DNA of 64,000 bases from Paulownia fortunei. Its lineage: Eukaryota > Streptophyta > Magnoliopsida > Lamiales > Paulowniaceae. This document shows, in pieces, positions 1 through 64,000 of this stretch; positions within the stretch are counted from its first letter, which is position 1; every line of letters starts with the position of its first letter. The translations under genes were made by a program, and so were the position numbers. The stretch spans positions 15,491,445 through 15,555,444 of the forward strand of contig CM033107.1 of the NCBI GenBank assembly GCA_019321725.1. Reading direction: 5' to 3'. The notes below the pieces were generated by a model that did no database searches, was not told where the DNA came from, and saw nothing but the letters and a program-made list of their open reading frames with translations.

Positions 1-702
1 TTTAATTTTTCATTACTATTTTTTTTCTAAAATATCATCTTATTTAAAATAGCAGTGTTGTATTACTAATTATAAATCACAACTTTTTTTTAAAAAAGTA
101 TAAAAATATATAATTTTTTCTTTCAATTCTTATTTAAAACTTGTATATGTTGGCATAAAATAGTCATATATTTTGTCTATATTATTGGTCTTATTATAAT
201 ACGCGTTTGTTGCATCTCTTAAAAAAAATAAAAATCTTTTGGGGCATTATTCCAAACTTTAGCTAAGGAGCGCGTTGAACATTAATGTGTTGGTTCAAAA
301 GAGAATAAAGTCGCCTCTTGTTAGTGAGAGTGTGAAGAGAGAGAGTGTGTAGAGAATCTGGTGGGCTTTGAGCTGTGATTTAGCTGTAAGTCTTTTTGGT
401 ATTCATTTCTCTCTCATCACTACCCATTTCCCTCTCACATTCACACAATCCCTAACGAAATACAATAGAAAAAACCCCTCCTCTCTCTCTCTCTCTCTCA
501 AAGCACCACCACAGCCACCCAAATCTCTAAGCCCACATCTCAATTACCCTTCTTCTCCTCATTTTTCTTCCCAGATCTCCGCTTTGTATCCTCTTCATCT
601 CACATTCTGTGTTGAAATTCAGAGGTGCAAGGCAAATCAAAAAGCAGAGGAAGAAAGGCCAACCAAAAAGGATTTCAGCTTCAGATAGATGTCTGGTGTG
701 AG
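1..702 (+). promoter_or_regulatory. 5' flank and presumed 5' UTR of the LRX gene
   Basis: This AT-rich stretch leads into the LRX start codon at 703. From about 300 on, the base composition changes to pyrimidine-rich, GA- and CT-rich sequence typical of a plant 5' UTR, including a CT dinucleotide run at 479-499. I see no convincing TATA box at a definite distance, so the transcription start is not called. Open frames in this stretch (for example 368-688) are low-complexity and do not resemble any protein I know. Confidence 0.4.
479..499 (+). repeat. (CT)n microsatellite in presumed 5' UTR of LRX
   Basis: About ten CT units in a row lie roughly 200 bases before the LRX start codon. CT/GA runs are common in plant 5' leaders. 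Its length is likely to vary between individuals. Confidence 0.8.
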
Positions 703-3001
703 ATGAAGCAAAGGAATTGCTGTTGCTGCATTTGGTGCTGTCATCTCAGTCTTGTGCTGCTGCTTGCTTTCTTCTTGTCTTTTTCACCTTCGGCTGATGC
801 ATCCCGCATCCAAATCAGCAGCAATGGTGGTCCTCTCACCGATGCTGAAGTTCTCTACATCAAGAAGAGGCAGCTATTGTACTACTTAGATGAGTTTGGG
901 ACAGAGGCGAGAATGTTACCGTTGATCCTTCTCTTGTCTTTGAAAACCCAAGACTCCGCTCTGCTTACATTGCTCTGCAGGCTTGGAAAAAGGCCATTCT
1001 CTCAGATCCCATCAATCTCACTACCAATTGGATCGGATCTGGTGTTTGCAACTACACCGGAGTCTTCTGTGCACCGGCACTCGACGACCCTTCAATCCGG
1101 ACTGTCGCTGGAATTGATCTCAACCATGGCGACATTGCTGGGTATCTCCCAGAAGAGCTCGGCCTTCTCACAGATCTTGGCATTTTTCACATAAATTCCA
1201 ACCGTTTCTGCGGTGCTGTCCCCAAGAAATTCAAGAACTTGAAGACTCTCTTCGAGCTCGACTTGAGCAACAACAGGTTTGCAGGCAAGTTCCCTTATGT
1301 TGTGCTAAGCTTGCCTAAGCTGATCTATTTAGATATTCGATTCAATGAGTTCGAAGGTACCGTTCCATCCGAGCTATTTGACAAGCCTTTGGATGCTATA
1401 TTCATAAATCACAACAGATTTGCCTTTGAATTGCCGGATAATTTCGGCAATTCGCCGGTGTCTGTGATTGTGTTGGCTAACAATAAGTTCCACGGCTGCG
1501 TGCCGTCGAGTCTTGGAAACATGAGCAATCTGAACGAGATTATATTGATGAACAATGGGCTGAGGTCGTGTTTGCCGCCTGAAATTGGGCTGTTGAGGAA
1601 CTTGACAGTGTTTGATGTGAGTTATAATGGGTTGATGGGGCCGTTGCCCGATAGCATTGGAGGAATGGTGAGTTTGGAGCAGTTGAATGTGGCGCATAAT
1701 ATGCTTTCTGGAGCTATTCCACAGAGCATATGTAAGCTGCCAAGGCTTGAGAATTTCACCTTCTCGTACAACTTTTTCACTGGTGAGCCTCCCGTGTGCT
1801 TGGCCCTGCCGGAGTTTGATGATCGACGGAATTGCTTGCCCAATAGGCCAGCCCAAAGGTCAGCCGCTCAGTGTAAGGCATTCTTGTCTAAGAAAATTCA
1901 TTGCGGTGCTTTCAAGTGTCATCGCTTTATTCCTACTCTTCCACCTCCGCCGCCCCCTTCACCGCCAGTCGTGGTGCCACCCTCTCCCCCACCGCATGTT
2001 TATTCACCTCCTCCTCCACCAGTTTATTCTCCTCCCCCACCACCACCTGTTTATTCTCCTCCACCTCCACCTGTTTATTCTCCTCCTCCTCCGCCGCCTC
2101 CACCACCACCACCACCTCCACCTCCACCTCCACCTCCACTTCCACCTCCACCTGTATATTCTCCACCACCTCCCCCATCTCCTCCACCACCTTCTCCCCC
2201 ACCCCCATCACCTCCTCCTCCTGTCTACTCTCCACCACCACCCCCTCCATCTCCTCCACCGCCTTCTCCCCCACCCCCTCCATCTCCTCCACCGCCTTCT
2301 CCCCCACCCCCACCACCTCCTCCACCTGTTTTCTCTCCACCCCCACCACCATCACCTCCGCCGCCAGTTTCTTCACCACCTCCTCCATCACCTCCCCCTC
2401 CATCTCCACCACCTCCACCAATATCTCCAGCACCTTATCCACCTTGTCTACGATCACCACCACCGCCACCTCCAAATCACCCACCACCTCCTCCGCCCCT
2501 GCACTCACCTCCGCCACCAGTTCCTTATTACTATAACTCACCTCCTCCACCGCTGTTACACTCACCGCCTCCACCACCACATTCACCACCTCCACCACCC
2601 GTTTACATATATACATCTCCGCCCCCTCCAGTGCACTATCCACCTCCCCCAGCCTTTTCTCCACCACCACCACCACCACCCCCATCTCCACCACCGCCTT
2701 GTATAGAGCCACCACCACCACCCCCATCTCCACCGCCGTGTGAAGAATACTCGCCTCCTCCCCCCTCACCCACACCCCCTTACGTTTACAAACCTCCACC
2801 ATCACCTTCACCCCCCCACCATATCTCTATAATTCTCCACCACCACCACCTCCTTCTCCCTCACCCCCGCCACCATATCTCTATTATTCTCCTCCCCCAC
2901 CATCACCCTCACCTCCACCACCAACTCCAGTATACGAAGGGCCATTGCCTCCGGTCTTTGGGGTTTCATACGCCTCTCCTCCTCCACCACCCTTCTATTG
3001 A
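703..3001 (+). CDS. LRX: Leucine-rich repeat extensin (LRX3/4/5-like), reading frame broken by two one-base deletions
   Basis: A chimeric extracellular protein that anchors in the cell wall through its extensin part, while its LRR part binds RALF peptides (family knowledge). ATG 703 starts a hydrophobic signal peptide (residues about 1-34, ending near the ADA-S site). Next come the LRX N-terminal domain (about 1-140), LRRs with LxxLxLSxNxxxG spacing (about 140-380), a Cys-rich hinge with CKAFLSKK near 1873, and from about 1930 a long extensin domain of SPPPP and VYSPPPP repeats. The gene has no intron, as usual. The frame changes after 900 and again in the C-run 2811-2817; read through both, the protein is 766 aa and ends in the family's usual tail (EGPLPPVFGVSYASPPPPPFY minus a few residues), stopping at TGA 2999-3001. 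Uncorrected frames stop at 1194 and 3056. The tail and length point to the vegetative LRX3/4/5 group rather than pollen PEX. Confidence 0.9.
896..903 (+). other. Frameshift 1 in LRX: one base missing in a G run
   Basis: Frame 1 gives YLDEFG up to the GGG ending at 900, then becomes nonsense. Frame 3 from 900 onward reads DRGENVTVDPSLVFENP, the normal LRX sequence. One more G in the run (GGGG instead of GGG) would restore the frame. This is either a real inactivating indel or a homopolymer consensus error. Confidence 0.85.
2811..2817 (+). other. Frameshift 2 in LRX: C run one base short
   Basis: Seven C residues stand where the flanking extensin frame needs a count one longer. Before the run the frame reads YKPPPSPSP. 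After a +1 correction it reads PYLYNSPPPPPPSP and continues to the conserved end of the family. Without correction the frame turns His/Leu-rich and stops at 3056. Confidence 0.85.
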
Positions 3002-4884
3002 TTCTTTTGAGGGTCTACCTCTAAACCATTCGCGAAACACAAAAACAGGTACCTAAGTTGCCCATTACTTGTATTATTTTCTTATCGTTACTTCTCAGAG
3101 CTTACCTTTGTCTCATGGCATTCATGATTCTCATCACTGCGATGAGGGGAAAAAATTCAAAAAAAGAAAAAAGATCCAAGTAGGGATTGGATGAGAGCAT
3201 TTGTGCCAGGAATGTATAATGTATTATCGAGCATTCGTCATGATTTATTTTAGTTGCCCTTGTGGAAGAAACAGGATAAGTGGGTGACAAAGAACAGACA
3301 TGAATTAAGAGCAGAATTTTCTATCCCAATATATATTTGGATTTGTTATGGATGAATTTGAGTTGTGAAATAAAGTAGGTTTTGCAGGGAGGTGTATGTA
3401 TGGAGATCATAATCAGCAGCTAGAACTGCCACTGCTGTTCTAGCTTGTGGATTTTTATTGTTATTACTCTTTTTATATCATACTTTTCTTTCTTTTCCGA
3501 TTTATAGAATAATAATGATGATTTAACACTTGTATTGGATTCATCAGTTTTTCAGAATTCAGATCCATAGTGGAGTTCCTTGTGTGCAGCACTGCCTTCT
3601 TAATAATGTTTTTAATGTTTTTACATGTAAGTGATGGTGTTGTGAAGGTGCAGAAACGAGAAATCTTAGATTTTCTGTGTATTTCACATGAACCTTTATG
3701 GGTCGACTTTCATAATTTTTTTGGAAGGAATGGCTTTTTTGTGACATGATGACTTAGAGGTGTAATAATATAGACTGAAAATGATCACAAAATCTACTAC
3801 TATCCTGTTGGCCAAAGCCTAATGTCAAGGAGAGAATTTTGCATGATAATTCATCAATTTTAATCCATGTATGAAGGGGTCCCATATGAAAAGGAGATAG
3901 CGTGCAATAGTCCTCTTGATGCTGGATATGGTGTCAAATAATGTAAACTGACAAGTTTTTACCCTCGCATAACCAGTCATAGATCTTTACTGTCTTTTTG
4001 ACCTTTAATAAACCTGCCGACAAAGAACTCCATATCCTTATTCCCCACCCAAGTCTGGAAAATTGTTGGATGGACCCAGTGTATAGACAGTCATCGCGGA
4101 GCGTTGCTGGTCATGGAGAAAATATGAATGTGGGAATGCCATCAAATTACAAAATCAAATTAAATTCAAAAACCAATGTCTTTTTCTTTTTTTAGTAAAT
4201 AGGTTGTACCATCATCACACAATGAATATCAACCAAATAATAGCAATTATAAATTAAATTTTAATAACTAGTAATAAATTTATAATAAGCTATTATAAAA
4301 GTACACAAAAGTCCCGTGGGATTTGAATTTAAAATCTGTCTAACTTTGGCCATTCATTGTCTTTTCTTTTAAATTCTTTAAACTGCCATTATTCAAAAAA
4401 TCAATGAACAATTTACAAATACCCATTATCAAGCTATGTTTCGAGTCATTTTCTCGAAATGTTTTCATTTTTAAAAAATGATGCGGTTTTATTCTCCAAA
4501 ATGGTTTTTCCCCTTCCCCTGAGTATTTTGAAAAAGCTCTAAGCATGATTATATATATATATATTATATTTTTTTATGTTTTATACATATTCTAATCAAT
4601 ATATAAATAAAAAATATATAATTACATCTTCAAATCATTACCTTAACAATTTATGTAATATAAATATTTTATGTATCATGATATAAATATTTGAAAAAGA
4701 AAAACTTAATATATTTTTGTTCTGCGCGCATTTTTCGAACAACTTTTTAAAATATATTTTCCTAAAATATCCCCCCAGAAGATCTCAAAATAACTCCAAA
4801 CATAGCCCTAAAATATTGAGGCAACACAATATGCACAACGAAGAGAAAACCTTGAAGGGGAAGAGGGAGTCTTGCATGCCCCAA
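3002..4884. other. Intergenic region 3' of LRX, no gene seen
   Basis: The first few hundred bases must contain the LRX 3' UTR; several AATAAA-like hexamers occur, but no single one stands out. Short open frames here (62-68 codons) are of the size expected by chance and show no recognisable motif. AT dinucleotide tracts occur near 4550-4566. Confidence 0.5.
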
Positions 4885-4972
4885 TAAGGCGTAGTTCAAT
4901 TGGTAAATAAATCATGGGATTTTGAATTCGAATTTCAATATCAGAACTGTATTTGTCCTTTTTTTTATAATA
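4885..4972 (+). repeat. tRNA-like sequence, possible SINE or tRNA pseudogene
   Basis: A D-arm-like stretch (GTAGTTCAATTGGTAAA, near 4891) is followed about 35 bases later by a T-arm/box B-like GAATTCGAATTTC, and then, after a short spacer, by a T run (about 4959-4966). This order of box A, box B and homopolymer tail is that of a tRNA-derived element. Pairing of the acceptor stem is not convincing, so it is not an intact tRNA gene. No target duplication was found. Confidence 0.3.
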
Positions 4973-5727
4973 ACTATTGATTCATTTATTATGCAATAAT
5001 ATATTTGATTGTTTTTACTTAAAATAAAAAATAAAAATACTCTTACAATGAACAAAATTAAGAATTATGTTTGACTAATACATTCTTGAATTTTGAGTAG
5101 AAAAGTGCTTGTGGTTCTAACAGTAGAATGAAAAGGATAGGGGCAACCTCGCCATTTGAGCAAAAGACTAGCCGAAAAAGAAATCCTGGAATGTGGCACT
5201 AAATTCCGCCTTAATTGATGTTAAATGCACTAATTAATTGGATCTCCCACTTATTTATATATATATATTTATTGCAGTGAACTATAGTTCCTCTACTGTG
5301 TCGGGATTCTGACCATGTGCAGCTATTCCTTGACTTAACTAGCATTCAAGCTCGTTTGCTTCAAGTTCACATTTCTTCCTTGCTCGTTTTTTTTAATTTT
5401 TATTAGGTTTCTGCTAAATAAAACTCATTCGTTCCTATTAGCCCAATGCCCAATGGTGTTTGGTGAATCCTTGAGGTTTGGTGTAATTGTAGAAATATCC
5501 CCTACTTTTAAAATAATTACACCTAGCATCCTCTGTCAGTTTGGCTGTCCAAAAAAGGTAACAGGATGACCAAAAGATATATCAACACTTCTTTATTTGA
5601 CACCAAAATAGAAAAAAAGATAAATACCAAAAATCAGAATTATATCTTGACCATTTTGCCCCTACAACTATTCTTTTAACAAATTAAATATAAAAGACCA
5701 AAACAAAAGAAAAAAGAAAGAACACCT

Positions 5728-5730
<3 letters not shown>
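4973..5730. other. Intergenic AT-rich stretch, nothing recognised
   Basis: No open frame or element with definable ends was found. There is an AT tract near 5257-5268. Confidence 0.4.

Positions 5731-5770
<40 letters not shown>
5731..5770 (+). repeat. (AC)n-(AT)n compound microsatellite
   Basis: About 15 AC units run directly into five AT units. A likely polymorphic marker. Confidence 0.9.
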
Positions 5771-5805
5771 GTATTCATGTTTATTCTATTTATGGGTTGG
5801 GACTA

Positions 5806-8800
5806 TTGGTTCTTGTGGTCTCGACAAATGTTAACGCAATGGAATTCAAAAAAATTCATAAAAATATGAAATATAACTACATCATACGTAATAAAACATG
5901 AATCTCAAAATCCATTCACGATTACTTAGTTGCGTGTTTTCTAATACTTAACGTACGGAGGTTTCATTTTAGAAAACTTTACCTTGATTGTACTTTTACT
6001 GAAGAAGATGCATATAACAATCCTAATTGTCACCTCTCCACGAATACCTTCGCGAATCTCGAATTCACTCATGAACTCCGTCATAAATTTCAAATCCATC
6101 CAGGAACCTTTTTTGCGTATCTTGTTCCCATACCCCTCTTGTTAGAAACGGTTAGCTGAGAATTCTAAGTGTTATCCCTCTAAGCATACCTGCACATTAA
6201 AGTCTTCCACACCAATTAGATCTATGCTAGTAGCCCCAAAAAGGCTATTTATTCTAGAATTTTCAACTTGTGAATAGAAAAATTGAACTTGTGATCAAAA
6301 GGTGAAATTCTTTGATAGAGGAAAGGAATCAAAAGAAGAAGAAAAAGTGAGGCGGATTTCTCTGCAAGTGCTAGCCGATTTTTCTCTCTAATGTTTTCAC
6401 ATTTCGGCCATTTGGGGAGTCCTTGTATAGGACTCCTCCAATCATAGTCCCATAAGATTTTTCACTTACCTCCTTTCTTATTTGATTCCTCGTCTCCATC
6501 AAATTCTAAGAACATTTCAATTTTCTAGCTAAACTTCCTAGATGGCCTCCTACGAGCCCATTAAATTGGGTTCAAACTTTAATTAACTTAATTACGTCCA
6601 TTTAATTGATTCTATCAATCAAATAAGCTCAACTAAATTGATTAACCCAATCAATTAATTAATTTGTTCCAGTTGAGCTTTCTTATCATATTAGAACTGT
6701 ATAATCTTTTCATTTTATACTCCCAATTTAAATATTAATCACATCAATTGATTAACCTGATCCCATATAGAGCTCCTAATTATATTAGGTCCAATTAAAT
6801 AATCATATTATTTAATTGGATAAATTAATTTAACTTTATAACTTAATTTATACCTTACTTAAATACCTAACGGGTCACACACTAACTCGTACAAATTCAT
6901 TTTTTGATTAAGTAATTAATCCAAGAGTTGGATTAAATTTAATTAATATGATAAATTAAATGATATTTAATTAATTCAAGTATTGGATAAATTCAATTAA
7001 TTATTAGATTAAATAATTGACTTAATTGGATTAGGAGGTCCGTTATAGAACAAGTAATTAATTATTTAAGATTACTAATTATTATGGGCCTTAATGATTC
7101 ATTGATATATTAGTTTAATTAATTTGATTAATTAAATTAGATCAAGATCCATTAGGTGTGGGCTCGTTGCAAGCCCATGAGGAATTTATTATAGATAAAA
7201 TTCCAAGATTGATTAGGAAGATAAGTCTTTGATTTGGGATCAAAGACTTGCCTTTTAGAATACAAGTTGGACTTGGAAAAAGATCCCGTGAGATGGAATC
7301 ATGGGGATATATTATTGGGTTCACTATAACCAAAGGGGTAAATGCAGTTGAAATTAAATTTTTTAAATAAAACATGCGATAACGTTTATTGCATTATCCC
7401 CGATTTCGCAGTGATTCTAACAATCGACGTCATTAACAGTCTAATGAATAAAATATAAATATAGTGATTATGTAATTCGTTACCCTTTTTTTGATTCTCC
7501 GATTCAGTGCAAGGCTTAAGGCAATCAATTGCTGAATTATAGTGAATCTCTCACCAACGAGTCCATGCGTCTTCCCTTTAAAGAAGTCCACACCTTGGAC
7601 TAGAATAACCGAAAACAGAAAACTTGCTAGTGTTCTTTGTATTCTTTTTCAAGCCTAAAAGGGAGTGAACACTAATCTTTAATTCAACCAGTGGAATCAA
7701 AGATTAAGTGTTTATAATTATTATTCTTAATCCAATTAGTGGAAGAAGAATAATATACTAGGATATTTGAAGAACAAAGGAAATGAGAAGAGAGAAGAAG
7801 AAAACATTTTTCTTTTGTATTTGCTAGTGGCCAATTTTTAGGAGTGAGTAGAATGTGGGATTTTGTCTTCAATCTCTATTTATATGGTAGCTAAAAAAAT
7901 TAGATCAAACATAATATTATCCTCATATATTGATTTGGTTGTTTAGAAAGTCTAACTTTCCTAACAAACTAAATCCACATCATTCTAAAATCCCCTCTTC
8001 CTTCTAACTTTAATAACCGAAAATATGGTCTAAAATGGCCACCAATTTTGGCCCCCTCTCTCCTCCAAATACATTGAACCTATTCCATAAATTCAATCTT
8101 GATATCTTATATCAATTAAATAAGAAAAAATATTTTTTCTAATTAATTTAATTATTCTAATATTCCAAGTTGGCTACTAATAAGCCATTTTTAAGTTGGA
8201 CTTGGACTTCTCAAGCACATTAATTAATCCAATTAATTAATTAGTCCAAATTCAATTAATTGATCCAATCAATTAATTAATTTACTCCAATTTGAATTCT
8301 CAATCTAATTAGGTCCAATTAAAAAATCATATTATTTAATTAGATAATTAACTTAACTAATTTGAATTAATTTAATCCTTAATTAATTAATTATACCCAA
8401 CTCTTTGGATTATTTTTAGATTAGATGTTATTAATTCCAAATTATATGTGACCATTTAGGTTCACTACTAATCTAGTAGTGGGCTTGCAATATTTACAAA
8501 TTATGAATAACAATTATTTTGATTAATTAATTCAATTAATTAATCTATTTGGAATTAACTCTTTAAAACCAAGAACTTCACTATCCATAAAAATACTTAA
8601 TAAGTAATCATGACAAACTAGTTTTAGGTAAAATAGTAAGTGATCTTATTACAATTACGTATACCATGCACGTAAGGTCCTTCCGTCAACTAATCTTCCG
8701 ATTGAGTCTATGGTATGGATAAGAGTTGAAACCCTAATTGACTCAATAACTATGATTCCATTTCAAGTTCTGATGACTCTTGATGAATCATCAGAATTTT

Positions 8801-9145
8801 TTTTCTGACATTTATCATACCTTGGTCAAGGATTTCAGAGTCATGAACTATGAAAATATAGGAGATTTAATTATTCTTCCAGACAAGTCACAGATTCTTT
8901 GTTGGCCATTCATTAACCTCCATATATATAGATGCAATACCTAACATAATCTCTTTGTGATTGTTGTGCAATCAGAGAATACATCAAAATAAGACATGAC
9001 ACGTACAAGATTATTATGGTACCTTAAGTCAAAGAACTAGTCGTGCACTATCATAATATAGAGATTCTTAATTAAAAAAATAAACTTTCTAATTAAGAAT
9101 TGCTAGCAGGAGTGTACTTGTTTTTTAATAAGCACCCGCATACAT
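5806..9145. mobile_element. Degenerate copia-type LTR fragments in both orientations
   Basis: The stretch shares order and wording with the copia LTR at 18785-20854: long runs of ATTAATTGAT-like repeats, a conserved end motif with a GTAACGCA/CGCAGT core, and the AAGTACACT block (on the - strand near 9104). About 5806-6880 reads as a - strand LTR 3' half, about 6900-7421 as a + strand LTR 3' half ending in TTCTAACA, and about 7436-9145 again as - strand. The fragments are too diverged for exact ends. No coding remnant is present. The right end is cut by the gypsy LTR starting at 9146. Confidence 0.45.
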
Positions 9146-9560
9146 TGTAACACCCCCATTCCTACACAACCATATATATTATATAATTTGACGAGATAGA
9201 GCATGTGTATACGTGCAATATATTTGTTTTTTTTAATATTTTAAGAAAAGCTAAATCACTTCTTACATACACAACCCTGTTTAAAATAGAAGGATCAGTA
9301 TTTATATAAAAACACAACACCCACAACGACCACAATATTTACATACTTATTTACAGTAAAGTTTTAAAAGAGAAATATAGTACCAATCTAAAAACATAAT
9401 ACACCAGACTCAAAATATAACAAGTCAATAAAATAGCTCAACAGGTCGTCATCCATGTACACACTCCCTCAAACACCTGCAGGAGCTCCAACAGCCGACC
9501 AGCCAGCCAAAGATGCTTCAAGCATCGTCGTACTCACCTACAATGCATAAAAAATTCACA
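9146..9560 (-). mobile_element. LTR (3') of a Ty3/gypsy chromovirus-like element
   Basis: On the - strand it starts TGTGAATT just after a purine-rich tract (AGGAGAGGAGGA, 9560-9575) and ends GGGGGTGTTACA at 9146, giving TG...CA ends and 415 bp. It lies directly downstream of the gypsy integrase remnant at 9601-10221, in the same orientation, so it is that element's 3' LTR. The five bases before it are TACAT; the matching duplication is not visible because the other end of the element is missing. Confidence 0.6.
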
Positions 9561-9600
9561 TCCTCCTCTCCTTATAAAAATTTTATCCCTGAAATTTCAC

Positions 9601-10221
9601 TTACCGAAAAAGTTCAGGATACTTAGTTCTCATTTCATCCTCCATTTCCCAAGTGGCCTCTTCTACCAATTGGTTTCTCCATAACACTTTAACCAATGGA
9701 ATCTGTTTATTTCTCAGCTGCTTCACTTCTCGTAACAAAATTTGTACAGGTTTTTCTTTATAGCTCAAATCTGCCTTTAATTCTACTAGTTCATTCTTCA
9801 GAATGTGAGAGGGATTATCAATATATTTCCTCAGTATAGACGCATGAAATACATTGTGTATTTGGGACATAGATATTGGCAGATCTAGTCTGTAAGCAAC
9901 ATCACCAATTCTTTCAATCACAGAGAATGGGCCAATATATCTAGGACTCAATTTTCCTTTCTTTCCAAACCGCATGATGCCCTTCATTGGTGCTACTTTC
10001 AAAAACACCTGATCTCCTACCGCAAACTCTAGCGCCCTTCTTCGTCGATCTGCATAATTTTTCTGCCGATTTTGGGCAGTTTGCATTCTTTGTCGAATCC
10101 GTGATACAACTTCTATCATTTCTCGAATCATATCTGGGCCCAAAAGTTTCTTCTCACCAACTTCATCCCAGTATATCGGAGACCTACATTTTCTGCCATA
10201 CAATGCTTTATAGGGAGCCAT
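9601..10221 (-). pseudogene. Ty3/gypsy integrase C-terminus with chromodomain-like tail, truncated
   Basis: A 206-residue open frame carries the end of the integrase core (MAPYKALYGRKCRSP), the GPY/F-type module (KLSPRYIGPFSVIERIG, near residues 90-105), and a tail of the form EKPVQILLREVKQLRNK...VLWRNQLVEEATWE that is typical of plant chromovirus (Tekay/del-like) polyproteins. Everything upstream in the polyprotein (gag, protease, RT, most of integrase) is absent. The frame is cut exactly where an Athila LTR begins at 10223, so the apparent start Met is an internal codon of the original polyprotein. The frame itself is unbroken, which suggests a fairly recent element. Confidence 0.85.
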
Positions 10222-10222
10222 T

Positions 10223-11832
10223 TGATAAGTGCATATTTTGACATATTTTTATATCAAATCCTTTATACTTTTCTTGCTTTATTCTTGTTAATATTATTGT
10301 TTTATTAATATTTTGTGTTAGGGAATAAATGGAAGCATGTTTCCAAACTTGTGCAGTTTTTGTAATTTGAGCATAACTTCATGATCAAAAGCTCTATGGA
10401 CTTGAAGCTTATTTCATTTGAAAGCCAAGAGATAGAGGTACAACTTTTATGTTGGAGGCTCAGCCCAATTCAGTGTTTATGATAGCAGAAAATTCATCCA
10501 AGTAGTTGCACAAAATGGATCACCAAAATTCGGATCAGAGTTCAGCCCAGTATTGACTTATTTTACCAATTCGGTTATATATCTTGAGCCCAAATTTATT
10601 TTGGTCTGAAATTTGGATATGTTATACCCAAGAGGTAAATAAACAAGTTTTCGGAAGACAAGATGGTGTGAAAATGTGTTGAAATGGTAAAACCATAGGC
10701 TGCAATTTGCTGCTGATGTTACAGGGCGGCTCTTGGACATGACTCGGTAATTTGACCATATCTCCTTCATCCGATCACCAAATTTGACAAAAGATATATG
10801 AACATATATCAGCGCTGAAAGATCTATAATTTTGATTCTTTATGTATCTTCAAAATATGGCTGTGGTGGATTGAAAAATGTAATTCAATTCAGTAGATGA
10901 GAAATTTGTGTAACAACTTACCAACTCTTGGCAACTAGCATACCACTTGATTAACCCCTCCATTATTTGTTTGGCCTCTAGCTTACTCCAAGTACTATAA
11001 ATAGGCCATGTATTCAGCTTGTAAGAGGAGGGGGGTAGAGGGTTTCTTTAGGCTAAGTTATCTAGTTTGTATGTTTTCTAGTATTGTAAGTTTTCTAGTA
11101 GTAATAGAAATGCATTCTGTAGTTTCTCTTATATTTTTAGTCTTTGTTACTTTTATTATGTCTTTCTAAACTTTATTTTGCTGAGGAAAAAGGGTGAATC
11201 TCTTAATGGAGGAAGAGAAATGGTTATAAGGGTAGAAATTGTTTAAGTATGTTGTATTATTATTTTTATTTTTTATCTAAACCCTACTTGTTTTGTGGTG
11301 ATTCTTGATTTATGTATCTCCAATGGCACAACAAATACTTGGGTTCATTTAGCTTATTGTACGGTTTTACCCACCGACTGCTAATGTGAAACTTGATTTG
11401 TTGTTGACGAAGATGTATATAAATACTTGATCTCATAAATAAGTGTTGGCGTTGAGAGATAATTTGCAATAGTAAGACAATATCATGATTACCTTATTGC
11501 ATGAGTTACTTGATAATATATTCCCATTGGAACCTTCATTATGTATGGATTCCAATTGTGGCAATTAATAGAGGTAAAAAGAATAAATAACCATTTCTCT
11601 ATCCAAAACTCAAGAGTGAATCCCTAATCCTCAGTACTTTTATTACTTCAGTTTTTCTTTAGTTACATCATACATTAATTGTTCATATATTTTGATTCAT
11701 ATAAACTCCATCTTTTTAGAAATATAAACTTGAATTCTTCAAACAACTTCCCTGTGGATCGACCTCGGACTCACGAGAAATTTATTACTTACTACAACTT
11801 GCACTTGGGTTTGCAACCTTAAAGTTGTAGCA
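10223..11832 (+). mobile_element. 5' LTR of Athila-type element A, inserted in the gypsy integrase
   Basis: It begins TGATAAGTGCA directly at the break of the gypsy frame and ends GTTGTAGCA six bases before a tRNA-Asp primer binding site. Length is about 1610 bp. The same LTR family appears on the - strand at 56586-60157 and 63675-64000: the block around 11500-11660 (CATGAGTTA, TATGGATTCCAAT, CCAAAACTCAAGAGTG) is repeated there. The five bases before it are CCATT. The 3' LTR is not in view, probably lost in or beyond the assembly gap. Confidence 0.75.
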
Positions 11833-11838
11833 AGTTTT

Positions 11839-11856
11839 TGGCGCCGTTGCCGGGGA
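11839..11856 (+). other. Primer binding site, tRNA-Asp type, of Athila element A
   Basis: TGGCGCCGTTGCCGGGGA is an exact 18-base complement of the 3' end of plant tRNA-Asp (TCCCCGGCAACGGCGCCA), the primer used by Athila/Tat retrotransposons. It lies just after the LTR end, fixing element A as + strand. Confidence 0.9.
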
Positions 11857-11930
11857 AGACAAGGTAAGTATTCAGGTTTGTTAATATTTTTCCTTTGTAA
11901 ATATAGTTTGTTTATTTTCTTTATGGATAT

Positions 11931-13700
11931 ATGGTTATATGGTATCGTAGTCATAATTCTCGACGTTTAGTAAGAAATAATTCCAAAACTTTGTTTGGAA
12001 ATTTGTTTGAATCATCTCCACACACTTCCACCATGGCTGAAAATGAAAGTGTCCAGGATGAAAATGAGAATCAACAGGTGCGTACCATGCGTTATTACTT
12101 GCAACCTCCTCGAAATTCTTCTCCTTCTTGTTTCATTTTTCCTCTAAATGTAAATAATTTTTGATTCAAGTCAGGTATGATCCCTTTACTTCCTAATTTC
12201 CATGGTTTAGACTCTGAAAGTCCTTACTTGCATTTAAAAGAATTTGATGAAGTATGTGCCACTTTTGATGATCAAACTTGCACAAATGAGATTGTTAAGC
12301 TCAAATTATTTCCTTTCTCTTTAAAAGATAAAACAAAAAATTGGCTTAATTCTTTAAAACCTAGGTCAATTGGTACTTGGCAAGAAATGCTAGCTGAATT
12401 CTTGAAAAAATTCTTTCCAACTCATAAAACTAATGCTTTGAAAAGACAAATTCAAAATTTTTCTCAAAATTCGAATGAAGTTTTCTTTCAATGTTGGGAA
12501 AGATTTAAAGATTTGTTGAATTCATGCCCACATCATGGTTTTGAAAAATGGCGCTTAATTAGTTTCTTTTATGAAAGTTTAACTCTTGAAACAAAACAAT
12601 TTGTTGAAACAATGTGTAATGGTGAGTTTCTTGATAAGGAACCTGATGAAGCCCTAGAATACCTAGATCATTTGGCAGAAAACTCTCAATCATGGCATAG
12701 TGTTAATTCTTCCGAAGGTTTTATTAGATCTAATTTTGCTAATAGTAATAAAGGAAAATATTATCTTAGCTAAGAAGATGATCTAAATGCTAGACTTGCT
12801 AGTTTAACAAGAAAAGTTGAAGCCATGGAACTTAAAAAAGTAAAGGAAATCAAATCTGTGCAAGAGGAAGAAGTTTGTAGCAATTGTGAACTTTTGGGGC
12901 ACTCTACCAATGAATGTCCAAACCTTCTAGTACAAACAAATTTTATGAATACATTCAAAAAGCCTTTCCATTCTCCATATTCTGAAACTTACAATCCACA
13001 ATGGAGAAATCATCCCAATTTCAGTTGGCGAGATGATAACCGTGCCCAACCACCGCATTCACAAAAACCACAAAACTTTCATTCTTATCCACCTCCACAT
13101 ACAAAATCCATTGAGGAAACTTTGCAAGCATTTATGCATGAACAAACAAACATCAATAATCAGACTTCACAAGCTATCAATGAGATCAGAAGCACACTTT
13201 CAACACTGACAACTTCTTTGCGTACTCATGAAAAAGGTAAATTTCCTGCTCAACCTCAACCTAATCATTCTACTTAGTGTCATGCTTCTTCTTCAGGTGA
13301 AAATGCAGTCAAGGAGGCTAATTCAGTTACAACTCTTCGGAATAGAAAAGTTGTTGACAAGACTATTCATCCAAGGAGAAAGTTTCTAATCCACCTCCAG
13401 AAATGAAAAATGAAAATAGTCTTGACAATGAAGGTAAGTTTGAAGAAGGTAAGCGTGAAAATGATGAAAAAGAAAAATATTTACCTCCAGCACCCTTTCC
13501 TCAAAGATTGCAAGCAACTCAAAAATTGAACTCATCAAGCAAGTTCCACCTTATGCCAAATTTTTGAAAGATTTGTGTACAATCAAAAGAAAACATCATG
13601 TACAAAAGAAGGCATTTTTAACTGAAAGTGTTAGTTCAATCATTCAACAATTCACTCCACCCAAGTACAAAGATCCAGGTTGTCCAACCATTTCATGTAT
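11931..13700 (+). pseudogene. Athila-type gag and start of protease region, with stops
   Basis: The frame runs from about 11931 with in-frame stops at about 12162, 12771 and 13275 and a later frame change. It holds a retrotransposon gag core (YLHLKEFDEVCATF..., 12222-12680, including NWLNSLKPRSIGTW), a zinc knuckle (CSNCELLGHSTNEC, about 12876) and the stretch before the aspartic protease (YAKFLKDLCTIKRK and KYKDPGCPTISC), which is cut by the N gap. This is the capsid polyprotein of element A, now inactive. The order LTR, PBS, gag, protease agrees with the + strand orientation. Confidence 0.85.
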
Positions 13701-13800
13701 NNNNNNNNNNNNNNNNNNNNNNNNNNNNNNNNNNNNNNNNNNNNNNNNNNNNNNNNNNNNNNNNNNNNNNNNNNNNNNNNNNNNNNNNNNNNNNNNNNNN
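13701..13800. other. Assembly gap (100 N)
   Basis: Exactly 100 N, the usual placeholder for a gap of unknown size. Left of it an Athila polyprotein runs on the + strand into the protease; right of it an Athila polyprotein runs on the - strand and ends within integrase. Sequence of unknown length, orientation and order is missing here. Confidence 0.99.
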
Positions 13801-16800
13801 AAAGTGGGCATGCAACGATCAATGCCACATCCTAAATAGTATTTCAATCTTGACCAATTAACTTTGAAGGTGTTGTTCATTAGAGTAATCACATTCAATG
13901 ACTCTAAAGGAGAAGACTTTAGTCACTTTAAAGGGCTCAGACCATTTAGACTTCAACTTGCCTGAAAAGAGCCGCATTCTTGAATTATACAACAGCACTT
14001 CATCCCCCTCAACAAATTCTCTCTTTGCGATGCGCTTGTCTTGCCATCGTTTTGTCTTGTCCTTGTATAACTTGGCATTTTCATATGCTTATTGCAGGAA
14101 TTCTTCCATCTCATTCAATTAGAGCTACCTATTTTTCCCTACAAATTTCATATCAAAGTTAAGAATTTTGTAGCCTTCAAGCTTAACAGTGAGATGACAT
14201 GCTTTACAAAAAACTAACCTATATGGAGACATGCTAATAGGTGTTTTGTATGCAGATCTATAAGCCCATAAAGCATCATCTAGGAGTAATGTCCCATCTT
14301 TCCTAGTCAAGCTTACTGTTTTTTCCAAAATTTGTTTGAGTTCCCTATTAGACACTTCTATTTGTCCACCTATTTGAGGGTGATAGAGGCAACAATTTTA
14401 TTGGTGATACCATAATTTCTTAAAAGAGTTTCAAATTTTTATTGCAAAAATGTGTACCACCATCACTAATGATAGCTCTAGGGGTGCCATATCTAGTGAA
14501 AATATATTTTTTTAAAAAACTTACAATGATCCTAGCATCATTATTTCTCAATGCTTCCGCCTCTACCCACTTAGAAGCATAATCTACCACAACAAGTATG
14601 TATCTATTAGAGCAAGAACTAGAAAATGACCCCATAAAATCAATACCCCACACATCGAATAATTCACATTCAAAAATGTTTTTCAAAGGCATTTCATGCT
14701 TTCTAGAAATGTTACCAGTTCATTAGTACATTTCACATGAAGAAACATATGTATATTAAATAAAGTAGGCCAATAACAATTGGATTAAGTACCTTTGACA
14801 TTATTTTTGTGAGACCAAAGTGACCACCTCCCTCCTAGTCGTGATAATGGTGCAAAATAGACTACATCTCCCCTTCATGCACATGTTGTCGCATAATATT
14901 ATCCGTACAAACTTTAAACAAAAATGGTTCCTTCCACACATAATGTTTGACATTGGATAAGAGCTTTTTCTTTTGATAAAAAGAAAGATCTTGGGGGAGG
15001 GCTCCTGTCACAACATAGTTAGAAAATTATGCAAACTAATGAGCTATGTAATGGCATACAGTTACTTTTCTAGAAATTTTCCACCAGTGGGAACATTCAC
15101 ATGCTCAATGTTAGGACTCTCTATCCTAGACAAGTGATATACTACAACATTCTCCACACTTTCTTATCTCTAATTTCAAGATCAAATTCTTGCAACAAAA
15201 GAATCCATCTAATCAACCTTAGTTTTGCATCTTTTATTGCAAGCAGTTGTTTAAGTGCAGAGTGGTCCCTGTAAGCAATCACTTTTACCAAAACAAGGTA
15301 TGAATAAAACTTATCGAATGTAAATACTATCGCTAGATGTTCTTCTTCAGTTGTGGCATAATTGTGTTGTGCTTAATTCAAAGTATGACTAATATAGTGA
15401 ATAGTTTGAAATACCTTGTTCTTCTTTTGCCCAAGCACCAGCCCGATAGCTACATTCAAAGTCTTGAATGCCTGTAAGCAATCATCATTAAAATCAAATG
15501 GTGCATCCTTAACTAAAAGATTTGGAAGAGGTTTAGCAATTTTAGAAAAATCCTTGATAAACCGACAGTAGAACCCAGGAATGGTTCGAGAAACTCCTCA
15601 CTCCTTTTATCGTTGTAAGAGGGGGGAACTTCTCTATCACCTCGACCTTGGCTCTATCTACTTCATTGCTTTTATGTGATATTTTGTGACCAAACACTAT
15701 CCCCTCTTACACCATGAACTATCATTTTTCCCAATTTAAAACAAGATTGGTCTCCTCACATCTAGCAAACACCAAATCAAAATTAGATAAACAAGCATCA
15801 AATGAAGATCCAAATATCGAGAATTATCTATGAAAATCTCAAGAAATTGTTCAACCATATCATGAAAAATAAATATCATGTATCTTTGAAAAGTTGCAAG
15901 TGCATTACATAAACTAAATGGCATTCTTCTAAATGCAAACGTGTCATAAGGACAAGTGAATGTGGTTTTCTCTTGATCCTTAGGAGCTATAGCTATTTGG
16001 TTGTAACCTGAATATCCATCAAAAAGCAGTAAAACTCATATCTTGTAAGCCTCTCCAACATTTGATCAATAAAAGAAAGGGGGAAGTGGTCTTTTCTTGT
16101 AGCATCATTCAACTTTCGATAATCCATACACACTCTCCACCCCATCACTGTCCTAGTGGGTATTAAATCATTATAATCATTTTGAATAATAGTCATACCC
16201 TCTTTTTTCTAGCACACATTGTACGGGGCTCACCCACTTACTATCAGAGATGGGATAGATAATACTTGCATCAAGAAGCTTGATGGTTTCAGCTTTCACC
16301 ACCTCTTGCATCATTAGATTTAATCTCCTTTGTGGTTGTACCAAATGCTTATAGCTCTCTTCCATTAAGATTTTGTGCATGCAAATGGAGGGGCTAATTT
16401 CCTTTATGTCTGTTATTTTCTATCAAAAGGCTATCTTGGGCTCCCTAAGGACTCTTAGGAGCTTCTCCTCCATTTCACCTATAAAGGAAGGAGAAATGAT
16501 TACCAGCAACGAATTCAAGTCATCAAGATAAGCATACTTCAAATGAGAGGGCAGGGGTTTAAGTTCAAGTATAGGAGGCTCTTCAATAGATGGCTTTTAT
16601 TATGTGGTGGGAGGACTCTCTAATACTTTAAAACATAGTTGAGCACTCTTTATATAAGAAAGGTTGGCCTTCAAACTTACCACAACAGCCCTTATGTCCT
16701 CATCATCATCATTTCCTTCCTTAGCAAGAATCAAACATATCTCCAATCATCCTTGAACCTATTCTCTAGAAAAAATTCAAGTGCTAAAGAGTCAAATGCA

Positions 16801-18270
16801 TCAACTTTATAACAACTATGTTCATCATCCGGATACTTCTTGGCCTTGAAAACATTAAAAATCACTTGGCATCTCCTACTCTAAATATTAACCTTCCTAA
16901 TTGAACATTAATTAATGCCTTACCTATAGCAAGCAAGATCTACCTAGAACAAGAGGTACATCCACATCTTTTTCCATATCCAAGATAAAAAAATCAACTA
17001 GGACTATGAATTTGTCTACCTTGACAAGCACATCCTCAATGATGCCTCTAAGATACTTGATGGATCGGTCGACAAGTTGTAAAGATACCGTTGTAGGCTT
17101 TAGCTCCCTAAGTTTAAGTTTTCTAAATACAATCATGGTATAAAATTAATGTTGGCACCCAAATCACATAAAACTTCAGAAAATAAAATTAGACCAATGG
17201 TACAAGGGATAGAAAAACTCACAGGGTCCTTAAGCTTCAGAAGAAGCTTGTTTTGTACAATCACCAAGCACTTCGTGGTTAAGTTCACCGTGTCATACTC
17301 CTCCAACTTTCTTTTGTCAAGAATTTAGTAGAACTAGAAAATTGAAGTAAAGTATCGATAAATGGAATATCAATATGCAACTTCTTAAATACCTAAAAAA
17401 ATTAGAAAATTTCACATCTAACTAATTCTTTTTCATTGCCAAAGGAAAATGGGGAGGGATACTCATCGGTTCATTGGAAATAACCAGTGTTGATGAATTG
17501 CTAGGCTTAGAGGTTGATGCACGCTTGTCCTCCTTCTTTTGTTGAACTTCTTTTTCCTTTGTGTTAGACTTCTCTTCTTGAAATTCCATGTCCTCGACTT
17601 CATGTCTACCTCTTTCCCACTTCTCAAGGTAATAGCTTTGACATGGTCCTTAGGATTTTTCTAAGTATTACTTGGCAAAGCGCCTTGCACACGCTCAGAC
17701 ATTATACTTGCCAATTGCCCCACTTGAGTCTCTAAGTTTTGGATTGATGCCTTTTGATTTTGAAATCTAATTTCAGCGGTAGCTAAGAATTTTCTCATCA
17801 TCTCTTCCAAACTTGGATTTTTCTCTTGAGATAGATATATAGGTGGTGAAGGCCTTGTCATGCCTTGATTTGCTTGGAAAGAGTTGTGGTTCTCTTGGTT
17901 GCTCCATGCAAAATTTGGGTGATTTCTCCATTTGGGATTGCAAGTTTGGGAATATGAATTATTTGCTTACCTGGTGAAATTCCCAACATAGTTAGCTTGC
18001 TCGGATAAGGATAAAAATAGGTTTTGAACTTGGTACTCAATGTTATAGTGTCTATCTCCACATAACTCACATGCGATGGTTTACACCTTTATCGCCGAAG
18101 CACTCATGCTATCTATCTTTATATTCAATATTTCAATTTGGGCCAAAAGGACTGAGTATGTGTTGATAGTGTGAACACCTACTGGTTTCTTTCCCAATCT
18201 CCTATCCACTTGCCATTGATAACTGTTTGATGCCATTTTTTCTAATAACTTGTATGACTCTAGATGTGTT
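13801..18270 (-). pseudogene. Athila-type gag-pol remnant (element B), opposite strand, heavily broken
   Basis: Read from high to low coordinates: gag end with LEKMASNSYQWQ and GKKPVGVH (about 18240), a zinc-knuckle remnant CELCGDRH (about 18070), the protease region with VPLVLGRSCLL (about 16930), RT with VCMDYRKLNDATRKDHFPLSF (split near 16100) and MPFSLCNALATFQRYM (about 15900), an integrase core with [19 protein letters not shown] and SDGGTHF (14440-14670), and integrase end with [13 protein letters not shown] and SRWSGPFKVTKVF (13900-14280). Stops and frame changes break it everywhere. The RT active-site box reads FIDN in place of the usual DD pair. 5' LTR and gag start are missing on the right, where it abuts copia sequence; the 3' LTR is missing on the left at the gap. 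Confidence 0.85.
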
Positions 18271-18762
18271 CTTGGAGTACAGTTATGGAGAACTGAAGTT
18301 GACATGTATCATCTAGCTTTTCAGTCCAATATAGATAACTCAAAGTCTATGTCTAGATTCGTATTTCATTTCAAAATAGTAGGCCAATTAGCTGAAAAGA
18401 GTTCTAATCTTAAGATGATCGTAGATTCCACTACCAATGGTGAATACATCATCGCATTTGATGTAGTAAATAGAGGTGTTTGGATGAGGAACTTCGTCTA
18501 AGGGTTGGGTATAGTTTCATTAGTATTAGTCTACTATGATACCAATGGGGCTATTGTGCAAGCGAAAAAAGCTAATATCTCATCAAACATCCAAGCACAT
18601 ATAAAGGTAATACCACCAGATTCTAAAAATCATTAATAGAGATGACAACATAGTGGAAACAGTTGTCTCGACAAAAAACATAGCAGATCCATTAACTAGA
18701 CCCCTAGCAAAAATAGTATTCGGAGGACATCTTGGGAATATAAGCTTAAGATCTAAGTAATT
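18271..18762 (+). pseudogene. Ty1/copia RNase H C-terminus, truncated
   Basis: Copia RNase H wording is readable across frame breaks: SNIDNSKSMSRFVF (about 18330), IVDSTTNGEYIIAFD (about 18420), VWMRNFV (18480), then, past a stop, YYDTNGAIVQAKKA (about 18530) and NIADPLTRPLAK (about 18680), ending in FGGHLGN near 18735. It lacks everything upstream (gag to RT), replaced by Athila element B. A copia LTR follows in the expected place. Confidence 0.8.
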
Positions 18763-18784
18763 GGTTCTAGGGAAAGTATGAGAT

Positions 18785-20854
18785 TGTTAGAGTAGTACCA
18801 AATGTGTCAATTACTGATCGATTTTATATTGTTGCTATGAACATTCTTATTCAAAATATATTAATAAAATTAGCATTTTTTTTATCTTCAATTGCATTTA
18901 GTCAATTAGATAAAAAATTAGACCATATATAGCTATGGGGTATGATAACGAATGTAATAACGATCATGGAATACGCCTCTATGGTTTTGGTCGTAAACTA
19001 GTTATGAGTCGAGGGTTTACTGAGATGGACATTGATAAAACCATTAGACTCGTACAAAGAGGATGTCTTGCTCTATAGGCATTGATATAACGAAGCTAGT
19101 GCATGTGTGCAGGTGCTTGTTGGAGAATAAGTACACTAAATAGGCCCACTGGAAATTCTCAATTGCAAAAGTTGTTTAATGAGAATTTTCTAGTTACAAT
19201 AGTACATTATTTAGTCATTAGACTTTAGGCATTGTGGTAACCTATGCATAACATGTCACACTTTGATGTATTTTTCGATTGCATGTCAATCATATGAGGT
19301 TTACATTGGGTGTAACATCTTCATACATGGAGGTTAATAAGTGGTCAATAAAGAATTCGTTATCTAATTGGTAGAATATGAGAATCTCTTATATTTTTAT
19401 AGTTCTTAACCCCGAAGATCTTGGCTAAGGCAGGATGAATATTATACAAGATTTTATAATGATTCATCTAATGGTCAATATGACTTGAAATGAAATCATA
19501 TTTATTAAGTCAAAATAAGGTTTTAACTAATAATGTCTATCTTAGACTTAATCGGGAGATTAGTTAATGAAAATACCATATTTGCATGGCACTCGTAACA
19601 AAACTAGGTTCGCTTTATATCACCTAAGACTAGGTAGTCATGATGTAGGATTAGATGTTTCATAACTTGTGAGGTTTTTAAAATTAAAGAGTTAATTCTA
19701 AGACGATTAATTAATTGGATTAATTAATCAGAATATTTAATATTCACTTAAATTGTAAAAGTTACAAACTCACTGCTAGCTTAGTTGTGAACCTAAAGGG
19801 TCATACAGATCTGGATAGTCCACTAGAAGTAATTCAAGGAGTTGAATTAAGGTTAATTAACTTGAGCTAGAATTAATTTAAAAAGTTAAATTAAATAATA
19901 AAATTATTTAATACGACGTAATTAAGATTAGAGGCTCGTGAGAGTAAATTAATTCATTAATTGGTCAAATAAATAAAGACATAAAATAATTTAATGAGTT
20001 AAATTAATTTATCTAATTAATAATATGATTATTTAATTGAGTCTAATTTGATTAGATTGTGTACATGGAACTAATTAATTGGATCAATTATTAAAATTGG
20101 ACTTGTTTAATTGATGTATATCAATTAAATGGACTTAATAAATAAATTAAAATTGGCAAAAGTTTTGAAGAAGAAGTCAAAGACTTCTAGTCTCGTATAG
20201 AAAAGAAGAATATAAGAACAGAATGGAATAAGATAAGAAAGGAAATGATTTGAGATCTAATATGAAAGGAGTATATAAATACTCCTTCCCCCATATGGTC
20301 GTATTCTTGTGCTTCTACAAGCAAGAATTTGGCCTTATCTTCTTCTTGTCTCCCTCTATTACTTCTCTTAAAAAAAAATCTTTTCCATAAAAAATCTCAT
20401 CCCTTTCTTACATAAGTTTAATTCTCTTTAATCGCTTGATGACTGCACTCCCAAAATCTAGATTAGAAACAAAGGTTATCAGTTTTCTAGTAAGAAGTGT
20501 TCATCTATGGACTTGCTTAAGGTGTGAATATCGTTAGAAGGGATACATATAAAGTCCTATGTGAACCTGTTTCTGATTAGGCTTTAAGATTCCAATCGTT
20601 TCTTAAAATTCTTGTGAATAGTTCATGATGAGGTAATAATTTGAATTGTTACATACTCTACATCAGCCAAAATATTTTTAAGGTACAATTCACGAAATTT
20701 TTGCTTTAATTATTAGCGAACAATAAAAAACACAAATCAAATACTCGCAACGAATTCATAATATAGTTTTACATGAGATGTATGTTTTAATTCAATTATT
20801 GAAAATTTTAAATTTTTATTGAGCATGCTATTCCGCAGTTATGCGAATCCAATA
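18785..20854 (+). mobile_element. Copia 3' LTR
   Basis: It starts TGTTAGAGTAG after a purine-rich stretch (GGGAAAGTATGAGAT) following the RNase H remnant, the usual copia arrangement. The end is placed at ATCCAATA near 20854 by likeness to the ends of related LTRs in this window (TCTAACA, TCCAACAG), so length is about 2.07 kb with some uncertainty. It contains the AT-rich ATTAATTGGA-type core seen also in 5806-9145 and 55161-56397. Confidence 0.6.
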
Positions 20855-21661
20855 ATAAAAAATTAATTACATCCAAAGTATGAAATTAACATCAAATTCA
20901 AAAATTGAGGTCAATTGAATTAATGATTCTAAACCCAATTTAATTTTCAACAACATTGAACATGAGTTTTTATAAAGTAGTAGACAACGAATTCAACCAA
21001 ATATATGGAGCAATTTTACAAATTTGATGAGGCAACAAGAAAATGCCGTATGTTGGCAAAATAGACCGACGCTGCCGCAGGGAAAGTAGAGTACAAGCAA
21101 TGATGTGAGCGCGTGGGCATAGCGCAACAACCTCTCATCATAATGGCCGGCCATTTGTGTCTGAACCGAAGAGGAATTTATTGTTTCTGGTAAAGCACAC
21201 CCCCTCACCCTCTTAGATAACAATTCCAAAAAGTAGTACCAGCCCAATTCATGCTAGTACTTTGTGCCACGAGGTTGTACGTCGATGTACAATTAACGTT
21301 CAGTTGAGAGATGGGACCGAAAGTTTTTGACATGCATGTGCAGAGATGGGAAAAAACTGATGCCAATTGTGAGAGGAAGTAAAGGAGAAATAAGGAGCAT
21401 GTAAACAGAGAAAAAGTCGTGGGATGTGACAAATTCAACCAACACATGCAATTGGGGTGAAAGAGAGAGCCATTAATGCAAAGTTCAACCATATACTTAC
21501 TCATAGCATTAATGAAATCCAACTAACAATGCCAGCCCGAAAGTCATCTTTACTCATCTCCACCGCCATATTTTTATGCTGAAGTTCAAACCCAACCACG
21601 AGTGACTGTTGCACCATTACCTTTTCCCCATTAGCTTCTTTCTTATTCTTCGTAAAAATTA
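20855..21661 (+). promoter_or_regulatory. Upstream region of ABCG32
   Basis: About 800 bases separate the copia LTR from the ABCG32 start codon. They must hold the core promoter and 5' UTR, so the transposon cluster reaches to within 1 kb of the gene. No TATA box or known element stands out clearly. Short antisense frames here look random. Confidence 0.4.
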
Positions 21662-24600
21662 ATGTGGAACTCGGCGGAGAATTTGTCGGCGCGTTCGGAG
21701 TCATTTAGGGAGGATGGGGACGACGAGGAGGCGCTGCGGTGGGCGGCGCTGGAGCGGCTGCCCACGTACCGCCGCGTCAGGCTCGGAATTTTCCGTAACA
21801 TGGTGGGCGACTCCAAGGAGATCGACGTGCACAAACTCCTAGCAGAAGAGCAGAAAATCGTCTTGGATCGGCTGATTAACTCCGTTGATGATGATTGGGA
21901 AAAGTTCTTCACTCGCGTGCGACGCCGCTTCGATAGGTTAGTGTTTGCACTTCTTCTATTTTTCCTGAAGTAATTTATTTTGTTTTCTTGTGTCTTGACC
22001 TTGCTTAGCTTATTATTATTATCTTTTAAGAAATATTTTTTCATTTGTTGTTTGGTTTCATTACTTTTTTTGAGCGGCTTGATTATTCAGTACTTGGGAT
22101 GAACTAATTATGGTTAGAGGGTGAGACAGGGTTTATTTATTTGGGAATAAAGGATTACTATGTCACTCATTTATCATTGTCAATAATCATTATTAATATA
22201 ATAAAAGTTTTCCTTACAGTAATAATCTGTTGGTCTTAATGGACCAAAGTGCATCTAATAAGTGATCTCTTTCCAAAAAGAAATTCTCTTTTTTCAAATG
22301 CTATTCTTTGATAGCGTTGAGTATAATCATAACGGGGAAATAGTTTTACATATATATCCTTACAAGCTCACTTTCAACCATATGTTTCCTTTTCTATTAC
22401 CAAATTTGTTGCAACAGTTTGGTGGAGCCAACGATGATCGGATTGCGATTCTTGTTTTTACAAATCTATGTTGCTAGGTTTCTAAATATCATGGACTAAC
22501 TAAGAGAACACCTTGCACCCTCGGCCCAATGGTCAATGGATCATTAAGTTTATTAGGATAAGGTGACTGTCAATTTACTCCTCAAGCAATGATAAATATT
22601 GTTGGAATGCATTCATATTTGAATGGATGTTAATTCCACAATTTAGGTGAGATTGAGTTTGCTAATGGAATTTTGTGTGTATATTAGATATATCAAATCT
22701 CTATCCTAATGGAACAAGTGAATAAACGTATTCTCCCAAAAATTACTATCTCCATATTCCTCTCTATATAGTTACTCTCTCTATCTTTTCTTGGACTATA
22801 AAACTCCAAGGATTTGAAGTGTGTATTTGAGTGAATAACTCTAGTGGTAATTTACCACCAATGAGAAAGACATGTTCGTGGTTGATTCGAGAGAATGAAT
22901 TTGATAACATGTTCGTCGTTTAATCAAAGAGCTTGAAGACGAGCTTCATTTGGGACGTGTAGATCGATATAATTATGCTATGTATGGTAATATTCGATCC
23001 ACTATCATATGTGATATATTTGTGTTCAAATATATTTACTGATTAAGCCAAATATTCTTCAACATGCTGGCCAATTAAATGTTGATGAAAAAGATTTAAA
23101 CGATATGAATTGCAATTGTTCTCAAATAAGAAATATTCTGAATGGTATACAAATGCCAGAATACACTATGTATAATGTAGCTATGTAATATCACGTGTGG
23201 ATTTTTCAGTCATTTGACTAGACAAATAAGCCTGTCTTGTATGATATAGACACAAAATGAGCACTTAGCTATGGACTTTCCTTCATGTAGGCTATAAGAT
23301 CTTACAATTGTGACCAAACAAGTTGATTAAGGTAGGGTGATCTGCCGAAAAAGGCTTGTTTATTTAAATTTTTTGATAGAATTTTAGGGAAAGACTAAGT
23401 CGCCACGTGCACTATAAGTGCAGCAGGTAGCTAAACTACACACATGGAGATTGCCTGCAGATGTCACTTCAGCCGCACTCGGGACCTCAAGCACAAATGC
23501 AACAAATTGAAACTTCGGCAATGGTTCTAATGGCACTGTAAGCAATTCTAAACGCATATAGACAATTAACAATAAGTGAATTAATGTTATCTTAACAGCA
23601 AAAATTCGTTTGATTCACTCTTGATGAATAGCTCGCCTACGAGCCTCCCAAATAGAACCACGATACAACTCGCCTACAAACCTCCCAAATAGAACCACGA
23701 TCCTTTTCACTCGAGTGAATATTACTAGAGCATTTAGCAATTTTTCTACACAACTTAAGCCCTCGGAAACATCTTGTGGTGATATTCCAAGAGAGACTGA
23801 GAGAACAAATATGAAGGAGAATGTTTGAGCAAAATATGAATGCTCTTTTTGGTGTAAGGTTCACTTCTTCTACCTCTGCCGTTGTATACGTTTCCTTTTA
23901 TAAGACGAAGAAAAGAATGAATTGATTGCCCACTAATTGACCTTTATTTTTCTCCCACTAACATTTGCCCACTAACGCCCACTAACATTTGCCCACTAAT
24001 GCCCACTAACATCATCTCCTACTCATACATATTTGACTCGACTTATTCGAATCACATTCTCATAATTCTCATATCACATCTCTTCTTTCAAACGAGGAAT
24101 AAGGTGTGCGACCAAGCGAGAAAAGAAAAAACAAGTGAGAAGAGTTATATTAAGTCATCACCTAACTAACATAACTCAAAACTCAAAACTCACTATGTAC
24201 CCCAAACTATGTGGTCGCACCAGATCAAACATCTCTAATCCCTTAATAAGTAAAGCATGCTTGACTCTCTCAACTATGTATCTATGTTCATGGCTATGTT
24301 AAACGCATTTTTGACTTAGTCGACTGGCCTATGAGCTATAGAACATAAGTGCATTACCAACTTAGTTATTCCTTGGCCCTTCATAACAATCAACTTGGTC
24401 TTGATAGCTTTCTTAGTCATGCTTCGACAGATCGGATCAATTATGATGACCATTGGATATATGTGAAAGTAGCATCATCAAGCTTACACCTCATGACATG
24501 GTCCAGAGTCCCAAAGGGTACTAAAAACATATTAAGGGCTCAAACAATGATGAAGCAGGGATCTATTGAGTCACTCCGCTTACAAGGTCGTCGCAAAGCA

Positions 24601-27600
24601 CATGTAGTATGAATACATGCTACGATGGAGCTCCTACTCAATTTGGGCACATCACACTCTAAACATCATACGAATCTTAGTCCAGTCACTTCTCAAGCGC
24701 CTGACATGTGCACTACTATAAATCACTTTCCAAAAAACGCCTTCTAGTAATTTGCACATTCGGCTACAAACAGGCTTTTATGAAGTTTGGACTTCATTAA
24801 TCGATCAAGTACGATCTCATCTTGGCCTCATGCTAAGGCTATTATAAGTATTAACCTTCCTCGCTGCTACAAGCGCGAAGGCGATCATTCGCATACCTCT
24901 TATGATCTACGAGTCTCATCCTACTCGCTATCAAAACGTCAGGGCGATTGCCCGTGTGAGTGGGTCAATCTAAGCTTGGTGACATTCACATATATCATAA
25001 TAGACACAGTATACTAACAAATTAATAAGAACTAAAATCTCATTAATAAAAGAAAATGTTCATACAGGCCCATAAACTCAAATCCTACTAAGTCCTATAC
25101 TACTAACATGCCTTTGGAACATATCTCTTTGCAAAGGCTTAGTAAAAGGAAGCGACTATATTGCTAGTTGGTACTACTTGACCTTGCGCAATGCTCTCTC
25201 GAATGAAGTGATATCTGGAGTCAATATGTTTGGTCATCCCATGATACTTTGGGGTTCTTAGCATATGCTAGTGCAGTTGTATTATCACAATAGACAACAA
25301 CTGTATCTTCAACATGCGCCGCAATGCGTAGACTCTGAAGGAATCTCCTCAACTAGATAGCTTCTTGAACTGCTAATGTACAAACAACGTACTCATCTTC
25401 CATGGTGGATAAAGAGATACAAAGCTGCTTCTTGCTACACCAAGTGCTAGCAGTGCCTACCAATAAGAATGCATATTTCGATGTGGATTTGCGCTCATCT
25501 TTATCCGCGATCCATCAACATCACTATATCCAATCAGCTTTAAACTACCTCCATGGTAGCACAAAGCAAGAACACTTATCCCCTTCAAATATCTAAGTAT
25601 CCTTTTAATCGCAGCCTAATGGTTGCGTCTAGGATTACTTTGATATCTACTCACCATTCCAACTGCAAAGCACATATCCGGTCGAGTACACATCATTGCG
25701 TACATCAAACTTCCTACTATGCTCACACACTAAGAACACAATTCTTGTCCATGGGTGTGTTAACAGGATTAGTATTATGCATACGGAATCGTTCTATAAT
25801 CCTCTTGATGCAAGTCTCTTGAGACAAACTCAAGAGTGTTCTAGAACGATCTTGATGTATTTTAACACCAAGTATGTATTCAACTTTTGGCATGTCTTTC
25901 ATCTCAAAAGTAGAGGACAACTACTTCTGAGCGGCGACAATCATCTCCATGTCATTCCCTGCCAACAAAATGTCGTCCACATTGTTCGTAAAATTTTTTA
26001 CAAACCGCAAGTGTACGATGTCAAGTTTTAAAAAATTGCATTAAGTACCATAGTTCAAATAGTCCTAATTTTATCTAGAAAATCAAGTGATGATTGGAAA
26101 ATAAAGTAAAGTAAGATAAAAATGCAAAGTCAAGAGTGAAGTTTTTAGAAACAATATAACAAACACCTTATGAGCAAGATATTTTAGAGGAATGACTCAC
26201 CTAATTATCACCTATGTCCTTCCTTCCAAAATATATCAATTTAAGTCAACAACACATGTAAGTTAAGAATTCCTAAGCTCATCAATTTCCTCTCTCGAGT
26301 GCCGAATTGATTATCAGTTCCAACATGAATTTCGATATCTCTATAAAAATTCAAGAATAAAACTCTACAAAAGTTCAATGAATTCTTCTTCAAAACTTCA
26401 AAGATTTCATAAGCTTATCAACTCTATGATTCCTAGGTTGTGTTATCCCTATGATCATGTATAATATTCCCTCTCTCGAGTGTCGAATCTCATACGTCAA
26501 ACAATCTCAATTAGTGATCAACTAATCAAGATGAAATACTAAACAAGATAACACAAACAAGATGAATAACTTCAACTAATATTATTTGGAATTCAAAACA
26601 TAGGATCAAATAAGATTACTTCATCCTCTAGAAAGAAATGTTTAGTTGACCATGGATGAATACAACTTCAAGAAATAAATAAGAAAGAACATGGAAATTG
26701 TTCACCAATTTGTGAAGTGGAAGGAATGGTTGAAGCTCTCCTTGTCTCCAAGAATAACTCCTTGTCTTGAATTGTAGAAAATGGAATGGGTCTTGTCTCC
26801 AAGCACCCAATGGCCTTCTTTGGTTCCAAGAACCAATCCTCCCTCTCCTTGGTTGATGTTGATCTTGCCCTTTTAAACTTCTCTTCAATGATTCTTTTCC
26901 CAAGAGTCTTCCAAAAGAAACCCTGAAATCCTTCCACTTTTATTGGCTTTTCTTCATAAGAAACCTGAAATCATTCCACTTTTCTTGTTTTTTCTTCAAA
27001 AGAAACCTAAAATCATTCTCCTTTTCTTGGCTTTTTCTCCTTTTTCTCTCCACCAATTTAGTGTATCCACTAGAGCATCGCATGGGTAATGATGTATAGG
27101 TGTATCTAATGTGTATATCTCATAAAAATGCCAAAACTCATTATCCATTGCCACTTGTAACAAAGAAAATGCATCAGCATCTTTTTGGTTAGCAGGATGG
27201 CGCCTAGGCGCCTTGTATTCTGTTTTGGCAGCCTCAAATGGCACCTAGGCGCCATGTTCCCGTTGCTGCTGTTTTTTCGTCCTTCACTTCAGTACTTTTA
27301 CACTATTCAGCCTCTTACAACTTGTTTTTGACATCTTTCAAGGATGCTTTTAACGTCTTCTAATGACTTGTAGCTCTATGTCTTGGCTTTCCATAGGCAC
27401 TTGAATCAACTAAATATGACATCGGTGGATAGAGTTATGCCTGAAATACTAAGATGTGTCATCCCAGAAAATTGCAGCCGAGTGCTGACTCTTGAACTCA
27501 GTTTTTCTCATTAAAATCGACTGAATTAGATTTTGTGGTAAACATAGAAGTTATAGATCAATCTCTTGGCTTTCTAATAGCTCAAGAATCAATTTGATAT

Positions 27601-30600
27601 GAAATTGGGGCCAAGAGTTATGAGTAAAATACGAAAACTGCTATCAGTAGCACCACAACTCGAATTTTTCAACATTTCAACCAAGTTTTTGATTTCTTTC
27701 CATTTTCTTCTCTTATTATCATTACCTACAAGATTTCAAACTAAATGCATAAAAAGTAACAAAAACACTTGAAAACAAACTAAATGTTAATCAAAAGACA
27801 TATGAATTATTGGTATAAAAACAACTTATCACACATATAGTGAGAGTATTAAGAAATTCCTCCTACTTCTCTTGACACACACACATAGTGGTCTCCTCGA
27901 TCATCGTAAAGCCTATCGTAGTGATAGCTCGATGAAATCGATGGTACCATTGTCTGGACAATTGTTTCAGTCCATAAATAGAATTTTTCAAGCGGCATAC
28001 TTTGCGCTCTTGTCCCATTTTTTAAAATCCCATGGGTTGATCCATATAGATCTCCTCATCCAACTTTCTATTGAGAAATATTGTCTTAACGTCCATCTGA
28101 AACAATTCCAGATCTAGGTGGGCGACAATGGCTAATATGAGGCGAATAGTGGCAAACCTCACCACCGAGGAGAATGTCTCTTCATAAACTTTACTCTCCT
28201 TTTGGGTATAACCATTCGCCATAAGTCGAGCTTTATAATTGTTAATTGCTCAATCTGCCTTGCACTTGACCTTTAGAACCCACTTGTTCCCAATGGTCTT
28301 ACATCTAGACGAAAGATCTACTAACTCCTAAACATGATTCTTAGCCATCGAGTTCAACTCTCTTCCATAGCAGCTATCTGCTCATTTGCATTTAGAGAAG
28401 TCACAACCTCATTATAAGTAGTTGGCTCATTAACATCCACAGAAGCACACATGAAAGATTCCCCTTCAATCTCATAATGCCGACGGAGTATTTTTCTACA
28501 TTTACTCCTATGCGTTTGTAGATTTTGAGGGCCTTCTTCCAGGGGATCACTCTCACTGAGTTTGGGGTTGCTTGTATTATCCCCATCAATTATTGGATAA
28601 GGCTGTGAAGCCTTAACCTTGCTAGGGACTTGAGCGCCGCCCTGAGGATCTTGCAACTCTTATAGTTCAAGGTCCCTCCTCCTCGAGGAAATTCACATCA
28701 CGGGACTCAATCTCAATCATTCCTCCATCAGGTTGTTCACTATACATTACATAGCCCTTTGAGTGGTCACAATACCTGATAAAGATATGTTTGACCGCTC
28801 TAGGACCAAGCTTCCCATGCTTATGAGAAGTATTATGAACAAACCCTGCCGATCCTCAAGGGCGGAAGCATTCTAAATTAGGCTTTCTGCTATGCTAAAG
28901 CTCATAGGATGTCAAAGGAACTGACTTAGAAGGCACACGGTTCAATATGTAGGGAGCAGTCAAAATTTCATCTCCCCAAAATGATATTGGAATATTTGCT
29001 TGCGCCATCATTGATCTACCCATATCCAGAAGTGTGTGATTCCTTCTCTCTGCAATCCCATTTTGTTGCAGAATGTGTGGAATCGTCAATTATCTTATGA
29101 TCCCCTTTTCCTCACACATTTGTCTAAACTGATCGGACAAATATTCTCACCCTCTATAAGTACATAGATGTAACATCCCTTAACCTAACTGCAGAGCCTA
29201 AACAAGCTGATACAGTTAAGTCAAGAAATGTTAATTTTTCATCAATACTAGAGTTATGGTTTTAATAAAAGTTCTCATTTTGAGCTATAAGAGAAAGAGC
29301 TTGAATCGTTTTAAACACACCATATATATATATATATCAAAAATGAGTACATCTGTTTAGAAAACCATAACAAAGCGACTTATTTAAAAACAAAACAGAG
29401 TTTTCAAAATATGATACAAAACAGCTCGAAGCATGACATATGAACAAATCTCTGTCCGGCCGCTTTAGAGACTCAGTCAACCTCTAAATCTGTACATTTC
29501 CACCTGCATCACATGAATCTAATGAGCTAAAGGCTTAGTAAGGTGAAACTGATGCAATAACAAATAGCGTACATACAAATCACATAAATGATTAAATGCA
29601 ATTTTCAATTTAATAACTTTCATTCATAAATCATTCTTTAGGGCCCTTGAAGTGTGGTACCTAACTAATAGCGATAGACCGTGATTTTCGGAACCTGTTC
29701 ATAATGATCGGCCAATAAGAGAACTAATACGGGGTTTCCATATTTGGTCTTTTAATCAGAGGTATTAGCCGTATTCTATCTCATTCATTGTGGCTTTCCT
29801 ATACCGGTTTTTCAATCTCAAGTATTTGCCACCATTTGTTGGGTCCGTTGGTCCTCCCGCGTCCCTTGTCTACCCGACCATCAATTAAGTACCATACTTC
29901 CTTTTCAAAAACCTCATTATATTCTTAATAGTGTCATGCTTCATGAACCATAAATGCATCAAACATTATATCATTTGACAAATAATAACAATCACATTAA
30001 AACATGAACAACATTATATGATTCTTGTGATACAGCAAATGAAAGCTTCAACTTACCTCAAGTCCACTTTGTGCTAAGTGAAAAGGTCAATCTCTTTGGA
30101 AGATAGGATGCATTAAAGGCCTAACATAATCAAATCATGTACCATTTAATATCCTTTTCATAAATCATTTAGTCTGTTCTAAATAAAATCATATACACTT
30201 TTCAATCTTTTGTAAACAATTCCATATCAATTACATAACCTTAAAAACAATGCATATTCCATATTTTACTACTAATTCAAGACATTAAACATTAGGGCAG
30301 CCATTAAATAACTAATAATTCAAACATAATTATTAGGGCAGCCCACAAAACATGAACATAATCCGAATTAAAATGACGTAAACTTGGTTCTAACTTAAAT
30401 TGATTCTAACCTTCAATTAAGCAAACTAATTGGTATTGTTCACAATCATTTGTAGGCACCTTCAAACACAATATAAGCATTACAAAATCAATAGAAACAA
30501 GTAAATTAAACAATTTCACAAGACTATCAATTTTGATAAAAACTAGCTTAACTAGCTTGGTTTTGGCTTTAAGTATAACTTAATTAAGTTTTCAATCATA

Positions 30601-33600
30601 CAAAAACATACTAAAACATGTAACCATCCAAGATAATACAAATTCATCATAAGAAACATTGAAAAAGAATATACCTTGATTAAATTGGAATTAAACTTCA
30701 AAATCAACGGTTTTCAAGCTTAAAAGGGTGGAAACTTGTTCTAGTTTGTGTTTTATGGATTCCTATGGATTGAATTCATTTTTTGTGAGAATGAGAGTGT
30801 AGAAATTTGAGAGAAACTTAGGAGAATAAGGGCTGGTCGTTTTTGAGGTGCTTCCACAAGAAATATAGATGAAAATGATTTTTTTGACCTTTCAAAGAGA
30901 GGTAAGTGGAGGGCTATGATTGGTTGCATCATGCTTGGTGTCTTCTCATGCCAAAAGCCACGTTTATGGGCTAGGGAGATGACAAAAATTGATGCTTTGG
31001 TGTTATAATCAAGTGCAATGCGGTTTAGGATGATTCCATGCAACTTAGTCAACAAACAAATCAAATTGCACCATTTGGCATACTTTTAGTTCTTAGCCAA
31101 ATGTAACATATTTCAAGTAAATATTTAGGCAATTAATCACTTTAGCATATAACTAGTATGGAGCAATACAAATAATTCATCTCATGACCATTCAACACAT
31201 CAATCTTCCTTAACCGAGATACCGAGTTTTTCACTACAAAAAGGCACTTAAGGAATATGTTAAATCAAGAAACAAAAGTTTGATCTCATATTTCATGTAC
31301 TAATGCATGTTAAAGCATAACTGAAGCATATAATAACAATTATTCATGTTCGTGCAATCATGCTATTTGTATGCCATAATTCGATAATGCATATTGATTA
31401 GATGCAAAATGGTTATTATTGGCTATGTAGGAGAGAATTGAGAATTGGGCATTACAATAGAACTTTAAGGTTCCTATCTCTTTGGTTCTCAACCTCCGCC
31501 AAGAATCGCTTAAAACAATCAAGCCCTTCTGACCGATTAGACAAGAGATATACTGACCCATAGCGTAAATAATCATCAATAAAAGTGAGAAAATAAAATG
31601 CATCGTGTCGTGCCCTCACATTTATGGGTCCACATATATTCAAGTAGATTAACTCTAGAGGATGAGTAGCCCTCTTTGCCTTTCCAAAAGGTATCCAACA
31701 GGCTTTTCCTGTCAGACATGGTTTACACATAAGAAGGTTAACTTTAGCGAGGTGGCCCGGAAAACCTTCTCAAGCAAACCTAGTAATCCTTTCTTGTCCT
31801 ATGTACCCTAATCTTGCATGCCACTTAACAGAATCAGAAATAGCATCAACAGTAGAATAAATATAAGAAACGCAATCATTGGATAATCTTAACATGAAAA
31901 ATTCATTATTCATAAATCCTAAGCCATAAAGGTTTTTGCCATAGAAAATAGACAAACTAGTTTGATCAAACAGGAAAGAAAAATCATGCCTAGAAAGTGC
32001 GCTAACTGAAAGTAAAGTATATCGAATGCTAGGTGCATATTGCACATCACTAAGGAGTAGCTCACGCCCAATGCCGAGCTTGAGCTGGTATGACACAACT
32101 CTAAGAACCTCCTCTTGTGCGCTATTCCCTATAGCAATGTAGTGGCTGCATGTTAGAACCCGATGATAATCTACAAATCCCGCTCGATCCCTTGTCACAT
32201 ATTTTGTTGCCCTTGTGTCTACAATCCAACCAATGAGAGAATTAGCAACAAAAACATGCGAGCATACAAATGAACTAAGAGAGCTAGGAGTTGGTCTTAC
32301 CTTCTTTGGCTCAATGCAATCACGAGCGAAGTGACCCAACTTGCCATAGTTAAAACATTTATCTTTCTTTTATCCACCCCTCTTGCCTTGGTGACGCTTC
32401 ATTGCCTTGTCACCTTATGGGACCAAGTTCTGGGTTTGACCCCTGCTTTGTCTAGCATCCATTTACTTGTTCCAACATTTGCCTTTGCTAAGCTTACGCT
32501 ATCCAGCATGTGCGATAAGAGCAGCTGCTTGTGCCCTCTCCGACTCTTGACGATCAGCTTTAAGCTTGAGATGACTAGCGACACTATCGAATGTATGGAT
32601 TTGCTCATTATGTGTAAGCACAAGCATGTCCCCAAGTCTGCTCAAGTAGCAACCTTAGGATAGCCAAAACTTGTTGTTCATCAATGAGCTCACTGCTAGT
32701 ATTTTGAAGCTCTTGAATCATATCCTTCATTACATCAAAATGTTGGGTCATCGAGTGTTTTGGGTCAAGTACATACTAATTGAAGTGCTACCGTACGTGA
32801 TCTTCAACACATCCCACAACTCTTTAGCTATGGGATACTTCTCGAACTCACGGATCAGATTATCGTGTATGCAACTCAACGTAGTAAAGCGTACACTCTT
32901 ATCTTGATCCACCCACTTATTGTATGCGTCCATATCACGACGATATTGGGTAGTTGGTCCATTTTTCAGTTCAGTTGGCATAAGAATCTTTCTTTTGTTC
33001 AACAAAAAATGGATTTTTCTATGTCACGTTGCATAGTTCTGGCCATCTAGTTTGCCAGTATCGTAGAGATCAGAAAAAGTTAGTTGGGCATCCATTACTG
33101 TATATTCTGAGCAATAAGTTAGTTACTGGTCTAAAATTTTATTCGGATCCAAGTAAATATTAATTCAGTTAGATCGAAAATTTCACCACAAAGGCTAGTA
33201 ATCATCTCCCACTGAATTTAGGATCACAATAAAAAAATTATTGATCCATGAATAAAATTAATAATGTCTATAAAAAATATACATACATCACACACGAATA
33301 ATCACAAAAAAAATGCAATTAAAAATATTATTTTGTAAGCCTATTACATTATTCAAATTTCTATCTAACCACAAAGGAAAAAAAAATAATTCTAGGCTTA
33401 ATAAAATAAATTGTAAATATTCAAATAAAAATCAAATTCTGCCCGTTTGGTAAAATTTTTATTTTTTTGGGCATGCGTGCCACTGGGCCCCCAGCTGTGG
33501 CTGCCTGCTGGTTTTTCTTTTTCTTTTTTAATAATAAAGTAATAGTTAACGCCCTGCTATTCTCCGGTACGCTTTTTCGGCGGATTCTATTTTTTTTGGT

Positions 33601-36600
33601 GAAGATTTTAAAAAATCATATCTTTCTCAATATTAACCCGTTTTTGACACATAATATATCGATTTTAGCATTTTTTTATGCTCTACAACATGACATCAAT
33701 ATTATGTATCAAGAATTAAAGAATAAATATAATTAAAATAATTTCTAAATCAAATTTAAACATGTATATGTACGTACAAATACAACATGCAATCTTCAAG
33801 GTCTATTTTCATGCTTGAATTTAAATCACAAATTTTAATGAATATCAAGCATAAATCTTGCATTCATTCATATCATGAAGGCGAGGTCAAGCTCAAATGG
33901 CTTTGATATCACTGTAAGCAATTCTAATCGCATATAGACAATTAACAATAAGTGAATTAATGTTACCTCAACATCGAAAATTCATTTGATTCACTCTTGA
34001 TGAAAAGCTTGCCTACAAGCTTCCCAAATGGAACCAAGATACAACTCACCTACAAGCCTCCCAAATGGAACTACGATCCTTCTCACTTGAGTGAATACTA
34101 CTAGAGCATTTACCGATTTTTCTACGCACCTTAAACCCTCAGAAACATCTTGTGGTGATATTCCAAGATTGACTAAGAGAGCAAATATGAAGGAGAATAT
34201 TTGAGCAAAATATGGATGCTCTTTTTGGTGTAAGGTTAACTTCTTCTACCTTTTATAAGACGAAGGAAAGAATGAATTGATTGCCTACTAATTGTTATTT
34301 TTCTTCCACTAACATTTGCCCACTAACATCAGACACTAATGACCTACATCAATGCTTGGATGATACAAAAAAAAAAGATCCTCCCCCAGCCTCTTGGATT
34401 ACTCTAATGCCCACTAACATTTGCCCACTAATGCCCACTAGCTTTGGACAGTTCAGAACAATTTATACCAGTGTTTAGGATAAGTTGGGAAGTCTTTCCC
34501 AACCATAAGAATTTGATCACAAGAAACTTTCTTAGTTTCAATTGCACTTAATTACGGGTAACATCGTAACTTCGCATATTCCAACCTTCATCACAACTTC
34601 ACCATAACCTAACTTTCTACACACATGTTGACATTTGAGATTTCACTCATGGCGGGGTCATATGCGAAACATGGCGCTTGAGCTCCTATACAGTTCAAAG
34701 ATTTGAGTTGCATCATTATTAACAGCTATAGCTTTTAGCACAGCAACAGACGCTTGATTCTACAACTAGTATTCGAACTAAGGCCAAGTGATCAATTCCC
34801 AAAAGAAGCAATTGTTAGGAAATGGATTGTTGGCCTATGTGGCACCAATAGCCTCATAGTAACTATTCGGAGGGTATTGTTGGTTTGTGTGGTAGCAATT
34901 GCCTTTGTTTTAGGGCTACACTTGACATTTGGTGCTTGGACTACTGCACGATTTAAAGATTTTTTGTGTTGCACTATTTCTAACATCTACAAAATTATCT
35001 ATAACCTTGAGCATAGTGGTAGGAGCTCTATGCTACAACACACTTGTGAGGCAAACTTAGCAAAGCTGCTAGTTAGGGTTTTAAGCGGCTAATTGCCCCA
35101 TATGGATTTGAAAGAGCTAAGTTTGCGACAAGAAGTATTAAAATCTAGTTGGACTGCATTTTTTGGATTGGTTAAGGTAGTGCACGGACCATTAGTTCAA
35201 GCATAAAGGAGACAACGAGTTAACAAGAGAAACCCAAATTAAGATAAAAAACGACAACTGTGTATCGCAATTTGCGAGGCAGGCAAATTGTCATTTGGAG
35301 CAAGCCATAGGCGAGTTTGCTAATGCCTTGAGACTGTCGTGCACTATATCAACATTAGAGGATCAGGTCCACGTGAAAGACACTCCAAGGAAAATGTCTG
35401 TACTTGTTTTGACAAAGACTCGGAGTGAGACGAATGCATAGGTCGTTTTAAGACAAAGGTTATGGAAGCCATTGTAGCTATGCAATTTGACTTGCTTAAT
35501 GGTCTAGGGTGGATATTGAGGAGATTCACAAGATTAGACCATGTGCAAGAAGGCATTGCTAGTGAAGGTGTTGACATGAGCGCACATGTTGTAGTAGGCA
35601 GAGCACCTTAAGCTTAAGGAGTTCGTGCCAAGTGAGATGCTACAGAGGTGGAAACTTCTTATCGCAAATAGAGCTTTACCCTGGGGGCCTTAATATCATA
35701 GAAGAGTTGGATAGAGATTCTGGATGGCTACAACTATTATCCCACTGACATATCAACCCTGTGGTATGGCTACAACTATTATCCCACTAACATTACGACG
35801 GTACTGAAGTTATGCTCAGATGGGAAATAGAACATGCAAGATAAATAATTGGGCGAGTTCAAGAAGAAGCTCAAAACAACTCTGGGGTTTGATTGAACGA
35901 CTTACTCCTAGAAAAGTCCATCCGTCGAGAAAGAACTTCACGAGCACATCATCACCATCATATAATCACTTGCCAAAAATCACAAACTTAAGGACTGGCC
36001 TATCCTCAAGTGTTAAAATGGTGTTAATGAATCTTCCACATTCATTTGGAAAGTAGAATCCATGATAATGGTTACACTATTTGATCTATTCTAAGTCTAA
36101 CCAAGGTTATACCTGTCATTATCAAATAACATCTGAAACTGCGTTTAGGGTGTATAAGTTTCTGATGTGTGTTGGATGATATATCATATTTGTTCTCCTC
36201 AAATAATTGTATTGTAAGTGACTGAAATATATGAGAAAAACACATATATTATAAGTGTACATTAGTACAGTGTGAAGTTGTCATTAATCCTCTGGGTGTG
36301 GAGCTAATTTATGGTCAGTGAGGTCATTCCTAAATTGTGGTTACTGGTCAAATGACCCCACTGACCATTAAAAAATCTAATTACTTTCAGTATGGTACTT
36401 GATTTTGTTAAAATCTTCTTTTTAATTGACCCAATTTTAGAGAGTGGAAGATAAGAAAGGGGTCAATATCCTTAAAAGAAGTGGTTTTTATACTTAAAGA
36501 AGCAGTTTCTTTATCATTGCATTTGTTCGTGTCTATTCATTGAAGTGTGCAAGTTTTTTATTCTTTATGGTTTATAAGCTGATTTTTATCGAAGTTGATT

Positions 36601-39600
36601 TATTTGTGGTAAATAGAACAATTAAGTCTCATGAAAATAATCATAAGTATCAAGTATGCATCACATGCTTACATGTTTCGATGTCAATAAAATTGTACAA
36701 GGTGATTAAGAACTGTAAAGGGTGATCTTTTACTGTTGAGCTGATTTTATATAGCTATAGTTGAGCAATAATTTGGCTTTCCAGTAACTCAGTAAGTTAT
36801 TTGACCACCGACCCTTGTTCAGACTTGAAAAGATGGCACTACAGCAAAATAAAATAATTTTTCGATGTCAATAAAATTGAACAAGGTGATTAAGAACTGT
36901 AAAGGGTGATCTTTTACAGTTGACCAGAATTTATGTAGCTATACTTGAGTATTGGCTTTCTAATAACTCAGTAAGTTATTTGACCACCGACCCTTATTAA
37001 GACTTGAAAAGATGGCAATAAACCAAAATAAAATAAAATAAAATGAATACTACAAATTAAATGTGGAAAATGTACAGGACCTATACCTTTACTATCATTT
37101 AACACTCCCAGCATTGTCTAATATTGGCCCGTATCATTTGACATGATCATTATTAGACTCGATATGGTTTTGAATATATTGGTAATGGAATTTTTCCATA
37201 TATAATATGAGATTCTATTCACAGCACAAGTTTCAATGAGTTAAAAAGATTGCAATGGGCTTGGTCCCCTTTCCTTGGGAAGATGCAGTGTCTCAGTACA
37301 GGGGTATAAATCGCATTTTGTAGTAATCGTGAATTGTCTAGAGGTGGTGGTGTTGAAGGACATGATCTGTGTGCTTCCAAACTGTTGTGAGAGAATCTAG
37401 GAGGGGGTTGGGGGTGGTGGGGTTTGGGGTGGTGGAGACAGAGAGATGGGGAGAGAAACTAATTGATTTGGTACTTTAAGGAAAAAAGAAAAGAAAATAA
37501 GGAGAAAATGCACAGAACCAGTAGATTTCAGCTTCAATTGAATATTAGTGATCAAAGACACATCCTTCAACCTTAGATTTGCTATTTCTCTTTTCCTTTC
37601 TTTTTTTTTAATTTTTTGACAAAATTATCATTTTTTTACATTCACTTATTAGACTTAATGGACATCTGGAAGAATTTCTGTCAAATAAGTTTAATTTTTT
37701 ATTTTCTTTTATGGTTTCAATCTCAATATGGAAGCCAGCATTTTAACATGCATTCTTTCTAATGAAAGGTTTTCCTTTGATTTCTAGTAGAAATTTATCT
37801 ATAGTCGAATTTTTTTTCAAAGAATGATACTTCTAATTATTGAATCAATATTATGTAATGACTACTTATCTTTCGATGTTTGAAGTTTCTGTTGTATTGT
37901 TGAACACAAACATGCAATGTTGAGTTTATGGATGTTCTATTGATCTATTATTGCAGAGTTGATCTGGACTTTCCAAAGGTTGAAGTTAGATACCACCATT
38001 TAACAGTTGAATCATCTGTTCACATTGGTAGTAGAGCTTTGCCTACGATTTCGAATTTTATCATCAACATGACTGAGGTACAGCATGGGCTATCTTGAAT
38101 TATTAGTGACTATCAATTGTGTTTTTAGTATCTGACTTCTGTTTTCAATTTTTCAATTTAAGGCTTTATTCAGGCAGCTAAGAATATACTCTGGTAAGAG
38201 AAGAAAGCTGACAATTTTAGATGATATTAGTGGGATTATTCGACCAGGAAGGCATGTACTGATTTGGTTTTTTGCACGAGTTTGTTGATTTAATTTGTAC
38301 ATGTATCTTATTATGTGCTTGTTTATTCTTTAGAGTAACTTTATTATTAGGTCCTCCAAGCTCTGGAAAGACGACACTGCTGTTAGCCCTTGCTGGACGC
38401 CTCAAATCTGATCTTAAGGTACAAAAATTTCTTAGTCATGCCCAGCTCTATTATGCAATCATAGACATCTGGTTGAATGCTAATTAAGAACTTTTTAACA
38501 CAATGAACCTTTGATCTCTTTAAGGTGTCAGGTAAAGTAACCTATAATGGACATGGTCTGAATGAGTTTGTACCCCAAAGGACATCTGCTTATGTCAGTC
38601 AACAAGATTGGCACGTAGCAGAGATGACCGTAAGAGAAACACTTGACTTCTCAGCACGTTGTCAAGGTGTTGGTTATAAATACGGTAAGGTTGATAAAGT
38701 TCTGTTAGCATACTATAGGTAGGTGGATGCTGACTCTTAAACTTGCCACAGATATGCTATTGGAACTTTCAAGAAGAGAGAAGATTTCTGGAACAAAGCC
38801 TGATGAAGATCTTGACATATTCATGAAGGTAAATGCATTTTTGTGTATGTGGGATGCTTCATTCGCTTAGCTTTTCTATTGAGTACAGAGATAAAATTTA
38901 TTCGAAAATCCAACATGTTCAAGCAAATAGAATCCAATACAAAGTGGACTGTCCTGACCAAAATAGACACATCAATTATAAATTACCACACCTAAACAGT
39001 CTGTAAACTTCCTTGTTTGCTGTCATGCACACAATGTTATAAGAGTACTGCTCGGCGCATTTTAAGTTCAGTTGGCATACCTCTGCACATTACCCACACT
39101 TGGAAGTCTTCATCAGTATCAGTTGATTGCTTTCTTGTACGTTGTGGAATCCATGGGGAATCTTAGTGCAGACAGAAGAGTGAAAGCTCCTGCATGATCA
39201 GAATTTATGTAATGTACGCTTTATAAGAAGCTCCAGCCTTGAATGACATATACAGTTCTTAAAACTATAACCTGGTCCCATGCACTTGCACTCCTTGAAC
39301 ATTGCTCCATCGATGTTCTCTTAGACCAAAAATCCACTTTTGAAGTCTTCAAGAAGTTGAAAGATGGAACTCCTTGTTTGTTATTTATTTGTTTGCCTCA
39401 CTCAAAAGTCTGACACTCAATTCCTGTAGCTTCTTTTCTAATCTTGTCACAAGCACTGCGTGCGTTTTAGAACCATGTCAAGGCATTTGCTAATTAGAAA
39501 AAGTTGAGTTGAACTAGGAATATCCACGGCGTTGCTACATAATGTAATGGATGGATGGTGTGTCTACCTTGATCAATATTTAGCTGAGCTGAGTTCTCAA

Positions 39601-42600
39601 TAACTGTTGTTTCACACTACCTGATTGCAGAGCACACCTCTGTCCTCACTCCTCACTCCTCACCCACCTCTACTGTTAATCCCAAGTATATTTTGAGGTT
39701 AAACTTCCCGTTTATTAAGGATTTGAATTTCATACCTGTCTTTAGCACCTGTTGACTTATAGTTAAATTCCTCTCCACAAGATGTATGGTACAACTCTGA
39801 GATCCTCATACTTCTTTGTCTCCAGATGTATCATCTGCCAAAATAGATAATGAAGCTTGGGCAGCATCTGTTAACAACAACTCTATTACCCCTTCTCTTA
39901 GAATCGATTAATGGAGCAGATAATACTGCTGCAAATAAGACAGAGATAAAGTTAAAGAGGATATCCTTTTCTGATGCCTATTTCAAGGAAAAAATAATCA
40001 TATTAATTACCATTAAGAATCTTTGAATAAGACAATAAAACTGAAAACCCAATTTTCTGTATCTGCCTGCCATGAAAACCATTTTCATCATCATAATCCT
40101 CAAGAATGGGTTTACCCTGTAGTAGGCCTTACTTATATCTACTTTCAGGCCTAGCAGCCATTTTCCCCAAGTCCTTCCAAATAAGGCAATTGTTAAGTTC
40201 ATGAACCACCGGGACATTTGTCATTATAAATTGAATCCATTAGACTAGATTTGGGAAATAGTTCATATACCATGTCATGAACTCAACTTTAAGCCATTTT
40301 GGAAGGATAATGTGAGAATTGTTCCATTTTTTCTCTACTGAAACTGACCACTAATCAGAAAAACTAGAATACAGTTTAGAGAGCTATTGCCAACACTATA
40401 GCATTACTTTCTATAGAAAATATGAGACAGACCATCAAGACTTAGAGATTTCTAAGGGGCTATATATAGGATTTCACCTACCTCTCCTCCTTGAAAAAGT
40501 AAAGTGATCTGTGTCTCATTTTATCTGTAACTCTTCCTTCCATCTTATTTATCACCCTGTTCGTATTTTGATTCCTAGTTTGATTAAACTTGAAATGATC
40601 ACCCTATATATCTTCTCAATCCTAGGTTGATAGGCTTGAATAGAACTCATAATAATGTTGCATTATCATCTCATTACCAGCTTCTTGTTCACACCACTTC
40701 CTCTCATAGTTTCAGCAATAATGTTTGCTTATTGATCTTTCTGATCACTTCTAGATAAATAGAAATGTTGTTGCTTTTCCTTTTGGCTGCAGCATTTTGC
40801 TTCTCTTAGCCTCCCACATTACTACTTTGCCTTCTAAAATATTCATTTCTATTTACAACTTGGTGAGCGGTATATAACTGATTATTCCCATCACCTTCTT
40901 GAAAATCCTTCGTTCTTTCTTTGCACTCCTCAATTCTGTCAGATTGAATAAGAAGAGTTTTTTGTTTTGTCATTTTTGCTAGAAATATAATTTCCTTGAA
41001 AATTACTTATATTGAATCGCTTACCCAAAAACAAAAAAAAAAAAGGAACTTACAACTGAATTTGTTTTCATTGTACAGGCATTGTCTTTGGAGGGGAAGG
41101 ATACAGGCCTTTTGGTGGAGTACATTATGAAGGTATTTTCTGGATATTAACCATGATAACTGCATGTGGTACATTTGCTGCAACATTGTTTTGCTGATTC
41201 TCATCCAACACATTCTTATTACGATACTTTTACAATGGAGAAATAATGTAATTAGTGTAATTTTTAGAAAGTTACAAATTTATTTACACTAGTATTTTTT
41301 GTTGAATCTACGTACTTTACCTTTATGGTAACTCCAGAAGCAATAGGCTTTAAGAAGCTTTTGCTTCTAGTTGATAATGCCCCAATGTAAATTTGTACAT
41401 TAGAAGAATAGTTCTACAAACTAGGCTCATTAAGACTAAAAATTTCATCAAGGTGGATGTGTCTAGTGTTAACATCTAGAACATAATTGCCAATGAAGCT
41501 GCCTACTTTACCTGTATGGTAACTTCAGAAACAGTAGGTTTTTAGAAGCTTCTTCTGCTGATTGATAATGTCCCACTGTAAAAATTCATACGTTGAACAC
41601 CTATCAATATCAAGAGCTATAATATAATAATTTCAGAAATGGTTTTGTAAAACTAGGCTCATTAATCGTACTTAAGATTTCATCAAAGTGAATGTGTCTA
41701 GTTTGAACATAAGACATAATTGTGATTGAAGAATTTTAAAAGAGAGTACGCAATAAAATGCTACCTTCTTTGGATATATAAAAAATGAAAGGCAATGCAA
41801 CTCAAGAAGTCATCATTGAGAGCTTTGAGGTGTTTCTTGAGATTGTTGGGTGTTAAATGTAAGACTTAAGGGACTCAATAAGTGATTACGTGTTTAGTAA
41901 GTTATCTTGTCAAGCTAATATTTTTCAGGAGTCACAGGTTGTATACAATACGTGATACAATGTGCATTGTGCACTTATTTTAGGAAATTTTGGAATTCGT
42001 CAAAGTTCAGCTGATCTCAAAATCTTGCCTTGGTTGTCTGCAACATTATTTTATCACTGTTGTTCGGTTGCTAAGACAAGTATTTTATGATCAATGTTGT
42101 TTATCAAGAAAGTAGACTTGTCAGGAAAGCCGACCGAATGTTGTAAAATCCTCAATGTAGTCAATAAAGTATAGAACAAAAAACTATTGTAATGTATTAT
42201 GGTCATATCATTTGATTTTTGGTAATTTAAGTAGCCAGAAAATGAGCTGCATTGTATGAGATCAGAAAGTAGATGAATACATATACATTCTTAACATAAT
42301 ACCATCGTTTATCGTCACTAGAAAGTGGTTAAGTGTGTTGCACGTAAATGCATATGAGATATTGTATTGTTGTAAAGAAAATATAAAGTGTGTATAAGAA
42401 TTGGCTCTTCTCAGATACGATAGTTATAAGGAAAATAAGAAGAAAATAGTATAAACTGCAACATTTAGGTATAACTTTGAGGTGTATAAACGACCAATCT
42501 ACAACAAAGTATAGCACCCTCACATACTACCAAACATGAAGTAAATTTGAGGCAGATGTAATTACAGTATGAACGAGCAAAAGAAAGTAAGTCATATTCC

Positions 42601-45600
42601 CAATCACTCGATCTATGGTCCTTCCGGCTCACCTATATTACTCCCTCCATTCCATTTTTTAAGTATCCAATTTGATTGGACACGAAACATTGGATGAGAG
42701 TTGAAAATGTGAAAGTTTTGGATATGTTTGCATTATTATTCTCAAAAGTAGTGGTTGAGAATTAGTCGTGTCACATCATTACTTTAAAGGAAGGGGTACT
42801 TCGAAAATTTTGGGATGTCCAGAAAGGAAATAGGATTGATAAATTTGGGATGGAGGGAATATAACATGAGGTGTGAGCTAATGCTCAATACCCATGTGTG
42901 CATGTGATATAATACTACCCTGTCATATCATACATATATCACATATATTAGAATTCGAAAAAATGAAAGAGATTAAGAGGTAAGATAGAACACATAATTT
43001 CTCACATAAGTACAAATACAAGGTAGGATACTGGACAATTAGTTAATTTTTCGATTAATAACTCTAAAACATTTTTTGTTTAATAATTTTTTGATTAATA
43101 ATTCTAAAACAAATTTTGTTTAAGTAGCAATATGATTTATGTCTTCTACATGGTACTTTTTATGAAAAGATGAGTTTAATTAAGATCTAATTAAGTGAAA
43201 AATTGTTGGATTATGCATTCATGATGGAGATATGTGTAGATTATTTGTTTTAAGCAAGAGGGTTAGGAAGTAATGAGAAATCATAAGTTATATGTTATGC
43301 CTTATGTATAAATGCCATTTCTGTCTTACATTGTTTGCTCTTAGAAACAAATCTATATAAAATACTTTGTTGACCAATTACTAATCTATTTTTTATCTCC
43401 TTTAAGGTTCTCTTGAAACAAAGAATTTTAAAATCCCTTTTCTTGTAATTATTATTATTAAAACTACTCTTATAGAATAATGTCAATCAATTAAAAAAAT
43501 TAGAATAGTTACTAAATAGAAGTACCACTATGAAGTTTTTGATTGATGTAACTATATCTATGAAAAATAGTTTTTGATTTTAAATATTAAAAGTAATCTC
43601 TTATAATATATTTCACTAATGGATTTATATGATAACATTTGATGGTAAAACTTAAACTGATTGCACATTGGCAGGTCAACAACAGACTAAAGTGCATCTG
43701 TTCTTTAAAATAGAGAATATAAATGTGATGGCAACTACCACATATTATAGGATATGAGGGAAAAAAATTTAATAGTTAGTAAATAAAAGTACCACTATAA
43801 ACTTTTTAAATTATATGACTTTTTAAGACAATGAGATATATCAATTCTAACCAGGAAAACAATGATCGACACCAAAAAATAATAAAATTATATCGTTACC
43901 CCTCAAGAAAAAGTATGTAAGAAACAAAGATAACAAAATATAATGTTATCCTACTAAATTCACATAGTAGGTTTGCAATCCCTCATTTCGTGCTTCACAA
44001 TTTTATGCAGTAATCCCAATCTCGCATTGCTGAAGTAGTGATGCTGACGCTCAAGACTTTAAGGTCTTGGGTTCGAGTCCCACTAAAAGTGTGGGAAATG
44101 TCTACTTTGATAGTAGTTGATAGTTGTTTGTTGGTTGCTGGTATTCAATAATTTCTATAATTCAATTAACTATTGTGATATCCTAACACAATTATGTTTT
44201 TCATTGTTTCACTCACCAAAAAAAAAAAAAATAGTTTGCAATTATGGTTAAATAATTGAAGCTTGTAATAGAGTTATAACCAATTAAACTGTGCATATTT
44301 TACATAATTGCTATCTTCACCTTTAAGTGTCTATCCTTACACATGCAATGTACTGTCGCACTTCATGTAGTTCTCTAAATTGTCACGTTAATGTTGGCAT
44401 ATAAAATGAGCGTTTATGCATTGGAACTGCTTGTCATGGGAAATAATAACTGCACCGCATAGACACTAAAGCCATTTCATCCAATTTTGTCATTCTAATA
44501 GCAAATAGCTCTTAAAGATTTTAGGTTTGGACCTTTGTGCGGATACTCTGGTTGGAGATGAAATGATTAAAGGGATCTCTGGTGGTCAAAAAAAGCGTCT
44601 GACAACAGGTACATGGGCTAAAATTGTGATTTTGGGTCAAAACATAAATTATACAATTGTAAGCTCACTTAGCTGATCCATTTGACAGGTGAATTATTAG
44701 TGGGTCCATCAAGAGTGCTATTCATGGATGAAATATCAACTGGTCTTGATAGTTCAACAACGTACCAAATCATCAAGTATCTTAGGCATTCAACCCGTGC
44801 ACTTGATGGAACCACTGTGATTTCTCTGCTTCAACCAGCACCTGAGACTTATGAGTTATTTGATGATATTATTCTCTTGTCTGAGGGCAAAATTGTATAC
44901 CAGGGACCTCGTGCAGCTGTCCTTGAATTCTTTGCATATATGGGTTTCTGTTGTCCAGAGCGGAAAAATGTAGCAGACTTCCTTCAAGAAGTACGTTTAA
45001 GATAGCATACTGTCTGTTGCTCTCGATGATTTTATATTTCCTGAAGTTGTTTTGTGTAGGTTGTATCGAAGAAGGACCAAGAGCAGTATTGGGCTTTACC
45101 TGATCAGCCTTATCGATACATACCTGTTGTGAGATTTGCTGAAGCTTTTAGCTCATACAACATTGGCAAGAATTTGTCTGAGGAACTGGATATCCCATAT
45201 GATAAGCGCTACAATCATCCTGCGGCCTTATCATCTTCTCAATATGGGGTCAAGAAGATTGAACTTCTTAAAACCAACTTTCACTGGCAATTGTTGCTTA
45301 TGAAACGGAATTTGTTTATCTATGTTTTTAAATTTATACAGGTAATATCATCATCAAATTCTAACAAACTAACCTATAGAAAGATTTTGAACTCTGCAGA
45401 TGATGAACAAGGTTGTTGAGCATTTGATTAGATTTATCAATATTTCTTTGTCTCCTCTGCCAGCTTAGCTGATGTGCCCAAAGTTAATTATGAATCATAA
45501 ACTGATGCATGCATTGAATGTGGTTCTTTCCAGGTCTTTTTGGTTGCTCTGATAACCATGAGTGTTTTTTGCCGGGCTACACTGCATCATGATACAATTG

Positions 45601-48600
45601 ATGATGGAGGCCTTTATTTGGGAGAATTGTACTTTTCAATGGTGATTATTCTTTTTAATGGCTTCACTGAGGTTTCCATGCTGGTGGCCAAGCTTCCGAT
45701 TCTTTACAAGCACAGGGACTTGCACTTCTACCCTTGTTGGGCATATACCATGCCGTCATGGTTCTTGAGCATTCCGACTTCATTGATAGAGTCTGGTTTC
45801 TGGGTGGCAGTAACATACTATGTAGTTGGATTTGATCCAAACATTATCAGGTGAACCTGATTTTTAAGATTTGTATTGATAGTGATGATTTGATATATGA
45901 AGGATCTACATTAATATTTAACACTGCAGATTTCTTCGGCAGTTTGTGCTTTTCTTCTTTCTTCATCAAATGTCTCTAGCTCTTTTTCGTCTGATGGGTT
46001 CCTTGGGTCGTAACATGATCGTGGCAAATACTTTTGGATCCTTTGCTATGTTGATAGTCATGGCTCTTGGGGGATACATCATTTCAAGAGGTAAATTGGA
46101 TATTCTATGACTTGTTCATCAGATATTTTGTCTATATTCCCTTGGATATCCGATAAATTCATCCTCACCTCTATGACTTTGACAGATAGGATCCCTAGTT
46201 GGTGGATATGGGGATTTTGGATTTCTCCACTGATGTATGCTCAAGATGCTGCTTCTGTGAATGAATTCCTGGGCATTCTTGGGATAAGGTACCTTTGCTT
46301 ATAACTTTAGAAATCTGATAACTAATTTGGTCGGCACCCATAATAGATCTGAAGAAACTGATTTTAGAAGTGGAAACAGATACCATGTGTTTTGACAAAA
46401 TATTAAATGACCATGCTTGTTTATGTCAGAAGTTCTTATCAATTGGGTGACTGAATGCCAAAAACTAATAGTTAAACTCCATTTGCTTGAACATACCTCT
46501 TTCAGAAAGTGATTATTATTTGGCATTTTCATAGTGGATCAGAATAAAGACACACCATGTGTATTTGTCAAATTTGAAATGATCATGCTTGCAGGAGGTT
46601 CTTATCAAGTGGGTGAAGATGAAAGCAAAATTAATATGAAAGTGAAGAAGGAATTAAATGAACTTCATTTGGTTGAAAGCTTCACATACCACTTTAATGA
46701 TCCAATAATATCACTCAACAAATCCTACAGACATCCGAGGGTTATTTTACTGCACTTAACAGCGGAGCAACTAATGAAGCAAATTTTGTCTATGTGGTCA
46801 TTATATATTTTTGCTTTCCTAAAACATTGTTAAGACACTGCTCAGCAAAAAGCATGGCCCTTCTAATCCTGGGTCATTTTGAAAATTACATAATCTTGGT
46901 TGTGCAGAAGTACGCAAAATATAATTTTCTTTTTCTTTTTTGGCATAAAATTGCTTGTCTTCTGTTAAGATTCCATTTGATTTGATTTAAGAAAACCCTG
47001 TAAGAATTAACCATCTTCACAGATTAAAACTTAATTATCGAATATGCTAAAATGATATTGCAGTTAATCTATCGAACCATATTTTATAAATTGTATCTGG
47101 TGCAGAAGGGCTTATACAAATGATTCACGCATCGCCTAGTTCATCCACCAAAATGTATTCGTGCTTATGTTTCACTTGTTTTTGGTTGTTTACAGTATGA
47201 TAAACGACCATGCGATTTGTAGAATTCCTGTGTTTCAATTGTAACTAAAACAAGAAAACGGAAAAAACCAAATAACTCTCGCTGTCCTTGTAAATTGGAG
47301 AGGATTGTGCTTGAACTTGGAAAAAATAATATAGATGTCTAATTAATCAAGCAGTTTCTTGGCTGTGTGACACATAACTGTTTATGAGAAAAAGTTTTGT
47401 GAAGCACAGCTAAGTTTAACATAACTTTGGAAAGCATAGTTTGGAATCAACTGTAGATTTATGTTATACTTCGTGTCAATAAACAGCGTCTAATGTTTTA
47501 GAAACTTCCCTCGTATTCAATATTGTGAGATTTCTCAAAAAAAAAAAAGTATAATTTATTGGGTCTTAGAAACATATTGTTGACACTTCTTATCCATGTA
47601 GAGAATTGGGGACAACTCAACTTTGTCACTAGGCAAAGTATTGCTAAAGACTCGCAGTTTGTTCCCGGAAAGTTACTGGTACTGGATTGGTATCGGTGCT
47701 TTGATTGGTTATACCATCTTATTCAATATCCTTTTTACCTTGTTCCTCTCAAAGCTGAACCGTAAGTCTACACCTCCTTGTAACTCTCAAGTTTTTGCAG
47801 TTAAGAAACATTACGAAATTAAATTTGCTTTTTCTGTCTAATTTTCAAATCTCCTGAAGCTCTGGGGAAGCGTCAAGCTATTGTTTCTAAAGAAGAGCTT
47901 GAAGACAGGGAGAAGATGCGGAAAGGAGAACCTGTTGTTATCCAGCTAAGAGACTTTTTACTGCACTCGGGTTCATTTGCTAGTAAGAATACTTAGTTTC
48001 TCTGTTTGCAATTCTGAAAGAGGCCCACACTTTTGTATTCATACTTTGGTGCTTGTGCCTAGCCTCCATTGTCTGGTTGGGACTAGCACTCTAATATATA
48101 CTTGCCTTCATTTACTTTGTTACTCAGAAAAGAGTTTTAAACAAAGAGGCATGGTGCTTCCTTTTCAGCCACTTTCAATGTCTTTCAGCAATATCAGTTA
48201 CTATGTGGAGGTGCCCCTGGTATGTACACCCTCCATTAATTCTCAAACATCATTTCTTCAATATGTTTTTCCTCATGATACGTTATGTACTAATCATTTC
48301 AGGAACTGAAGCAGCAAGGCATATCAGAGGACAAATTGCAGTTATTGAATAACATCACAGGAGCATTCAGGCCTGGTGTGCTCACTGCATTGGTTGGAGT
48401 AAGCGGTGCTGGAAAAACCACCCTGATGGATGTATTAGCTGGTAGAAAGACTGGTGGAATTATACAAGGAAACATTAATATATCTGGTTATCCTAAAAAA
48501 CAAGAAACCTTCGCCAGAATATCAGGGTACTGCGAGCAAAATGATATTCATTCTCCCTGCTTAACAGTTCATGAATCACTTTTGTTCTCTGCTTGGCTGC

Positions 48601-51600
48601 GTTTGCCATCAGATATTGACTTGCAAACCCAAAAGGTACAGTTAATATTGGTTGCTGTTTATACATTCTAGACATCAGGTGACTTATGGATGTTCACATT
48701 CTCAGGCATTTGTTGATGAGGTGATGGAACTTGTGGAGCTCATTCCTTTGAAAGGAGCTTTGGTAGGTCTACCAGGAGTTGATGGATTATCTACCGAGCA
48801 AAGAAAACGCCTTACTATTGCTGTTGAACTGGTAGCCAACCCTTCTATAGTATTTATGGATGAGCCCACATCAGGGTTGGATGCTAGAGCTGCAGCCATT
48901 GTCATGAGGACTGTGAGGAATATAGTAAATACTGGGAGAACAATAGTTTGTACGATTCATCAACCCAGCATTGACATCTTTGAATCCTTTGATGAGGTCC
49001 TACTTATCTTTCTTTCGAGATATCTGACTTAGTATCAGCTTTATTACTGGCCGATTATTAATGCTGTAGACTAATAATATATAGATATTTATCTGTGTGA
49101 TCTGGTTGAAAGATAACATGCCTGAGTCGTAGAATGGACTTTTTGACATCTTTTTCCAAGTATTTATTACTCCATCTATCCAAAATTATTGCTTCCTTCG
49201 CTAAACTGCAACACCTAAGTGTTTAATCTTTGAACTAGCTAATCAAATTAGTTTTTTTACCATTTTAATATTACTAAAATTCAAACCTTATTATATGCTA
49301 CGTTTTTCAGTTTTATGCAATTAGATTGAAAAAAAATGGAATAGAATATTATTTATTATTTCACTTAGAAAAATAGTCAAGTTTACTGATCACCTACACC
49401 AGTTAGCATGCAATTTTGGGATTGAGGGGATATTTATAAATTATAGGAGATTGGTTGGTTCTAGATAGTTTTTTTTTTTTTTTTTTTTTGGATCGCCCTA
49501 TTTAATTTCTTACTGATAATCTATTGATCTCACTTTATGCTGCAGCTTTTATTAATGAAACGGGGAGGGGAGCTCATTTATGCTGGTCCACTTGGTCCCA
49601 AGTCTAGCAAACTGATAGAGTATTTTGAGGTTTGACATTTGACATTTTGTTAGTTCAATCTGGTGTATGCTGTAATGAAGTTTTAGTAATGGCAAGTTAA
49701 TTGTTTTGTACACCTGCGGTTTAGGGGATTGATGGATTACCAAGGATCAAGCCTGGATATAATCCTGCTACATGGATGTTAGAGGTTACATCATCAGCAG
49801 AGGAAAACCGCCTGGGTGTTGATTTTGCTGAAGTTTACAGAAAATCTAACCTATTTCAGTATGTCCATACAGGATACAGTTTTTCTGAGCTTGCTTTTTC
49901 TTGTCTGAAATTGATATAATTCACAAATTATATGCGTCTTTGTCATTTTTCAGATTCAATAAAGAGTTGGTTGAGAGGTTAAGCAAACCAACTGTTGATT
50001 CAAAAGATCTTAATTTTCCTACAAAGTATTCGCGGTCGTATTTTGATCAATTTGTGGCTTGCCTCTGGAAGCAGCACCTATCTTACTGGCGAAACCCACA
50101 ATACACTGCAGTTCGCTTCTTCTACACAGTGATAATATCACTGATGCTGGGAACAATATGTTGGGAATTTGGTTCCAAAAGGTTTATGTTTGACACTTAT
50201 TTTGTTACATTATGTAGCTTTCTTTTTGTTTTCGAGCAGTTCTTAGTGTTTTTTACTTTTTGAAGTTCCACGAGTTATTGGTTGTTAAATTCAGTCACAT
50301 CAGCATTATTTGTCAGGTTTAAGAAATTAAAATAACTAAATCTTGTTATTGATGTTTGCCAGAAAGACTTAAACACTTTATTATACCCACCAAAATTGTT
50401 CTTTCCTTATAACATCGATTAATAATTAGAAGATGCCAGTCAATATTACATGGAGGACTTATGTTGAACTACTTGAACTACTGAAGCGGATTGCATATTG
50501 AGATGTGGCTTGCTTTAATTCCACAGTTGGGGTTTGAACTTTCTGACACCTGTTTACATTGTACTGGTGCTCGAACTAACGCTACTGGAAATTGTTCGGA
50601 CATGCAATAGATATAATCACAGTAATTGAAAACATATAATATTGTGACTCCAAGAGAAGGAAAACGCATTACAGCTGTAGTTCCAGAAGTTTAAGGAAGC
50701 CCATTAAGGATCTGATCCAAGATCTTTGAAGAAGTGCAATAACGAATGAACAGTCGTCATAAGAAAATAGCAATTTTGACTTTTTACATATGACCTCAAC
50801 TAACTTGAATAATTTGAATGCTATCTTTTATTTCTTCTCAGATGTTAAATTTTAGGATCTTACCATCATGATATCCATGCATAACAATGAATGAATCATA
50901 GACCTCTTGCATGGTATTTATGCAGGGTTACTTTTTATATGTGGAAAATTAACTGTAAAGTAGCTTCCTCGCTTGTTGCTTATATATTTCTACCATGTCT
51001 CACAGATTTTCCCAAGTTCATATGCTTTTTAATGTACTGTAGGGATACACAGCAGGACATTTTTAATGCTATGGGATCAATGTATGCAGCAGTGCTGTTC
51101 ATTGGAGTTACCAATGGCACTGCTGTTCAACCAGTTGTTTCTGTTGAAAGATTTGTTTCATATAGAGAGAGAGCAGCAGGAACATATTCAGCTTTGCCAT
51201 TTGCATTTGCTCAGGTGTTGCTTTCGCTACTTCTCACTTAATTTCACTCTGTTTAGTTTGCTGCCTTTCTCTCTGGTCCATAAAATGATGTCTTCTCTTG
51301 TGCAGGTTGCTATTGAGTTTCCTTATGTATTCACGCAGGCACTAATTTACTGCACAATATTTTACTCATTGGCCTCCTTTGAGTGGGCTGCTTCCAAATT
51401 TGTGTGGTACACGTTTTTTATGTACTTCACTATGTTGTATTTCACCTTTTATGGCATGATGACAACTGCTGTCACGCCCAACCACAATGTCGCTGCCATT
51501 ATTGCTGCCCCTTTCTACATGCTTTGGAATCTCTTCAGCGGATTCATGATACCCCACAAGGTAACGACGTAAAACTGTTTCCTCCTGATTTAGAGTACAT

Positions 51601-52052
51601 GTTAATGGTTCTGAAGTATCATCAAAATAAATAAATAAATAAAAAATAGTCACCTTTCCCAGTTCTAATAAATAAAAATGAAAGAGGGAGAAGGAGAAAG
51701 CATTTTTATAACGAGAAATCATGTTGCCATAAATCTATATTCTGAAACATGTATATTCTTTTCTTTTATATTGCTGCAGAGAATTCCAATATGGTGGAGA
51801 TGGTATTATTGGGCAAACCCTGTAGCTTGGAGTCTCTATGGCCTCGTTGCTTCTCAATTTGCTGACAGTGAAAAACTTGTGAAACTTTCGGATGGAGTGC
51901 AGGTGTTGTCAACGAGGCTATTAATTAAGAATGTTTTCGGATTCAGGCATGATTTCATTGGCATTGCAGGATTTATGGTGGTTGGATTTTGTATGTTATT
52001 TGCTGTGATTTTTGCTTTCGCAATAAAATCTTTTAACTTTCAGAGGAGATGA
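21662..52052 (+). CDS. ABCG32: ABCG32/PEC1-type full-size PDR transporter (24 exons, one frameshift)
   Basis: A plasma-membrane ABC transporter of the pleiotropic drug resistance type; the Arabidopsis ABCG32 (PEC1/PDR4) exports cutin precursors for the cuticle. The joined exons give 1420 aa (after adding one base in exon 13), the usual length for this protein, starting MWNSAENL and ending FNFQRR, both family hallmarks. NBD1: Walker [10 protein letters not shown] (168-176), signature ISGGQKKR (307-314), Walker B VLFMDEIS in exon 9. TMD1 lies in exons 10-14. NBD2: Walker [10 protein letters not shown] (863-871), signature LSTEQRKR and Walker [12 protein letters not shown] in exon 18. TMD2 lies in exons 21-24. 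All catalytic motifs are intact. Only the exon-13 indel, which would cause a stop at 47630-47632, speaks against function. Orthology is judged by close wording to ABCG32 along the whole length rather than by a tree. Confidence 0.93.
21937..23536 (+). other. ABCG32 intron 1, first part, unassigned
   Basis: AT-rich intron sequence before the copia element. The stretch about 22550-23230 has the look of decayed repeat sequence, but I cannot assign it to a family. No conserved coding motif was seen. Confidence 0.4.
23537..25019 (-). mobile_element. 3' LTR of intronic copia element C
   Basis: Runs from TGTAAGCAATTC at 23537 to TATACTAACA at 25019, TG...CA in either strand, 1483 bp. The first part (23537 to about 24013) is repeated at 33913-34440, which marks the pair as LTRs. 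It sits right after the end of the copia frame near 25080. Inside are a tandem copy of the AACTCGCCTACRARCCTCCC block (about 23627-23690) and several CCCACTAACATTTG units (about 23950-24015). Confidence 0.75.
23950..24015 (+). repeat. Short minisatellite with CCCACTAACATTTG units
   Basis: Four to five imperfect copies of a 9-14 bp motif follow each other within the LTR of copia element C. The other LTR (34308-34440) has the same motif, interrupted by an extra 80 bases or so, so the array has changed between the two copies. Confidence 0.65.
25983..27831 (-). mobile_element. Solo LTR with perfect target duplication CACAT, inserted in copia RT
   Basis: The 1849-bp insert starts TGTTCGTAAAAT and ends ACAACTTATCA, and is flanked by CACAT on both sides (25978-25982 and 27832-27836). 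It splits the RT domain of copia element C. On the - strand it begins TGATAAGTTG, similar to gypsy-type LTRs in other plants; strand choice rests on this. No internal domain remains, so it is a solo LTR formed by LTR-LTR recombination. Confidence 0.85.
27199..27212. repeat. Perfect 14-bp GC-rich palindrome in solo LTR
   Basis: GGCGCCTAGGCGCC reads the same on both strands. A close copy (CACCTAGGCGCC) follows about 42 bases later near 27241. It stands out in otherwise AT-rich sequence; it may be a protein-binding or hairpin-forming site of the LTR. Confidence 0.8.
29169..31456. mobile_element. Solo LTR with perfect target duplication ATAGA, inserted in copia integrase
   Basis: A 2288-bp insert bounded by TGTAACATCCC (29169) and GGGCATTACA (31456), with the 5-base duplication ATAGA at 29164-29168 and 31457-31461. 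The ends resemble gypsy LTRs (TGTAA...TTACA). It separates the two halves of the copia integrase. It has no coding remnant; small frames inside are random. Orientation is not certain. Confidence 0.88.
33096..33898 (-). other. 5' leader of copia element C
   Basis: About 800 bases lie between the gag start and the primer binding site, which is long for a copia leader. The sequence is A/T-rich and contains no conserved frame; the + strand frame at 33467-33736 is Phe/Asn-rich and unlike a real protein. Confidence 0.5.
33899..33911 (-). other. Primer binding site of copia element C (decayed iMet type)
   Basis: On the - strand TGATATCAAAGCC lies two bases after the LTR end. The copia consensus, complementary to initiator tRNA-Met, is TGGTATCAGAGCC; the two differences are both G to A, as expected from cytosine deamination on the other strand. 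Confidence 0.75.
33913..34440 (-). mobile_element. 5' LTR of copia element C, truncated
   Basis: It matches the left LTR from TGTAAGCAATTC at 33913 through the TTGGTGTAAGGTT block (about 34228) to CCCACTAATGCCCACTA at 34440, then stops matching. About 1 kb of the LTR (its 5' part, with the promoter) is missing. Compared with the left copy it has an extra 80 bases around 34330-34408. Without this part the element cannot be transcribed from its own promoter. Confidence 0.75.
34441..36675 (+). other. ABCG32 intron 1, unassigned stretch
   Basis: About 2.2 kb with no family assignment. The longest + strand frame (34754-35092, 112 codons) has no motif known to me, and I do not call it a gene. A short direct repeat (ATGGCTACAACTATTATCCCACT) occurs near 35725 and again near 35766. 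The base composition is less AT-rich here than in the flanks, consistent with old transposon sequence. Confidence 0.4.
36676..37043 (+). repeat. 184-bp tandem duplication in intron 1
   Basis: Two adjacent copies, about 36676-36859 and 36860-37043, share TTTCGATGTCAATAAAATTG, AAGGGTGATCTTTTAC and TTGACCACCGACCCTT blocks in the same order with a few substitutions and small indels. It is a head-to-tail duplication of unique intron sequence. Confidence 0.85.
37044..37956 (+). other. ABCG32 intron 1, last part
   Basis: AT-rich intron end leading to the exon 2 acceptor TTGCAG at 37951-37956. No element was recognised. A short G-rich tract lies near 37399-37432. Confidence 0.5.
38252..38333 (+). 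other. GC-AG intron (intron 3 of ABCG32)
   Basis: Exon 3 ends CCAGGAAG and is followed by GCATGT, not GT. The acceptor TTTAG at 38329-38333 leads into exon 4, and the join gives [12 protein letters not shown], the expected sequence. The donor has the strong exon match (AAG|GCA) typical of the minor GC-AG class. Confidence 0.85.
39780..40240 (-). pseudogene. LINE (L1-type) reverse transcriptase fragment in intron 6
   Basis: On the - strand, across frame breaks: [11 protein letters not shown] (about 40225), [12 protein letters not shown] (about 40140; family form KxDxSKAYDRV), [17 protein letters not shown] (about 39980; family form GxRQGDPLSP) and a final ILADDT (about 39840; the FADD catalytic box). 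Order and spacing are those of plant L1-type LINE RT. Neither the endonuclease part nor a poly-A tail could be placed; flanks 38900-39780 and 40240-41040 may belong to the same element. Confidence 0.75.
41311..41730 (+). repeat. Diverged tandem duplication of about 190-230 bp in intron 7
   Basis: The block CTTTACC-TATGGTAACT-CAGAA-CA-TAGG-TTTAGAAGCTT, then AACTAGGCTCATTAA, then GTGTCTAGT, appears at about 41317-41475 and again at about 41502-41712. Spacing differs because of an insertion of roughly 50 bases in the second copy. Confidence 0.7.
42641..42859. mobile_element. Stowaway-like MITE in intron 7
   Basis: About 220 bp with terminal inverted repeats CTCCCTCCATTCC at the left and GGGATGGAGGGA at the right, flanked by TA. 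This is the mark of Tc1/mariner-type Stowaway elements. No coding capacity. Confidence 0.75.
43980..44233 (+). mobile_element. SINE with 9-bp target duplication in intron 7
   Basis: A perfect pol III box B, GGTTCGAGTCC (44070-44080), lies in the first half, a plausible box A about 40 bases before it (TTGCTGAAGTAG, near 44027), and an A run at the end (about 44219-44231). The nine bases GTTTGCAAT flank it at 43971-43979 and 44234-44242. A tRNA-derived SINE is the best call. The stretch before box A is longer than usual, so the true 5' end is slightly uncertain. Confidence 0.65.
44518..46288 (+). other. ABCG32: ABCG32 exon map, exons 8-13
   Basis: Exons: 8 44518-44608; 9 44689-44990; 10 45060-45341; 11 45534-45850; 12 45930-46090; 13 46186-46288. 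Exon 8 holds the NBD1 signature, exon 9 Walker B and the linker, exons 10-13 most of TMD1 ([33 protein letters not shown]). Intron 7 (41133-44517, 3.4 kb) precedes exon 8. Intron 13 (46289-47601, 1.3 kb) contains no element that I recognise. Confidence 0.9.
46268..46276 (+). other. Frameshift in ABCG32 exon 13: one base missing in a G run
   Basis: The exon reads VNEFLG up to GGG 46271-46273 and then ILGIR, while family members read NEFLGHSWDK. Adding one G (GGGG) gives exactly HSWDK and puts exon 14 ([24 protein letters not shown]) back in frame. As given, translation would stop at TAG 47630-47632 within exon 14, removing the second half of the transporter. Confidence 0.88.
49170..49430. mobile_element. 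Stowaway-like MITE in intron 18
   Basis: About 260 bp between TA dinucleotides with imperfect inverted ends: CTCCATCTATCCAAAAT on the left and, reversed, TCCCCTCAATCCCAAAAT on the right. More diverged than the one in intron 7. Confidence 0.65.
49469..49489 (+). repeat. T run (21 bases) in intron 18
   Basis: An uninterrupted T homopolymer shortly before exon 19. It is not the branch/polypyrimidine tract itself, as 56 bases separate it from the acceptor. Its length is prone to sequencing error. Confidence 0.9.
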
Positions 52053-52306
52053 TTTGTATGAGGTTAATTAGGTCAACACATGGAAACTGTAAATTTTGTA
52101 ATCAGGATGGAGCTTTGTCATTCATTTGCATCTGCAATAAAATTAGATTGAATTTTCATATGCTTTTATCTTGTTGCAAAAAAATCCAACATTTCTTATT
52201 CCCTTCTGAAGTTGTAGCCAACATGCCTATCAGATTGGTGTAACACTCGAGTACACTCTTATTCAATCAGTATCTTGCTTATCATCCATCTTTCTTTCTT
52301 TTCCTT
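52053..52306 (+). promoter_or_regulatory. ABCG32 3' UTR and likely polyadenylation region
   Basis: An AATAAA hexamer at 52136-52141, about 85 bases after the stop codon, is a reasonable polyadenylation signal. The non-autonomous LTR element starts only 255 bases after the stop codon, so the natural transcript end is tightly bounded. Confidence 0.45.
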
Positions 52307-53114
52307 TGTAACTCAAATTTCGTGTTTGCAAAATAAAATTACAAATAAAAAAATTGTACAAATAAAATTTTATTGAATTGAAAGAATATATATGAATACA
52401 AACTCTCCTTGATCTTTTTGACTCTTCTCTTCAAAAGAAGGATTTAGGAATTTAATACTTCGGGAATTGGTGACTTGATTTTCTTCAAATTTGATTTGTC
52501 ATTCGATAATATTAATTTGAAGGTTTAGCACCTTAATATCGAATTAAACGTCATGATTTGATGAGCTCGACAACAAACAACTTGATATTCACCTTCAACA
52601 TCGGAAATCTCCTTGAATTTGTTGGATTTGCGTTAAAAGAATTTCCTAACTTCTTTCAATGTCTCCCTTGCTTGAATGTAGAATTGTTGTTGTTGTTTCT
52701 AACTCCTTGGAGATAATCCCTATTTATAATTGTAATATGAGCTCTTTTTGCCATAATTATTTGATAAAGTAGTACGATTTGATTGGCTTTTTATGATTTG
52801 ATTGACAGTTATTTTCTAATCGCAAAATGTGATTTGGACTACAAAAATATTGGCATTCACTTCCATACTTTTTAGATATGATTTGAATTGTCAAAATATT
52901 ACAATTTCATCCATGGTAATATTTAATTTGCTTATAAATTAAATATCTTAATTAATCTTAGAATTCAATGATACTTCAAAATAAACAAAAATATAAAATG
53001 ATAAATAAAATACATACACATATCAATGCATAATTAGCTACAAATTTTTCATGTCTACAAATGCCCCTCGAGACTTATTCATGTGCATTTATTTCAACAA
53101 ATGTGAAAAGTGAA

Positions 53115-53665
53115 TAAGTATTGAAATCATTCATCGCGAGGATCAAGTAACTACGATTTACTTAAAACATAGAGATAGTTTAAACTCATATCACGGAGTT
53201 CTTCATTTGAATTGATTTGAACTTATAGACAATTTATCCTCACATCAAGGAGTTTTTCTGTTGAATTGGTTTGGATTTGTAGTTAGTTTATCCTCATATC
53301 AATGAGTTTTTGACTTAATTTGAATTTATAGACAATTTATTCTCATATCAAAGAGTTCTTGACTTGAATTTATATAAAATTTGTAGATAGTTTATACTCG
53401 TATCAAACAGTCTCTATTTGAATTTGAAATTTGTTAGATAGTTTATACTTGTATCAAGAAGTATTCAATTCGAACGTGATTTCTAGATATTTTAAAGTCT
53501 TGTTAAGGAGCATTACAGACATTCTATACTCTTATCAAGGAGCACTTGAGAAGATTTTAATTTTAAAAAATTTAGATAGTTTATGCTCGTATCTAGGAGT
53601 ATTAAACAATATTTGATTTGAAATATTTGGATAGTTTATGCTATTGTCTAGGAGCATTAGAAAGT
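53115..53665 (+). repeat. Minisatellite 1: degenerate ATAGTTTATACTCATATCAAGGAG units
   Basis: About nine imperfect units of roughly 55-60 bp, each with a GATAGTTTATxCT core, a (TC)ATATCAAGGAGT-like block and a TTGAATTTG-like block, follow each other inside the non-autonomous LTR element. Unit length and wording drift along the array. Confidence 0.75.
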
Positions 53666-53699
53666 TAAAAATGATTCCACCTTTTTTTTTCATTTGTTG

Positions 53700-54225
53700 G
53701 GAATTAGCTTTTAACAACTTCAGTCCCATTTGAATGAAATTTGGGTGAAGATATGGAATACCATCTTCAATTGTCCCCTTGAAATGGAATTTGAGTTAAG
53801 ACATGAAATATTGTCTTCATTTGCCCACTTTGAATAGAATTTGAATAAAGACATAAAAGGTTGCCTTCATTTGCCCTCATTTGGATGAAATTTGACTGAA
53901 GATATGGAACATCGTCTTTGTTGTCCCATTTGAATGGAATTTTCAAGGAAGAAATGAAACACTGCCTTCATTGCCCCTTTTGAATGGAATTTTGAGCAAA
54001 GACATGGAACACCGTCTTCATTTACCCCATTTGAGTGGAATTTGAGTGATGGCATGGAACGTCACCTCCATTTGCCCTCTTTGAATGAAATTTGAGTGGT
54101 GGCATAGAAAACCGACTCTATTTACCCCTTTTAAATGGAATTTTGAGTGGTGACATTGAACACAGTCATTATTTGGATGGAATTTGACTGAAGATATGAG
54201 ACCGCCTCCATTTGCCATCTCATGC
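53700..54225 (+). repeat. Minisatellite 2: degenerate TGAATGGAATTTGAGTGAAGAC units
   Basis: About ten imperfect units of roughly 50-55 bp, with cores TTTGAATGGAATTTGAG, GACATGGAA and CCGTCTTCATTTGCCCC. It follows minisatellite 1 directly but is unrelated to it. On the - strand short frames repeat KFHSNG-like words, an effect of the repeat unit rather than a gene. Confidence 0.8.
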
Positions 54226-55160
54226 TTGTATTTTGATATTGGTGAAGTTGGAGTGATTGTCCTTCATTGTCCATTTGAACTTCGAACTTGATTTATAAGA
54301 GATGAGATGAGAGGTAAAGATCGTCCTACCGGGCTTGCCAGAAACTTATAACCCAAATTCGTGTCTGCAAAATAAAATTACAAATAAGAAGAATTATACA
54401 AATAAAATTTTATTGAATTAAAAGAATGTATGCAAATACAATATCTCCTTGATCCTCTTATTTTTCTTTTCAAAAATAAGAATTTTAAAATTTAATACTT
54501 TGAACGTAGAATAGATGACTTGATCTCCTCTAAATTTAATTTATCATTCGATAACGATAATTCGAGGGTTTAATACTTTAATCACAAATTAAACGCCATA
54601 ATTTGATGAGCTCGGCAATAAATGCTTTGATATTCACCTTGAACACTGTGGATTTCCTTGAATTTGATGGACTTGTGTTGAGAGAATTTCGGAACCTCCT
54701 CCAATGTCTCCCTTGCTTGAATGTAGACTTGTTGTTGTTGTTTCTAACTCCTTGGAGATGATCCCTATTTATATTTGTAGGATGTGAGCTCTTGCCATAA
54801 AATAGCACTATTTAATTGCTCTTGCATAATTTGATTGGTATTTATTTTCTTAATCACAAGATACGATTTGGATCACCAAAATATTAACATTCACTTTCAT
54901 AATCAAGATATGATTTGAATTGCTAAAATATCACAACTTCATCCATGGTAATATTTTACTTGCTTATTAATTGAATTCCTTATTTAATCTTGGAATTCAA
55001 TGATAATTCCAAAAATAAATAAAAAATATTAAATTGATAAATAAAAAATATTGCACATATCAATGCATAATTGACTACAATTTTTTCGTGTCTATACCCT
55101 TTTTTTTATGAGGTACGATAAGTATCATTAATTGAAAAAAGCCAAACCAGCTAGTACAAC

Positions 55161-56397
55161 TGTTGGATTTCTATATCCCGAGATGGGTAACGCAGTAGAA
55201 ATTTATCAAATTTTTTTTAACAAAACTCAATAAAATGTACATATCAAATATGCATCCTGGGAAGCAACATAAGTTTTTCGGTTGTGTTCAATTTACTTTT
55301 GTTAACAATTAAAAATAAGTTCGCGAATTATACCTGAATGCATTCTGACTGATATAGGGAGTGGAGGAATTCAAATTCCTAACAACCTGGTTGAAACTGG
55401 TTCGCAAGGTATCCAATTGTCTTGCCTCCAAGTATATCCACACGCCGGACAAGTCCACGAATGATTGATCCTTGCTAGTGAATCAATGTCCCTTATACTA
55501 GTCTACATTTTGAAGCGCAATTCAATTCCAAAAACAACTTTTGTTTAGAGAATTAAATTGAAATAAAATTGGAACATTTGATGGAGAGAATAAAATAAAA
55601 GAGAGAAAGTGAGGGGGGGGGGGGCAAATTTTTTAGCACTAATTAATTGTTATTTTCCGCTCCCTCAAGTGTATATCTATACATACCAAGTCTTCTTTTT
55701 CAAGCCTTTTAGTTGGACCATGGGCTTGGACTTTTAAATAATTACATGTTCAATTAATTGATCCCCATCAATTAATCAAACCCATATTAATTAATTGATC
55801 CAATCAAATAATTAATTGGTTCCAAGAGGCTACCCAATCAAGTTAGGCCAAATTACAATAATTTTTATTATTTTAATTGGTTAAATTAATTTAACTCATT
55901 AAATCAATTCAAAGCCTATTAATTAATTGATCTAATCAATTAATTAATTAAGTTTAATTAAATAATCATATTATTTTAATTGAATTAATTAATTAACTCT
56001 TTAAATTAATTCCAGCTCAAGTTAATTAATCTTCATTAATTAATTTAATCTAACACCTTGGATCATAGAATTAGATTAGATGTGGACTATCCCGTTTTGT
56101 GTGATCCCTTAGATTCATAACTAAGCTAGTAGTTAATTCAATTAATTAATTCACTTAGAGTTAACTCCTTAATTTCAAGAACTTTACAAGTCAAGAGAAA
56201 CACATAGCAATGCATCTTGACTACATATTCTTTCGTGAATAACAGGTGAATCTATCTCAGTTACAAATACCATGCAAATATGGTCCTTCCATAAAATAAT
56301 CTCTGATTAAGTCTAGGGCATGTATTATTAGTCGAAATCCTATCTTGACTTAATAACTATAATTTCATTTTAAGTCAAATTAATCTTTTGATGAATT
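55161..56397 (-). mobile_element. Copia LTR fragment, reverse orientation
   Basis: Begins TGTTGGATTTCTATATC at 55161, the reversed LTR end of the copia family seen at 18785-20854, and continues with the ATTAATTGATC-rich core. It ends within the LTR middle (TTGATGAATT) at about 56397, where a + strand LTR start takes over. The part of the LTR nearest its 5' end is absent. A 12-base G run sits at 55613-55624. Confidence 0.55.
55613..55624 (+). repeat. G homopolymer, 12 bases
   Basis: Uninterrupted G run inside the copia LTR fragment; error-prone in sequencing. Confidence 0.9.
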
Positions 56398-56585
56398 TGT
56401 TAGAGTAATGCCTGACCAGCCAATTAATGGCGAGCTTTTATACTCTTGTAAAAACAAGCTTATTTTATGATGTTTATTGAATAAAAGACATTTTTTTATC
56501 TTTAATTATCTTGTCAATTAGATGAAATCCCTAGATCATAAATAGTTACGGGGCATGGTTGTGCATATAATGGTTGAATAGTTGG
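56398..56585 (+). mobile_element. Copia LTR start fragment, forward orientation
   Basis: TGTTAGAGTAATG at 56398 matches the start TGTTAGAGTAG of the LTR at 18785, and the next 150 bases follow it loosely (CAATTAGAT, TAGTTACGGGGCATG against TAGCTATGGGGTATG). It is cut at 56585 by the Athila-family element. Confidence 0.55.
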
Positions 56586-59500
56586 TGCATGTGTTAAGCA
56601 TACCAAATTAAAACCTTACTACTAAAATAATTTTATAAGTATAGTGCGAGTAAGGGTCGATCCCACGAAAACCAATGCTAACTAATTTATTATCGATTCT
56701 ATAACTAAAGACTCAACTCACTAATAATATGTTATAATTAAGAAATCAAAATAATAAAATACTGAGGGTTAGGGACCCACTCTTGAGTTTTGGATAGATG
56801 ATCGATTATTTATTATTATTTTTACTTCTTTTTAAATGTCACTATTGGAATCCATACACAATGAAGGTTCTAATGGAAGATATTATCAGATAACTCATGC
56901 ATTAAGATAATAATAACATTGTCTTACTGTCTGTAAATTATCTTTTAACGTCAATACTTATTTATGGGATTAAGTATATTTTATGCACACCTTTGTCTAC
57001 AATAGATCAAGGTTTTATATAGTTGGTATAGTAGAACCAGACATTTAGCTAAATGAACCTAAATATTTATTGTTCTTTAATAATATATAAATCAAGAACC
57101 ACCACTAAACTAGGAGGGTTTAATCATAAATTAAGATAATAACATAATAAATTTAAATGTTATGTATTTTTATAACCGTTCCTCTTCCTCTATAAGAGGT
57201 TCACCCTTTCTCCTCAATTTAATGAAATTTAAAAAGACATAATGAAAATAAAGAAAACTAAATATAAAAAGAAACTAAAGAAGACATTTTTATTATAACT
57301 AGAAAACTTTATGTAGGTTTGATTTGATTAACTAATTTGTAGAAAATAAAATTAAAATAGAATATGCCAATTAATGAAAATCAAATAAATGGACACAAAA
57401 ATGATGAATCTTTGGTTAAGGTTTCATTCACAATTAATTGTGAATTGATATTAATATTACTCAATTGTACGAATTAATGTCCAGGGTTTTGAGATCACTC
57501 TTAACAACATTGTAGATTTAGTCTAGCATACTTGAAAATAACAAGAAAAATAAAACTAACAACATTAGGAATTCAAGAAATTGAAAAGAGAAAAGGGGAA
57601 TAAGAACACCAATATGGATGAATTCCCTTGGTAGATGAATCTCCCCTTTTAAAACCCTCTTCACCTCTTCTATTTTTGGAACCTAAAGCTCTCTACTTTT
57701 TTTAGATTTTTCATGTGTTCCCAATGACATCCAAAAGGCTTTATTTACAGTAGAAGAGTACCCTAAATTGGCATCTCCAAATTCACTCCAAATTTGCTTC
57801 AAATTTGCTCTAAATTCACATGGATTTGAATATTTTCACACATTTTTCTTTATGAAATTAGCCAATTTTGGAAACATGGACAACATGAAAGTTGTGTATT
57901 TATCTGTTATCTTTATTTTTCAACTTGAATCATATCATTCTAATACGTGAGGCACAAGTTATACCTAAAATACAAGGGGTTGTTAGATGTTAAAAATCTT
58001 CCAAAAAACCTACCTATATCTTTTGATTACTTTTTCCCTTTGTTAACAACTAAATTAGTTGTTATGGTCTTTTATAAAGCTGTAGAATCATGTGTTGGCT
58101 TTCTTTTCCAGCTTGTTTCACTTGATTTCAATCATGAGGGAGAAAATTATACTTGATTTAAGGAGACGTGTCTGCATAGGAAGATTTCTTCCAATGTAGA
58201 CACTTAGACGAATTGTCTGCTTTTAACAATGCCGAATTGAGCTTATCTTCCAACAGCAAAGTTGTAGCCAAGTGTAGGTTGTGTCAAGTAATAATTTTTT
58301 TATGAGTCTGAGGTCGATATATAGGGAAGTTATTTTCAAGATTATATATCTTAAAATATGGGCTTTATGTGGTTTACATTTTAAAGAAAAATTTGTGCTA
58401 TAACTAAGAAATCAAAATAATAAAATTATTGAGGAATAGGGATCCGCTTTTAAGTTTTAGATAGATGAACAATTATTTATTATTTTTTTACCCCTTTTAA
58501 TTGCCACTATTGGAATCCATACACCATAAAGGTTCCAATGGGAAGATGTTATCAAATAACTTATACATTAAGGTGATCATGAAATTATCTTACTGTCTAT
58601 AAATTATCTCTTAATGCCAACACTTGCTTATGGGATCAAGTATATTTATGCACACATTTGTCTACAATAAATTAAGGTTTCACATTAGTAGTCAGTATAA
58701 TAGAATAAGACATTTAGCTAAATGAATTCAAGCATTTGTTGTGCCATTAATAATACATAAATCAAGATCACCACTACTCAAGGAGTATTTTAATGCTAAT
58801 ACTTATTTATGAGATTAAGTATTTATGCATATCTTTATCTACAATAAATTAAAATTTCACGTTAGCAATCGGTATAGTAGAACTAGACATTTAGCTAAAT
58901 GAACTTGTTGCGCCATTAGTGATATATAAATCAAGAATCACCACTAAACAATGAGGGTTTTAATAAAAAAATAAAATAATAATACAACACCCATAAACAT
59001 TTTGTAACTTTATGCCCATTCCTCTTCATTTATCAATAGGCTCACCCTTTCTTCTTACCTAAATAAAAGTTAAAAAGACATAATGAAAGTAGAAAAGACT
59101 AAAAATAGAAGTGAAACTACAAAAGATATTTCTTTTAGTACTAGAAAACTTTACCTAAAGAAAGACAATAATAAAACTTACTTCCCCCCTCCCCAAGGTA
59201 TTTTGTGTGTCTTAAATGACATCCAATAGACCCTATTTATAGTAGAAGAGTACTCTAAATTGGAATATCCAAATTCACTCCAAATGCACTCTAAATTTAC
59301 TTCAATTGTGTTCTAAATTCATATGTCCTACTTGAATCCAAATTTTGTCACATATTTTTCTCCATGAATCAACTGATTTTAAACAAGTGGTCAAAATGAA
59401 TAGTAATTTTCAACTTGAATCACTTGATTCCAATCACGAGGGAGAAAGTTATACTTGATTTAAGGAGATGTGTTTGCATAGATAGATTTCTTCCAATACA

Positions 59501-60157
59501 AATATTTGGATGATTTTTTTGCTTTTATCAAGGTTGAATTGGGCTGAGCTTCCAACATCAAAGTTGTAGTTCTATTTCTTAAATTTCAAATGCCATAAGA
59601 TTCAGATCCATAAGGCTTTTGAGCATGGAGTTATGCCCAAAATATAAAAATTGCTCAAGTTTGGAAACATGTTGATTTTAAATTTAATGCAAGTCCAATA
59701 ATCACTTGCAAAGTTTAAGTGATTTCTTGCATATATTCTGATCTAAACATGATGGACTTAGGGAAAAATGGTCATTTTCTTCTAATTGTGATGCTTCTTT
59801 GATAAAAAAAAATATTATCTCCCAACTTGCTCACGAAACGTGTTGTCTTCTTTGGTTTTATTTTGGCTATTTTTGATCTTTTTTTGTTCATTGATTCCCT
59901 AACACTAAACATTAATAAAACCTCAATATTAACAAGAATAAAATAAGGAAAATATAAAGGATTTGATATAAAAATATAAAAAATATGCACTTATCAATGT
60001 GTCGTCTTATTTGGTTTCATTTTGGCTCATTTTGATCTTTTTTTGTCTATTGATTCTCAAATTCCTATAAAACACAAAACATTAATAAAATTATAATATT
60101 AATAAAAATAAAGAAAGGAAAGTGTAAAGGAATTGATATAAAAAAATGCACTTATCA
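56586..60157 (-). mobile_element. 3' LTR of Athila-family element D, with a second LTR copy nested inside
   Basis: On the - strand it starts TGATAAGTGCA at 60157 after a purine tract and ends in CATGCA at 56586, the same end as the LTR at 63675. At 3572 bp it is about twice the length of the related LTR at 10223-11832. The excess is a second copy: 59996 is another TGATAAGTGCA start, and a second LTR end (wording like 11745-11820) lies near 58267-58340, so about 58267-59996 is a nested LTR; roughly 270 bp of the host LTR was lost beside it. Duplicate blocks such as GAAATCAAAATAATAAAAT at 56741 and 58408 show this. Confidence 0.65.
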
Positions 60158-60171
60158 AATTCCCCACACTT
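60158..60171 (-). other. Polypurine tract of element D
   Basis: On the - strand AAGTGTGGGGAATT directly precedes the LTR start TGATAAGTGCA. Upstream is CTCGAGGACGAGAAAATGG, the usual lead-in of Athila-type and related elements. It primes plus-strand DNA synthesis and fixes the orientation. Confidence 0.85.
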
Positions 60172-61893
60172 AACCATTTTCTCGTCCTCGAGCAAACCTA
60201 AACAAAACTTAAACTAATCCACTTTTATAGAAAATCACAATTGCATTTAGCATATGCAACAAGTTCTTAAACCCCTAGATGACCCATAAAGGATGAGTTA
60301 TAGTCTTGTGAGGGCTTCCAATGGTGATACCCACAAACACCTATGATAATTGACTTCCAACCTTTAATCTCAGAAAGCAACAAAGTAATATGGAAATGAA
60401 ATCAAACAATTGTTGAATCTAACCCTTAGTAATTCAAAAGACAATATATTTTCATAATAATCACACTCAACTGTGTGTGTGAATAGCTAATGCCAACAGT
60501 AATGAAACGATGCATGCTTCAAATAAGTAAATTCCCATAGAACTTCTCTATATTAGAAAAGTTGAACATTATAGGTTCCTCCTTTGATACAAATTTCCAC
60601 TACACCGAAGGAATCATATAAAATCAAAAGGCCTTCAACAAAGATTGTAATGGGGCCAAAGGGTATGATATAGCTAACAAGTGAAAGGATAAGATGCAAC
60701 AAATGTTCTAAAAACTTCATGGGGTTAGAAACATAGAGTTCATTAATGGAGAATTCTCATATACTATGAATTTCAACACCGGGGCCTATTATTATTGAGT
60801 TGGACTCCTCTTCATCATTCTTATTGACTTTGCAACATCCTATTTTTAGTTTCAACTCATAATATTTTTATTCAACATATTGCAAAATTTTATTTCTTTT
60901 TTATTTATTTATTTTTTTTCTTTGAACTCCTCCACACTTATCTTCTATTCCAACCCATATTTTTTTTTTGCAAGCTCACCTTGTCAATAGAATGTATCTT
61001 AAGCTCCAAATTATTTTTAGAACAAGGGTAGGATAATAATATATTTAGTCTAGATAAGAAGATATGGTTACTATATAAAAAGCTTATTCATTGAAATGCC
61101 CAAAATGGCTTACTATGGGGAATGTTCTCTTGGAACATCACATGGGGAACAAGTTGATTTGGCCATAGTGCTAGAAAGCCTGGTACCTTAATTATTTTTC
61201 AAGCGGTGCTCAATCAGTCGTTCACCTCGATAAACCAAAAAGAAAAAATTCTAACACTCCACCCCTACGTGTCGAAAATCCAAGTGATGATAAAGCGAGG
61301 GCATAAGAACTACCTATTTTGATACGCTTGTCTCCATCTCGAATAACATAACTTTATGTACAAAAAAGATTTAAGTATAATTATCACAAAATATATATCA
61401 ACCAAAGAACAACATCAAGGCCCAAAACAACACGCATTAATAATCACAACCACATTATTCATGCTCAATTTTAGTTATTGAAGTCTAAAACAATTGACAA
61501 TTCAAGAAATTTTAGTTAAAAACATCACAAACATGCCATGTTATGCAAAAAAAAAAAGATAGAGGTACGTGTCAAGAGTATTAAAGTTACTCTTTACTCT
61601 GCTACCCTTTTTCATGGTTTCAATGGACCCAAAAGAAAATGCACTTGATTTTTTTTTAGAAAAGTAAGGAAAGCACATATTGAACACACCAGACATGATA
61701 TCAACTATCCCCAATTGCCCCATCTAATCGAGACATTGTCCCTAATGTCAAAAATAGATAGGAAATTAGAGCTTAAAAGATATCACTTGAAATGTGACTT
61801 ATTGAAAAATAAAGTTGAAACAACAAAATATACACACAGTTAGTCAAAACCATTAAGGATAAATTTTACAGACTGAGAGTCAAATTTATTTTT
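60172..61893 (-). other. Internal region of element D, 3' part, non-coding
   Basis: About 1.7 kb of AT-rich sequence with no gag, protease, RT or integrase wording on either strand. A 60-codon frame at 61541-61723 shows no known motif. Confidence 0.5.
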
Positions 61894-62510
61894 CATTTTC
61901 GACCACTGTCCCTTTTAGACCAATCCACACAAGGCAAGGCTGGATCAAGTTCTGACACATATGCTAGATCAATCAATTGGCTATTTGTTGGTAAAGAAAT
62001 GAGGATTCGTCTCACAGATAGTGAAGTAAAATTTTTTTCCATAGCATAATCTATGAAAGATAGCAATCCATTAAAGAAACCATTAACATTAAGAATATCA
62101 ACACATTTCTAGTGAACATTGAATTGTGCCTAGGAGACAACTTGGAATAACTCCTCCAGTATACCAAAACCACCAGGTAGGGTGATGAATAAATCCACAT
62201 TATTTAACATGTTGGCATTCTGCCCTAAATATGTGACACTTTTAGCTCATTTCCGATTATCATACCTATGATATTATATACTGTTAAAGGTTTTGAGATA
62301 ACTCCTAAGACTTTAACTTTTCCTACATGAGCAGAAGTAGCAACACTCCCCATTAACCCAAACTGCCTCCCCCATACACTAAATACATTTTTCTTTTTGC
62401 TAGAGTTCTACCAAGATTATTGGTTGCTTCTATAAATTCACATTTTTTCCTGAATTAGCTCCACAAAAGATACAAATACAGTTGAATTTGTGAGTGAAAT
62501 ACCCTTCCAT
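61894..62510 (-). pseudogene. LOG: Intronless LOG-like (cytokinin-activating phosphoribohydrolase) pseudogene inside an LTR element
   Basis: LOG enzymes release active cytokinin bases from nucleoside monophosphates. On the - strand, start ATG at 62510, the frames give CICIFCGANSGKN (family ICVFCGSxxGK), then TLAKRKMYLVYGGGS, LGLMGSVA, KVKVLGVISKPLT, then the signature PGGFGILEE (62151-62177; family PGGxGTxxE), AQFN, ILNVNGFFNGLLSFIDYAM and RRILISLPTN, in family order over about 205 codons, the normal LOG length. Host LOG genes have several introns; none is left here, so an mRNA was copied. At least three in-frame stops and two frameshifts are present, and the catalytic Arg of the DMHxRK block appears as Gln. 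It lies between the LTRs of element D, in the same orientation. Confidence 0.82.
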
Positions 62511-62939
62511 TTTTTTCTTTTCATTTTTGAAAGTGAGTTGTGCAAAAATGAAGTGAGTACGGTGCAATTTATTGAGGTATGAATAGGGAATGCATTTATT
62601 ACACATCTTTTTCTTTTATTAGAAAGGTTGAAAATAAGGATACAAAATTTACAAATTAGCTACTTATACATGAATGTACATATAGTTGTAACTGTGGCTC
62701 ACATATTAGCTACTTCAAATCCAGAAGTGATTCCATAAATCAAGTATTGCACGATGCACTAATCCACAAGGATGCTTTTCAAGAGTCAATAGAATATCAT
62801 CTATAGACTCTTTACTCAATCCATCCTTAATGAATTGAATTTTATCTTCTCGATTTTTAGAAATTATTCCTAAGGAATGACACTTTGTGTTACAAGTTCA
62901 TTAAGCACATCTGTGACAAACTTGCATTTTTTTCGCCCT
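62511..62939 (-). other. Internal region of element D with decayed coding-like sequence
   Basis: On the - strand the stretch about 62890-62715 reads ISKNREDKIQFIKDGLSKES, then IDDILLTLEKHPCGLVHRAILDLWNHF, without a stop. Composition is protein-like and unlike its AT-rich surroundings. I do not recognise the family. It may belong to the same captured sequence as the frame at 62940-63215. Confidence 0.4.
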
Positions 62940-63215
62940 TTATTTTTTTACACATGAACTTTTACCTAAACCAGACATGTATCTAGTGAGTAAGTTTGAA
63001 AACTCACCTGCTACTCTTACTTTTGCTTCAATTATCCATCGTATGTCTCCTAGGATGCCCTTATGCATAAGCATACTTAATCTTTCAATTCTAGTTTGGT
63101 AAATGTTTAAGATTGCATTTTCAAGAGAAAAAAAAAATCGCTTCTTAAGAGTTAGAAAGACATCATCCATTTTGAAAAAAAAATAAGGAAAGAGAAAGAG
63201 ACAAACTTTGTACAA
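62940..63215 (-). pseudogene. Unidentified reading frame in element D
   Basis: A 91-codon frame; after a Phe/Lys-rich start it reads ENAILNIYQTRIERLSMLMH, then KGILGDIRWIIEAKVRVAGE, then FSNLLTRYMSGLGKSS. It has no gag, pol or zinc-knuckle motif. It could be a second captured host fragment or an element-specific protein. It continues, after a stop and frame change, into the coding-like stretch down to 62715. It has no ribosome- or promoter-level signal of its own. Confidence 0.4.
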
Positions 63216-63648
63216 TTTTTTTCTTTTCTGTATTAGTTGTTTGGAAACTGATTAGTCCGACTTCATTAGCCATGGAGTTCTGTTATCCACCACTTAATTG
63301 GGAAACAGAAAAAATAAAAAAAGAAAGCCTACAAAACAAACAAAGTTAGAAAAAAAATTAAACATACCGTATTTACAAAGGAGAAATAGTTACAAACTTG
63401 AAAACTTATCTTACCCTTTTCAAGAGTAAGAGGAGTAGTTTCAAACTCGAGCTGAGGAGGTTAATTGATTGGAGGTATAGGCAAAGTTGGCAACAGTGTT
63501 GTCAAACTAATTTGAATCAGCTTAAAATCCTCCAATCACATAAACAACCTAACAATAACAAGAAAAGAAACCAAATTGAACTATCAAGATAAAATATATG
63601 AAAAAAATGGAAAACTTGAAAATGACAATAAGTCAATTAAATGCTTGA
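63216..63648 (-). other. 5' leader of element D
   Basis: AT-rich sequence between the unidentified frame and the primer binding site. No motif was recognised. Confidence 0.4.
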
Positions 63649-63666
63649 TCCCCGACAACAACGCCA
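63649..63666 (-). other. Primer binding site of element D, decayed tRNA-Asp type
   Basis: On the - strand TGGCGTTGTTGTCGGGGA. It differs from the perfect tRNA-Asp site seen in element A (TGGCGCCGTTGCCGGGGA) by three C-to-T changes, as produced by deamination of methylated cytosines. It lies eight bases after the 5' LTR end. Confidence 0.88.
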
Positions 63667-63674
63667 AAATTTAA

Positions 63675-64000
63675 TGCATGTCATTAAGCATACCAAATTA
63701 AAACCTTACTACTAAAATAATTTTACAAGTATAGTGCAAGTAAGGGTCGATCCCATAAAGACCAAAGCTAATTAATTTATTATAGATTTTATAACTAAAG
63801 ACTCAACTTACTAATAATAATATGTTATAATTAAGAAATCAAAGTAATAAAATACTGAGGATTAGGGATTCGCTCTTGATTTTTGGATAAAGGAATAATC
63901 TTTTATTATTCTTTTTACCTATTTTTAAATTATATTATCGGAATCCATACACAATGAAGGTTCTAGTGGGAAGATATTGATAGATAACTCATGCATTAAG
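63675..64000 (-). mobile_element. 5' LTR of element D, cut by the window end
   Basis: Begins (+ strand) TGCATGTCATTAAGCATACC and matches 56586-56910 closely through the GGGTCGATCCCA block, the ACTGAGG-TTAGGGA block and ACTCATGCATTAAG. The rest lies outside the window. Confidence 0.85.

What the first reader, a model, noticed from the sequence alone, without database searches (positions are those of the whole stretch)
61894..62510. LTR retrotransposon carrying a captured, intronless LOG (cytokinin-activation) gene copy
The internal region of an Athila-family element has a tRNA-Asp primer site, a polypurine tract and matched LTR ends, but no gag or pol. It instead carries a processed LOG-like copy in the element's own orientation. 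The signature PGGFGILEE, YGGGS and LNVNG blocks are in family order. Capture of a hormone-activation gene by a non-autonomous element could spread LOG-derived copies or LOG-targeting small RNAs through the genome. The copy here is broken by stops and frameshifts, but sister copies may be intact.
Basis: partly seen in the sequence, partly recalled or inferred. Interest (0 to 1): 0.82.

Follow-up and report, generated by a model that had tools for sequence, protein, structure and literature searches.

The report
Retrotransposon with hormone-activating and virus-like genes
This is a decayed copy of an abundant plant jumping gene that carries, besides its own machinery, a relative of a plant hormone-activating enzyme and a relative of a virus protein known to act against plant defences, and it matters because these two genes appear to have travelled together in such elements in several flowering plants.

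Summary
The LOG signal is real: window 62510-61866 (minus) is a full-length, intronless, broken LOG-like frame (E 6.6e-9 to Arabidopsis At2g37210). It lies in an old LTR element with a tRNA-Asp-type primer site and no gag-pol found. The window is from Paulownia fortunei. There LOG is high-copy: 150 near-full-length copies scored, 92 without stops. In 6 of 9 siblings fetched the integrase end lies just upstream of NABP and LOG, and one young element has gag, pol, NABP, LOG and a 3' LTR. The window copy belongs to a gag-pol-less form seen in two siblings. LOGs of this type from Paulownia, Rehmannia, Orobanche, Populus and Malvaceae form one clade apart from host LOGs, which fits one old capture. 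LOG in plant Gypsy elements is already in print (Citrus, Populus); I found no report of the viral partner in my searches. Most likely use: host conditioning (silencing or cell-fate control plus cytokinin activation). Nucleotide cleaning by LOG is a serious rival. Function is untested.

The parts
63649..63666 (-). primer binding site, TGGCGTTGTTGTCGGGGA, like the complement of the 3' end of tRNA-Asp, 8 bases inside the 5' LTR edge
   Evidence: Sequence. The young sibling has TGGCGCCGTTGCCGGGGA next to its 5' LTR (L043:5185). The tRNA-Asp 3' end itself is recalled.
63675..64000 (-). inner end of the 5' LTR, which continues beyond the window to the equivalent of 65161
   Evidence: 87.4% match of 63675-64000 to 56586-56906 starting exactly at the edge; L028 119-1606
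63350..63367 (-). junction where the 5' leader meets the pre-NABP region; gag-pol absent here
   Evidence: Leader plus junction shared with L022 and L024 (L004/L005 repeat the L024 locus); other copies with a match to this stretch match only parts of it, most from about this point on
62715..63170 (-). broken frame of a NABP/CRP-like protein (related to carlavirus cysteine-rich and viral nucleic-acid-binding proteins), 3 in-frame stops in the matched segment, C-terminal part lost
   Evidence: 54 homologues; tblastn of an intact homologue, residues 1-149 at 61%; Pfam on 26 homologues
61866..62510 (-). full-length, intronless LOG-like frame, four in-frame segments with several stops
60158..61865 (-). 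about 1.7 kb 3' region between LOG and the 3' LTR; no Pfam domain in eight open frames scanned here
   Evidence: 76.6% nucleotide match to the same region of the young sibling; Pfam scan
60158..60170 (-). polypurine tract (GTGTGGGGAATT)
   Evidence: Sequence; a like motif stands before TGATAAGTG in L042
59997..60157 (-). first part of the element's 3' LTR, starting TGATAAGTGCA
58268..59996 (-). another LTR copy of the same family lying inside the 3' LTR (probably a nested solo LTR with a local deletion; its own ends and target duplication are not clear)
   Evidence: Direct repeats and matches to 10222-11808 reversed
56586..58267 (-). remainder of the 3' LTR, with its outer edge (TGCA) at 56586

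Best explanation
Shown: the feature is an old, broken, gag-pol-less copy of a high-copy Ty3/gypsy-type LTR retrotransposon family (probably Athila). Fuller members carry two extra genes between integrase and the 3' LTR: a NABP/CRP-like gene related to betaflexivirus cysteine-rich proteins, then an intronless LOG gene. Inferred: both genes were acquired once, by an ancestor shared by, or passed between, several core-eudicot lineages, and selection in the replicating lineages has kept them. The most likely use is host conditioning. The NABP/CRP-like protein would counter RNA silencing and/or change transcription in the nucleus. The LOG enzyme would release active cytokinin and so hold the cell in a dividing, meristem-like state in which the element is transcribed and passed on. 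The gag-pol-less derivative moved in trans; its copies have since decayed. My rough estimates: anatomy and family about 0.93, single old acquisition about 0.7, host-conditioning role about 0.45.
For: Identity and anatomy. Of the 40 loci scored with the internal region, 37 match both the LOG side and the NABP side (counted by eye). Of 9 siblings that I fetched with flanks, chosen because both sides matched, 9 have both genes and 6 have the integrase end just upstream. A young element on contig 6, read as four separate loci, has gag (PF03732), protease/RT/RNase H in one 899-aa frame and integrase pieces, NABP (frameshifted once) and an intact 217-aa LOG. Its LTRs are 99.4% identical over the 1,020 columns compared. 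Copy number: 4,368 first-look candidates, 150 scored, each covering at least 200 of 217 residues, 92 without stops. Spread: 764 LOG and 1,138 NABP proteins passed the cut-offs (120 listed each). LOGs of this type form one clade (95/97) and host LOGs another (98/96). Paulownia host LOGs are split by introns, among other places at PG|GYGT (7 of 10 loci fetched show several exons). Gene models in other plants join the parts: NABP+LOG in Citrus P0167; an integrase end + NABP in Rhamnella P0151, whose first part aligns inside the integrase frame of L041. dN/dS of an intact copy against old copies 0.30-0.61. [quoted passage not shown]
Against: No function was tested and no transcript seen. That LOGs of this clade in other plants are element-borne is inferred from copy number, clade and the few joined models, not seen in DNA. 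Among 10 young Paulownia copies the median dN/dS is 0.67 over 45 pairs, with values up to 1.6, so selection inside that recent burst is not clear. In 118 of 119 LOG homologues the lysine after the motif arginine is replaced, while it is K in both Arabidopsis and both bacterial rows, so substrate use may have changed. The NABP finger spacing (CX2CX4CX3C in 123 of 150 rows) differs from carlavirus spacings CX2CX9CX4C and CX2CX12CX4C. CRPs differ among viruses: PMC3689765 also reports that CVB p12 did not suppress local silencing, while PMC10141686 calls it a suppressor. The NABP model is poor (pLDDT 52). Host LOG sampling for the tree is thin (9 rows) and it is rooted on two long bacterial branches, of which the program warns. 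The three Malvaceae genera do not group together. An acceptor that would support an env-like spliced mRNA is not conserved: absent in L041 and L012.
Confidence: 0.6

Rival explanations
1. Nucleotide hygiene: the element keeps LOG not for hormone activation but because LOG-family enzymes break down unusual nucleotides, which would help reverse transcription, much as some retroviruses carry a dUTPase (comparison recalled).
For: [quoted passage not shown] The near-universal loss of the motif lysine (118 of 119 LOG homologues) allows a changed substrate. The arginine (108 of 119) and most of PGGxGTxEE are kept.
Against: Plant LOGs are best known for cytokinin activation. The neighbouring NABP gene points to host interaction. 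No data on activity.
Confidence: 0.25
2. Passenger cargo: LOG and NABP are hitch-hikers with no benefit to the element, amplified only because the element amplified.
For: Both genes are broken in the window copy and LOG or NABP carries stops in most of the older copies examined. Median dN/dS among ten young copies is 0.67.
Against: About 3.9% of single substitutions in the frame give a stop (76 of 1,944), yet eight full-length LOGs of other plants or unnamed contigs are 56-68% identical to the Paulownia one without a stop. dN/dS against old copies is 0.30-0.61 although part of each path is neutral decay. Catalytic motifs are kept.
Confidence: 0.15
3. Repeated captures: different plant lineages' elements captured LOG independently from their own genome.
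For: LOG in Gypsy elements was noted in only a few species (PMC9289625). The tree has 9 host rows, so nearer host LOGs may have been missed.
Against: LOGs of this type from Lamiales, Populus and Malvaceae form one clade, none next to a host LOG, including host LOGs from Paulownia itself. They share the lysine loss, and NABP lies next to LOG in Paulownia and in a Citrus gene model.
Confidence: 0.12
4. Independent retropseudogene: a processed LOG copy inserted by chance inside the element.
For: The copy is intronless and broken.
Against: LOG and NABP sides both match in 37 of 40 loci scored; LOG is in the same place and orientation beside NABP in the 9 siblings fetched; 150 near-full-length copies were scored genome-wide.
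Confidence: 0.01

Closest known systems
LOGL4-like extra ORFs in two Athila-like elements (Steinbauerova et al. 2011/2012, Genetica; abstract recalled, paper not held) and YgdH/LOG domain in LTR-element consensuses of Citrus sinensis, C. clementina and Populus trichocarpa (PMC9289625 section 12)
   Same: LOG domain in plant Ty3/gypsy elements, in Athila-like ones by the recalled abstract; my LOG clade includes Populus and my NABP set a Citrus NABP+LOG gene model
   Different: The parts that I saw do not mention a virus-type NABP beside LOG, the spread in Lamiales and Malvaceae, the young Paulownia copies or a gag-pol-less derivative
Env-like/additional 3' ORFs of Athila elements (PMC7264820 and PMC11728184 passages)
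   Same: Extra genes between pol and the 3' LTR
   Different: The passages describe env-like ORFs or ORFs mostly without known relatives; here both extra genes have clear relatives, an enzyme and a viral CRP
Orchid Ty3/gypsy elements with an m6A RNA demethylase domain (PMC9289625)
   Same: Plant LTR element that gained and kept an extra enzyme domain
   Different: A different enzyme, reported from two Phalaenopsis species there, no virus-type partner mentioned in section 12
Carlavirus cysteine-rich protein (CVB p12, PVM/PVH CRP) (PMC3689765, PMC10141686 passages)
   Same: Basic patch followed by a small cysteine finger; Pfam PF01623/PF05515
   Different: Carried by a retrotransposon, about 182 aa, different cysteine spacing, conserved C-terminal tail; no activity data

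Membership tests
LOG (cytokinin riboside 5'-monophosphate phosphoribohydrolase) | Sequence homology over the whole enzyme, PF03641 | tested here: met
   Intact Paulownia homologue P0002: PF03641 E 1.3e-37, PDB 2a33 E 4.3e-62; window fragment E 6.6e-9 to 2a33
LOG | Motif PGGxGTxxE and catalytic arginine | tested here: met
   Arginine in 108 of 119 rows; final motif glutamate in 115 of 119. The lysine next to the arginine is lost in 118 of 119. In the window copy the motif reads PGGFGILEE. Which arginine is catalytic is recalled
LOG | Cytokinin-nucleotide phosphoribohydrolase activity | not testable with these tools
   No assay
Host LOG gene family of plants | Intron-containing gene (7 exons typical in peanut, PMC13257298 passages) and place in the host clade | tested here: not met
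   LOG of this type is one exon (150 of 150 scored) and falls outside the host clade; Paulownia host LOGs have introns
Carlavirus/vitivirus CRP-NABP | Pfam PF01623/PF05515 above gathering score | tested here: met
   23 of 26 homologues match each at E <= 1e-3. Of 7 seen singly, 5 pass both gathering scores (P0121, P0123, P0125, P0131, P0137); P0145 and P0151 pass PF01623 only. The window's own pieces gave no hit to these families
Carlavirus/vitivirus CRP-NABP | Zinc finger CX2CX9-12CX4C next to a basic motif | tested here: not met
   Spacing is CX2CX4CX3C in 123 of 150 rows; basic patch before it in 106 of 150 by a strict pattern; some rows are fragments
Carlavirus/vitivirus CRP-NABP | Encoded by an RNA virus | tested here: not met
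   Lies in LTR elements; no relative confirmed in the viral-contig collection
Ty3/gypsy LTR retrotransposon | LTRs, PBS, PPT, gag and pol with integrase after RNase H | tested here: met
   Sibling element. The window copy lacks gag and pol
Athila lineage | Place in an RT/integrase tree with reference Athila elements; Athila ORF-1 domain | not tested
   No reference set at hand; PBS type, the 3' extra genes and the recalled LOGL4 report are consistent only. No PF03078 hit in the frames scanned
Independent retropseudogene | Own target duplication or poly-A inside the element, single occurrence | tested here: not met
   37 of 40 loci scored carry both sides. Target duplication or poly-A around LOG was not searched

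The most novel reading that the evidence does not exclude
A lineage of plant LTR retrotransposons has, since about the time of the rosid-asterid ancestor, carried a two-gene kit to manage its host: a silencing-suppressor or cell-fate protein shared with RNA viruses and a cytokinin-activating enzyme. The element would then act like a gall-former or virus from inside the genome, opening meristem-like cells to transposition, and part of the LOG gene lists of published plant genomes would really be this element.
Probability: 0.3. Interest if true: 0.88.

Novelty: new variant of a known kind. Interest (0 to 1): 0.72.

Why it matters
It links three things usually studied apart: hormone activation, viral action against defence, and retrotransposon success. 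If the pair works as inferred, a transposon can steer plant development to its own benefit, which can be tested directly in a standard leaf assay. Even if not, the result is practical: proteins listed as LOG in Populus, Orobanche and Rehmannia fall in this clade (for example P0043, named LOGL10, and P0086, named a cytokinin-activating enzyme), so LOG family counts and expression studies may be mixing transposon copies with host genes (inference).

Tried and rejected
Viral-contig collection with NABP and LOG queries: 24 and 13 pattern matches, no relative confirmed. Structure prediction of NABP: pLDDT 52, so no fold search was run. Direct Pfam on the window's NABP pieces: no hit to the viral families; only the intact homologues show them. 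Co-occurrence by equal contig lengths (LOG P0113 and NABP P0131 both on a 4,511-base JGI contig; P0003 and P0166 both 1,730 bases): the first is suggestive, the second could be chance by my estimate, and neither carries the argument. Splice-signal idea for an env-like mRNA: donor-like GGTAAGT after the PBS in L043, but the acceptor is not conserved; kept as a weak idea only. Target duplication of the element: not found. Host LOG search by protein was swamped by element copies, so a pattern was used instead (17 matches, 2 in its control); it requires the lysine, so those host loci say nothing independent about it. I fetched 10 of the 17; 8 gave LOG exons, 7 of them several, L052 and L053 none. 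Ten dN/dS rows came from 12 fetched copies; two (L033, L038) have no stop but lack the ATG and were dropped. The 17 rows hold repeats of the same locus (L003/L026; L004/L005/L024), so about 14 are distinct. The trees used parts of the 120 listed LOG proteins, chosen by me (68, 26); one short row (P0116) was left out of the motif counts. The nine siblings were chosen because both LOG and NABP sides matched. Papers: section 12 of PMC9289625 was read, plus passages; PMC5940212 abstract and outline; PMC7264820, PMC11963269, PMC11728184, PMC6317226, PMC10141686, PMC3689765, PMC13257298 and PMC3136472 as found passages only; the rest as search listings. The statement that the viral partner is not reported rests and those passages. 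PMC3136472 passages mention a Betaflexiviridae replicase-like sequence in cucumber, not a CRP. Mended since: LTR identity range, the choice of siblings, the contrary CVB p12 result, the tree warnings, identities between plants, and the statement on the internal region.

Full report
What was checked. The window's minus strand at 62510-61866 reads as LOG. One in-frame piece (61893-62108) matches the Arabidopsis structures 2a33 (At2g37210) at E 6.6e-9 and 1ydh (At5g11950) at E 1.2e-5. Read with tblastn of an intact homologue, the frame runs from residue 1 to 211 of 217 in four successive segments with several stops and no introns.

The element. It runs on the minus strand. The primer site (63649-63666) and the polypurine tract (60158-60170) lie at the two ends of an internal region of 3,517 bases. 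The 5' LTR begins at 63675 and ends outside the window (equivalent of 65161). The 3' LTR starts at 60157, has another LTR copy within it (about 58268-59996) and goes on to 56586. LTR identities in the matched stretches are 73-87%, so the insertion is old; I give no date because no rate was tested. No target duplication was found. Ten open frames of the internal region gave no gag or pol domain. A copy identical over the internal region lies inverted on the same chromosome, and 6,503 of 6,517 bases of the two loci agree, flanks included: a duplication or assembly effect, not a transposition.

The missed gene. Upstream of LOG, 63170-62715 is a broken frame whose intact relatives (54 proteins; 1,138 with a profile of 26) carry the Pfam domains Viral_NABP and/or Carla_C4. 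Of the 26 aligned, 23 match each domain at E <= 1e-3. The relatives have a basic patch and a short cysteine finger, but the finger spacing differs from that printed for carlaviruses. I read it as a relative of the betaflexivirus cysteine-rich protein and not as a typical member. The direction of transfer between viruses and elements is open.

Which plant. The window lies at G000:C3:15491445-15555444. Contig 6 of that assembly is 24,664,501 bases long, the same length as the contig of the Paulownia fortunei protein P0002, and a frame on it translates to P0002 letter for letter. So the window is from Paulownia fortunei.

How common. The internal region gave 4,283 first-look candidates, 40 of them scored, and 83 matches; 37 of the 40 loci match both the LOG side and the NABP side (counted by eye). 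An intact LOG query gave 4,368 candidates, 150 scored, each covering at least 200 of 217 residues at 86% identity or more, 92 of them with no stop (58 rows list a stop; counted by eye). Of 12 of the no-stop copies fetched, 2 lack the ATG. Counts are lower bounds, and the first look favours good matches. Nine siblings were fetched with flanks, chosen because both sides matched: NABP and LOG are in 9 of 9, and in 6 of 9 the C-terminal end of integrase lies just upstream. One young element, read as separate pieces, has gag, protease, reverse transcriptase and RNase H, integrase pieces (two of the integrase-core hits are below the gathering score), a once-frameshifted NABP, an intact LOG, and LTRs 99.4% identical over the part compared. 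So NABP and LOG fill the place where Athila elements often have env-like genes.

The window copy's type. Its leader is joined to the pre-NABP region at about 63350-63367. The same join occurs in L022 and L024, while most of the other copies match the query only from about that point on. The gag-pol-less form therefore multiplied after it arose, presumably using proteins made by complete relatives (inference).

Evolution. In a 37-row tree, 26 LOGs of the element type form one clade (95/97), and nine host LOGs, seven of them from Paulownia itself, form another (98/96). Inside the first clade the Lamiales (Paulownia, Rehmannia, Orobanche) group together, as do the Reevesia rows (with one unnamed row) and the Populus rows (with unnamed rows), but the three Malvaceae genera do not. 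That fits one old acquisition with largely vertical descent. Host sampling is thin, the root rests on two long bacterial branches, horizontal transfer is not excluded, and outside Paulownia the element setting is inferred. Joined gene models in other plants agree: NABP plus LOG in Citrus, and in Rhamnella an integrase end plus NABP (P0151). Pfam does not recognise the first part of P0151, but it aligns at 77% inside the integrase frame of L041 and at 54-67% to other Paulownia elements. Paulownia host LOGs have introns; published peanut LOGs mostly have seven exons (PMC13257298 passages). The element LOG has one exon, as expected of a copy made through RNA.

Selection. Compared with an intact copy, the older copies and the window give dN/dS 0.30-0.61 (17 rows, about 14 distinct; window 0.54), although part of each path is free decay. 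Among ten young copies the median over 45 pairs is 0.67 with values up to 1.6, so recent copies drift. About 3.9% of single changes in the frame create a stop, while eight full-length LOGs from other plants or unnamed contigs are 56-68% identical to P0002. I infer constraint in the replicating lineages.

Mechanism. Shown: the genes, their order, their number and their open frames in Paulownia. Inferred: function. [quoted passage not shown] the same discussion notes that p12 did not suppress local silencing (PMC3689765 passages), while PMC10141686 calls it a suppressor. LOG releases active cytokinin (established knowledge). Together they would favour dividing cells with weak silencing, where a retrotransposon gains most. 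The main rival is nucleotide cleaning by LOG, as proposed for the family's original role on the basis of yeast LOG1 (PMC5940212 abstract). The lysine next to the motif arginine is replaced in 118 of 119 LOG homologues but kept in both Arabidopsis and both bacterial rows, which leaves substrate choice open.

What is known. LOG-like genes in plant Gypsy elements are already in print: a recalled 2012 abstract by Steinbauerova and colleagues (two Athila-like elements), and PMC9289625 (section 12 read) for Citrus and Populus. The viral-type partner, the two-gene unit, the Paulownia burst and the gag-pol-less derivative were not in what I found. Hence a new variant of a known kind.

Noticed in passing
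window 10222-11808: A nearly complete LTR of the same family, apparently solo, in the opposite orientation.
   Followed up: partly
window 56586-60157: Compound LTR region: one LTR lies within another, with about 270 bases missing at the joint.
   Followed up: partly
G000:C3:13835445-13838961 (L002): Inverted copy of the window element identical over 3,517 bases and nearly so in the flanks; a recent duplication or an assembly artefact.
   Followed up: partly
L004 (contig 883) and L005 (contig 5): 99.7% identical over 4,940 bases: the small contig is probably a second haplotype or a duplicate.
   Followed up: no
window 1977-2929: Proline-codon-rich tandem repeats (CCACCT-type units), as in extensin-like cell-wall genes.
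   Followed up: no
window 13701-13800: A run of 100 N, an assembly gap.
   Followed up: no
window 52306-53057 and 54346-55094; 53725-54220: A 750-base direct repeat (80%) around a 50/100-base tandem array.
   Followed up: no
P0043, P0086, P0106: Proteins named as host LOG genes (LOGL10 of Populus, cytokinin-activating enzyme of Orobanche minor) fall in the element-type clade, so annotation may be mixing transposon and host genes.
   Followed up: partly
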